DNA from: a virus
Direction: 5' to 3' (one strand)
Length of the DNA: 37,309 bases
IMG/VR virus record: IMGVR_UViG_3300030329_002910
Coordinates: 1 to 37,309 of that record
A model generated the notes under the pieces. The model was not told the origin of the DNA. It worked only from the letters and a program-made list of their open reading frames with translations, and ran no database searches. Below, one piece after another: positions 1-37,309 of this stretch. A program made the position numbers and the translations under genes. The number at the start of each line of letters is the position of its first letter. The stretch's first letter is position 1.

Positions 1-573
1 GATTTATTAAAAGTAGATACAACCAATAGTGCAGTAAAAGTAGGCACTACACAAACTTATGCTAATACTCAAATTCAAAGATTTGCAGTACATGACTTGC
101 AACCAACAGCAAATACTCATCACCTGCTGCAAGTTGATGGTCACCTTTTAACATCATCAGTACCAGCAAATTTTGGAACAGGCACAGACCCTGCAACAAC
201 ATTTACTTTAGGCTCATCTGAATATGATGCAATCTCTTTAGTTGCCTCTATGTGGTATATACCTGTAGCAATAACAATAGACGAGGTAAGGGTTATAGCA
301 TCAGGAGAGGCATCAGATTCTGTTAATTTTCATTTATATTCATATACAATGGCAGGTGGAACAGGTGCAGATGCAGGTGATTTGTCTAGTGGCGCATTAT
401 TAGCACACAATGGAAGCACTTTAACAGTAGGCAATGACAGAATAACAACAACAACATTAACAGTAGATTCTGCAAATGTAGCAGCAGATAAGGTAGCTAT
501 AGCTACTATAGAGAATGTGGGTGCTACAACAGACTTAACAGCACAATTAATAGTAAAATATCATTATCAGTAA
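1..573 (+). CDS. fibre-like virion protein, 5' truncated by the window edge (allele 1)
   Basis: The frame is open from base 1 with no credible start codon, so the gene is cut by the window edge; about 190 residues remain. The first 24 codons closely match codons 72-95 of the complete gene at 34789-35571, after which the proteins diverge while keeping the same C-terminal pattern: a 'TIDEVRV' strand, a 'VNFHLY' strand and an 'AQLIVKYHY' end. A conserved N-terminal anchor with a variable beta-rich C-terminus is typical of fibres or capsid decorations that face the host. The partner surface gene follows after 9 bases behind a GGAGAT ribosome site. Receptor binding is inferred; no database family was recognised. 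Confidence 0.7.
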   Translation, partial: DLLKVDTTNSAVKVGTTQTYANTQIQRFAVHDLQPTANTHHLLQVDGHLLTSSVPANFGTGTDPATTFTLGSSEYDAISLVASMWYIPVAITIDEVRVIASGEASDSVNFHLYSYTMAGGTGADAGDLSSGALLAHNGSTLTVGNDRITTTTLTVDSANVAADKVAIATIENVGATTDLTAQLIVKYHYQ

Positions 574-582
574 GGAGATAAA

Positions 583-2148
583 ATGGCTCAATATACAAAA
601 CAGATAAAATTAAGTACAGGAAAAGGATTAGATTATACTAAAACTATAACAGGTAATTATAATGTAGTATTTGATAAAGTTATTAAGGTAGATAATTCTA
701 ATGCAGGGATAGATTTAGTTAATTATGGAACAAGTGTAGCTAATGATACAATGACTGCACCTAAAGCAATCCTTGTAGAGAATACTGGCAATGTAGGTTG
801 TGAGCTGTTAATATCTACAGCAGAATGGACTACTGATGATGCTACTGATTCGGCAGATGCTTTAAGCGATGCTACGCATTATCTCTCAATGTTATTACCA
901 GCAGGTGAATGTATTTATCTTCCTAACAATAGATTGATTGGAACAGCTACTGCTTTTGGTGGCGGTATGGGGGTAGAGGTTAGTAATGCTGTTCCTGATT
1001 CTAATGAATATACTGATAGTGGTGCAGATCTAGACCACGCAACATCAGCTACAATGGGTTCTGATGCCACACACACTACCCTTAACCTAGAAGATGGGCA
1101 TAGCAAATATTTTAAAGTAGGTGATTTGATAAGGCTAGAAAATGAGATATGTGAAGTAACTGCTGTGGGTACAGGGGCAGATCTAGCTAATAGCACTTGC
1201 ACAATAATTAGAGGACTGTATGGCTCAACAGCAGCAACTCATGCAGATGATGTTGCAGTTAGGTTTCCTTTCTTTAATATGCACCACGATTTTGATGATA
1301 CGTCTTATAATGGTGGGGGCAATGGTAGTGCTACAGTAGTTAAAACAAATGGTAGTGGCTTATTTAGAGCAATGAACTTTTTTGGATATGGAAGAACTGC
1401 TGATACTGTATGTGATGGACTGGTCGCAGGCTCGTGTGCCGTAAAGTTCTATTCAAAGGGCTTTCAAGAATTTGGATTAGCGGGTATAAATTCTAGTACA
1501 AAAACAGGGCTTGCCACCTCAACAACATATACCTTTGCACTTACAATATCAGGTGGCTCATCAGATGATGTGGCTTTTACAACTGATTCAAGTGATGTAA
1601 CTTTTGGAAATGTAATTGGAAAAATACAAAGTGCAATTAATGATAAGTTTACAGCAGGTACAAACTTAAAGAATAAAAAAGCAACTATAGGTATTGTTAA
1701 TGGTGATATAAGAATTACTGATAGCTCTAGGCTCTCAACAAGCGCAATCTTAATGGCAGCACCAAGTTCAGGCACTACACCATTTGGAGTAGGTATTATA
1801 CCTGCTGTTGGCGTTTTAGAAAAAGCAGTTGCTGCCAGATTACCTGATGACACTATAAGGGATTCACTTACTTATGCAGAAAGAAAGAATGTAGATGCTT
1901 TCTTGCTGGATGATGGTAAGGGAAATTTAAGAGGTGCAGGCGGTAGTGGAACTATTAACTATGAAACAGGTGAGATTAATATAAATGCTTACCCAAATGC
2001 AGAGTTTGTTGTGAGTGCTAATACTAAAGCAGCACATTCAGGCGGTATGGAAGATAGTGGCACTACAATTAATGGCGCAGTTACTTTAGAGGCAAGAAGT
2101 TGCAACTCTAAAGCAGACACAGAAATAAGAGTAATAAGTTTAGGATAG
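583..2148 (+). CDS. large surface or decoration-like virion protein (allele 1)
   Basis: This is a 521-aa protein rich in Gly, Ser, Thr and Ala. It is collinear with the 514-aa product at 35584-37128. Shared blocks include 'DSGADLDHATSA', 'FKVGDLIRLENEICEVT', 'IIRGLYGS', 'THADDVAVRFPFFN', 'FGLAGINSSTKTGL' and a C-terminal 'INYETGEI' patch; the regions between blocks differ strongly. The 'VGDLIRLENEICEVT...RGLYG' segment resembles small beta-barrel modules common in phage virion proteins. It lies between a fibre-like gene and the head-tail adaptor, so it is structural, perhaps a neck, collar or capsid decoration. The start is supported by AAGGAGAT seven bases upstream. The specific role is unknown. 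Confidence 0.7.
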   Translation: MAQYTKQIKLSTGKGLDYTKTITGNYNVVFDKVIKVDNSNAGIDLVNYGTSVANDTMTAPKAILVENTGNVGCELLISTAEWTTDDATDSADALSDATHYLSMLLPAGECIYLPNNRLIGTATAFGGGMGVEVSNAVPDSNEYTDSGADLDHATSATMGSDATHTTLNLEDGHSKYFKVGDLIRLENEICEVTAVGTGADLANSTCTIIRGLYGSTAATHADDVAVRFPFFNMHHDFDDTSYNGGGNGSATVVKTNGSGLFRAMNFFGYGRTADTVCDGLVAGSCAVKFYSKGFQEFGLAGINSSTKTGLATSTTYTFALTISGGSSDDVAFTTDSSDVTFGNVIGKIQSAINDKFTAGTNLKNKKATIGIVNGDIRITDSSRLSTSAILMAAPSSGTTPFGVGIIPAVGVLEKAVAARLPDDTIRDSLTYAERKNVDAFLLDDGKGNLRGAGGSGTINYETGEININAYPNAEFVVSANTKAAHSGGMEDSGTTINGAVTLEARSCNSKADTEIRVISLG

Positions 2149-2151
2149 ATT

Positions 2152-2247
2152 GTGCCGAATAAAAAAGCAAAACAAAGAAAGTATGAAAAGAAGAAAAGGC
2201 GAGAAGCTATTAAGAAATATAAAAGAAACAAGAGAAAGAGGAGATAA
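2152..2247 (+). CDS. 31-aa highly basic peptide (PNKKAK family)
   Basis: A GTG start three bases after the preceding stop opens a 31-residue frame that is mostly Lys and Arg, beginning 'PNKKAKQRKYEKKKRREA'. It fills the gap to the adaptor gene. A 19-aa basic peptide occupies the equivalent place at 37128-37187, and a 38-aa peptide with the same 'MPNKKAK' start is encoded on the other strand at 14285-14401. Recurrence makes real expression more likely than its size suggests. The charge suits nucleic-acid binding or a virion-internal role, but no function is known. Confidence 0.5.
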   Translation: MPNKKAKQRKYEKKKRREAIKKYKRNKRKRR

Positions 2248-2250
2248 TAG

Positions 2251-3222
2251 ATGGCTACAGCACCAACATATATAACACATAAAGAATTAAAAAGAATATT
2301 TCCTCAATTAGATGAGTTTGATCAAAAGACTCCTATTTATGGATGGAAAGAAGTAACAAGTAATAAGTATGCTGCTCACGATAGCGGGCAAGTAACTCAA
2401 TTATTTGCAGATGGGGAAGATTTAGGTCCAGCCCAATCAGCACATACTGATTTAAATGTAGAAGGAGAATGGTTTTATAACTCGGCTGAAGATGTATGTT
2501 ATTATTATTCAGCTAGCACTCCATCAGATAAATTAATGGAAGGGGGAGAAGAGTTTGTAGGTATGGTAACTCAATATAGAGCTGATGCAAGCCGATACTT
2601 TGATTCAAGAGTAGACCCTTCTTTACCTAGAGAGCAATTAAAAGATAAGTCTGGAAACTATGACTATATGGTAATAAGATCAGTTGGCTTAATAGCTGCT
2701 GCTTTTATGATTAAGACAAAAGACCATAAGTCTGAATTAGCACTATCTTTTATGGAAGAAGCTGATAAAAATATAGAATTATTAAATGAAGGTAAGGCGG
2801 CTTTGTCTTGGCAGAACACAGCAGATGCTTCTCAAGGATTAATTAGAGATATTACCTATACATCAGGAAAAATTAGACCTGTAGATACAAGAGGCAACTG
2901 GAATGGAACTTGGGATTTAATTAAAGTTAAAATAGGCACAGGAGGGGTCTTAGGTACTGCTACATACAATGTATATACAAAAGACTCTGATGGTTTAAAG
3001 CAAAACCAAGTTGTGACAAATGAAAAGATTACAGGGGATTTTCAGCCATTAGCTGGAAGCCTTCAAATAAGATTTGCAGGAGATACAGATACTACTCAAG
3101 CCGCAGCCAATGATGAATGGGAAATTGAAGTAACAGGTCAAACAGAATATGTAGATAGTTCGGATATGAAAGCTATTAAATTAACAAGAAGCGGAACGCC
3201 TGCTAGAAGGTACTATAAATAA
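2251..3222 (+). CDS. head-tail adaptor, Mu Gp36/DUF1320-like
   Basis: This 323-aa protein has two parts. Residues 1-190 start with the helix 'YITHKELKRIFPQLDEF' and continue through 'ADASRYFDSRVDPSLPREQL' to a helical 'YMVIRSVGLIAAAFMI' segment; this is the layout of Gp36/DUF1320 head-tail connector proteins, whose C-terminal helices contain an R-Y...LP signature. Residues 195-315 form an added beta-rich domain ending '...EIEVTG'. The next gene begins on the last base of its stop region (TAATG overlap), and a tail-terminator-like gene follows, so a neck or connector role fits. The family assignment is by pattern only. The 77 bases at 2293-2369 recur exactly at the window's end. Confidence 0.6.
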   Translation: MATAPTYITHKELKRIFPQLDEFDQKTPIYGWKEVTSNKYAAHDSGQVTQLFADGEDLGPAQSAHTDLNVEGEWFYNSAEDVCYYYSASTPSDKLMEGGEEFVGMVTQYRADASRYFDSRVDPSLPREQLKDKSGNYDYMVIRSVGLIAAAFMIKTKDHKSELALSFMEEADKNIELLNEGKAALSWQNTADASQGLIRDITYTSGKIRPVDTRGNWNGTWDLIKVKIGTGGVLGTATYNVYTKDSDGLKQNQVVTNEKITGDFQPLAGSLQIRFAGDTDTTQAAANDEWEIEVTGQTEYVDSSDMKAIKLTRSGTPARRYYK

Positions 3223-3671
3223 TGCCTAGTCTAGTATCAGGAGGAACATTCACAAATAATTGGAAAAACATATTAGATAAACTAAGAAGCGTATTGCGTA
3301 CAGAATTTAAGGGAGCATTACCTGTCTATATTGGAGAGCAAGGTAATGAAGGAACTCAGTTTTTAAGGCTCGATCCTGTAGGTAGCGAGCTATCTGAATA
3401 TGGGGTTAACTCTGAAATGAGAGAATTTACAATCAACGTGTTTTATTATTTTGCTGAACATAATATTAAAAAAACAGCATTAGACCACGTTTTAAGATAT
3501 GTATCAAGAATTGAAGCACTAATACACGACAATATAACGATGACATTAGCGGATAGCTCTAGTGCTTTTAATTGCAGATTTGAAACTACTGAGCTTAACC
3601 CTGATGAAGAGTCGGGAGTTTATGTAGTGCAATGGGAATATAAATGTCAACACGTTGGTAACTTAGATTAA
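3222..3671 (+). CDS. tail terminator / head-tail completion protein
   Basis: This is a 149-aa protein in the size and position of a siphophage tail terminator: directly after the connector and before the tail tube. It has an N-terminal helix ('WKNILDKLRSVLRTEF') followed by alternating strands, including 'EFTINVFYYF' and 'YVVQWEYKCQH', like lambda gpU or Mu Gp37-type proteins. Such proteins cap the finished tail tube and join it to the head. The start codon overlaps the preceding stop, indicating translational coupling. The assignment rests on synteny and secondary-structure pattern, not on a diagnostic motif. Confidence 0.55.
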   Translation: MPSLVSGGTFTNNWKNILDKLRSVLRTEFKGALPVYIGEQGNEGTQFLRLDPVGSELSEYGVNSEMREFTINVFYYFAEHNIKKTALDHVLRYVSRIEALIHDNITMTLADSSSAFNCRFETTELNPDEESGVYVVQWEYKCQHVGNLD

Positions 3672-3680
3672 GGAGTAACT

Positions 3681-3884
3681 ATGAAAGTGAAATTAAAAAA
3701 TAAAGACAATCCAGTACCTAATAATTTGGTATTTAGAAATGCTGGACATTGCCTTACTTTAATAAATGAAATAAATTCAGGCAAGCAAGTAGAGGTAGAT
3801 AGAATACCTAAACCTGCTGCCGAATATGTAGAAGAAGTTAAAACAAACAAAAAGAAGGGTGGTAACCCTAAAGGAGATAAATAA
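3681..3884 (+). CDS. 67-aa hypothetical tail-module protein
   Basis: A small basic protein preceded by AAGGAG and overlapping the tail-tube start by one base (TAATG). It has an N-terminal 'MKVKLKNKDNPVPNN' strand-like segment and a lysine-rich tail ('TNKKKGGNPKGDK'). It sits between the terminator and tube genes, so co-expression with the tail is clear. The opening resembles the start of the chaperone gene at 4926 ('MEIKLKNKKAF'), but this is too short to infer homology. The function is unknown. Confidence 0.6.
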   Translation: MKVKLKNKDNPVPNNLVFRNAGHCLTLINEINSGKQVEVDRIPKPAAEYVEEVKTNKKKGGNPKGDK

Positions 3885-4900
3885 TGGCTATTAATGCAAA
3901 TGCTTATTCACCAAAGCAGTTTTCGTTCTTAATTGCCCAGCAGGATGATTGGGGTACTATCAATCCAGATTCTGGTGCTAGTCCTGATAATGCTTGGCTT
4001 GCAGTAGATGTCGACTCTATAGGGAGTCCATCTTTAAACTTAAATCAAGTTCTTGACCCAAGAAATGGAAGTAGAATTTTACAAGCTACTGATTTTTATC
4101 AAGAGAAGCTAGTAAGAGTAATTGAAATGTCTGTGTCAGGAACAGCTACAACAGAGGTTTTAGACCTTTTGTTGGGCAACATTACACAAGGAGATACAGT
4201 TCCTTACTTAATAACATCTGCTGGTGCAGTTCAAAATATGACATCTGCAACTGCAAACCAAACTGCAAATCAACTATTGTCAGTTGCTTACAAAAGCCCT
4301 GCTAGTGGACACGCTATAGGCTTAAAAGATGTTTTTTGTACCGCAATATCATTTAATGGAGATGCTGGGACAGAGGGCGGTAGAGTTAAGTTTTCAGCTA
4401 CATTTAAAACTGGCTCTGCACCTATTATGAATCAAGCAGACGTAGCTATCGATACAGTAATAAGTTCTAATAATTATTATATGAGTTCTTGGGATGCTGA
4501 CGATAGAATTATTGCAGGACACTCTAATGTTTTAGTAAATTCATTTACTTTAAATGTAGAAAATGATGTTGTTTTTGCAGGGCCTTGTTCAACAGGCTAC
4601 GAAAGTGCTTCAAGAGTTGGCGAAGTTTCTGCAACTGCTGACTTTAACATTAAGTATGATGACAATACAGATGTTATGTTTGAAAACTTTACAGACCAAG
4701 CTACAGGCAGTTCGGAAGGAGCTACATTAATGGCTACTGATGCCACACCTTCTGATGGCGAATTTGAATTTAAATTTGCTGGCTCTGTCATAACAAATGT
4801 TGCTTTTAGCGAAGGAGATATGATGGGATTAGACGTATCGGTTAAAGCAGTAGGCTCAGGTATAGGTTCAAGTACAGCATTGTTTGAAATTGCTTGCTAA
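3884..4900 (+). CDS. major tail tube protein
   Basis: This 338-aa, Gly/Ser/Thr/Asp-rich, mostly beta protein precedes the frameshifted chaperone pair and tape measure, the standard position of the tail tube gene. Features seen are 'YSPKQFSFLIAQQDDWGTI' at the N-terminus, internal paired strands, and 'SFTLNVENDVVFAGPCSTGYESASRVGEVSATADFNIKYDD', a pattern common in phage tail tube proteins, where an 'R.g...v.a.f...y.d' block pairs with a 'l.v.n' strand. It should polymerise as hexameric rings around the tape measure. The ribosome site AAAGGAG lies about eight bases upstream. Confidence 0.7.
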   Translation: MAINANAYSPKQFSFLIAQQDDWGTINPDSGASPDNAWLAVDVDSIGSPSLNLNQVLDPRNGSRILQATDFYQEKLVRVIEMSVSGTATTEVLDLLLGNITQGDTVPYLITSAGAVQNMTSATANQTANQLLSVAYKSPASGHAIGLKDVFCTAISFNGDAGTEGGRVKFSATFKTGSAPIMNQADVAIDTVISSNNYYMSSWDADDRIIAGHSNVLVNSFTLNVENDVVFAGPCSTGYESASRVGEVSATADFNIKYDDNTDVMFENFTDQATGSSEGATLMATDATPSDGEFEFKFAGSVITNVAFSEGDMMGLDVSVKAVGSGIGSSTALFEIAC

Positions 4901-4925
4901 ATAAATAAAAAAAGAGGATGTTTAA

Positions 4926-5204
4926 ATGGAGATTAAACTAAAGAATAAAAAAGCGTTTAAGATAAAAGAGTTTACTATTGCTGATGAGGCAAAGTTAAAA
5001 GACATACTAATGAAGATGGTTAAAACAGTTGAAGGCGGGGTAGAGATCGTAGAACCTAACTATAATTGCCTTAAAATTTTGCAACTAGCATTAGTAGACT
5101 CTTCAGACGACACTATTAGAGCAATAAGTGATGAAGATAGAATTAATATTGCTTTAGAGATTCAGAAGTTGTTGTTTGAGGGAAACGAGAAGCCCTCCAA
5201 GTAG
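4926..5204 (+). CDS. tail assembly chaperone, zero-frame product (gpG-like)
   Basis: A 92-aa acidic and helical protein between the tail tube and tape measure genes, where phages encode the chaperone that coats the tape measure during assembly. A canonical slippery heptamer GGGAAAC at 5180-5186 lies in the correct phase (GAG GGA AAC) six codons before the TAG, and a stem-loop follows. Normal decoding ends at 5204; a minority of ribosomes should slip back one base to make the longer G-T product. Context and recoding signal together make the assignment strong, although the residues alone carry no diagnostic motif. Confidence 0.75.
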   Translation: MEIKLKNKKAFKIKEFTIADEAKLKDILMKMVKTVEGGVEIVEPNYNCLKILQLALVDSSDDTIRAISDEDRINIALEIQKLLFEGNEKPSK

Positions 5205-5644
5205 AACTAAATATACTTTTACCTACTTGCGGGGGTTGCAGATACCATAGCTTCCCTTATTCAGCTGAAATTCCAGTCTTAATTGACGGAATTAGAGAAA
5301 AACGCAGATTCGACAATATGGATGATGTTTGGGCAGTTGCAGATTTAATTATAGAAGAAACTACCCAAGTAAACGAAGAGCAGGACAAGTCCTTTGATAT
5401 TGCCGAATCGTTAGTAGCACAGATACCTTTTTTTGCGTGTCCTAATAAATTTATGGACATTACTTTAAATGGAGACATAGAAAGGTATACATATTGTGAG
5501 AAATTTAATATACCTCCTTATGAGGGGTCTTATGATAATCAGCCAGCCAAGTGGGTAAGGCGTGCATTTGCAATCAGAACAGCATTTGCTAAAAAAGAAA
5601 AAAAGGAAATAAATGGCACAAGAAACAATTCTAGTAAATTTTAG
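4926..5644 (+). CDS. tail assembly chaperone G-T fusion made by -1 ribosomal frameshift
   Basis: The second frame has no stop from 5180 to the TAG at 5642-5644. It reads on from the slip site as 'REALQVELNILLPTCGGCRYH' and reaches the ORF containing 'MDDVWAVADLIIEETTQ'. Slippage at GGGAAAC would give a fusion of about 239 aa: 87 residues of the G-like protein plus 152 from the -1 frame. In lambda-like tails the T domain binds the tube protein and the G domain binds the tape measure. No well-placed independent start serves the downstream frame's first 44 codons, which supports frameshifting. The end overlaps the tape measure start by 32 bases. Confidence 0.75.
5180..5237 (+). promoter_or_regulatory. 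-1 programmed frameshift site: slippery heptamer plus stem-loop
   Basis: The heptamer GGGAAAC (5180-5186) is X-XXY-YYZ in the gene's own frame. After a 4-base spacer, 5191-5204 can pair with 5223-5237 to form a stem of about 14 pairs with one bulged C and two G-U pairs, around an 18-base loop. The zero-frame TAG lies at the stem's upper end. Both elements of a classic -1 signal are therefore present. Confidence 0.8.
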
Positions 5645-7835
5645 AGCAAGAGGCGATAAAAAACTTATAAGGTCAATGTATGCTTTAGCTCAGGCACAGG
5701 CAAGGTTAGAAAAAAATGCTAAAACTGCTGCTGTATCTCAAACTTTTCTAGGAACAGCTTTTAGCAGAAATACTAAAGGTGCAAGTGCTTTTTCTCTTTC
5801 CTTATCTACACTTCGTTCTAAATTACTTTTAGTTAGTTTTGGTCTAGGACTTGTAGCCAATAGTCTTACAAGGGCAATAGGAGCTATGGCAAAAAGCTCT
5901 CAACAGCTTAACCAAATGGAAACAGCATTTGATAACCTTGTAACTGGAGCTGAATCATCTGCAATAGCTTTAGATAAGCTTAGTGCGGCAACTAACGGAA
6001 CAGTATCTAATTTCGATTTATTACAACAAGCTAATAATGCTATGATTCTTGGGGTTTCTAGAAATTCAGATGAAATGGCTGAAATGTTTGATATGGCACA
6101 AAGACTTGGTAAAGCTCTTGGAGTAGACACTAAGCGTTCTATAGAATCTCTCATTACTGGTATTGGTCGTCAGTCAAGACTTATGCTTGATAATATTGGT
6201 ATTATTGTTAAAGCAGATGAGGCTTATGAAGCTTATGCTAAAGAAATAGGCAAGACTGCCGATAATCTAACAGATGCAGAGAAAAAACAAGCTTTTTTCA
6301 ATGCTACAATGGATTCTGCTAGAGAAAAACTAAAAAGTATTGGAGAAGAAACTGAAGAAGGGGATGCTTTTCAAAGATTAGGTGCAAGTGCTGAAAATTT
6401 TTCATCGACTGTAGGCGAAGCTCTTGCTCCCGCCTTAGAATCTATGGCTGAAGTTCTAGCAGATATATTAGATGGAGGGGTTGCTTTTCTTCAATGGTTA
6501 GATTTAGTAGATACCGCTTTAGAAAGATCTATTGGAAAAATAAACGAGGAACAAGTAGCTACTAGGTTGCTAAAAAATGAGCTAAACCAAACCACACAAG
6601 GAACAAAAGACTATCTTGATGTAAAAGATAAAATAATAGCAAGATTTCCAAATTATTTCAAAAATATAGAAGATGAAAAGATTGGGATGGATTTGCTTAA
6701 TAAGGCTCTTGATGAACATAATGAATTTTTAATGCAAAAAATTAGAATTGAAGTTGCAAATGAAGTTTTATCGACTAAGAAAAAACAACTTGTTGCGGCA
6801 ATCGCAGCATTGACCGATAGAGAAATAAAGCAAGCTGAGTTGCAAGTCAAATTACAAAATATCATTAGGTCTCAGTTGGAAGCTGTATCGGTAACTTTAG
6901 GTCACACTACAGAGGAGCAAAAGAATTTCGTAAGCACTATGATGGAGGCAGTAAAATCTGTTGGATTTTTAAAGGTGGGATTTAAAAGCACTAAGGAAGA
7001 ATATACGTCTTTATCAGAAGCTATAATGGAAAGAGGTTTAGTTTTTGGGCTAGATAAAGCAATTAGAGACAACTTATTTAAATGGGCTGAATGGAGAAAA
7101 TCAAGCGGCATAACGCAAGTCGAAACAAGAGAAGATGCTGAAGAAACTATAGCTAAACTGCAAGAGCAGGTTGAAACACAGCAAAGCTTTGTAGACTCTA
7201 TATTGGATGCTTTGGGTTTGACTGGGGATAAATTTAAAAAATCAACAGAAGGTATAAAAGAGGGTATTGATACGATAGATAAGATGTCTGATAGTGTAAA
7301 GCAAGCTGAAAGAGATATAAGCTCTCTTACGCAAGCTACAACAAGTTTTTGGCTAAGCTCACAACAAGGAGCTAGGACTTGGGAAAGATTTGGAGATGTT
7401 ATCATTCAGCAAATGGAGAGAATTGTATCAACATTTTTAGCTAATTGGGCAACATTTAAATTAATGAGTATGATATTTAAAACAGATTTTACGAACTTTG
7501 CAACAGCCCCTTCATTGTTTGGTTTTACTTTTGGGGGATCAAACAATTCAGGCTCAGCAGATGTTCCTGAATTGCATAGCGGAGGAATGATTCAAAGCTA
7601 TCATCAAGGAGGCAATGTCCCTATTATGGCTCAAGAAGGTGAGTTTGTGATGAGAAGAAGTGCTGTAGAGTCTATAGGTCTTGAGAACTTAAATAGAATG
7701 AATAGGACTGGTCAATCAGGGGGAGTTAATATTAATTTTTCAGGCAATGTACTATCAGGAGATTTTATAGAAAACGAAGCCATACCTAAAATAAAAGATG
7801 CAGTACGAAGGGGTGCTGACATAGGAATAAGTTAA
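5613..7835 (+). CDS. tail tape measure protein
   Basis: A 740-aa protein directly after the chaperone pair. It is long and helical, has a hydrophobic segment near residues 65-90 ('LLLVSFGLGLVANSLTRAIGAMA'), coiled-coil stretches from about 380 to 560, and a C-terminus with 'SGGMIQSYHQGGNVPIMAQEGEFVMRRSAV', a Gly-rich block found at the end of many tape measure proteins. It sets tail length and is later ejected to help DNA entry. By the usual rule of about 0.15 nm per residue the tail would be near 110 nm. The AAGGAAATAAATG start overlaps the chaperone frame; the stop overlaps the next ATG. Confidence 0.88.
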   Translation: MAQETILVNFRARGDKKLIRSMYALAQAQARLEKNAKTAAVSQTFLGTAFSRNTKGASAFSLSLSTLRSKLLLVSFGLGLVANSLTRAIGAMAKSSQQLNQMETAFDNLVTGAESSAIALDKLSAATNGTVSNFDLLQQANNAMILGVSRNSDEMAEMFDMAQRLGKALGVDTKRSIESLITGIGRQSRLMLDNIGIIVKADEAYEAYAKEIGKTADNLTDAEKKQAFFNATMDSAREKLKSIGEETEEGDAFQRLGASAENFSSTVGEALAPALESMAEVLADILDGGVAFLQWLDLVDTALERSIGKINEEQVATRLLKNELNQTTQGTKDYLDVKDKIIARFPNYFKNIEDEKIGMDLLNKALDEHNEFLMQKIRIEVANEVLSTKKKQLVAAIAALTDREIKQAELQVKLQNIIRSQLEAVSVTLGHTTEEQKNFVSTMMEAVKSVGFLKVGFKSTKEEYTSLSEAIMERGLVFGLDKAIRDNLFKWAEWRKSSGITQVETREDAEETIAKLQEQVETQQSFVDSILDALGLTGDKFKKSTEGIKEGIDTIDKMSDSVKQAERDISSLTQATTSFWLSSQQGARTWERFGDVIIQQMERIVSTFLANWATFKLMSMIFKTDFTNFATAPSLFGFTFGGSNNSGSADVPELHSGGMIQSYHQGGNVPIMAQEGEFVMRRSAVESIGLENLNRMNRTGQSGGVNINFSGNVLSGDFIENEAIPKIKDAVRRGADIGIS

Positions 7836-10800
7836 TGCTTAATTTACCACAGAAGTTTAAAAATGGTTTTTCAGGAAAAGCAATTAATGTATATCCTATA
7901 GTAGTTATTAATGCAGGTGGTAATATTATTCGGCTTGCTCAAATTAAAGGAATGTTTGACGGAGAGTATTACGAAGATAGGAATCTTATCGTATCAAGCA
8001 TTAATGAAAAGATAGACATAGCTGATAAGAAATTCCAAATCAATCAAGTAACTATAGATGTAAGCAACTACGTTATAGAGCAAATACGTTTTTCTGAAAA
8101 GTTTAAAGGGTTTTCGTTTACTAATGCAGAGGTAGAGATTTATTATGCGAATGAAGGTTGCGATACCTTAGAAGATTGCTTACAGATATTTAAAGGGTTT
8201 GTAAAAGACTATAGCGGAAACCAAGAAAAAGTATCCTTTAGCGTTGAAGACCATAGTCAATATACTTTAGACAATAAGACATTTCCAAAAAACAAAACAT
8301 ACGATCCTGCATCTGAGACAGTAGATGCTAGTAAAAATGTTCATTTTCCAGTAGTCTATGGACACGTTGATAAATCGCCTATAATATTTACAAGAAATAA
8401 TCCAGCATCATTAACATCTTATATGTTTCCTGATGCAGTATTTACTCAAGATGATGAAAGAAAAATAGACATACTAGGATTTGCTAATAATATTGAGCCT
8501 TTATTAATATTTAGAGACGATATGTATTTAGTAGTGCCAATTAATTTTTTAGATTTACCTGATGATTTTTACATAAATGGATATGATTACTCTAATTACA
8601 ATACAAGTAAAACGGGCGAGCCTCAATATGAAATATCTGAAGCAAATGATAGAATTATTTTAGAAAAGAAATTGTCAGAAATGGCTTATACATCAGGATT
8701 GCCTTTAAATATTCAAGGGAGAGACCAATTTCAAATAGAAGCAAGAAGAGAAGTTACAGGAGTATCGTCTTCATCTTCTGACGTGGCTTTAGAGTATGGA
8801 GATATGGCAGATATTCAGTATTTAGGTAAAAATGATGGCTATGATGTCTTAGGAACAAACCAACAATTTCTTTTTCCAGAGCCTCAAGGAGACCAAAGGC
8901 TTTTAGGGTTTCATAGAGATTTTATTTTAAAGGGAGCAAATTACGGATATAAAAGAGATTTTGTAGGCTTTTTTAGGGAAAGAACTCTTTACAAAGGATT
9001 TGCTTTATGGGAATTGACTAAAATATTAGACGAGTCTGAGGGGGATGCGTTTGGTAATAGGGCATTTGATGCAGTATATTTTCCAGATGCTATAGATGTT
9101 TTACAGTTTTTAAATATTTCTAATGAGTACAATGGAGCTGAATGGATTACATTAAATGCGGAAATTTTGTCTGGAAGCTATCCAGTAGCCTATTCAACTG
9201 ACCAGTATTTTGGAACAAATTTTGTAGCTCAAGGTTTAATTAATTTTATAGAAAATGAATCAAGTGCATTCCAGCCTAACTTTCATAGTGATTTAGCTGG
9301 AATAAGGATTACAAGCACAAATCCTGATTTAGAAGATATCGAATTAATGATAGATGATGATGCTAGTGAATATTTTAATCCAAATGTAACTGCTTGGATT
9401 ACTGAAATTAATGATTCTGGCGAATATGTCTACAATGATGATGGCTTGGTATGTCTTAGAAAAGTTTTATGGGGTACAAGAATTTACGGAGAAACAGCAT
9501 TTGCTTCTGGGCTACCCGAAAGAAGCTGGGTATTTGGACTTTATCCAGTTTTAGGTCAATGTGTCCCAAAGGGCAATTCTGAAATAGAATTTATTTCTAG
9601 CAGCACAGCGTTTACCCCATTTCCACACTTCCCTAAAGTAGAGGTTTATAGCGTAAATCCAGTTATAGATACTTTATATTCTTATAAAAATCCATACCTA
9701 TCAAATCCTTCTGAGCCTTTAAATTATGAAGGCTTTAACAGTCTTTATGAGTCTTTAATTAAGTGGGATTACGGAAGCATTGATAATAATAGATTAAAAT
9801 TTATAAAACATAATGCACAAGGCTGGAATCAAGGCGAGAGAATGATTGTTACAGAAGAATTCGATTTATTTGATATGGATAATGAAGCACCATACAGCTC
9901 TGCGGAAATAATAAGTCTTGGTATAGATGCGACGATAGGCGGAAACTGGTGTCCCATAAGTAACAATTTAGGGCAAATGCAGGCAACAAAGTTAGATTTA
10001 ACTTTTAATTCAATATCGGGAAATGATGTTATTTTAGGAAGCGTATATAGTAAGTTAAAAGGAAAGGTAACTGTTGATTTTTATAGAAACACAAGCGTTG
10101 ACGATAATAATCCCGTAAATTATCCCCACTTTTATGTGGAATGCGATGCTTTTAAGCCTAAAGATAGTAAAGAAGGCGATGATTTAATTCAATATAAAGA
10201 TATATTAACTCATACTGAAGGATATAATGGGGGTATACCTACCGATGAACTTGTTTATAGTTTTTCTACTGGATACCCTGATACAGAGCCTGAAAATAGT
10301 TCCTATGATTTTTCAACATACACTAATAACATAAAGTTTCCAGATGAGAATAATCCTAGTGTATTTTTTACAGATTGCAATAAATATGAAGATGAAGATA
10401 CAGACCAATGGAGAGAAAATATAAACTCTGTAAATAATGTTGTATTAACATATACTATAGGACATCCAAATCAAGAGCAAAATGACGACTATATAGTTAA
10501 TGGATTCTTTAAAACAAACATAAGCAACTTTGAGCTACATCAAAGATTTATAATTGGTAATACGCCTCAACAAAAATATTTTGCAGACGTAAAAGGAAGG
10601 ATAGACCAGTTTGACGGAAGATATACAGGGCAAGAAAGCTTAAATGAAGAAAACATTAATGATGATTGGCTAATCACGAAGCCTTCAGATATATTAATGC
10701 ACGTAATGGAAAAAGAATTTGGCTATTTTAATGTTGATGCTTTTGACCAAAACTCTGTTATAGAGGCTAGAGATAATCACGAAGGTTGGCGTTTTGACTT

Positions 10801-11785
10801 TGTTGTATCTAAGGAAACTAAAGCTAAAGAATTTTTATCTGATTTTTGCAAAGGCACTAAATTAATTCCAAGATTTAGACACGATGGAACATTTGGTTTT
10901 ATTAATATATTTCAAAATTATGGAGAGTCAGACGTAATTATAAATTCAGCAGATGTTTCTTCTTTTGAATATTCTAAAACCCCTCTATCAGATGTTAAGC
11001 TAATGGTCAAGGTTGATTATAATTATGATACAGGACTTGATCAGTATACTGAGTCTACTAATTTCAATAATGATGGTGCAGTTCCAGTCAATTACGATGT
11101 TCTTCAAAACCTATATAATATAAATTCTTTAGAAGATGCTTATTTAAAAGTAGAATCTAAATATATTAGAGATGAATCTACTGCTATAAAGCTTAGAAAT
11201 TATTTATTAGAATGGAATAAAAACCAGCACAATGAGATAAGTTGCACGTTACCCCCTAACTATATGCACTTAGAGTGCGGGGATGTAGTTGAGTTTGATT
11301 CACTTATTGAAGATATGACAATTTTTGGAGAAGATTACACTCAAAGCTATTTTGTCGGAGGAGAAGACGTTGATAGTGGTGGGCAAGAAATTTTACCTTA
11401 TTTTATAATTACTGATATTAAAAAGTCTCAAAAAAATGTAAAAGTTAATTTAATTCAACTTCACAAAATTAATCCAATCCACGTTAGAGACAATTCTCCA
11501 GACTACGCAACTGGTAATTTCTATATTCCTCCCCAACTAGAAGAAGATGAGGAAGAGGTTGAGGAAACGCAAGAGATAGTTTTAGGTGACATCAATTTTG
11601 ATGGAAGCGTAGATGTCTTAGATATAGTTGCTATTGTTGATATGGTTGTAGGAAGCTCAGAATTTAACGATAATCAATTTTTAGCAGCCGACGTAAATCA
11701 AGATAATTATGTAGATATTTTAGATGTGGTACAAATTGTACAATCGGTAGTTGAGGGAACAGACTTAGGTGCAATAGAGGTATAA
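7835..11785 (+). CDS. tail hub / tip protein with C-terminal dockerin type I
   Basis: A 1316-aa protein after the tape measure, where siphophages encode the distal tail, hub and tip. The N-terminus is beta-rich. A region around residues 950-1060 ('DILMHVMEKEFGYF...DFCKGTKLIPRFRHDGTFGF') looks like the hub domain of gpJ-type tail proteins. A strongly acidic linker (about 1232-1250, 'EEDEEEVEETQE') leads to residues 1251-1311, which contain two Ca2+-binding F-hand loops, 'GDINFDGSVDVLD' and 'ADVNQDNYVDILD', each followed by a hydrophobic helix: a full dockerin type I. The domain would be exposed at the tail tip and may bind a cohesin-like or other surface partner. It could have been acquired from a host. 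Confidence 0.75.
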   Translation: MLNLPQKFKNGFSGKAINVYPIVVINAGGNIIRLAQIKGMFDGEYYEDRNLIVSSINEKIDIADKKFQINQVTIDVSNYVIEQIRFSEKFKGFSFTNAEVEIYYANEGCDTLEDCLQIFKGFVKDYSGNQEKVSFSVEDHSQYTLDNKTFPKNKTYDPASETVDASKNVHFPVVYGHVDKSPIIFTRNNPASLTSYMFPDAVFTQDDERKIDILGFANNIEPLLIFRDDMYLVVPINFLDLPDDFYINGYDYSNYNTSKTGEPQYEISEANDRIILEKKLSEMAYTSGLPLNIQGRDQFQIEARREVTGVSSSSSDVALEYGDMADIQYLGKNDGYDVLGTNQQFLFPEPQGDQRLLGFHRDFILKGANYGYKRDFVGFFRERTLYKGFALWELTKILDESEGDAFGNRAFDAVYFPDAIDVLQFLNISNEYNGAEWITLNAEILSGSYPVAYSTDQYFGTNFVAQGLINFIENESSAFQPNFHSDLAGIRITSTNPDLEDIELMIDDDASEYFNPNVTAWITEINDSGEYVYNDDGLVCLRKVLWGTRIYGETAFASGLPERSWVFGLYPVLGQCVPKGNSEIEFISSSTAFTPFPHFPKVEVYSVNPVIDTLYSYKNPYLSNPSEPLNYEGFNSLYESLIKWDYGSIDNNRLKFIKHNAQGWNQGERMIVTEEFDLFDMDNEAPYSSAEIISLGIDATIGGNWCPISNNLGQMQATKLDLTFNSISGNDVILGSVYSKLKGKVTVDFYRNTSVDDNNPVNYPHFYVECDAFKPKDSKEGDDLIQYKDILTHTEGYNGGIPTDELVYSFSTGYPDTEPENSSYDFSTYTNNIKFPDENNPSVFFTDCNKYEDEDTDQWRENINSVNNVVLTYTIGHPNQEQNDDYIVNGFFKTNISNFELHQRFIIGNTPQQKYFADVKGRIDQFDGRYTGQESLNEENINDDWLITKPSDILMHVMEKEFGYFNVDAFDQNSVIEARDNHEGWRFDFVVSKETKAKEFLSDFCKGTKLIPRFRHDGTFGFINIFQNYGESDVIINSADVSSFEYSKTPLSDVKLMVKVDYNYDTGLDQYTESTNFNNDGAVPVNYDVLQNLYNINSLEDAYLKVESKYIRDESTAIKLRNYLLEWNKNQHNEISCTLPPNYMHLECGDVVEFDSLIEDMTIFGEDYTQSYFVGGEDVDSGGQEILPYFIITDIKKSQKNVKVNLIQLHKINPIHVRDNSPDYATGNFYIPPQLEEDEEEVEETQEIVLGDINFDGSVDVLDIVAIVDMVVGSSEFNDNQFLAADVNQDNYVDILDVVQIVQSVVEGTDLGAIEV

Positions 11786-11786
11786 T

Positions 11787-12392
11787 ATGACAAGCGGAAC
11801 AATAAGTTATTACGATGGAAATATTTATTTAGAAAGCGATGGAAATCCGTATGCTATAGACATAACATATAAAGGCAAAATAAAAGGAGAATCAATGTTG
11901 CCTGAAGGGTTTATTATACAAGAAAAGAATAATAGGATATTAATATTAAGAATATCTGATAAAAAATTCCCTAAACTTCTATTTTCCTACAATGGTAGTT
12001 TTAAAATATTGAAAGCCGATCTTTATTCAGACACATCAAAAGTAACCGCATCATTGAATGCAAATATAAATTATTACAATAAGATGTCAGATAATTGGAA
12101 TCAACTTAATAGTAAGTGGCAAGAATACTCAGACTCTTATTTTTATGGAGATGTGGCAACTAAAAAGCGAACAGATATAGTTACCAATAACTTAAAAAGC
12201 GTTTCAGGAAACTTAGTTACTAAAGATGGCGAAGAGTATTATGGAGACGTTCATTTTCATTCAGAAGGCTATTTTATGACTGGAGGGGTGCATAATAAAG
12301 ATTCAGTTAGGCTTTATCATAAGAATAAAAAAAGAATTGTTAAAAGAAAAGTTATAAGAGCAAAACAAATTAATGGAGGAAGAAATGGCTAA
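11787..12392 (+). CDS. hypothetical tail-tip protein
   Basis: A 201-aa protein starting one base after the hub stop and overlapping the next gene by eight bases. It begins with short beta strands ('GTISYYDGNIYLESDGNPYAI'). Near residues 155-170 it has 'GEEYYGDVHFHSEGYFMTGG', and it ends in a basic tail ('HKNKKRIVKRKVIRAKQ'). The 'GdvH.h..gymtG..H' block recurs in proteins near phage tail tips. Placement implies a tip or baseplate component; no family is claimed. Confidence 0.55.
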   Translation: MTSGTISYYDGNIYLESDGNPYAIDITYKGKIKGESMLPEGFIIQEKNNRILILRISDKKFPKLLFSYNGSFKILKADLYSDTSKVTASLNANINYYNKMSDNWNQLNSKWQEYSDSYFYGDVATKKRTDIVTNNLKSVSGNLVTKDGEEYYGDVHFHSEGYFMTGGVHNKDSVRLYHKNKKRIVKRKVIRAKQINGGRNG

Positions 12393-13422
12393 TCAAAGTA
12401 TAGGTAGCCCTCGTTTTTATTTAGATTTTACGCAACTCGCTAGATTAAAAGGGTTTTTTTATTGGGAAGATGGTGTGCAAAACTCATTCGGATTTAATGA
12501 TAGTGAGCCTTTAGAGTCTAATAATGATGTATGGAATTTTGATTTATATAAAACAAACCAGTATAATCTAAATAATGATGATTACAAGCTTTGGCACTTT
12601 AACTTTTACCCTCAAGATAATATCGATAAATCGTGGTCTAGGCTAGCCAGCAATTCTAACTGGGCAGGTATAATAAACCATAACGTAGCAAATTTAACAG
12701 ATGAAGCACCTTTATTACTTTTTTATAATGATACGCCTATACAATTTATAAGTGGTTTTCCTGATGATGTAGCTAATTCTAGCCCTATTGAAAAAAACGG
12801 ATATAGTATTGTTGAGTTTACAGAAAACCCTCAAGATGATCTTTATAAGGTATCTATAGGGTTAGATACAAATGTTGAAGGTGCAGTAAATATTGGAACA
12901 ATGTCTTTTGGAAGATATTACGATATGCCAAACTCTCCAGATTTAAGTATAAAAAAATCTGTAGAATACGATGGTGTAAACATACAAAGAACTTTAGGTG
13001 GAGCAGATTATGTTCAAGTAAATAACTCTGGCACACCTAACTGGATAAGTGGTGAGCCTTTTGCTTTAGTTAATCCAAATGAATCCTCTAGTAGATTAGG
13101 TAGGCACGGAAGAAGGTCTTGGGAATTAAAGTTCTCATACATTGGGAACGATAATTTATTTTACGATACATCAAGACCGAATGTATTTGGAGATTTAATA
13201 AATGATGAGGGCAGCGACTACAATGAGCTATCTGCAGGCTCTGAGATTCAACAGATATTTGACTTAACATTAGGAGGAGCTTTAAGTTTTATTTTCTGCC
13301 CAGACCCATCAGCTACTAATCCAGAGTTTGCTCAATGCCGATTAGACCAAAGTTCTTTATCAGCTACACAAGTAGCATATCAGACTTGGAATGTGTCTAT
13401 GAATATAATCGAGGTTTGGTAA
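12385..13422 (+). CDS. hypothetical tail protein, last gene of the + strand structural operon
   Basis: A 345-aa protein starting at the ATG at 12385, which has GGAGGA at ideal distance; an in-frame ATG at 12373 lies before that site and is unlikely. It is acidic and rich in Asn, Asp, Ser and aromatics, with 'SPRFYLDFTQLARLKGFFYW' at the start and 'SWELKFSYIGNDNLFYD' near residue 240. The C-terminal 'LSFIFCPDPSATNPEFAQCRLDQ...YQTWNVSMNIIEVW' looks like a terminal beta domain. As the last tail gene it may contribute to the tip or host contact. Its stop directly abuts the stop of the opposing gene at 13423. Confidence 0.6.
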   Translation: MANQSIGSPRFYLDFTQLARLKGFFYWEDGVQNSFGFNDSEPLESNNDVWNFDLYKTNQYNLNNDDYKLWHFNFYPQDNIDKSWSRLASNSNWAGIINHNVANLTDEAPLLLFYNDTPIQFISGFPDDVANSSPIEKNGYSIVEFTENPQDDLYKVSIGLDTNVEGAVNIGTMSFGRYYDMPNSPDLSIKKSVEYDGVNIQRTLGGADYVQVNNSGTPNWISGEPFALVNPNESSSRLGRHGRRSWELKFSYIGNDNLFYDTSRPNVFGDLINDEGSDYNELSAGSEIQQIFDLTLGGALSFIFCPDPSATNPEFAQCRLDQSSLSATQVAYQTWNVSMNIIEVW

Positions 13423-13764
13423 TTAGCTTCTACGAGGGTCTTGGACTACAAATCCAAGTGTAGCAGAGAATCTGATAATCCTGTCTAGCAATTCACTAAA
13501 ATCATCTCTAGATAAATCTTTAGTAGACTCGATTGCGAACTTTTGCTTAATAACATCGTGCATTTCATCTTCACTATAACCTAAGTGATTTCCAATCTGT
13601 CTAATGATATGTCTATAATAGTTATTCTGCTCTACAGAACGCATTTTAGGAGCTTCTTTTACCTCAATCCATACTTCGCCCTTAATCCCATTTAAAAACC
13701 TTCTATAAGAGCCTATATCGTGTAGCTTTAAATTGCCTTTTTCAACTTTGCCTGTGAATTTCAT
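13423..13764 (-). CDS. NinB-like recombination protein
   Basis: A 113-aa protein with 'MRSVEQNNYYRHIIRQIGNHLGYSEDEMHDVIKQKF' and 'STKDLSRDDFSELLDRII', the core pattern of NinB (lambda Orf) proteins, including 'R(S/T)xxQNxYY' and the helical C-terminal block. NinB binds single-stranded DNA and helps phage recombination initiation. It is the last gene of the leftward operon and overlaps the HNH gene by 23 bases. The family is usually around 140 aa; this copy is short at the N-terminus but keeps the recognisable core. Confidence 0.7.
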   Translation of the reverse strand: MKFTGKVEKGNLKLHDIGSYRRFLNGIKGEVWIEVKEAPKMRSVEQNNYYRHIIRQIGNHLGYSEDEMHDVIKQKFAIESTKDLSRDDFSELLDRIIRFSATLGFVVQDPRRS

Positions 13765-14029
13765 TATACTCCCTTAATAATTTAAATGCTTCTTTCCATA
13801 GGTTTATTTTATACTTATCTTCAAATCTTGGTATTCCTAAGTTATGTCTTTCAGTATGATGCAATCGGCATAAAGGAACGCAAGAATAATGTTTGAGTGT
13901 GGGCTTCTTACGATTTCCTCCCATACCGATTGCTTCAAGGTGGTCAGGGTCAGGGGAAGAGGCAAAACAGACCAAGCAAGTACATCCTCTAATATACTCT
14001 ATGTATTTTAACGAATCTGCTTTAGCCAA
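13742..14029 (-). CDS. HNH-type nuclease, NinG/DUF968-like
   Basis: A 95-aa protein with a zinc-binding HNH signature: C18-x2-C21, D29-H30 ('DPDHLEAIGMGG'), H47, C50, C54 and 'CRLHHTERH' (H57, H58, H62). The 'P.DH......G......D/H..vPLC..HH.e.H' layout is that of small phage DUF968/NinG nucleases located with NinB. It probably processes recombination or repair intermediates rather than acting as a homing endonuclease. It overlaps genes on both sides, which supports the operon. Confidence 0.72.
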   Translation of the reverse strand: MAKADSLKYIEYIRGCTCLVCFASSPDPDHLEAIGMGGNRKKPTLKHYSCVPLCRLHHTERHNLGIPRFEDKYKINLWKEAFKLLREYNEIHRQS

Positions 14030-14301
14030 TCCTCTAACCTTAACACGATATAAGCCTCGCCTCTGTCTTGCCTTATAACTTGTGCATCTACGTTCTCATT
14101 GGGAAGCAGATATGAGGCGATACTCTTGCGAATCTTCGCTTGTATCTTGTAGCTTTCAATTATAAGATCGACTTCAGCGTGCATCCCTAAAGACTCTCCA
14201 TTGGATGCGTAGGCTCTCTTGGAGTCGAGACCAAGTTCTTTTGCTTTATTAACAACATCTCTTTCAAATTTATTACCTTTTACTTTACTTGGATGTGCCA
14301 T
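14008..14301 (-). CDS. Holliday junction resolvase, Hjc-like PD-(D/E)XK nuclease
   Basis: A 97-aa protein with the archaeal/phage Hjc pattern: 'KVKGNKFERDVVNKAKELG' (E13), a basic helix, 'AEVDLII' (D45) and 'YKIQAKIRKS' (Q54-x-K56, in place of E-x-K). Such enzymes cut four-way DNA junctions before packaging. With NinB and the HNH nuclease it forms a compact recombination set. The last 22 bases overlap the HNH gene, and its start lies inside the end of a small basic-peptide gene. Confidence 0.72.
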   Translation of the reverse strand: MAHPSKVKGNKFERDVVNKAKELGLDSKRAYASNGESLGMHAEVDLIIESYKIQAKIRKSIASYLLPNENVDAQVIRQDRGEAYIVLRLEDWLKQIR

Positions 14302-14401
14302 TCTCTCTCCTTAGTTTTTTCTTCATTCGTTTATACTTTCTTATTTCTAAGTTTTTCTTTCTTCTTTCTTGCTTTCTATATTTAGCTTTTTTATTCGGCA
14401 T
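14285..14401 (-). CDS. 38-aa highly basic peptide (PNKKAK family)
   Basis: An ATG three bases after the methyltransferase stop, with AAGGA seven bases upstream, opens a frame starting 'MPNKKAKYRKQERRKKNLEI', which ends inside the resolvase start. More than half of the residues are Lys or Arg. The opening matches the + strand peptide at 2152-2247 at both protein and DNA level (ccgaataaaaaagc is shared). One family therefore occurs in both the early and the late operon. It may bind nucleic acid or the ribosome; no function is known. Confidence 0.55.
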   Translation of the reverse strand: MPNKKAKYRKQERRKKNLEIRKYKRMKKKLRRENGTSK

Positions 14402-14403
14402 CT

Positions 14404-15462
14404 TTAATCCTTTTTAAATATATATATTGGCTCATACTTATATCCACCGCCATTTATTGCAGACAAAACTAACTGCATAGTCTTTATATGTTTAAATCCT
14501 ATGTCTTTAGCTAGCAATAACAACCCTTCTTCAATATTCTTTGCTGAAGATGTGTTCGCTATGTTTAAAACTAAAAACCCGCATTTCTTTAAACCATAAT
14601 GACAATTTTCTAAAGTATCTTTCATAAACTTATTTATCCAATCATCTTCTGATGGATATTTTATATAACTTTGTGTTTCTTCATCACTATATTTTTCTGT
14701 ATCAAAATAAGGTGGAGAAGTAAAACATAAATCTAAACTATTTTTATCAGGGATAAAGACCTCACTACCCTTGCAATGTATTTCAACATCTTTATTTAGA
14801 TATTTAAAATCATCTTTCATCTCAAGTAGTCCTTTATAAGTTTTTGTAGATGGCTCTGTACCTATATATTTCTTTACTTTAAAGCTAGACAAAGCACCTA
14901 ACAATCTACCACCCCAACCACTAGACATATCCCAAACAATACCACCCCCACTAAATAATTCATATATTAATTTAGCAGCAGAAGGTCTAAAGTTTGACAC
15001 AACTTGAACCCCATTATATACTTTTAATGATTGCCTTATTCTGTTCATTCTCATTATACCATTTTCATATTTAAGGCAATATTTATATGTCTGCCTTAAA
15101 GTTTTTTTAAAAAGTTCATTATTATTAAATATATCTAATGGTGTATATTTTGAACTACCACATCTAACTCCCCAAAAATGAGGAAAGTAACTCCAAGCCA
15201 GTCTTAAAGAGTGCATTGATTGATTTATTTTTTCTCCATCTAATAAAGATAAGTGATTAAATCTGATTAGCTTGTCCATCTGTGAAACTTTCTCTCCATT
15301 CTCTATACTATAATGAGGAAACCCGTTTCTCTTAAAGTACCCTAAACATAAATCAACAACATAATCTTCTTTATAGTTTTTAAGATTTTCACAAACTTCT
15401 AAAAAATGATAATCTTCTTCAATATAATTTTCAAAGAAATTGTATTGCCTTATATCTCTCAA
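14404..15462 (-). CDS. SAM-dependent DNA methyltransferase (N4-C / N6-A type)
   Basis: A 352-aa protein with motif I 'DMSSGWGGRL' (178-187), an acidic motif II ('YIGTEPS', about 199-205) and catalytic motif IV 'TSPPYF' (248-253), the [D/N/S/T]PP[Y/F] signature of amino-methyltransferases. Residues 1-165 form an N-terminal domain that may recognise the target. It begins at TTG, with AAGGGAG about six bases upstream and overlapping the previous stop; no ATG occurs before residue 62. No cognate restriction gene is nearby, so host-restriction evasion is the likeliest use. Confidence 0.72.
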   Translation of the reverse strand: MRDIRQYNFFENYIEEDYHFLEVCENLKNYKEDYVVDLCLGYFKRNGFPHYSIENGEKVSQMDKLIRFNHLSLLDGEKINQSMHSLRLAWSYFPHFWGVRCGSSKYTPLDIFNNNELFKKTLRQTYKYCLKYENGIMRMNRIRQSLKVYNGVQVVSNFRPSAAKLIYELFSGGGIVWDMSSGWGGRLLGALSSFKVKKYIGTEPSTKTYKGLLEMKDDFKYLNKDVEIHCKGSEVFIPDKNSLDLCFTSPPYFDTEKYSDEETQSYIKYPSEDDWINKFMKDTLENCHYGLKKCGFLVLNIANTSSAKNIEEGLLLLAKDIGFKHIKTMQLVLSAINGGGYKYEPIYIFKKD

Positions 15463-15608
15463 TCATTCTCCCTTAAATATACTAATACTTCTGCATCACA
15501 TTTTGAGCAAGATAAATTTGTAACGACTCCATCACCCTCTATACAATAATCTTCAAAAGAGTGGTCACCACCCCATATTAGCTTTGATTGACAATGCCAA
15601 CACTTCAT
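15459..15608 (-). CDS. 49-aa zinc-ribbon protein
   Basis: A small protein with two cysteine knuckles, 'CWHC' near the start and 'CSKC' at 34-37, spaced as a minimal zinc ribbon. Its ATG overlaps the previous stop (ATGA) and its stop overlaps the TTG of the methyltransferase, so it belongs to the same translationally coupled operon. Zinc binding is inferred from the cysteines; it may be a nucleic-acid-binding accessory. Confidence 0.6.
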   Translation of the reverse strand: MKCWHCQSKLIWGGDHSFEDYCIEGDGVVTNLSCSKCDAEVLVYLREND

Positions 15609-15913
15609 ATTTTGAAAGCCTTTAACTTATTTTTAATTTTATCTTCAACATCTTTAATATCATTCTCAATCTTATCTACCTTATCTTGAATGTCTTGCTT
15701 CTCTTGATTGATTTTATCTTTAAACCTATCAACTTCTTCTTTAAGTTCATTTTTATAAGAATCTACTTTGTATTTAATCTTTTCCACTTCTTGCTCTACA
15801 TTCTCTTTAATCTTGTTTTTAAGTATATCACCTACATCCACAAATTTTAATATAAATATTATACCTATAACTAAAACCGATAATATAGCCACGCCTTTCA
15901 TTCGCTTTTTCAT
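15605..15913 (-). CDS. membrane-anchored coiled-coil protein
   Basis: A 102-aa protein with a basic N-terminus (MKKRMK), one membrane helix at about 7-24 ('GVAILSVLVIGIIFILKF') and a heptad-rich, highly charged coiled coil from 34 to the end ('VEQEVEKIKYKVDSYKNELKEE...'). The topology resembles phage inner-membrane spanins of the Rz type. However, it lies in the replication operon rather than beside the lysozyme, and a superinfection or envelope-stress role is equally possible. Confidence 0.55.
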   Translation of the reverse strand: MKKRMKGVAILSVLVIGIIFILKFVDVGDILKNKIKENVEQEVEKIKYKVDSYKNELKEEVDRFKDKINQEKQDIQDKVDKIENDIKDVEDKIKNKLKAFKI

Positions 15914-16032
15914 ACTCTATCCTTATTTAGTTTGTTTAAATATCTTTTAGCTTTTTTTTCACAAAGAAATCTCCTTCCGTCTACAATATAAACGAAGGTC
16001 AGCTCTTTATATATTTTGATTTTATCTTTCAT
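15910..16032 (-). CDS. 40-aa basic hypothetical protein
   Basis: A 40-residue frame ('MKDKIKIYKELTFVYIVDGR...') whose stop overlaps the start of the coiled-coil gene (ATGA). No purine-rich ribosome site lies directly before the ATG; the only GGAGG-like sequence upstream is in the far arm of the hairpin at 16044-16098, so its translation may depend on that fold. The function is unknown. Confidence 0.45.
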   Translation of the reverse strand: MKDKIKIYKELTFVYIVDGRRFLCEKKAKRYLNKLNKDRV

Positions 16033-16043
16033 AATAGAGGAGT

Positions 16044-16098
16044 GGGGGAGGTAGGGGTTTTTGGTGAGTAGCCAAAAGAGAGTTAAGAAACCTCCCCC
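16044..16098 (-). promoter_or_regulatory. G-rich long hairpin in the leader of the 16032 gene
   Basis: 16044-16052 (GGGGGAGGT) and 16090-16098 (ACCTCCCCC) are perfect 9-base complements. A second stem, 16059-16064 with 16072-16077 (TTTTGG/CCAAAA), is nested inside. In the leftward transcript the arm with GGAGG pairs with a C-rich arm ending about 11 bases before the next ATG. It could control translation or end transcription; on the + strand it is followed by TTTTT. Confidence 0.5.
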
Positions 16099-16104
16099 GA
16101 ATTT

Positions 16105-16311
16105 TTATATTTCCTTATGCTTTATAGCATATCGTTCAAACAAATTTAAGAAACCCTCTTTGTTTCTTTCAATAGTTTTTTTCTCAACACTACCCATTTT
16201 CTTAAATTGTCTTTTAAATTGAGTTCTACCTTTCATTGCTTCTCTTTTATTTCTGTAAAAAGAACAAAATTCCACATCGCCATCTTCATAGCGAACAATA
16301 TATAAATCCAT
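16105..16311 (-). CDS. 68-aa hypothetical protein
   Basis: A basic protein starting 'MDLYIVRYEDGDVEFCSFYRNKREAM'. A short beta hairpin is followed by Lys/Arg-rich helices ('KGRTQFKRQFKKM'). AGGAGA lies about six bases before the ATG, and the gene ends just before the G-rich hairpin. It is part of the leftward replication operon. No family was recognised. Confidence 0.55.
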   Translation of the reverse strand: MDLYIVRYEDGDVEFCSFYRNKREAMKGRTQFKRQFKKMGSVEKKTIERNKEGFLNLFERYAIKHKEI

Positions 16312-16319
16312 AATATCTC

Positions 16320-16499
16320 CTATAAGTGTTTTTTCAATTCAATTAGAGCCTTCTTAGGCATATCATATCCTTGCTCATACATAATCCATAATGAATTAAT
16401 GCAAGTTTTTAAGATCGTATCCAGCTGCTCATCATCATACGATTCTCTTACGATTTCTAAGAATTCCCTAAATTCTTGTATATTTAATTTCTCTTCCAT
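16320..16499 (-). CDS. 59-aa acidic helical protein
   Basis: A 59-residue frame ('MEEKLNIQEFREFLEIVRES...'), predicted all-helical, that overlaps the end of the replisome organiser by 16 bases and ends eight bases before the next gene. Overlap and spacing are typical of this operon. Small acidic helical partners often sit beside phage replication initiators, but no function can be assigned. Confidence 0.5.
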   Translation of the reverse strand: MEEKLNIQEFREFLEIVRESYDDEQLDTILKTCINSLWIMYEQGYDMPKKALIELKKHL

Positions 16500-16876
16500 T
16501 TACTTTTTCCTAAAAACCCTGATAACGCATCTTTAATATCGTCAGTATCGGCAGAATTGTCAAGCAATTCTTTTTGTTTTTGTCTATACTGAATTACCTC
16601 AGAACGTATATCTTGAGTTTTTTCTTGTACCGATTTAGGCAAGTCTAACTCATCCTCCCATCTTCTTTGATTAAGCCAAGTAGAAGGATGAGGTATAAAC
16701 TGCTTTTCTGTTTTATTATATTTCCAAAACTTTATATAGTTTAACAAGCCATTATAAGCTGAAAGCCTGTCTTTAGATGAAAGTTTTTTAAACGACTTGC
16801 TCGCCATAAATCTTCCAACTTTTCTAGGATATAGCTTATAAAAGTCTTCAAAACTTATTTCTTTAAAGTCTTGCAT
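16484..16876 (-). CDS. replisome organiser / helicase-loader-like protein
   Basis: Taking the ATG at 16876, which has AAGGA six bases upstream (a more distal ATG at 16906 lacks one), the product is 130 aa. It begins 'MQDFKEISFEDFYKLYPRKVGR' and contains 'FIPHPSTWLNQRRWEDEL'. The 'F...YP.K.....A...F.KL' plus 'y.php.tWLn..rWede' pattern is a hallmark of the C-terminal part of phage replication proteins of the lambda O / DnaD-like group, which bring in the host helicase. Here it stands alone without an origin-binding N-terminal domain, and no phage helicase or polymerase was found. Confidence 0.65.
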   Translation of the reverse strand: MQDFKEISFEDFYKLYPRKVGRFMASKSFKKLSSKDRLSAYNGLLNYIKFWKYNKTEKQFIPHPSTWLNQRRWEDELDLPKSVQEKTQDIRSEVIQYRQKQKELLDNSADTDDIKDALSGFLGKSKWKRN

Positions 16877-16889
16877 AATAAATCCTTGT

Positions 16890-17318
16890 CTAGAAAGGTA
16901 TTTCATTATTTTTACTTAATTCCTCATAAGCATCTTTTAAATGATTATACTTATCTAGCAACTCATCATAAGACATTTTACCCTCTGCTTCAGACTTTAA
17001 AGGGTGCGGCTTCGCTTTGTCTATTTTTTCAGCAGATCCACCACTATTCATATCATTCATAGTTAAGCCATTAACTTTATAGAAAAACTTATCGCCATCT
17101 TGACATTTTTCAATAAGTATCTCATCGCCTTCGCCTGCACCTATCGTTTGAATCATTGCGTGCAAGGTAGGTGTGGCAAAAAACCCATCATCTCCGTTAG
17201 GGGCTTCTTTAGTTCCATACAGATACCAATTTCCATAATGGTTAGTTCCAGTTTTTGGACTGTCAAAAGCTAATTTAACTGCTCTAGGCTCTCCAACATT
17301 AAATTTAAATGCACTCAT
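16890..17318 (-). CDS. putative single-stranded DNA-binding protein
   Basis: A 142-aa protein with an N-terminal beta-rich region ('AFKFNVGEPRAVKLAFD...YGNWYLYG...') consistent with an OB-like fold, a low-complexity middle and a final 'NNEIPF'. That ending closely matches the DDIPF-type C-terminal tail by which bacterial SSBs recruit replication and repair partners. It lies immediately before the replisome organiser, with overlapping stop and start upstream. The OB fold is an inference; the tail is seen directly. Confidence 0.55.
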   Translation of the reverse strand: MSAFKFNVGEPRAVKLAFDSPKTGTNHYGNWYLYGTKEAPNGDDGFFATPTLHAMIQTIGAGEGDEILIEKCQDGDKFFYKVNGLTMNDMNSGGSAEKIDKAKPHPLKSEAEGKMSYDELLDKYNHLKDAYEELSKNNEIPF

Positions 17319-17947
17319 TATTTACTCTCCTTATATAGTTTATAAAAATTATCTACTGCTTCATCTATTCTACCACTATGAAAATGTTCCAATACATCTT
17401 TAGCTTCTTCGTGGCTTAGGTTTTTAAATATAGCTTTAACCTTGTCTACATTATAACCCTCCTGATGTTTTAATATCTCTACAATTTGCGTTCCTTGATA
17501 TTTAGTCATAGGTTTAGCTTCTATAGATTGGGTGGGTTGTTTCTTAAAAGCATCAGCTTCTACGTCTGAATATAACCCATACTCATATAAATCTAATAAT
17601 TTTAATACCTGCCTATCTCTAAGTCTTTTCTCAGCCATATTAAAGTAATATTTAGCCATTGTGTTCTCTTTTGTAGAATCGGCTGATGTCCATATCTTGT
17701 ACCCATCTAGTTCAGCTTCTCCCATCATCGCAACACCGAAAAAATTATTATCATTATATAATATTTCTACTTGTGGCTTATGAAACACAATGCCTTCAAT
17801 CTTAGCGATCTTTGTTAAAGCATCGTGGAATATTATATAGTTTTTGCCGATACACCAGAAATCTCCAGACATATCTTTTTGACTTGTTGGTAGCTTGAGT
17901 TTATATTTCTCTGCTATATTTATTATTGGTTGTGGTATGTTTAACAT
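17318..17947 (-). CDS. candidate single-strand annealing / recombination protein
   Basis: The ATG at 17947 is preceded by AGGAGA and gives 209 aa. Residues 1-135 ('GDFWCIGKNYIIFHDALTKIAKIEGI', 'VAMMGEAELDGYKIWTSAD', then 'KYYFNMAEKRLRDRQVLKLLDLYEYGLYSDVEADAF') show a layout seen in phage annealing proteins: a mixed alpha/beta core followed by an 'A..R...R.lL.l.....ys..e.d' helix. A short C-terminal helical domain follows ('GYNVDKVKAIFKNLSHEEAKDVLEHF'). It sits next to the SSB-like gene, supporting a recombination role. The exact family (Erf, Rad52-like or other) cannot be fixed by eye. Confidence 0.45.
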   Translation of the reverse strand: MLNIPQPIINIAEKYKLKLPTSQKDMSGDFWCIGKNYIIFHDALTKIAKIEGIVFHKPQVEILYNDNNFFGVAMMGEAELDGYKIWTSADSTKENTMAKYYFNMAEKRLRDRQVLKLLDLYEYGLYSDVEADAFKKQPTQSIEAKPMTKYQGTQIVEILKHQEGYNVDKVKAIFKNLSHEEAKDVLEHFHSGRIDEAVDNFYKLYKESK

Positions 17948-17976
17948 CTCAACTCTCCTTGTTTTGTTAATATGTG

Positions 17977-18339
17977 TTAATATAGCCATATAACAACTAT
18001 AAACACAAGAAAAAAATTATTATTGCAAATTATATACATTACAGCATATATTACTAATCTGTTATCGGTTTGGTTCGATACTTTTGGCGATAACGATTTA
18101 TAATTGTCTACCAAAAGGGGTTTCCTCAAAGACAAAGAACGAGGCGAAGAAACACAAGTTCGAGGATATACTTTCAAGAGTGAATAAATAGGTTTCCGTA
18201 GGTCATAACTTGAATTATTATCTATATGCACGAAAGCGACTCTGAAGGTTGTAATTTCTAAAGGCATAGGTTTCCTGCTCCTATATATAGGGGTAGGGAG
18301 GCTTCTATGCTTTTGCTCTCTAAAGGTTGTATTAATCAC
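17977..18339 (-). CDS. doubtful 120-aa ORF in the regulator-replication gap
   Basis: A GTG overlapping the stop of the sigma-like gene, with AGAGG six bases upstream, opens 120 stop-free codons, which is notable in DNA this AT-rich. The translation looks unusual: three 'RKP' repeats, many Ser and Pro, then a hydrophobic C-terminus ('LVFIVVIWLY'). The stretch also holds degenerate 78-base repeats and an inverted repeat, so it may instead be a regulatory region with an accidental frame. Base composition differs from its neighbours. Coding is a minority view. Confidence 0.3.
   Translation of the reverse strand: MINTTFREQKHRSLPTPIYRSRKPMPLEITTFRVAFVHIDNNSSYDLRKPIYSLLKVYPRTCVSSPRSLSLRKPLLVDNYKSLSPKVSNQTDNRLVIYAVMYIICNNNFFLVFIVVIWLY
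18061..18094. repeat. 7-bp inverted repeat (possible operator)
   Basis: GTTATCG at 18061-18067 and CGATAAC at 18088-18094 are perfect complements separated by 20 bases. They lie about 115-145 bases before the start at 17947 of the replication operon. They could form a hairpin or a split operator. Confidence 0.4.
18181..18336. repeat. two degenerate 78-bp tandem units
   Basis: ATAGGTTTCC recurs at 18189 and 18267, and AAGGTTGTA at 18245 and 18323, both exactly 78 bases apart; a shared TCTAT-TGC block lies between them. A third GGTTTCC lies at 18119-18125. The units are otherwise diverged. A repeated binding site or a decayed duplication could explain them. Confidence 0.5.
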
Positions 18340-19250
18340 TTAATACCTCTTTTTAATCTCTCTGTATATGAAATTTCAATATTGTTCGATAGGCATTCAT
18401 AACAAATATAAATATGTCTTCCTAAAGATTTAATAATCATATCAATGTTATTAATTTTTAGTCCGTATCTTTTATATAAATAACTTAAATTGCCCAATAA
18501 TATTGAATTTTTAATTTTAGCAATTTCGCTGTCATTATAATAAGGATAAACTATTTTATTTTTGAATAAAGCAGTATCTACAAGATAGTCGTTAAGTTTT
18601 TCTAAACGATGGCTAGCGTTTAGTTTGCAATGATAAACCTTGTCAAACGTATCTCTATATGTGCGTAATTTATCGGATCTGCACCTATGCCTCATTCTTC
18701 TTAATGCTTTGTTTTTTATCTGCCTAACTCTTTCTCTAGATAAGCTAAGTTTATTTGATATTTCCTCTAGAGATAATCCTCCTGTCTTTCCGTTTCCAGA
18801 GTAACCATCAATTCCAAAATACATCTTTAAAACATCTTTTTCTTTTATTTTTAATGTGTCTAATTTTTTATTCAACTCGATATTGAGAAAATCGTTGTTT
18901 ATAGTCTTATCAATTTCAGTATCAGATTCTAGCTGCAAAACTTCTTCTGAGTCTAGAGAAACAATATTTTCAATCGGAATATCTTTTATAATAGGCTTAT
19001 TCTTGCCTTTAGTTTTATCCAATACTTCCTTATATTGCTCAAAAAGTGTCCATTCATCTGTTTCTAGCAAATCGCATATTACCTTTCTATGATGAGGGTC
19101 TTTAGGGATTCTCCTAAGGTTTGCATACTCTATTATTTGACCATAGCTAATCCCTGCCTTTTTTGAAAATTCAACTATTGATTTATAGCCTTTTTTATTT
19201 AAAGCATTAATAAATCCTGCATTTTTAAATCTTATTTCTGTTCTTATCAT
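18336..19250 (-). CDS. Xre-type HTH fused to sigma-70 region 4: transcription regulator
   Basis: The ATG at 19250 has GGAGAG eight bases upstream (an in-frame TTG at 19277 is rejected), giving 304 aa. Residues 17-70 ('GYKSIVEFSKKAGISYGQIIEYANLRR...LLETDEWTLF') form an Xre/Cro-like helix-turn-helix. Residues 130-192 are a very clear sigma-70 region 4: 'LKMYFGIDG', then 'LSLEEISNKLSLSRERVRQIKNKALRRMRH', closely like the RpoD -35-binding helix. Regions 2 and 3 are absent, so it cannot melt a -10 alone. It probably redirects host RNA polymerase or replaces region 4 at phage promoters. It lies in the early operon just before the replication genes. The C-terminal 100 residues are unrecognised. Confidence 0.72.
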   Translation of the reverse strand: MIRTEIRFKNAGFINALNKKGYKSIVEFSKKAGISYGQIIEYANLRRIPKDPHHRKVICDLLETDEWTLFEQYKEVLDKTKGKNKPIIKDIPIENIVSLDSEEVLQLESDTEIDKTINNDFLNIELNKKLDTLKIKEKDVLKMYFGIDGYSGNGKTGGLSLEEISNKLSLSRERVRQIKNKALRRMRHRCRSDKLRTYRDTFDKVYHCKLNASHRLEKLNDYLVDTALFKNKIVYPYYNDSEIAKIKNSILLGNLSYLYKRYGLKINNIDMIIKSLGRHIYICYECLSNNIEISYTERLKRGIK

Positions 19251-19263
19251 TTTATAACTCTCC

Positions 19264-19710
19264 TCATTTATAAACAATCTCCTTAAAATGCTTCATTGGA
19301 ATATGTACTGCTGGCTGAATGTCTTGCCAATCTCTAGTGTTTTTAGTTCTTGCTCCAAACCTAACACAATAAGGCTCATTTAAGATCTCCATTTCTAACT
19401 CACAATAAACGTCTTTATCAGTATAGCGACAAGCCAATAATGTAGGTAAGCCTGTAGACATCCTTAACTCTTTTGCTTTCATCCATTTATTAAGATTAAT
19501 CATTGAATCTGGAAAGTCTGTTGTTTTAAAGTTTCTTTTTTTAATTTCTAAAAAACCTCTCATTCGACCAGCTTTAACAATAGCATAGTCAAACCTATAA
19601 TCAAGAGCCAATTTATAAAGTTGGCAATTCCATTTTCTTTCAAGGCTTTCCTTAAACTCTTTTTCTTTAAGTTCACAAACTTTTATATCATTTTGAATTT
19701 TAGTTCTCAT
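19264..19710 (-). CDS. PD-(D/E)XK nuclease-like protein
   Basis: A 148-aa protein with an N-terminal helix, then 'LDYRFDYAIVKAGRMRGFLEIKKRNF', in which D41 and E55-x-K57 fit the D...(D/E)xK nuclease core, followed by 'INLNKWMKAKELRMSTGLPTLLACRYTD', a helix-strand pair common in this fold. It may degrade host DNA or process recombination ends. Its start overlaps the preceding small lipoprotein-like gene (ATGA), and its stop lies 13 bases before the regulator. Confidence 0.6.
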   Translation of the reverse strand: MRTKIQNDIKVCELKEKEFKESLERKWNCQLYKLALDYRFDYAIVKAGRMRGFLEIKKRNFKTTDFPDSMINLNKWMKAKELRMSTGLPTLLACRYTDKDVYCELEMEILNEPYCVRFGARTKNTRDWQDIQPAVHIPMKHFKEIVYK

Positions 19711-19862
19711 TCTACTATCCTCACATATACTGGATTATAAGGTGTCGAGCCTAATCCATTAGTTATTTCAAAATCCTCACTTGGCGATGTAATTCCTAAA
19801 TCGCACCCGTGAAAACAAACTGCCAGTAAATAACCTAAAAATATCCATTTAAAATACTTCAT
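19707..19862 (-). CDS. 51-aa secreted or lipoprotein-like peptide
   Basis: AGGAGG precedes the ATG at ideal spacing. The product starts 'MKYFKWIFLGYLLAVCFHGCDLG': a short positive N-region, a hydrophobic core and Cys at 16 and 20. 'FHGC' may be an imperfect lipobox. The remaining 30 residues would face outward. Lipoproteins expressed early by phages can block superinfection, but that is speculation here. ATGA overlaps link it to both neighbours. Confidence 0.55.
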   Translation of the reverse strand: MKYFKWIFLGYLLAVCFHGCDLGITSPSEDFEITNGLGSTPYNPVYVRIVE

Positions 19863-19990
19863 TTTTCCTCCTTTAAAGATTCAATTATAACTCCCAAGTA
19901 TTTAATCCCATCATAAATTTCTCCGTTAGTCAAATCGTGTAAAACATTTTCTAAATCTTCTGCTAGTTCTTTCTTTGTTATCTCTATCAT
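19859..19990 (-). CDS. 43-aa acidic helical protein
   Basis: The frame ('MIEITKKELAEDLENVLHDL...') is predicted helical, and overlaps the next gene's ATG and the previous gene's stop by the ATGA type. Upstream GGAGATCGAAGA supplies a ribosome site. It is one link in the chain of coupled tiny early genes; no function is known. Confidence 0.55.
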   Translation of the reverse strand: MIEITKKELAEDLENVLHDLTNGEIYDGIKYLGVIIESLKEEK

Positions 19991-20109
19991 TCTTCGATCT
20001 CCTTTTCTTTACAATTTATACATATCATTTTATAATCCTCAATATCAAAAACATCTTCATAATCTATATTAACTCTCTTATCACATTTATCACAAATTAT
20101 AATACTCAT
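19987..20109 (-). CDS. 40-aa zinc-ribbon-like protein
   Basis: The protein carries 'CDKC' at 6-9 and 'CINC' at 30-33, the two knuckles of a minimal zinc ribbon, with an acidic linker between. GGAGAT lies before the ATG, and its stop overlaps the next gene. It is similar in style to the 49-aa zinc ribbon at 15459-15608. A nucleic-acid or protein-binding role is likely but unspecified. Confidence 0.6.
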   Translation of the reverse strand: MSIIICDKCDKRVNIDYEDVFDIEDYKMICINCKEKEIEE

Positions 20110-20110
20110 T

Positions 20111-20275
20111 TTATATCTCCTCTATATCTGATTTTTCTAACATTGGTTTTATAAGTTTCATTAACTCGAGGTTTTTTTTATTTTGTTCGGCAAGCAATTT
20201 ATAAGCCTTTAACAATGCACATTTATATTCAGTATGTGCCTTTAAAACATCTCTAACATTAAATTTTTTAGCCAT
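20111..20275 (-). CDS. 54-aa basic helical protein
   Basis: The frame starts 'MAKKFNVRDVLKAHTEYKCA' and is helical throughout, ending 'MLEKSDIEEI'. An AAAGGAGATT ribosome site lies inside the upstream gene, whose last eight bases overlap this start. It is co-transcribed with the small early genes. No family was recognised. Confidence 0.55.
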   Translation of the reverse strand: MAKKFNVRDVLKAHTEYKCALLKAYKLLAEQNKKNLELMKLIKPMLEKSDIEEI

Positions 20276-20429
20276 TTATAATCTCCTTTATAGTATTTTG
20301 GCAAGCTTTAATCATTTTTTCTTTTAAATAATTCTTTCCATCTACAATTTTAATTCTGTTTTTATAGCAAAACTTTTCTAGCTTATTATTATCAACTTCA
20401 AAAGTTTCTGCAATTCTAACCTTAATCAT
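20268..20429 (-). CDS. 53-aa basic hypothetical protein
   Basis: The frame starts 'MIKVRIAETFEVDNNKLEKF' and contains 'YKNRIKIVDGKNYLKEKMI', a beta-beta-helix pattern reminiscent of small DNA-binding or antitoxin-like folds, though this is weak. It overlaps both neighbours by eight bases. The function is unknown. Confidence 0.55.
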   Translation of the reverse strand: MIKVRIAETFEVDNNKLEKFCYKNRIKIVDGKNYLKEKMIKACQNTIKEIING

Positions 20430-20595
20430 TTATAATATCCTCGCTTGGCATTTGACACCACCATATAGTTTCATAATCTCCTGTAGTGGTTTTTGTTTTT
20501 TTATGATATTCCTCACATAAAGGACAATAGAAATACATATCATCATAATACTTTTCTAAAGCCGACCATTCTTCTTTTGTGTAATTATAACTCAT
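20422..20595 (-). CDS. 57-aa protein with a Cys pair
   Basis: The frame starts 'MSYNYTKEEWSALEKYYDDM' and contains 'YFYCPLCEEYHKK' and a later 'WWCQMPSED'. The CxxC and His residues could hold zinc. AAGGAGAG precedes the ATG by about eight bases. The gene overlaps the next start by eight bases. Confidence 0.55.
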   Translation of the reverse strand: MSYNYTKEEWSALEKYYDDMYFYCPLCEEYHKKTKTTTGDYETIWWCQMPSEDIIND

Positions 20596-20608
20596 TTTAT
20601 AACTCTCC

Positions 20609-20737
20609 TTATATAATTTTATTAGTCCAATCTTTTAACATCTCGTGAAATTTATAAACCTCATCATCTGACATATTTATAGTTTTTTCACGTATGATTT
20701 TTAATACTTCTAAATATAATTTTTCTGAATCACTCAT
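20609..20737 (-). CDS. 42-aa helical protein, first gene of the early operon
   Basis: The frame starts 'MSDSEKLYLEVLKIIREKTI' and is predicted all-helical. GGGAG lies about eight bases before the ATG, and a sigma-70 promoter is some 25 bases further upstream, so this is the first gene of the leftward early operon. No family was recognised. Confidence 0.5.
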   Translation of the reverse strand: MSDSEKLYLEVLKIIREKTINMSDDEVYKFHEMLKDWTNKII

Positions 20738-20761
20738 TTATTATTAACTCCCATTTATAAC

Positions 20762-20789
20762 ATTATAACTTATAATTTATAATTGACAA
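20762..20789 (-). promoter_or_regulatory. sigma-70 promoter of the leftward early operon
   Basis: On the minus strand TTGTCA (20784-20789) and a perfect TATAAT (20762-20767) are 16 bases apart, and the first gene starts 25 bases beyond the -10. It is the best match to a host housekeeping promoter in the AT-rich region. Confidence 0.65.
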
Positions 20790-20826
20790 TTCCAAATGTT
20801 TATATTCATATAAGGCATATAATAAA

Positions 20827-20919
20827 CTAAATACCACTAATTATAGCAAAATATAATAAGCCTAATATAATAATATTGCCTAATATAATGGCTATAAGAT
20901 CAATTTTATTGTTATTCAT
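20827..20919 (-). CDS. 30-aa membrane peptide
   Basis: The frame reads 'MNNNKIDLIAIILGNIIILG...' with one hydrophobic helix across most of its length. It carries the leader AAAGGGGTTATAAATG, which is repeated before the adjacent 36-aa membrane peptide. Such short peptides are hard to prove, but two neighbouring copies with the same leader and topology are unlikely by chance. Confidence 0.4.
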   Translation of the reverse strand: MNNNKIDLIAIILGNIIILGLLYFAIISGI

Positions 20920-21030
20920 TTATAACCCCTTTATTATAAATATTGCTAGTAATATTAATAAGGCTTTAAGCATTATATTTAAGCCTAAAAATATATTATT
21001 TAATAAATCATATTTTTTATAATTACTCAT
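20920..21030 (-). CDS. 36-aa membrane peptide
   Basis: The frame starts 'MSNYKKYDLLNNIFLGLNIM' and ends in a hydrophobic helix ('LKALLILLAIFIIKGL'). It ends one base before the next ATG, inside the shared leader sequence. The leader AAAGGGGTTATAAATG is identical to that of the neighbour. The function is unknown; a membrane or early host-takeover effect is possible. Confidence 0.4.
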   Translation of the reverse strand: MSNYKKYDLLNNIFLGLNIMLKALLILLAIFIIKGL

Positions 21031-21149
21031 TTATAACCCCTTTATTATAATTCAAGCAACAGAAATAATTACCGAATTTATAATTTTTATTATGTGTTTT
21101 TTCAATTTCATTATATTTATATATATAATACTAATCTCAGCAAAGCCCT

Positions 21150-21184
21150 AAAAAAGCCTTTTTCCCTAATAGCAACATAAGGCT
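21150..21184 (-). terminator. intrinsic terminator, leftward
   Basis: On the minus strand AGCCTT and AAGGCT (21179-21184 and 21155-21160) can pair around an 18-base loop, followed directly by TTTTT. It lies between the gene ending at 21270 and the membrane peptide starting at 21030, so it would separate two leftward units. The stem is short. Confidence 0.4.
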
Positions 21185-21196
21185 AGGTTAGAGATA

Positions 21197-21231
21197 CAGC
21201 CTTTAAACGCTATTTTTGGAGGCTGTTTTTT
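21197..21231 (+). terminator. possible intrinsic terminator, rightward
   Basis: CAGCCT (21197-21202) and AGGCTG (21220-21225) pair around a 17-base loop and are followed by six Ts on the + strand. No + strand gene ends nearby, so it may stop antisense transcription or end an unseen small RNA. Confidence 0.35.
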
Positions 21232-21269
21232 AAAGATTTCTTAAAATTTGCCAGTAATAGATCTTTTTA

Positions 21270-21446
21270 TTAATCTATTTTATTGTTTATTCTTCTTCCT
21301 AGCCTTATAATTCTTAAAGCCTTTTCGTCACTTACGTAATTATATTTACTATATAAGCCCTCTGCATTAATATAGTCTGCAAAAGCTTCAACCGTTATAA
21401 ATTCATTCCAGTATATTAAATACAATCTTTTTAATAACTCTTTCAT
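21270..21446 (-). CDS. 58-aa basic hypothetical protein
   Basis: The frame starts 'MKELLKRLYLIYWNEFITVE' and ends basic ('LGRRINNKID'). It carries the conserved leader AAAAAAAGGGGTACAAAATG shared with the starts at 22051 and 22285. It is predicted helical. It is the last gene before the leftward terminator. No family was recognised. Confidence 0.5.
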   Translation of the reverse strand: MKELLKRLYLIYWNEFITVEAFADYINAEGLYSKYNYVSDEKALRIIRLGRRINNKID

Positions 21447-21478
21447 TTTGTACCCCTTTTTTTATTAATCTATTTTAT

Positions 21479-22051
21479 TTATTTTGTAAGTTTATCAAAG
21501 TTTTTAGCTTGTAAATAAACCTCATTTTCCAACAATGCGTCTTCTGTAATACTTTCATTTTCAGCTATAAAGCTTAATACGGCACATAATTGATGTTTAT
21601 TAAATATGTTTTTATTACTCCAGTCTTCAGAGCCTGCATAATTATCATAACTAGAAATAAAGCCATCATAAGAGGTGTAATTATCTTTTAAATATTCATT
21701 CCAATTATTATAATTCTTTTTGATATAATTTAGAATAGCTTGTTTTTTAGGTTTTATTTTACATTCTATATAATCGTTAGAATAATTATAAAATCTAGGA
21801 CTTTTCAAGCTTTCAAATTCTATTTTATAAATAAAGTCTTCTAATTCGTTCCAAACTATAAAACAGAACTCTTTGGATAATTCTAAATAATAATTATGAT
21901 AATCAAAATCAACATCATCAAAATCAATTTCAGGCTTGTTTTTTTTCTGTCTTAATTCATTAATGTATTCTATTTCATACTCTTCATTAGGCTCAAATAT
22001 TGAGCCATAAAAACCGTTAAATATTGGTAAGTAAGTTTTTATTTTTTTCAT
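21479..22051 (-). CDS. 190-aa hypothetical protein, very AT-rich
   Basis: An acidic, aromatic-rich protein starting 'MKKIKTYLPIFNGFYGSIFE'. The pattern 'K.YLP.FnGFYgt.fe' followed by acidic helical segments is seen in antirestriction-like and unknown proteins of AT-rich mobile elements, but the match is loose. It uses the conserved AAAAAAAGGGG leader. The codons are extremely A/T-ended, more so than in the structural genes. The function is not assigned. Confidence 0.6.
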   Translation of the reverse strand: MKKIKTYLPIFNGFYGSIFEPNEEYEIEYINELRQKKNKPEIDFDDVDFDYHNYYLELSKEFCFIVWNELEDFIYKIEFESLKSPRFYNYSNDYIECKIKPKKQAILNYIKKNYNNWNEYLKDNYTSYDGFISSYDNYAGSEDWSNKNIFNKHQLCAVLSFIAENESITEDALLENEVYLQAKNFDKLTK

Positions 22052-22066
22052 TTTGTACCCCTTTTT

Positions 22067-22285
22067 TTATTTATTTAGCTTGTAATAGTCTTTTATAGCA
22101 TATTTTATACACTTTTCTTTATACATAGATGTATAATAGAATCCGTGTTTTTTAGGATATTTTGATCCGTTTATATATATTTTATAACCCATCTTAGATC
22201 CTAAATAATCATAACATTTATATTTAATATTTAATACATCAATTTTTGCATCTTTATCTATGTAGTACTTTTCATTTTTACTCAT
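22067..22285 (-). CDS. 72-aa basic hypothetical protein
   Basis: The frame starts 'MSKNEKYYIDKDAKIDVLNI' and is rich in Lys and Tyr, with the strand-like 'GYKIYINGSKYPKKHGFYYTS'. It ends 'YYKLNK', like several neighbours, because the stop region is part of the repeated A/T leader. It uses the conserved AAAAAAAGGGGTACAAAATG start. No family was recognised. Confidence 0.55.
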   Translation of the reverse strand: MSKNEKYYIDKDAKIDVLNIKYKCYDYLGSKMGYKIYINGSKYPKKHGFYYTSMYKEKCIKYAIKDYYKLNK

Positions 22286-22304
22286 TTTGTACCCCTTTTT
22301 TTAT

Positions 22305-22823
22305 TTATTTATTAAAGTAATTATAAAAGCCTTTCTCATTTTCTGATATCTTATCATTTAAGGCGTTTATTTTATCTATCATTTTATTAGTTTTATTTAT
22401 TGCATTTAATACACTTTTTAAAGTCTTTATTTTAAATGGCTTAAAATCTAATAATTTAGTATCGGTAATAATCCCTGTCATTAAATCTTTCTCATTATCC
22501 CATAAATAAACACTTTGTTCCGCATATTCTGAATAATTACCACATTCAGTGCTAAAACTTATTTTACAATGCATAACGCCATAATATCCGCGTTCAGTAT
22601 CTATATATGTGGATATAGTTTTGTTATGTTTATTTATGAATTTTAAATATTTAGATATTTTATCATTACATTTTTTTGTAAGTGAATAATCTTTTTTTAA
22701 AGCAAAATCACTTTTTAAAATATCCAATATTAAAGGCGTTATATAGTTAATATGTTTATTTAATATATTTACCGCTTCAACTCTATTATTAATATTTACT
22801 TTTGTTTTTTTTGTTACTCTCAT
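22305..22823 (-). CDS. 172-aa hypothetical protein
   Basis: Two helical, Lys/Asn-rich ends flank a central beta region ('RGYYGVMHCKISFSTECGNYSEYAEQSVYLWD'). It begins 'MRVTKKTKVNINNRVEAVNI' behind the variant leader and ends 'YNYFNK'. It is the second-largest gene of the AT-rich unknown block. Nothing diagnostic was seen. Confidence 0.55.
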   Translation of the reverse strand: MRVTKKTKVNINNRVEAVNILNKHINYITPLILDILKSDFALKKDYSLTKKCNDKISKYLKFINKHNKTISTYIDTERGYYGVMHCKISFSTECGNYSEYAEQSVYLWDNEKDLMTGIITDTKLLDFKPFKIKTLKSVLNAINKTNKMIDKINALNDKISENEKGFYNYFNK

Positions 22824-22845
22824 TTTTTACCCCTTTTTTATTTTT

Positions 22846-22929
22846 TTAAATTGTTAATAATACTAGGCAAGCCATTATCCCTATAAAATATAGCGTTGCT
22901 TTTAATTCTTCTTTTTGCTCTTTATTCAT
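22846..22929 (-). CDS. 27-aa membrane peptide
   Basis: The frame is 'MNKEQKEELKATLYFIGIMA...' with a charged N-terminus and one hydrophobic helix at 12-27. AGGAGATCT lies about 11 bases before the ATG. Its length makes it tentative, but the location between two regular genes and the ribosome site support it. Confidence 0.35.
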   Translation of the reverse strand: MNKEQKEELKATLYFIGIMACLVLLTI

Positions 22930-22943
22930 TTTTTATAGATCTC

Positions 22944-23084
22944 CTATTTATAGTCTTTATAATATTTTTTAAACTTTTTTTTGCATTCTTTTAAACTATA
23001 ATTAAAATATATTTGTTTTATAAATTGATTTTCTTTTATATCTGATATAGTAATAGATCCATTTATATTTTTAGTTATTGTCAT
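22944..23084 (-). CDS. 46-aa basic hypothetical protein
   Basis: The frame starts 'MTITKNINGSITISDIKENQ' and continues to 'FNYSLKECKKKFKKYYKDYK'. A beta-strand start followed by an 'F.I.q.Yf.Ysl.ec...F' helix is a pattern I associate with small unknown proteins of AT-rich phages. TAGGAGATTAAG precedes the ATG. It ends 14 bases before the next gene. Confidence 0.5.
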   Translation of the reverse strand: MTITKNINGSITISDIKENQFIKQIYFNYSLKECKKKFKKYYKDYK

Positions 23085-23097
23085 TTTTCTTAATCTC

Positions 23098-23310
23098 CTA
23101 TTTATTTAATTGGTTTATTGTTTCTGTTAGTCCTAATGTTTTAATTTCATTACAAACCAATACTTTTCCGTCATAATCTAAGTAATTAACTATTAGGTTT
23201 TTATATGCTGTTTTATTCTCTAGAGCATATATGTAATGGTTGAGGCACATCTCTCTATAATTAATTTCATTTAATCTTATTATTTCTGTATTTAATGTAG
23301 GTTTTTTCAT
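23098..23310 (-). CDS. 70-aa hypothetical protein
   Basis: The frame starts 'MKKPTLNTEIIRLNEINYRE' and ends 'TINQLNK'. TAGGAGATTAAAAATG forms the start. The middle is helical with Cys and aromatic residues. Its last residues ('QLNK') equal those of the upstream neighbour, and the shared DNA there includes the next gene's ribosome site. The function is unknown. Confidence 0.55.
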   Translation of the reverse strand: MKKPTLNTEIIRLNEINYREMCLNHYIYALENKTAYKNLIVNYLDYDGKVLVCNEIKTLGLTETINQLNK

Positions 23311-23320
23311 TTTTAATCTC

Positions 23321-23674
23321 CTATTTATTTAATTGGTTTGTTATTTCTTTTAAATTAAAATTCTCATCATAAAATTCTGAATGATAATCTCCAGAATTAG
23401 TTAAAACGTCTTCCAGTTCCGATATCCAAAAGACTTTAGATTTATCACAGCTTGCATCAAATCTGTAAATGTGTATTGCATCTGTATATAATTGCGAGAT
23501 ATGGTTTTCCATCTCATTACTAAGGGAGTCCCATATATAGTAATCTTTAGCCGAGCTTAATTTTATTCCTAGTGGCTTAATTATAGAGTTAAAAGTCCTT
23601 AAAGACTTAATTTCTGTTTCTTCTAAAATATTTTTTATATCTCTATATTTTCTTATGTTCGTGTATTTATTCAT
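23321..23674 (-). CDS. 117-aa hypothetical protein
   Basis: The frame starts 'MNKYTNIRKYRDIKNILEET' with AAAAGGAGATTT upstream. It is an alpha/beta protein with 'LSNEMENHISQLYTDAIHIYRFDASCDKSKVFWISELEDVL' in its second half, ending 'ITNQLNK'. It is the first gene of the AT-rich leftward block, about 75 bases from a promoter-like sequence. No family was recognised. Confidence 0.55.
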   Translation of the reverse strand: MNKYTNIRKYRDIKNILEETEIKSLRTFNSIIKPLGIKLSSAKDYYIWDSLSNEMENHISQLYTDAIHIYRFDASCDKSKVFWISELEDVLTNSGDYHSEFYDENFNLKEITNQLNK

Positions 23675-23746
23675 TTTTAAATCTCCTTTTTAATTTTTCC
23701 CTTTAATTTGGGCGTTCCTTAAATCTAATTCTTTTTTAACCCCTAA

Positions 23747-23773
23747 ACAATACTTTTTTTTCATATATGTCAA
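23747..23773 (-). promoter_or_regulatory. possible leftward promoter of the AT-rich block
   Basis: On the minus strand a perfect TTGACA (23768-23773) is followed 15 bases later by TATTGT (23747-23752). The spacer is short for sigma-70, so the call is weak. It is about 75 bases before the gene starting at 23674. Confidence 0.3.
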
Positions 23774-23919
23774 TAAAAGACAAAAAATACCTAATTAAGC
23801 AAAAAAATAGGCTAGGACGGTTAAAATTAGCTTTTTTTTCTCTTCGTGAAAATGCGATTACGGACACATCTCAACTTTTTAATGCTATGTATCGAGTGCC
23901 TAAAAAGAGTGCGAAATAA
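23767..23919 (+). CDS. 50-aa basic hypothetical protein
   Basis: The frame starts 'MSIKDKKYLIKQKNRLGRLK' and ends 'NAMYRVPKKSAK'. It has reasonable amino-acid makeup and is directly followed by two hairpins and a T run that look like a rightward terminator. No clear ribosome site precedes the ATG. The opposing promoter-like sequence overlaps its start, so the gene is tentative. Confidence 0.4.
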   Translation: MSIKDKKYLIKQKNRLGRLKLAFFSLRENAITDTSQLFNAMYRVPKKSAK

Positions 23920-23930
23920 GGCAAATATGA

Positions 23931-23959
23931 GCCTTTTTGACAAAGTCAAGGGTTTTTTT
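23931..23959 (+). terminator. rightward intrinsic terminator
   Basis: TTGAC (23937-23941) pairs with GTCAA (23945-23949) over a three-base loop, and seven Ts follow at 23953-23959. A second stem just upstream pairs AAGGC (23918-23922) with GCCTT (23931-23935). Together they end the short gene at 23767-23919. Confidence 0.5.
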
Positions 23960-24288
23960 AATTAAATTGCCAGCCGAATCTTATTTACTTATATACTATA
24001 ACACTATAACAAAACACCAGTAAACAGAATTACTAAAAGTATACAATAATTTAAAATCTATTGATAATGCGTTTATCTCCCTCTCTTATTATACATATTA
24101 ACTACCAAAATACACGTTTTAAGGCTATATTATATATAAATAGGGGTAAGGCAAGGATGTTCTATTTTTGCACCCCCTAGAGCGTATGGCGTAAATGCGT
24201 CCCTTCTAGCTCCTATGACACAAAAAATCTAAATAGGAAGTACAGAAAAAAATTTGGAAAGAAGTCCAAGCTTTCATATATTACGCTT
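23960..24288. other. intergenic control region before the small terminase gene
   Basis: No convincing start codon is seen in 329 bases. It is very AT-rich up to about 24150 (TATA-type stretches such as TATATTATATATAAAT near 24127, which could hold a promoter), then rises in GC at 24170-24220. In many phages the packaging start (cos or pac) lies near the small terminase gene; none can be identified here by eye. The frame of the next gene is open back to a TAG at 24178-24180. Confidence 0.5.
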
Positions 24289-24450
24289 ATGGAAGAAACC
24301 TTAGTCACTAAAAGGGAGGGGGCTAAAGGTAGAAACAGAAGCCGATCTTATCGCAGATATAAGAAAGCGGAAGAAGCTATCAATAAAGCGACCAATAATG
24401 GCAAGTGTTGGTGGTTGGCTAAGTATTTAAAACACACGATAAAGTATTAA
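24289..24450 (+). CDS. 53-aa basic protein upstream of terminase
   Basis: The frame starts 'MEETLVTKREGAKGRNRSRS' and contains 'YRRYKKAEEAINKATNNGKCWWLAKYLKHTIKY'. The stop directly abuts the ATG of the small terminase gene. The basic helical composition suits DNA binding at the packaging site. The frame continues open for 36 codons upstream without a standard start, so the true N-terminus is uncertain. Confidence 0.5.
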   Translation: MEETLVTKREGAKGRNRSRSYRRYKKAEEAINKATNNGKCWWLAKYLKHTIKY

Positions 24451-25116
24451 ATGAGTAATCTATTAAAAAGACCAGACGTAAAGCAAGCGATTGAGATGTA
24501 TGCTTTACAACCAAGTATTACAGCGACTGAAGTTGCTAATACGATTGGTGTATCTAAAGAGTTAGTTTATATTTGGAGGAAAAATCCAAACTTTGTCGAT
24601 GCTATATATGAACGATATATGGTAGAGTTTGGTTCAGAACTGCCTGCGGTTTTACAAGCAATGATACGAGAAGCTAAAGCTGGCAATGTGCAGGCAGGAA
24701 GACTTATATTAGAGCATAGTGGTAAGTTAGTGAAGAATGTTAATGTGACGATTGATAGTCCTTTTGAGAAGTTCTTAAAGGCTGAGAAGACGGAAATTGA
24801 GTATGAAGATGCTGAAATAGAAGAAATAGTTGATTCTGTTTCTGATATAGAGACTGAATTGCCTAAACGTAATACTGAGAGTCAAAAAGAACGAGTAGAA
24901 AAAGAGAAAAAGCAATTAAAGAAGAGAATACTAACTGAAACCCAGAAAAAGAAACGTAATGCAAAGAGGAAAGAATGGAATGCTTGGATTGCACGAGCTA
25001 AAGCGGTTGGAATGGAAGCATTACCAGCTCGAAGACCTACCCCTGCACAAAAACAGGAATGGAGAGAGGAAATAATACGGAGAGAAAATGAAAAGCAAGA
25101 AAAAGAAGACGAATAA
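24451..25116 (+). CDS. terminase small subunit
   Basis: A 221-aa protein with an N-terminal DNA-binding HTH ('ALQPSITATEVANTIGVSKELVYIWRKNPNFVDAIYERY', about 17-55), a middle oligomerisation-like helical region ('VLQAMIREAKAGNVQAGRLILEHSGKLVKN') and a long charged coiled C-terminus. This is the layout of phage small terminase subunits that recognise the packaging site and feed DNA to the motor. It is on the opposite strand to the large subunit and portal, which is unusual. The ATG follows the preceding stop directly, suggesting coupling. Confidence 0.7.
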   Translation: MSNLLKRPDVKQAIEMYALQPSITATEVANTIGVSKELVYIWRKNPNFVDAIYERYMVEFGSELPAVLQAMIREAKAGNVQAGRLILEHSGKLVKNVNVTIDSPFEKFLKAEKTEIEYEDAEIEEIVDSVSDIETELPKRNTESQKERVEKEKKQLKKRILTETQKKKRNAKRKEWNAWIARAKAVGMEALPARRPTPAQKQEWREEIIRRENEKQEKEDE

Positions 25117-25231
25117 AGACCGTGATAGTGGTATTGTTTGGTGTATGGCTGAGATATATGCTATGAAATTAGCAATTAAGGCTTTACAAGGACAAATAAA
25201 CGATCTATCAAGCAATTCCCATAAAGATTAA
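25088..25231 (+). CDS. 47-aa hypothetical protein overlapping small terminase
   Basis: The frame starts 'MKSKKKKTNKDRDSGIVWCM' and ends in a helix ('AIKALQGQINDLSSNSHKD'). GGAGAG lies six bases before the ATG, within the terminase gene, which it overlaps by 29 bases. Its end overlaps the opposing gene at 25208-25414 by 24 bases. It is basic at the N-terminus; the function is unknown. Confidence 0.5.
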   Translation: MKSKKKKTNKDRDSGIVWCMAEIYAMKLAIKALQGQINDLSSNSHKD

Positions 25232-25414
25232 TCTACTTCCAGTAGCCTTTACAATCGCATCAAATACTTCTTCGGTAATAGGAGTTACTAATTCATCTAC
25301 ATTGTCTAAAGTAGGCTCGTGATAGAACTGAGCCTCTAATTCCCTTAATCTATTGTCGCAGCTTTGTAAGGTTTTTAAAATGCGGATAAGCATATCTTTT
25401 TCGTTATTTTTCAT
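25208..25414 (-). CDS. 68-aa hypothetical protein
   Basis: The frame starts 'MKNNEKDMLIRILKTLQSCD' with AGGAG seven bases before the ATG. It has a helical N-terminus, then an acidic stretch ('NVDELVTPITEEVFDAIVKATG'). It lies downstream of the Gp10-like gene in the packaging operon and is probably a head-neck accessory by position only. Confidence 0.55.
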   Translation of the reverse strand: MKNNEKDMLIRILKTLQSCDNRLRELEAQFYHEPTLDNVDELVTPITEEVFDAIVKATGSRLIFMGIA

Positions 25415-25473
25415 AAGAACTCCTGTGTCAAATATAAGTGAGAATATACTCTTAAATATAATTCAAAATGCAG

Positions 25474-26034
25474 TTATTTAGCAAGTCTTCTGCTAAACTT
25501 TCTTTTAAATTCTAGCAGTATAGGCTTAATAATTTTAGGAGTAAAATACGCATCTGCAAGACTACCTACTTTTTTCCATTTTTTAAAAGCTTGCTCTACA
25601 GGATTTCTTCGAGCTGTCTCTCTTCCCTTCCAATCTACATTAACTCCTTTAAAATGCCCAAATGCATACCAAACGCCATAAATCGCAGACTCGCTTTTAT
25701 CGAATCTTAAGCTATTATGAAGCTCTCCAGTATCGTAAAGAGGTTTAATCCCCCCTATCGAGGGTGGATAGGGTCTTCTTTTTCTTTCTTTAATAGTTTC
25801 TTTTTCTAATTCTGGCTCAACGTGTCCTCCCTTAATAAGAGCTTTACTCATTGAAACAACTTGTTCGCCAACTCCACTTGCTTTTGTTTTACGATAATCT
25901 TCTGATTCTAGCCATTTAGCTGCTTTTAAAGCATCAAAAGAAATGCTTGTCTTCATTGGTTTTATCGATAAAGAACCTAGTCCTGCCGATAGTTTAGAGC
26001 TTGCATATTTATTCCATCTACTACTCAACGCCAT
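25474..26034 (-). CDS. head-tail completion protein, HK97 Gp10 / Mu gpG-like
   Basis: A 186-aa basic protein with 'PLYDTGELHNSLRFD' at about 98-112, the 'L.dTGrL..S' signature of Gp10/gpG-type tail-completion proteins, and a C-terminal helical basic segment ('ILLEFKRKFSRRLAK'). Such proteins join finished heads to tails. It overlaps the portal gene's 3' end by 14 bases, consistent with a head-assembly operon. Confidence 0.65.
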   Translation of the reverse strand: MALSSRWNKYASSKLSAGLGSLSIKPMKTSISFDALKAAKWLESEDYRKTKASGVGEQVVSMSKALIKGGHVEPELEKETIKERKRRPYPPSIGGIKPLYDTGELHNSLRFDKSESAIYGVWYAFGHFKGVNVDWKGRETARRNPVEQAFKKWKKVGSLADAYFTPKIIKPILLEFKRKFSRRLAK

Positions 26035-27295
26035 CTTGTATTACCTCATTAGATTTTTTATTATCAGCTACCAATTTCTCTGCTTCTTTTAATGATAAGT
26101 CATCATTATACTCTACCATAAGTTTCGGCTGCGTAATTAGGTTGTTTTGAAGTCTATGATTATCCCATAAGATTTGGTCTTGCATTGTTTTAGGATATTC
26201 AGGCTCATTAAAGTCTATCTTTAACGCTTCTGGAAGTTTAATGTTATTATAAGCAGCTATTTCTCTCTCTACTTGGTATAATTCGTGTTCATACATCTTC
26301 CAAAGCTCTAAATCGTCTTGATAGTCTTCAAATCTCTCTAAATCCTTAATTTTTAAGGCGATCCCACTAGGAACCTCACCACCATCTTGAGCAAATTGAA
26401 CATATAAGTGGTTATTTTGAGCAACTAAGTCAACTTGGAACTTAACAGTCTCTATTACTGAGTTTAAATCAGCTTCAGGAGCTACTATATCAAACACAGA
26501 GCCTTCTGGAAGGTCAAGTATCGTATCTGAGCCTGCTCTTTCTAATCTTTTATCGGCTTGAAGCCCTGTAACGTAAGGCTGACCAAACATCTGAAATCTT
26601 AAACCTAACTGAAGCTCAGTCATAGTGATATTAACGTGTTCATTGCAAGAAACTATATCATCAGCCCCGTCTACAAAGAAAGAATCTAATTGATTCTCCC
26701 TATGAGTGAATACAAATGGAAGAACTCCATACCCGTGTTCGTATTCTTCTAGTATATTGCCATCTTCGTCATATAAGGCATACATACCTTTATCCCAATA
26801 AGCATACTTTAATTTATCTGTATAATTAACATCATCAGAGTTCATTAGTATAGGATAAGTAATAGCTTCAGGCTTAAAAGGATTGTCGCCAAGATGTACA
26901 TCGAAGTAATAAATAGGTCTATAGTCAAAGTGAGGCATATCATCATCAATAAATACAACTTGCGTTGCTACGCTTCCAATTAAGCGAGTCATTCTTTCTA
27001 TATGCTTCATTCTCGCATCTTTCATAACAGTCAGGTTGCTATAAGCGTTTCCAACATTTCTCGCTGCTCCTACTGTATATATTCGGCTCATCTTATTGAT
27101 AAATCGTTTTGTAAAATTAGCCTCATAACAAGGTATTTCTCTAAACGCATCTGCATCAAAGTATTGAGATATATAGTTAGCGGTATTTGAGCCGCAATAG
27201 TAATCTATTAACTTTCGTATATGATTACGCCTAGCTTGTGCTTGGTTTTTCTTAAATTCTTTAACTGATTCTTGTATTATTTGTTCGACTGTCAT
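26021..27295 (-). CDS. portal protein
   Basis: A 424-aa protein directly after the large terminase gene (four-base overlap), the usual portal position and a usual length. N-terminal helices contain 'RKLIDYYCGSNTANYISQYF' and 'EANFTKRFINKMSRIYTV'; the middle is beta-rich, and a long stem helix runs from about 300 to 370 ('LKIKDLERFEDYQDDLELWKMYEHELYQVEREIAAYNNI'), as in known portals. The dodecameric ring is the DNA gate and motor dock. The fold is inferred from context and helix pattern. Confidence 0.78.
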   Translation of the reverse strand: MTVEQIIQESVKEFKKNQAQARRNHIRKLIDYYCGSNTANYISQYFDADAFREIPCYEANFTKRFINKMSRIYTVGAARNVGNAYSNLTVMKDARMKHIERMTRLIGSVATQVVFIDDDMPHFDYRPIYYFDVHLGDNPFKPEAITYPILMNSDDVNYTDKLKYAYWDKGMYALYDEDGNILEEYEHGYGVLPFVFTHRENQLDSFFVDGADDIVSCNEHVNITMTELQLGLRFQMFGQPYVTGLQADKRLERAGSDTILDLPEGSVFDIVAPEADLNSVIETVKFQVDLVAQNNHLYVQFAQDGGEVPSGIALKIKDLERFEDYQDDLELWKMYEHELYQVEREIAAYNNIKLPEALKIDFNEPEYPKTMQDQILWDNHRLQNNLITQPKLMVEYNDDLSLKEAEKLVADNKKSNEVIQDGVE

Positions 27296-28614
27296 CTTTT
27301 CCTCACTATTAATTCTTGTTGTTTAATTGGAAACCTATTTATAAAAAAATATCTTAACATATCGCATCCGTGATCGTGAAATCCATCTTTTAATGGGTCA
27401 GGCTTTAAATCTTTGCCTTCTTGATGTTCTGGGTAACGATAATTCTCTAAATCTTCAGCTATGCCTTGACACTTGTTATCTATATGTAAATAACGCTTGC
27501 CCATAGCACTCTCTATAAAACCTCTAACGTGCGAAACCCCTGATGATATATTTCGAGATACTTTATCTCTTATAGTCTGGATATGGATACCATTCTGCCT
27601 AAAAATCTCTATATCCCCCATACCCGATTGACCTTGAGCTTGTTTTCCAGCAGGGTCTCCATAATATGCCCTAACATAGTAAGGCTTTGATTTAATACGC
27701 TGTATAAGCTCATCTGTTTTAATGTTTGTTTCGTGTATAATCTCATCAATTATATTTATGTGCCATTCTCCGTTAATCATTTGTGTTTGAAACCAGCCTA
27801 CCGCTGGCATTCTATAACCAAAATCTATACTGCAAAATGTTGGAAAGTTTGGATTGTAAGGAAAATATCCAACATCTAAATTACGGTCAAAAGGATAAAC
27901 TTGCCCAGCAAAAGTTGTAAATTTCGCACCATACTCTTGGTCATACGATTCTTTTGCCATATTTCGTCTACGTTCAACAATAAACGAATCTTTTTCTCCT
28001 TCAGGGAAAGCAAATTGATTATCCCAAGAAGGTGCTTGATGAGATTCCCATAAATCATCTTTCTGCCCAAGTAAGTATAAATCATATACCCAATTAAAGC
28101 CTTCAGGTGTGGTTATAAATATTGCCTTACCTTTTCTGTCTGACAAAGTAGGAGATAAATACATATCCCATATCTTTCTTTTAACTTTGGCAGCCTCATC
28201 AATTATTAGCAAGTCTAGTCCTTCACCTACTAAAGAATCAGGGTTGTCAGCCGACTTTCCTTCTACTACAGTTCCCCACTTAAACTTTATATATCTTTCT
28301 TTCTCAGAGGCACGTTCTATATCATTAGATCTGCCTATAACCATCTTTTTCCAAATTTCTCGGAACATTAAGTCAGCTTTGTCGTAAGATAAACCAACAC
28401 ACCATATTCTTTTATTTGGCTGAGAAGCTAAAAATGTGGCTTCCATAGCAGAACAAGTTGTCTTACCAAACCTTCTTCCACATACCATTACAAAAAACCG
28501 AGCTGTTTCTTTACTTGGATAGTGTAGTTTTTCCTGACCTTTATGAGGCTTGTATCCCATATAGTCAAACCAAGATTTTTTGAACTCTAACTCTTTTTTT
28601 AAATTATTTTTCAT
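27292..28614 (-). CDS. terminase large subunit
   Basis: A 440-aa packaging ATPase-nuclease of normal length. The ATPase has Walker A 'GRRFGKTT' (46-53), Walker B 'LLIIDE' (135-140) and coupling motif 'ITTP' (167-170). The C-terminal RNase-H-like nuclease has D264 ('CSIDFG'), D320 ('YYGDPAG') and D415/D418 ('FHDHGCD'). All key residues are present. It works with the portal, which it overlaps, and with the small subunit coded on the opposite strand at 24451. Confidence 0.93.
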   Translation of the reverse strand: MKNNLKKELEFKKSWFDYMGYKPHKGQEKLHYPSKETARFFVMVCGRRFGKTTCSAMEATFLASQPNKRIWCVGLSYDKADLMFREIWKKMVIGRSNDIERASEKERYIKFKWGTVVEGKSADNPDSLVGEGLDLLIIDEAAKVKRKIWDMYLSPTLSDRKGKAIFITTPEGFNWVYDLYLLGQKDDLWESHQAPSWDNQFAFPEGEKDSFIVERRRNMAKESYDQEYGAKFTTFAGQVYPFDRNLDVGYFPYNPNFPTFCSIDFGYRMPAVGWFQTQMINGEWHINIIDEIIHETNIKTDELIQRIKSKPYYVRAYYGDPAGKQAQGQSGMGDIEIFRQNGIHIQTIRDKVSRNISSGVSHVRGFIESAMGKRYLHIDNKCQGIAEDLENYRYPEHQEGKDLKPDPLKDGFHDHGCDMLRYFFINRFPIKQQELIVRKR

Positions 28615-28715
28615 TATTTGTTGTTTTGAACAACTACCTTAATCTAACTTATGGCGGAGTATAAATACAAGATATTGTATTTTTATTTTCAAATAACACA
28701 AGATAGGAGGGCAGT
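28615..28715. promoter_or_regulatory. divergent promoter region with two palindromes
   Basis: The 101 bases between the leftward packaging operon and the rightward capsid operon hold a near-perfect operator-like palindrome, AAATACAA-GATA-TTGTATTT (28663-28682), and a smaller one, GTTGTT-TTG-AACAAC (28620-28634). Both operons must start here, so a shared regulator could switch both. No strong -35/-10 pair stands out, which would fit activation by a phage regulator. Confidence 0.55.
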
Positions 28716-29237
28716 ATGTCCGAAGAAAATAAAACAGTAGCAAGCGAAACAGTAAGTGAGCAGCCTACCCAAGAAACACAGACAGAATCGACCGATGTCG
28801 GTGCATTAATAGCAGAAAGCAAAAAGTATAGAAAAAGGTCGCAGGATGCAGAAGCTCGTATAGCGGAACTTGAAAAGTCTATGGCTAAAGCAGAAGAAGC
28901 AAAGTTGAAAGAGAAAGAAGATTTTAAAACGCTTTATGAAAAAGTGTCTTCTGAAAATGAAAGCTTATCATCTACTGCGGAAAAATGGACTAAATACGAA
29001 GAAACAAGACGTGCTTCTTTATTAGAAAAACATCCTGAAGAAGATAGAGAGTCTTTAAAAGATTTACCTTTAGACACTCTTGAATTTGTTACTAATAAAA
29101 TTAACGGTGCTAAACCTAATGCTCCAGAAGTTGCTGGAAGGACTAAAAAAGTAGTTTCTAATAAACCTTATTCAGAAATGACTGACGCAGAAAAAAGAGA
29201 GTGGCATAACAATGCAATCTCTGGTATTAGCTCATAA
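28716..29237 (+). CDS. capsid scaffold-like protein
   Basis: A 173-aa, highly charged, coiled-coil protein just before the major capsid gene. It has an acidic N-terminus with many Glu/Thr, a heptad region at 35-95 ('RIAELEKSMAKAEEAKLKEKEDF...') and a C-terminal helix, with no aromatic core. This is typical of phage scaffolding proteins, which shape the procapsid and then leave. AGGAGGG precedes the ATG. No protease gene was found, so exit without cleavage is possible. Confidence 0.72.
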   Translation: MSEENKTVASETVSEQPTQETQTESTDVGALIAESKKYRKRSQDAEARIAELEKSMAKAEEAKLKEKEDFKTLYEKVSSENESLSSTAEKWTKYEETRRASLLEKHPEEDRESLKDLPLDTLEFVTNKINGAKPNAPEVAGRTKKVVSNKPYSEMTDAEKREWHNNAISGISS

Positions 29238-29254
29238 ATCTTTTAGGAGAAAAA

Positions 29255-30379
29255 ATGTTCAATAATAAAAACGGAGAAGGAGTATTTAATTCATACCTTC
29301 CTTTTCACATAACAAGTGAAGTGCAATTTGCACTTACAGACCCATTAGGGTCAAACATATTAATTGGTGGTGTTGGCGGAAGCTCTACTTTAGGAGCTAA
29401 TGTAGATACTATCGGTGACCAATTTGTTCCAGAGGTTTGGGGTCAAGCTGTTTTAGATTCGTTTAATAAAAATACAGTTATGTCTAAACTTGGCACAGAT
29501 TTGTCTGCATTGGCAGCAGGTGGTGGTGATAAAATTAATTTACCACACGTTGGTACTCCAATCGTTAAACCTGTTACTCAAAATGCAGAAGTTTTAACTC
29601 TTGACGTTTCAGGCAGTGATACTGCAACTTCTACAACTTTAACTATCGATCAGCATCACGCTGCTCCAATCTGGATTCCAGATGCAGTTAAAGCACAGGC
29701 TTCTTATGACTTATTTAGCCTATATGCAAGCCAAATGGGGTATGCTGTAGCGAGAGCAGTTGACAACTATATTGCATACTCTATAGTATCTAATCTTGAA
29801 ACAGCTTTAGGTTCTGGGGATGGAATATCAAGCACAACAGCAGCAGTTGAAGTTGGAACTAGCTTTACAGAAGCTAACCTTGCATCTTTAATGGGTCTTA
29901 TTATCGGAGAAACTGGTGATACCAACGATTGGACTTTAGTTCTTTCGCCTGTAACTTACGGTGCTTTGGCTAATGTAGGAAGTGCTTTTGATCAAGGTAC
30001 AAATGCTCCTTTAGGTGCAAACTTTGCTAGCACAGGTGTAGTTGGAAAACTTCTAGGTATGCCTGTAGTAATGTCTAATAATGCTTATATGGATGTTGCT
30101 TCGGTTTCAGCAGATGCCGAAAAAGGATTAACAGCTTGGACTGGATTCGATACTGGAAGTAGTGGTGCAGATACAGCAGATGATGACCATTTAATGGGAT
30201 TTGCTATACATAAATCAGCACTTTATACTGCAATTCAATCACAAGGTGTTAAGCGTTCTTACCAGCACACATATATGCAAGACTTAGTGTCTTACGATGC
30301 TTTATATGGTTGTGTTGTAAGAAATGCAGATTCGGCTGGCGACAGAAGAATTATTGCATTATACGATAGCTTGGACTAA
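29255..30379 (+). CDS. major capsid protein, HK97 fold
   Basis: A 374-aa protein 17 bases after the scaffold gene, with AGGAG before the ATG. The N-arm leads to 'DQFVPEVWGQAVLDSFNKNTVMSKLG', then 'TTLTIDQHHAAPIWIPDAVKAQASYDLFSLYASQMGYAVARAVDNYI', matching the spine-helix region of P22-like and HK97-like coats. Later come 'NDWTLVLSPVTYGAL', 'GMPVVMSNN' and a C-terminal 'KSALYTAIQSQGVKRSYQHTYMQDLVSYDALYGCVV', the typical final A-domain strand set. It should build the icosahedral shell. A stable hairpin follows the gene. Confidence 0.85.
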   Translation: MFNNKNGEGVFNSYLPFHITSEVQFALTDPLGSNILIGGVGGSSTLGANVDTIGDQFVPEVWGQAVLDSFNKNTVMSKLGTDLSALAAGGGDKINLPHVGTPIVKPVTQNAEVLTLDVSGSDTATSTTLTIDQHHAAPIWIPDAVKAQASYDLFSLYASQMGYAVARAVDNYIAYSIVSNLETALGSGDGISSTTAAVEVGTSFTEANLASLMGLIIGETGDTNDWTLVLSPVTYGALANVGSAFDQGTNAPLGANFASTGVVGKLLGMPVVMSNNAYMDVASVSADAEKGLTAWTGFDTGSSGADTADDDHLMGFAIHKSALYTAIQSQGVKRSYQHTYMQDLVSYDALYGCVVRNADSAGDRRIIALYDSLD

Positions 30380-30399
30380 TAATCTAAGTTAGCTAATCT

Positions 30400-30425
30400 A
30401 AAGGGGGTGGGAAACTGCCCCCTTT
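30400..30425 (+). terminator. strong hairpin after the capsid gene
   Basis: AAAGGGGG (30400-30407) and CCCCCTTT (30418-30425) pair perfectly over a 10-base loop. Only three Ts end the stem, followed by AAAA, so it may be a partial terminator or a stabiliser of the abundant capsid mRNA. Confidence 0.6.
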
Positions 30426-30441
30426 AAAACAAAAGGAAATT

Positions 30442-30621
30442 ATGGCTAAAAAAGTTTATAAATATATGGGTAAAAGAAGAGGAATGAATGGAATTGAAAA
30501 AAGCTTTGACTCTTCTTCTTTAAATGATTTAAAAATTAAAAAATTAGAAGAAAAAGGCTGGGTAGAGGTTAAAGCAAAGCCTAAAGCAAAGCCTAAAGCA
30601 AAACCTAAAAAAGAGGTTTAG
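30442..30621 (+). CDS. 59-aa basic protein with KPKA repeats
   Basis: AAAGGAAATT precedes the ATG. The frame starts 'MAKKVYKYMGKRRGMNGIEK' and ends with three 'KAKP' units encoded by a near-perfect 12-base repeat (30571-30606). The body looks like a small folded unit and the tail is a disordered polycation. It follows the capsid gene, so it may be a minor head protein that contacts DNA. No family was recognised. Confidence 0.55.
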   Translation: MAKKVYKYMGKRRGMNGIEKSFDSSSLNDLKIKKLEEKGWVEVKAKPKAKPKAKPKKEV

Positions 30622-30626
30622 AGATA

Positions 30627-30749
30627 ATGAATGAAGTTAAAGCATTAAATAATCTTTTAGAAATAATTTGGGGAAGCGAGACAAAACCTAAAGCAAAGCC
30701 TAAAAATAAATCCAAAGTTAAAAAGAAATCTAAAAAGAGTGGCAAATAA
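30627..30749 (+). CDS. 40-aa basic protein with KPKA tail
   Basis: The frame starts 'MNEVKALNNLLEIIWGSETK' and ends in a lysine-rich tail with 'KPKAKPKNKSKVKKKSKKS'. The same 12-base unit as in the neighbour occurs once here (near 30687), so the two tails probably share origin. It may overlap the start of the lysozyme frame. The function is unknown. Confidence 0.5.
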   Translation: MNEVKALNNLLEIIWGSETKPKAKPKNKSKVKKKSKKSGK

Positions 30750-30780
30750 ATACCAATACTGGACAGAGCAGATTAACATT

Positions 30781-31185
30781 ATGAAAGATATCATAGAACA
30801 ATTAAAAATACACGAAGGATATAAATCTAAAGTATATAAATGTACAGAAGGTGTAGATACAATAGGAGTCGGCTTTGCAATTAAAGACTTAGAGTTATCT
30901 GAAGAAGTATGTGATTTGATCTTAACAGAAAAATTAGAAGTATTAGAAGAAAGATTTGAAAAGAAATTTGATTGGTTTACAACATCTCCTGTAGAAGTTA
31001 GAAATGTTATGCTTAATATGGCATATCAATTAGGGTTTAGAGGCTTCTGCAAATTTAAGAAAACCATAGCGTACTTAGAAGAAGCAGAATGGGAAAAAGC
31101 ATCTGTAGAGATGTTAGATTCTAAATGGGCAAAACAAACGCCTAACAGAGCTAAAGAATTAAGTGAGATTATTGCATCTCTTTAG
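30781..31185 (+). CDS. phage lysozyme (endolysin), T4-like GH24
   Basis: Starting at the ATG at 30781, which aligns best with T4 lysozyme, the product is 134 aa; an in-frame GTG at 30739 would add 14 residues and cannot be excluded. The catalytic triad fits E-8aa-(D/C)-5aa-T: E12 in 'IHEGY', C21 in 'YKCTEG' and T27 in 'VDTIGVG'. The usual Asp is Cys here, a replacement known to keep activity in this family. The C-terminal lobe has 'VRNVMLNMAYQLGFRGFCKF' and 'SKWAKQTPNRAKELS', as in GH24. It cuts cell-wall peptidoglycan. No signal peptide is seen, so a holin is needed. Confidence 0.82.
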   Translation: MKDIIEQLKIHEGYKSKVYKCTEGVDTIGVGFAIKDLELSEEVCDLILTEKLEVLEERFEKKFDWFTTSPVEVRNVMLNMAYQLGFRGFCKFKKTIAYLEEAEWEKASVEMLDSKWAKQTPNRAKELSEIIASL

Positions 31186-31215
31186 TTGCTTCTATCTACT
31201 ACCATATATTAATTT

Positions 31216-32430
31216 ATGTCATACGATGAATACTTAAATAAGGTTCTAGCTTGCCCTAGATGCTACAATCCCAGTCTAGCTAAAAGTGGATTTGATAAGA
31301 ATAAGCAAAGATGGCAATGTAGAGGATGTAAGCACAGAACTGTAAACCCTATAGAGGATTTAGAGCTTCTTAGAGAGAATGTAAGGTATAGAAAAGAGAA
31401 GCAAAAAGCCCAAGATGTTAATAGGATTGAAAGAAAGGGTTTCAGGGAACACGCTAGAATTGAGAATGCTGTAGAGGAATACAGCGAAAAATTAAAAGAG
31501 CTTTTTGAAAACTATAAACTACATAAGGTCACTAAAAGCCATAAGATTAGTAAAAGGGCGGTTGGGGTCATCCAATTTAGTGACGTTCACTTTAATGAAT
31601 TAGTTGAACTTCAGAATAATCGTTATGATTTTAAAGTTGCATCACAACGATGTCAATACTTTGTAGATAAGGCATCAGCGTACTTCGAGATAAATGATGT
31701 TAGCCAAGTTGTGGTGGCTTTAACTGGAGACCTAATGAATAGTGATAGAAGGCTGGATGAATTACTTAATCAGGCTTCAAACAGGGCTAAGGCTACCTTT
31801 TTAGCAGTTGATATAATGCAACAAGTTATATTAGACCTAAATAAACGCTTCAATGTTAGTGTAGCTTGTGTAGTTGGAAATGAAGGGCGTGCCAATAAAG
31901 AATTAGGGTGGAGTAATAAAGTTGCTACAGACAACTATGATTACACTATAGGAAATTGTTTAAGGTATTTGTTTAGGAACTCTGATGTTCATTTTATAGA
32001 TGGCGATCCATCTGAGATAGTTATTAACGTAGCAGGTCAAAACTTATTAATGCTACACGGACACGGAGCAATAAGTGCAGGAGTAGAGAAATCTGTTAAC
32101 CAATTAATCGGCAGATATTCTATGAAAGGTACAAGAATAGATTATGTTATATTTGGACACGTTCATTCGGCTAGAGTAGGAGATACATTTGGAAGAAGCT
32201 CAAGTATGGTAGGAGCTAATGATTACTCTGAAAAGGCTTTGAATCTCGGTGGAAGAGCAAGTCAGAATGCTTATGTTTTTTATGAGAATGGTAATCGAGA
32301 TGGTATTAAGATAGACTTGCAGAATGTAGATTGTAATGGTTATGATATTGATAAAACTTTGGAGGCGTATAATGCAAAATCAGCTAAAAAAACGAATAAA
32401 CGTGAAACAATATTCAAGGTGGTCGTATAG
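31216..32430 (+). CDS. metallophosphoesterase with N-terminal zinc ribbon
   Basis: A 404-aa protein. Residues 13-38 are a zinc ribbon (C13-x2-C16 ... C35-x2-C38, 'CPRC...CRGC'). A charged linker (45-110) leads to a calcineurin-like phosphoesterase: 'FSDVHFNE' (D123, H125), 'TGDLMNSDRR' (D172), 'VVGNEGR' (221-225), 'LHGHGAIS' (H281) and 'FGHVHSAR' (H315, H317). The third motif reads GNE where GNH is usual. The ribbon suggests a DNA or RNA substrate. There is no clear ribosome site before the ATG, and it lies 30 bases after the lysozyme. Confidence 0.78.
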   Translation: MSYDEYLNKVLACPRCYNPSLAKSGFDKNKQRWQCRGCKHRTVNPIEDLELLRENVRYRKEKQKAQDVNRIERKGFREHARIENAVEEYSEKLKELFENYKLHKVTKSHKISKRAVGVIQFSDVHFNELVELQNNRYDFKVASQRCQYFVDKASAYFEINDVSQVVVALTGDLMNSDRRLDELLNQASNRAKATFLAVDIMQQVILDLNKRFNVSVACVVGNEGRANKELGWSNKVATDNYDYTIGNCLRYLFRNSDVHFIDGDPSEIVINVAGQNLLMLHGHGAISAGVEKSVNQLIGRYSMKGTRIDYVIFGHVHSARVGDTFGRSSSMVGANDYSEKALNLGGRASQNAYVFYENGNRDGIKIDLQNVDCNGYDIDKTLEAYNAKSAKKTNKRETIFKVVV

Positions 32431-32524
32431 TACATCCTCTTTTTGTGACTCTCCATACTCTATGACTGAAAAGATGAGTTGCACTACGCTTCCAAAATTT
32501 TCGGAGAGCATTTATGATAGATAG
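32372..32524 (+). CDS. 50-aa Ser-rich hypothetical protein
   Basis: GGAGG seven bases before the ATG at 32372 supports this start over an in-frame ATG 36 bases earlier. The frame ('MQNQLKKRINVKQYSRWSYS...') overlaps the phosphoesterase end by 59 bases and the next gene by 11 bases. It is basic at first, then rich in Ser with two Cys. The function is unknown. Confidence 0.5.
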   Translation: MQNQLKKRINVKQYSRWSYSTSSFCDSPYSMTEKMSCTTLPKFSESIYDR

Positions 32525-32663
32525 CGTTAGAACGCTTCTTGCAGGGATTGGAGGAGTGACGGTAACTTGGTTAGAGTGGCTACCCGTAGCAGTTAGAATA
32601 TTAGTTGGGTTAGCTACTTTTGTGTATATATGTGTAAAAATTTATAAGTTGTATAATGAATGA
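32514..32663 (+). CDS. 49-aa small membrane protein, holin candidate
   Basis: The frame is 'MIDSVRTLLAGIGGVTVTWL...' with one long or two short hydrophobic segments (8-41: 'LLAGIGGVTVTWLEW' and 'AVRILVGLATFVYICVKIY') and a short charged end. Size, topology and place two genes after the lysozyme fit a class II or III holin that would let the endolysin reach the wall. TCGGAGAGC lies about six bases before the ATG. It overlaps the MscS-like gene by eight bases. Confidence 0.55.
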   Translation: MIDSVRTLLAGIGGVTVTWLEWLPVAVRILVGLATFVYICVKIYKLYNE

Positions 32664-33021
32664 AGAAGAATTACAAAAAACAGCAGAAGGGTTTTTAGGT
32701 AATTGGGTATGGCTGCTTGTTACAGGTGTAGCTTTTCTTCTATTTAAATCGACTCTTGAGGGCATTACAGAAGGCTTAAAAGTTTTTCTGGGAAAAGATA
32801 TTAAGACTGACGATGTTGTTATTTTAGATGGTCGCCCTGCAAGAGTTATAAGAGTTGGAATTTGGAAGACAACATTTTTTGCTTACGATATAGGAACTGC
32901 TGAAGGTAAGCCTTATGTTAAAGGTGGAACTAAATTGCAGATTCAGAACGATAAGCTAAAAGATCACGTTATAGAAAGACCACTACAAATGTTAGATTTA
33001 AGTAAGTGGGAAGAAAAGTGA
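32656..33021 (+). CDS. minimal MscS-like channel-domain protein
   Basis: A 121-aa protein with one membrane helix (about 16-31, 'NWVWLLVTGVAFLLFK'), an amphipathic 'TLEGITEGLKVFLG', then a beta domain at 49-108: 'IKTDDVVILDGRPARVIRVGIWKTTFF' and 'GTKLQIQNDKLKDHVI'. This follows the pore-helix plus middle beta domain of MscS ('G..V.l.g..G.V..i....T..r...G....IPN..i'). The other helices and the vestibule are lacking. It sits in the lysis-like cluster, so it may act as a pore, holin partner or anti-shock factor. The family call is by pattern. Confidence 0.6.
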   Translation: MNEEELQKTAEGFLGNWVWLLVTGVAFLLFKSTLEGITEGLKVFLGKDIKTDDVVILDGRPARVIRVGIWKTTFFAYDIGTAEGKPYVKGGTKLQIQNDKLKDHVIERPLQMLDLSKWEEK

Positions 33022-33173
33022 TAAGAAGTAAAGTACAAGACAGAAAGCTATTAACCTTACTTAGAGGAGAGCTAGATGTTAAGTTAAATAGCTTCGGTTT
33101 AAAAATAAGAAAACTTGAGAATGAGGTAAGAAGCCTTAGAAGTCAAGTAAAAAGATTACAAAAAGGAGAATGA
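33018..33173 (+). CDS. 51-aa coiled-coil protein
   Basis: A GTG overlapping the previous stop (GTGA) opens 'MIRSKVQDRKLLTLLRGELD' and continues to a basic heptad helix ('KLENEVRSLRSQVKRLQKGE'). No membrane segment is present. Coupled overlaps on both sides place it in the lysis-like operon; it may oligomerise with the membrane proteins beside it. No family is claimed. Confidence 0.5.
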   Translation: MIRSKVQDRKLLTLLRGELDVKLNSFGLKIRKLENEVRSLRSQVKRLQKGE

Positions 33174-33175
33174 CA

Positions 33176-33445
33176 ATGGATTGGTTAACAATGAGTTTAG
33201 GTCTAGGTGGAGGAAGTGCAGTATTATGGGTTTTAAAAAAGATACCTAATGATAAGATATGTGCATTAGTAGAAGGTACATTTGAGAAATTAGGTGTATT
33301 AATGACAGCAGGATTAACTAAGTGGAAGTTTACTTCTAAGATGTGGAATAAGACTATAGAGCCTTATTTTATTGACTTAATAGATAACTTAGTAGGCGGT
33401 GCATTAAGAGGTTTGATTAAAGGATTGAAGTCAGATAACAAATGA
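33176..33445 (+). CDS. 89-aa membrane-associated protein
   Basis: GGAG seven bases before the ATG at 33176 favours this start over the ATG at 33170. An N-terminal Gly-rich hydrophobic segment (5-19, 'TMSLGLGGGSAVLWVLKKI') is followed by amphipathic helices ('LIDNLVGGALRGLIKGLKSDNK'). The amphipathic, positively charged C-terminus resembles membrane-active peptides. It is another candidate for lysis or membrane disruption. The stop overlaps the next ATG. Confidence 0.55.
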   Translation: MDWLTMSLGLGGGSAVLWVLKKIPNDKICALVEGTFEKLGVLMTAGLTKWKFTSKMWNKTIEPYFIDLIDNLVGGALRGLIKGLKSDNK

Positions 33446-33597
33446 TAAAAAAGATACTAATAAATAAAGTTGTTAATTTGCTAGCCGAAAACTTTAAGCT
33501 ATTCAAAGTTCTAAAGTATGTAGAAGAGCCTAATGAATTAGATGAGAAAGTTGAAGAGCTAGAAAAAAGGATTAAAAAGCTAGAAAAAAAGAAATGA
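33442..33597 (+). CDS. 51-aa coiled-coil protein
   Basis: The frame starts 'MIKKILINKVVNLLAENFKL' and ends with a strong heptad helix ('LDEKVEELEKRIKKLEKKK'). It begins and ends with ATGA-type overlaps. Together with the gene at 33018-33173, it brackets the membrane protein with coiled coils. It may trimerise, perhaps as a chaperone or base for the fibre coded next; this is inferred only from order. Confidence 0.5.
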   Translation: MIKKILINKVVNLLAENFKLFKVLKYVEEPNELDEKVEELEKRIKKLEKKK

Positions 33598-34646
33598 GTA
33601 AAGAGTTAAAAATAAAAGGTGCGTTAAGTAAGGACTATCAGCAAATCTATATTGAAGATAGTCCTACTAACCTTTTTATAAATGAAGATGGCAGGATAAA
33701 AACAAAGTCAATTAAAGATGATGTTTCTGATGGTTCTTTAACAATAAGCTCTGATGCCAAATTTTCAATAAATTCTTCAGGCATTCTTGAATTAATCTCA
33801 GATACACATACAGAAATAGCTTTAAATGATGGAGCAAACAAACCTTTTAGAATGACTAATGGTTTAAATACAGTTTGTGGATTTTCTGCTGAGAGTGGGG
33901 CTGAAAGTACCTTTCAAATGTTTGAAGCTGGAGGAGACTCAAGTGACGACTATTTTTCTATAGTAGTTTTAGAGAATGGAGAAACACAGCTTAAAACAGT
34001 TGATGGGGCAGGGGTAGTTGGGCATCTTACACTTGACACAGATGGGGATATTACTCTAGATGCAGCTAGTGGAAATATTTACTGCAAAGATAATGGCGGT
34101 AATTACACACCGGGATCTGATTATGAGATAGCTACAAAAAAGTATGTAGACGATAATGCAGGTGGAGGAGGAACTCAAAGATGGACAAATACTTCAGGTG
34201 GATATAAGACTAATAATAATAGTGCATCTTTTTATTATTTTCAACATTATCCAAATTATCATCTTTGGTCAAATTCAGATAGCTCTCCAACTACATTATC
34301 TTATACAGATGCTTATGCTTATAACTTTTGTGCAGCAGCTGCTGGAACGCTTACTAATATTAGAGTAACTTGTAGAGCTTTTGATTCAGGTCTTACAGAT
34401 CCTTTAAAATTCTATGTATTTAAGGGCATACCTTCTAATGATGCAACATCAGTATCTTTAACTTTGATTGGAACAACAGGAACTATAACGCCTATATCAG
34501 GCAAGCAAATGTATTTAAGTACAGACATAACTTCTAGCAATACATTTAGTGCAGGAGATAAGCTTTGGGTTATGTATAAAAAAGATTCAACAAGTGGCAA
34601 TCAAGATTTATATTTTGCAGTATCAATTAGTGGAGAATATGATTAA
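33594..34646 (+). CDS. tail fibre or spike-like protein
   Basis: A 350-aa protein with repetitive beta segments at 25-165 ('DGRIKTKSI', 'LTISSDAKFSINSSGILEL', 'LTLDTDGDITLDAASGNIYC'), then 'YEIATKKYVDDNAGGGG', a well-known phage fibre junction, and a C-terminal beta domain (about 200-350). The C-terminal domain shares a pattern with those of the genes at 1 and 34789 ('lt.irv...', '...D.l.F.v...'). It likely forms a trimeric fibre that reaches the host surface. ATGA overlap at the start, TAATG at the end. Confidence 0.68.
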   Translation: MSKELKIKGALSKDYQQIYIEDSPTNLFINEDGRIKTKSIKDDVSDGSLTISSDAKFSINSSGILELISDTHTEIALNDGANKPFRMTNGLNTVCGFSAESGAESTFQMFEAGGDSSDDYFSIVVLENGETQLKTVDGAGVVGHLTLDTDGDITLDAASGNIYCKDNGGNYTPGSDYEIATKKYVDDNAGGGGTQRWTNTSGGYKTNNNSASFYYFQHYPNYHLWSNSDSSPTTLSYTDAYAYNFCAAAAGTLTNIRVTCRAFDSGLTDPLKFYVFKGIPSNDATSVSLTLIGTTGTITPISGKQMYLSTDITSSNTFSAGDKLWVMYKKDSTSGNQDLYFAVSISGEYD

Positions 34647-34780
34647 TGGAAAGAATAGATAAGACTTCAGAAGAAGTTAGTCAAATAGTAAAAGATAGTA
34701 ACCCTGCACCTGATGCAGTTATACTGGGAATTATAATAGATAAAATTAATGAAATTGTTGATTGGATAAATACGCAATAG
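34646..34780 (+). CDS. 44-aa acidic helical protein
   Basis: Start and previous stop overlap (TAATG). The frame reads 'MERIDKTSEEVSQIVKDSNP', then a hydrophobic helix 'AVILGIIIDKINEIVDWINTQ'. It may be a fibre chaperone or small structural protein; only its place between two fibre-like genes supports that. Confidence 0.5.
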   Translation: MERIDKTSEEVSQIVKDSNPAPDAVILGIIIDKINEIVDWINTQ

Positions 34781-34788
34781 GAGATTAA

Positions 34789-35571
34789 ATGGCATTAACA
34801 GATAAAACAATAGCAAGCACCTATGGAGATATACTACAAGTTGATAATAGTGGTAGTGGTAGAACTGCTAATGGTACTGTAGTTAAAGATGGTTTAGGTC
34901 AATCAACTGCTTTAACACTAGGTGGAGATAAAATTAAAATTACACCTTCATCTGATAGCACTACAGCAGTAACAATAGAAACATCAGGTGGTACTGATTT
35001 ATTAGTAGTAGATTCAACAAATAGTGCAGTTAAAGTGGGTACTACACAAACTTATGCTAATACTCAATATTTATCATTCAAGTGTATAGATTTAAATGTT
35101 TCGGCTGGAACTCACTTAGCTATTCCATTAGCTGGTCATAGTCCAGCAGGTGTAGGAGGAATGCCTGCGGGGGCTTGGACTCTTGGAACTTCTACAGACC
35201 CTTCTGCACCAGCTTTCTCAAATAATGGAGACGATATACTTCAATGTATTCATTATGTAGATACAAACATAACTGTAGACTCTGTACAGATATTAGCTAC
35301 GGGTGATACTGCTACTGGGGATACTATAAACTTTCATTTATGCAGTTTAGCTACATCGGACACAACTACGGTTAATAGCTGGAGCAGCACAACAGTAGTA
35401 GCTGACTGCTCAGATGTATCTACAGCAGGCAGAGAACAATTTTATAGAATAGCCTTAGACATACAATCTGCAAATGTAGATGCGGGTAATTATTTAGTAT
35501 TAACAATAGAATCAGACGGAACTAATAGTGATTATTCTGTCAACGGATTAGTAAGGTATCATTTAAGATAA
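34789..35571 (+). CDS. fibre-like virion protein (allele 2, complete)
   Basis: A 260-aa protein with AGGAGATT before the ATG. Residues 1-95 ('LTDKTIASTYGDILQVDNSGSG...TTAVTIETSGGTDLLVVDSTNSAVKVGTTQTYANTQ') form a repetitive beta anchor common in marine phage fibres. Residues 100-260 form a distinct beta domain with 'ITVDSVQILATGD', 'INFHLCSLA' and 'YSVNGLVRYHL'. The truncated gene at 1-573 has nearly the same anchor end and a different C-terminal domain, so this is one of two alleles. Host attachment is likely. Confidence 0.72.
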   Translation: MALTDKTIASTYGDILQVDNSGSGRTANGTVVKDGLGQSTALTLGGDKIKITPSSDSTTAVTIETSGGTDLLVVDSTNSAVKVGTTQTYANTQYLSFKCIDLNVSAGTHLAIPLAGHSPAGVGGMPAGAWTLGTSTDPSAPAFSNNGDDILQCIHYVDTNITVDSVQILATGDTATGDTINFHLCSLATSDTTTVNSWSSTTVVADCSDVSTAGREQFYRIALDIQSANVDAGNYLVLTIESDGTNSDYSVNGLVRYHLR

Positions 35572-35583
35572 AGGAGAAGAATT

Positions 35584-37128
35584 ATGCCATATAAAGGTCA
35601 AACATCAGCCCCTATTCCTTCTACGGGAAAATCATCTAGGGAAAAACCAGTTTTAGAGAAAACGAAATCAGTTAGCTATAGTGCCACGCAGTCAGACCAG
35701 ATATTTGCTGTGTCTGCAAGCTCTAGCTCATCTACAACAGAAAGTATGCCTTCTAGGGTAGAGATTATGAATGATGGAAAAGTTCCATTAATGCTTATGG
35801 CTGGATATGAGACATATACAGACGATAGAACAGATGGGGTTACAGAATATTTACATACAATGCTTATGCCGGGAGAGACATATTATCCTCCTGTAAGAGG
35901 GCTTATACAGACTGATGCCGATACTGTTATAGTAGATGGGACTGTGGTAAGCAATTCAGCTCCTAACTCTAATGAGTATGTTGATAGTGGGGCAGATATT
36001 GATAGTGCAACTGCAGCAGGAGTTGTGGGAAGCGACACTAATAGTTTAGTTTATTTAGAGCCTTATACTTCGGCAGCAAACTGTACTGCAAATTTATTTA
36101 GAGTTGGTGATTTAATCAGAGTTAATAATGAAGTTATGAAAGTTACTAGCATAGGTACAAAAGCTGCACTTAACAGCAATACTCTTGTAGTTGAAAGAGG
36201 TATGTATGGAACAAGTGCAGTAGATACTCACGCTGATGATGCAGCTGTAAGATTGCCATTCTTTAATGCTTATACAAATGATTTGACAAAGAGAACAACT
36301 ACAGTTGATGGAAAATTTAAAGCATTTAACTTTTTTGGATTAGGTAGATCTGAGACACAAGTACAAGGAATTACTCCCGGTTCTGTCGCTATCAAGTTTT
36401 ATGAAGCAGGTTATCAAGAATTTGGTCTTAGCGGAATAACTAGCAGTACAAATTCAGGTCTCTCTGCCAGCACTACATACTATCTATCTATAAGTATTGA
36501 TGGAGCTACTACTGATAAAATTACATTTACTACAGATTCTAGTAATTTAAATTTTGGGGGCAAAAATGGAGTGATAGCTAAACTTCAATCAGCAATAGAT
36601 GCTTTATACTATAATCCTTCAAAAAATGGATTCCAAAAAGGAGCAACGGTATCGATAGTAGATGGAGATATTAGGGTTACCTCAAATCAACACTCATCCA
36701 CATCGGCAATATCTATAACAACAAATACTGATGGAACTGCTGGAACAGATGAGTTGTTTGATACTTCTAATATTATTGGAAGAATACCAGCTACTATTAA
36801 GGCGGCTGTTGCAGCAAGATTACCTGATGACGTTACATACGATGAGGTTACTTATGCAGAAATACCTAATGAAGGTTCTTTTGTTTACGATGATGGCAAT
36901 GGAAACTTGTTTGGGGCAGCTGAAGGAACTATTAATTATGAAACAGGAGCTATAGACTTTAAAAATGCTCCTTCTGAAGCAGAGTTTGTAGTTAGTTGTA
37001 TGCACTCTGGTGCTTTTTCTGGTAAATTAAATGAAGCAGAGACAGACAGAATTAACTCTTTAATTGCAGTTTATGCTAATACTACAAGTCAAAAAATGAA
37101 TGGCTCTGTAAAAGTGAGGACATATTAA
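35584..37128 (+). CDS. large surface or decoration-like virion protein (allele 2)
   Basis: A 514-aa partner of the protein at 583-2148, with AAGGAGAAG before the ATG. The N-terminal 60 residues are Ser-rich and differ completely ('YKGQTSAPIPSTGKSSREK...'). From 'PNSNEYVDSGADID' on, the two share blocks such as 'LFRVGDLIRVNNEVMKVTSIG', 'THADDAAVRLPFFN', 'GYQEFGLSGITSSTNSGL', 'AVAARLPDDVTYDEVTYAE' and 'INYETGAI'. Same position and order (fibre, this gene, basic peptide, adaptor) confirm they are alleles or paralogues. Structural; exact role unknown. Confidence 0.7.
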   Translation: MPYKGQTSAPIPSTGKSSREKPVLEKTKSVSYSATQSDQIFAVSASSSSSTTESMPSRVEIMNDGKVPLMLMAGYETYTDDRTDGVTEYLHTMLMPGETYYPPVRGLIQTDADTVIVDGTVVSNSAPNSNEYVDSGADIDSATAAGVVGSDTNSLVYLEPYTSAANCTANLFRVGDLIRVNNEVMKVTSIGTKAALNSNTLVVERGMYGTSAVDTHADDAAVRLPFFNAYTNDLTKRTTTVDGKFKAFNFFGLGRSETQVQGITPGSVAIKFYEAGYQEFGLSGITSSTNSGLSASTTYYLSISIDGATTDKITFTTDSSNLNFGGKNGVIAKLQSAIDALYYNPSKNGFQKGATVSIVDGDIRVTSNQHSSTSAISITTNTDGTAGTDELFDTSNIIGRIPATIKAAVAARLPDDVTYDEVTYAEIPNEGSFVYDDGNGNLFGAAEGTINYETGAIDFKNAPSEAEFVVSCMHSGAFSGKLNEAETDRINSLIAVYANTTSQKMNGSVKVRTY

Positions 37129-37187
37129 TGCCTTATACTAAGAAAAAGAAAAAAGTTAAAAAAACTAAAAAGAAGAAGAGGAGATAA
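37128..37187 (+). CDS. 19-aa basic peptide
   Basis: The ATG shares one base with the preceding TAA. The frame 'MPYTKKKKKVKKTKKKKRR' is almost all Lys and Arg and ends three bases before the adaptor ATG, in the place held by the 31-aa basic peptide at 2152-2247. Its size leaves doubt, but the conserved position supports it. Its DNA also supplies the adaptor's AGGAGAT ribosome site. Confidence 0.4.
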   Translation: MPYTKKKKKVKKTKKKKRR

Positions 37188-37190
37188 TAA

Positions 37191-37309
37191 ATGGCTACAG
37201 CACCAACATATATAACGCACGCAGAATTAAAGAGAATATTTCCTCAATTAGATGAGTTTGATCAAAAGACTCCTATTTATGGATGGAAAGAAGTAACAAG
37301 TAATAAGTA
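37191..37309 (+). CDS. head-tail adaptor, 3' truncated by the window edge (allele 2)
   Basis: The first 39 codons of an adaptor that reads 'MATAPTYITHAELKRIFPQL...', differing from the gene at 2251 by two residues near position 11-12. From 37233 to the end the DNA is identical to 2293-2369. The gene is cut by the window edge and very probably continues as 2370-3222. Confidence 0.75.
   Translation, partial: MATAPTYITHAELKRIFPQLDEFDQKTPIYGWKEVTSNK
37233..37309 (+). repeat. 77-bp exact terminal repeat of 2293-2369
   Basis: The last 77 bases equal 2293-2369 without mismatch, and base 37232 (G versus A) breaks the match. The match stops exactly at the window's end. A terminal exact overlap of 77 is what a k=77 graph assembler leaves at a circular or branched join. 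Confidence 0.85.

Follow-up and report, generated by a model that had tools for sequence, protein, structure and literature searches.

The tail hub protein encoded in the window, that is, in the entire 37,309-base record of an uncultured virus analyzed here (33% GC), ends in what profile searches and structural modeling identify as a genuine type I dockerin, comprising residues 1247–1316. Hub-terminal dockerins of this kind occur in most members of a large, uncultured group of siphophage-like and apparently marine phages (a habitat suggested by the nature of such contig collections), and the trait is probably ancestral there. The adjoining gene, ds1, encodes a protein whose N-terminal domain is predicted to adopt a cohesin-like fold. 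We lean slightly towards the view that the dockerin forms a Ca2+-dependent plug-and-socket joint that holds ds1 at the tail tip, rather than serving as an adhesin for host cohesins. The features on which the analysis is based are collected in Table 1.

Table 1. Tail module of the window and functional parts of the hub and ds1 proteins
Feature	Position	Strand	Basis
Tail tube gene	3884–4900	+	Weak PF18906 match
Tape measure gene	5613–7835	+	phrog_3779
Tail hub/tail-tip protein, 1316 aa	7835–11785	+	ORF; first gene past the tape measure gene
gpJ-like hub core, residues 945–1215	10667–11479	+	BLAST/HMM family; AlphaFold2 and VIA-align
Acidic flexible linker, ~residues 1233–1246	11531–11572	+	Sequence; low pLDDT
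Type I dockerin module, residues 1247–1316	11573–11782	+	PF00404; AlphaFold2 model compared with 1ohz_B and 2ccl_B
Ca2+ loop 1, DINFDGSVDVLD, residues 1252–1263	11588–11623	+	Sequence; ligand statistics in relatives
Ca2+ loop 2, DVNQDNYVDILD, residues 1286–1297	11690–11725	+	Sequence; ligand statistics in relatives
ds1, 201 aa, encoded directly behind the hub, candidate dockerin partner	11787–12392	+	Adjacency; fusions
ds1 N-terminal domain, ~residues 1–95, predicted cohesin-like β-sandwich	11787–12071	+	AlphaFold2, VIA-align, Foldseek
ds1 C-terminal H-x-H...M-T-G-x-x-H motif region, YYGDVHFHSEGYFMTGGVH	12237–12293	+	Sequence; alignment of relatives
ds2, 349 aa, third gene of the conserved hub–ds1–ds2 block	12373–13422	+	Gene of this family behind the hub in 157 loci

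The Dockerin_1 profile (PF00404; curated cut-off 22.9 bits) matches hub residues 1250–1301 (11582–11737) with 27.2 bits and an E-value of 4.6e-6. In a six-frame search of the record the same profile scored 32.1 bits (E-value 5.2e-9), and this was the sole dockerin in the record. Moreover, a phmmer search against PDB sequences returned the dockerins 8x39, 8ajy, 4uyp and 2ccl. Both 12-residue Ca2+ loops are intact, with Asp or Asn at every one of positions 1, 3, 5, 9 and 12, and the acidic linker EEDEEEVEETQE lies directly before the module. We modeled hub residues 890–1316 with AlphaFold2 (45 sequences, mean pLDDT 84.6). In the model, pLDDT is ~90 for the dockerin part and drops below 50 in the linker (model residues 344–353). 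The modeled dockerin consists of three helices (1261–1271, 1279–1285 and 1295–1307), with short strands close to both ends (1247–1249 and 1313–1315), and it fits the cellulosomal dockerins 1ohz_B at 0.7 Å over 56 residues and 2ccl_B at 1.2 Å over 62 residues; comparison with 8x39_A gave a Z-score of 12.6. Judged by its loops and predicted fold, the hub dockerin binds Ca2+. A sequence-only reading of the same DNA had placed a complete type I dockerin with two F-hand loops at the end of the hub, behind an acidic linker, and all of this is upheld. Its start at 11530 needs adjusting, as it includes the linker, while the folded part spans ~11573–11782. The other EF-hand-like family that it had envisaged as an alternative was not found: the module belongs to the dockerin family and has dockerin helices. 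The profile match, the structure and the conservation across the family also rule out a chance resemblance.

The domain preceding the dockerin in the AlphaFold2 model has lambda gpJ among its best structural matches (8iyk_F, Z-score 17.7), and other tail-tip hubs match it too. The position of the gene directly after the tape measure gene likewise fits a gpJ-like hub. The Phage-tail_3 profile (PF13550) matches the hub of the window weakly, below the cut-off; among hub relatives it matches in 5 of 24, reaching an E-value of 1.4e-7. By its modeled structure, the 1316-residue protein is a gpJ-like tail hub, as the sequence-only reading had labeled it. Since the hub core is gpJ-like and located within the tail module, a contaminating bacterial gene can be ruled out as the source of the dockerin. 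Neither the hub nor ds1 of the window matched a PHROGs or NCBIfam family, and no relative of the hub, ds1 or ds2 was found among cultured phages (INPHARED), where the hub core matches only lambda-like gpJ with E-values of 0.09–0.4.

Two other features of the record are noted here. Sigma-70 region 4 is recognizable (E-value 7e-14) in the protein encoded at 18336–19277 on the minus strand, perhaps a phage sigma-like factor. The record begins (1–2369) and ends (34996–37309) with the same two-gene cassette in diverged copies. The cassette proteins encoded at 583–2148 and 35584–37128 are 43% identical, and the border DNA is closer still: 90% identity between 1–72 and 34996–35067, and 93% between 2221–2369 and 37161–37309, with the final 77 bases exact. 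Duplication of a tail-gene cassette could account for the two copies, as could allele exchange or the joining of two variants at the record ends.

How typical the dockerin is of such hubs was assessed in two ways. When viral contigs were searched with just the dockerin, 52 loci were obtained, and in 43 of them the dockerin is carried by a hub homolog. Three scans with hub-core alignments, run without dockerin selection, yielded 204 hub ORFs that form 143 clusters at 90% identity. A dockerin is present behind the hub core in 109 of the 134 clusters with a complete 3′ end, a frequency that may be an overestimate because the core alignments were seeded with dockerin-bearing hubs. Among the 25 clusters without a dockerin behind the core, some carry it elsewhere or in decayed form: it precedes the core in L100, its frame is broken by a stop codon in L231, the frame is shifted in L186, and in other cases the dockerin belongs to the adjoining gene. 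In the hub family the dockerin mostly lies 0–2 residues from the protein end, and the spacer between core and dockerin ranges from 12 to more than 700 residues. PF00404 was detected in 48 of 50 long phage records (over the cut-off in 46), nearly always once per record, and the dockerin is spread over the entire hub tree; the dockerin of one locus (L001) is identical in sequence to that of the window. The Ca2+ ligands, whose loss in all relatives would have spoken against the sequence-only reading, are complete in loop 1 of 68, in loop 2 of 72 and in both loops of 62 of the 78 relatives scored. Furthermore, the residues at positions 10–11 of either repeat are V/I-L in most cases, even among hubs that have diverged greatly.

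Dockerins also occur on viral-contig proteins unrelated to the hub (L013, L016, L017, L018, L021, L024, L028, L036 and L049). Some of these are N-terminal or internal, for example at residues 16–74 of 241 in L017. A ds1-like gene is absent from these nine loci.

The genomic neighborhood points to a link between the dockerin and ds1. The ds1 gene directly follows the hub in 164 of 176 loci and is one gene further in six. The distance from the end of the dockerin to the start of ds1 has a median of 15.5 nt and is below 67 nt in 95% of cases (152 loci). In five loci (L105, L108, L110, L111 and L125) the dockerin is absent from the hub and instead forms the end of a small gene located between hub and ds1. 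The products of these small genes are ~190–225 aa long and have an N-terminal domain of no recognized kind; on the hub tree, the transfer of the dockerin to a separate gene needs at least two changes. In two other loci, which belong to separate clades of the hub tree, the hub, the dockerin and ds1 are fused in a single ORF: L124 (3642–6563) and L112 (3078–7940), the latter with a second dockerin loop that looks decayed when read from the sequence. Sequencing errors at the stop codon are a possible cause of these fusions. That the L124 fusion still contains a dockerin suggests some role for this module besides tethering. In about eight lineages ds1 is retained as a separate gene while the dockerin is missing or decayed, hence ds1 is not strictly dependent on the dockerin. 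As ds1 is nearly universal beside the hub, a correlation between its presence or absence and that of the dockerin cannot be measured. Distances among dockerins and among ds1 proteins did not co-vary beyond what the hub core accounts for (partial rho 0.03, within the null range), a result that does not decide the matter, given the shortness of the dockerin and the small sample.

A likeness of the ds1 consensus to the cohesin core was noted before the ds1 structure was predicted. The AlphaFold2 model of ds1 (74 sequences, pLDDT 84) reaches pLDDT values of 90–97 in residues 1–90. A Foldseek search with this model returned the cohesins 4ums and 1g1k as the two best among 350,542 PDB chains, with E-values of 2–3e-3 and probabilities of 0.98–0.99 but low TM-scores. 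VIA-align of the N-terminal domain ranked the cohesins 2vo8, 2w1n and 2jh2 highest, then 6kgf, at borderline Z-scores of 8.1–8.3. Cohesins, which are nine-stranded β-sandwiches, make up 32 of the best 50 VIA-align entries, and CBM2 chitin-binding domains come close behind them with a Z-score of 7.9. At the sequence level, a phage-encoded cohesin could not be identified. The cohesin profile PF00963, which the sequence-only reading would have had us look for among the phage's own proteins, gave nothing over the cut-off in 54 distinct phage records, where it produced one sub-threshold match, and it is not listed for any of the 74 ds1 members. The ds1 profile found no match in PDB, and hhalign of ds1 against six type I cohesins gave probabilities of ~0. 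We therefore describe the modeled N-terminal domain as having, on borderline evidence, a cohesin-like fold and do not call it a cohesin, because the structural Z-scores are borderline and sequence profiles see nothing. In the C-terminal part of ds1, an HxH...MTG..H motif recurs in several relatives and is a possible metal site. In BFVD, A0A516LCZ7 has the same sequence as ds1 (100% identity), meaning that a public protein record exists for this virus or a near-identical one.

A mechanism for the proposed joint can be outlined. Hubs of the gpJ type are trimers, as is known for gpJ itself, and each subunit would expose one tethered dockerin. Folded by Ca2+, the dockerin would be the plug for the cohesin-like N-terminal domain of ds1. 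The ds1 protein, coming from the adjoining gene, would plug on through this domain and become tethered at the tail tip, to which its C-terminal part with the HxH...MTG..H motif would thereby be added. Cellulosomal enzymes are tethered in a comparable way, through a linker and a C-terminal dockerin. We infer that the dockerin binds ds1, that binding needs Ca2+, and that ds1 or its cargo acts in host or receptor contact. The more specific proposal, in which ds1 is a highly diverged minimal cohesin that makes up, with the hub dockerin, a phage-encoded Ca2+-dependent tail-tip joint sometimes replaced by covalent fusion, falls a little short of an even chance in our estimation. The sequence-only reading had offered two roles for the dockerin. 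Holding a virion protein with a cohesin-like fold has gained support from ds1, which is adjacent, co-conserved, twice fused and predicted to have such a fold; the idea of attachment to a host or particle that bears cohesins has no positive evidence in its favor.

A receptor-binding role for the tail-tip dockerin, main or auxiliary, through a cohesin exposed by the host cell or by a particle, would nevertheless be in keeping with some observations. The receptor-binding part of lambda gpJ is likewise C-terminal, bacterial cohesins are found on cell surfaces, and in most hub relatives the dockerin occupies the extreme C-terminus. We consider this role unlikely, however, since the recognition positions 10–11 are conserved as mostly V/I-L, unlike fast-changing receptor-binding tips, five relatives carry the dockerin on the next gene and not on the hub, and the hub core was not found in species genomes by two pattern scans. 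Moreover, host adhesion leaves the fusion of the dockerin with ds1 unexplained. The same fusions and gene order bear on whether the dockerin docks some other virion protein, such as ds2 or the tail proteins encoded at 583–2148 and 35584–37128. These are conserved or duplicated virion-like genes, but among the genes examined it is ds1 that adjoins the dockerin in almost all arrangements and that is twice fused to it, so that another partner seems very improbable.

Alternatively, the dockerin might merely stabilize the hub end with Ca2+ or trimerize it and have no cohesin-like partner, ds1 being an unrelated tail-tip protein with a common β-sandwich fold. The short strands close to its two termini might let the dockerin close on itself, ds1 persists without a dockerin, and ds1 lacks sequence similarity to cohesins, all of which would agree with a structural cap. 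On the other hand, a cap would not be expected behind a spacer so variable in length, some relatives have the module on another gene adjoining ds1 and not on the hub, and dockerins are known as partner-binding modules. Taken together, we find a purely structural role improbable.

Among the hits listed from the literature covered, which included few subscription papers, no dockerin or cohesin was tied to phage tail assembly. Gene 40 of phage VvAW1 has dockerin-like BLAST hits (PMC3558961), and a tailspike with a stretch resembling a cellulosomal module has been described (PMC5967307); neither is a hub-terminal dockerin. The conservation of such a dockerin over a whole uncultured phage group would extend the module to virion assembly. 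If the proposed joint is real, the tail tip has a Ca2+-dependent, swappable connection, and the phages hold a new natural set of small plug-and-socket pairs. The hub and ds1 gene families thereby receive a first interpretation as well.

Cohesin–dockerin pairs are known from cellulosomes and from some surface or secreted enzyme complexes. In Clostridium thermocellum, the cellulosomal type I dockerin (1ohz, 2ccl) likewise has two F-hand Ca2+ loops and three helices, and it is likewise located at the C-terminus of a large protein, separated from the rest by a flexible linker, an arrangement shared by many cellulosomal enzymes. It differs in its carrier, here a phage tail hub in a phage without a PF00963 cohesin, and at loop positions 10–11, which are Ser-Thr in C. 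thermocellum and hydrophobic V/I-L in the hub dockerin. A cellulosome requires a cohesin-bearing scaffoldin and several dockerin-bearing enzymes, whereas the record has neither a PF00963 cohesin nor a second dockerin; by analogy, the phage joint would work like a cellulosome without being a member of that class. The non-cellulosomal cohesins of Clostridium perfringens (2vo8, 2w1n and 2jh2) resemble the modeled ds1 N-terminal domain, with Z-scores of 8.2–8.3 and deviations of ~3.1–3.2 Å over 98–99 residues, but they are ~135 residues long compared with ~95 in the ds1 domain and have no detectable sequence similarity to it. Lambda gpJ (8iyk, 8k35) shares with the hub described here both the hub-core fold and a variable C-terminal tip extension. 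It carries no dockerin, whereas the present hub ends in a docking module.
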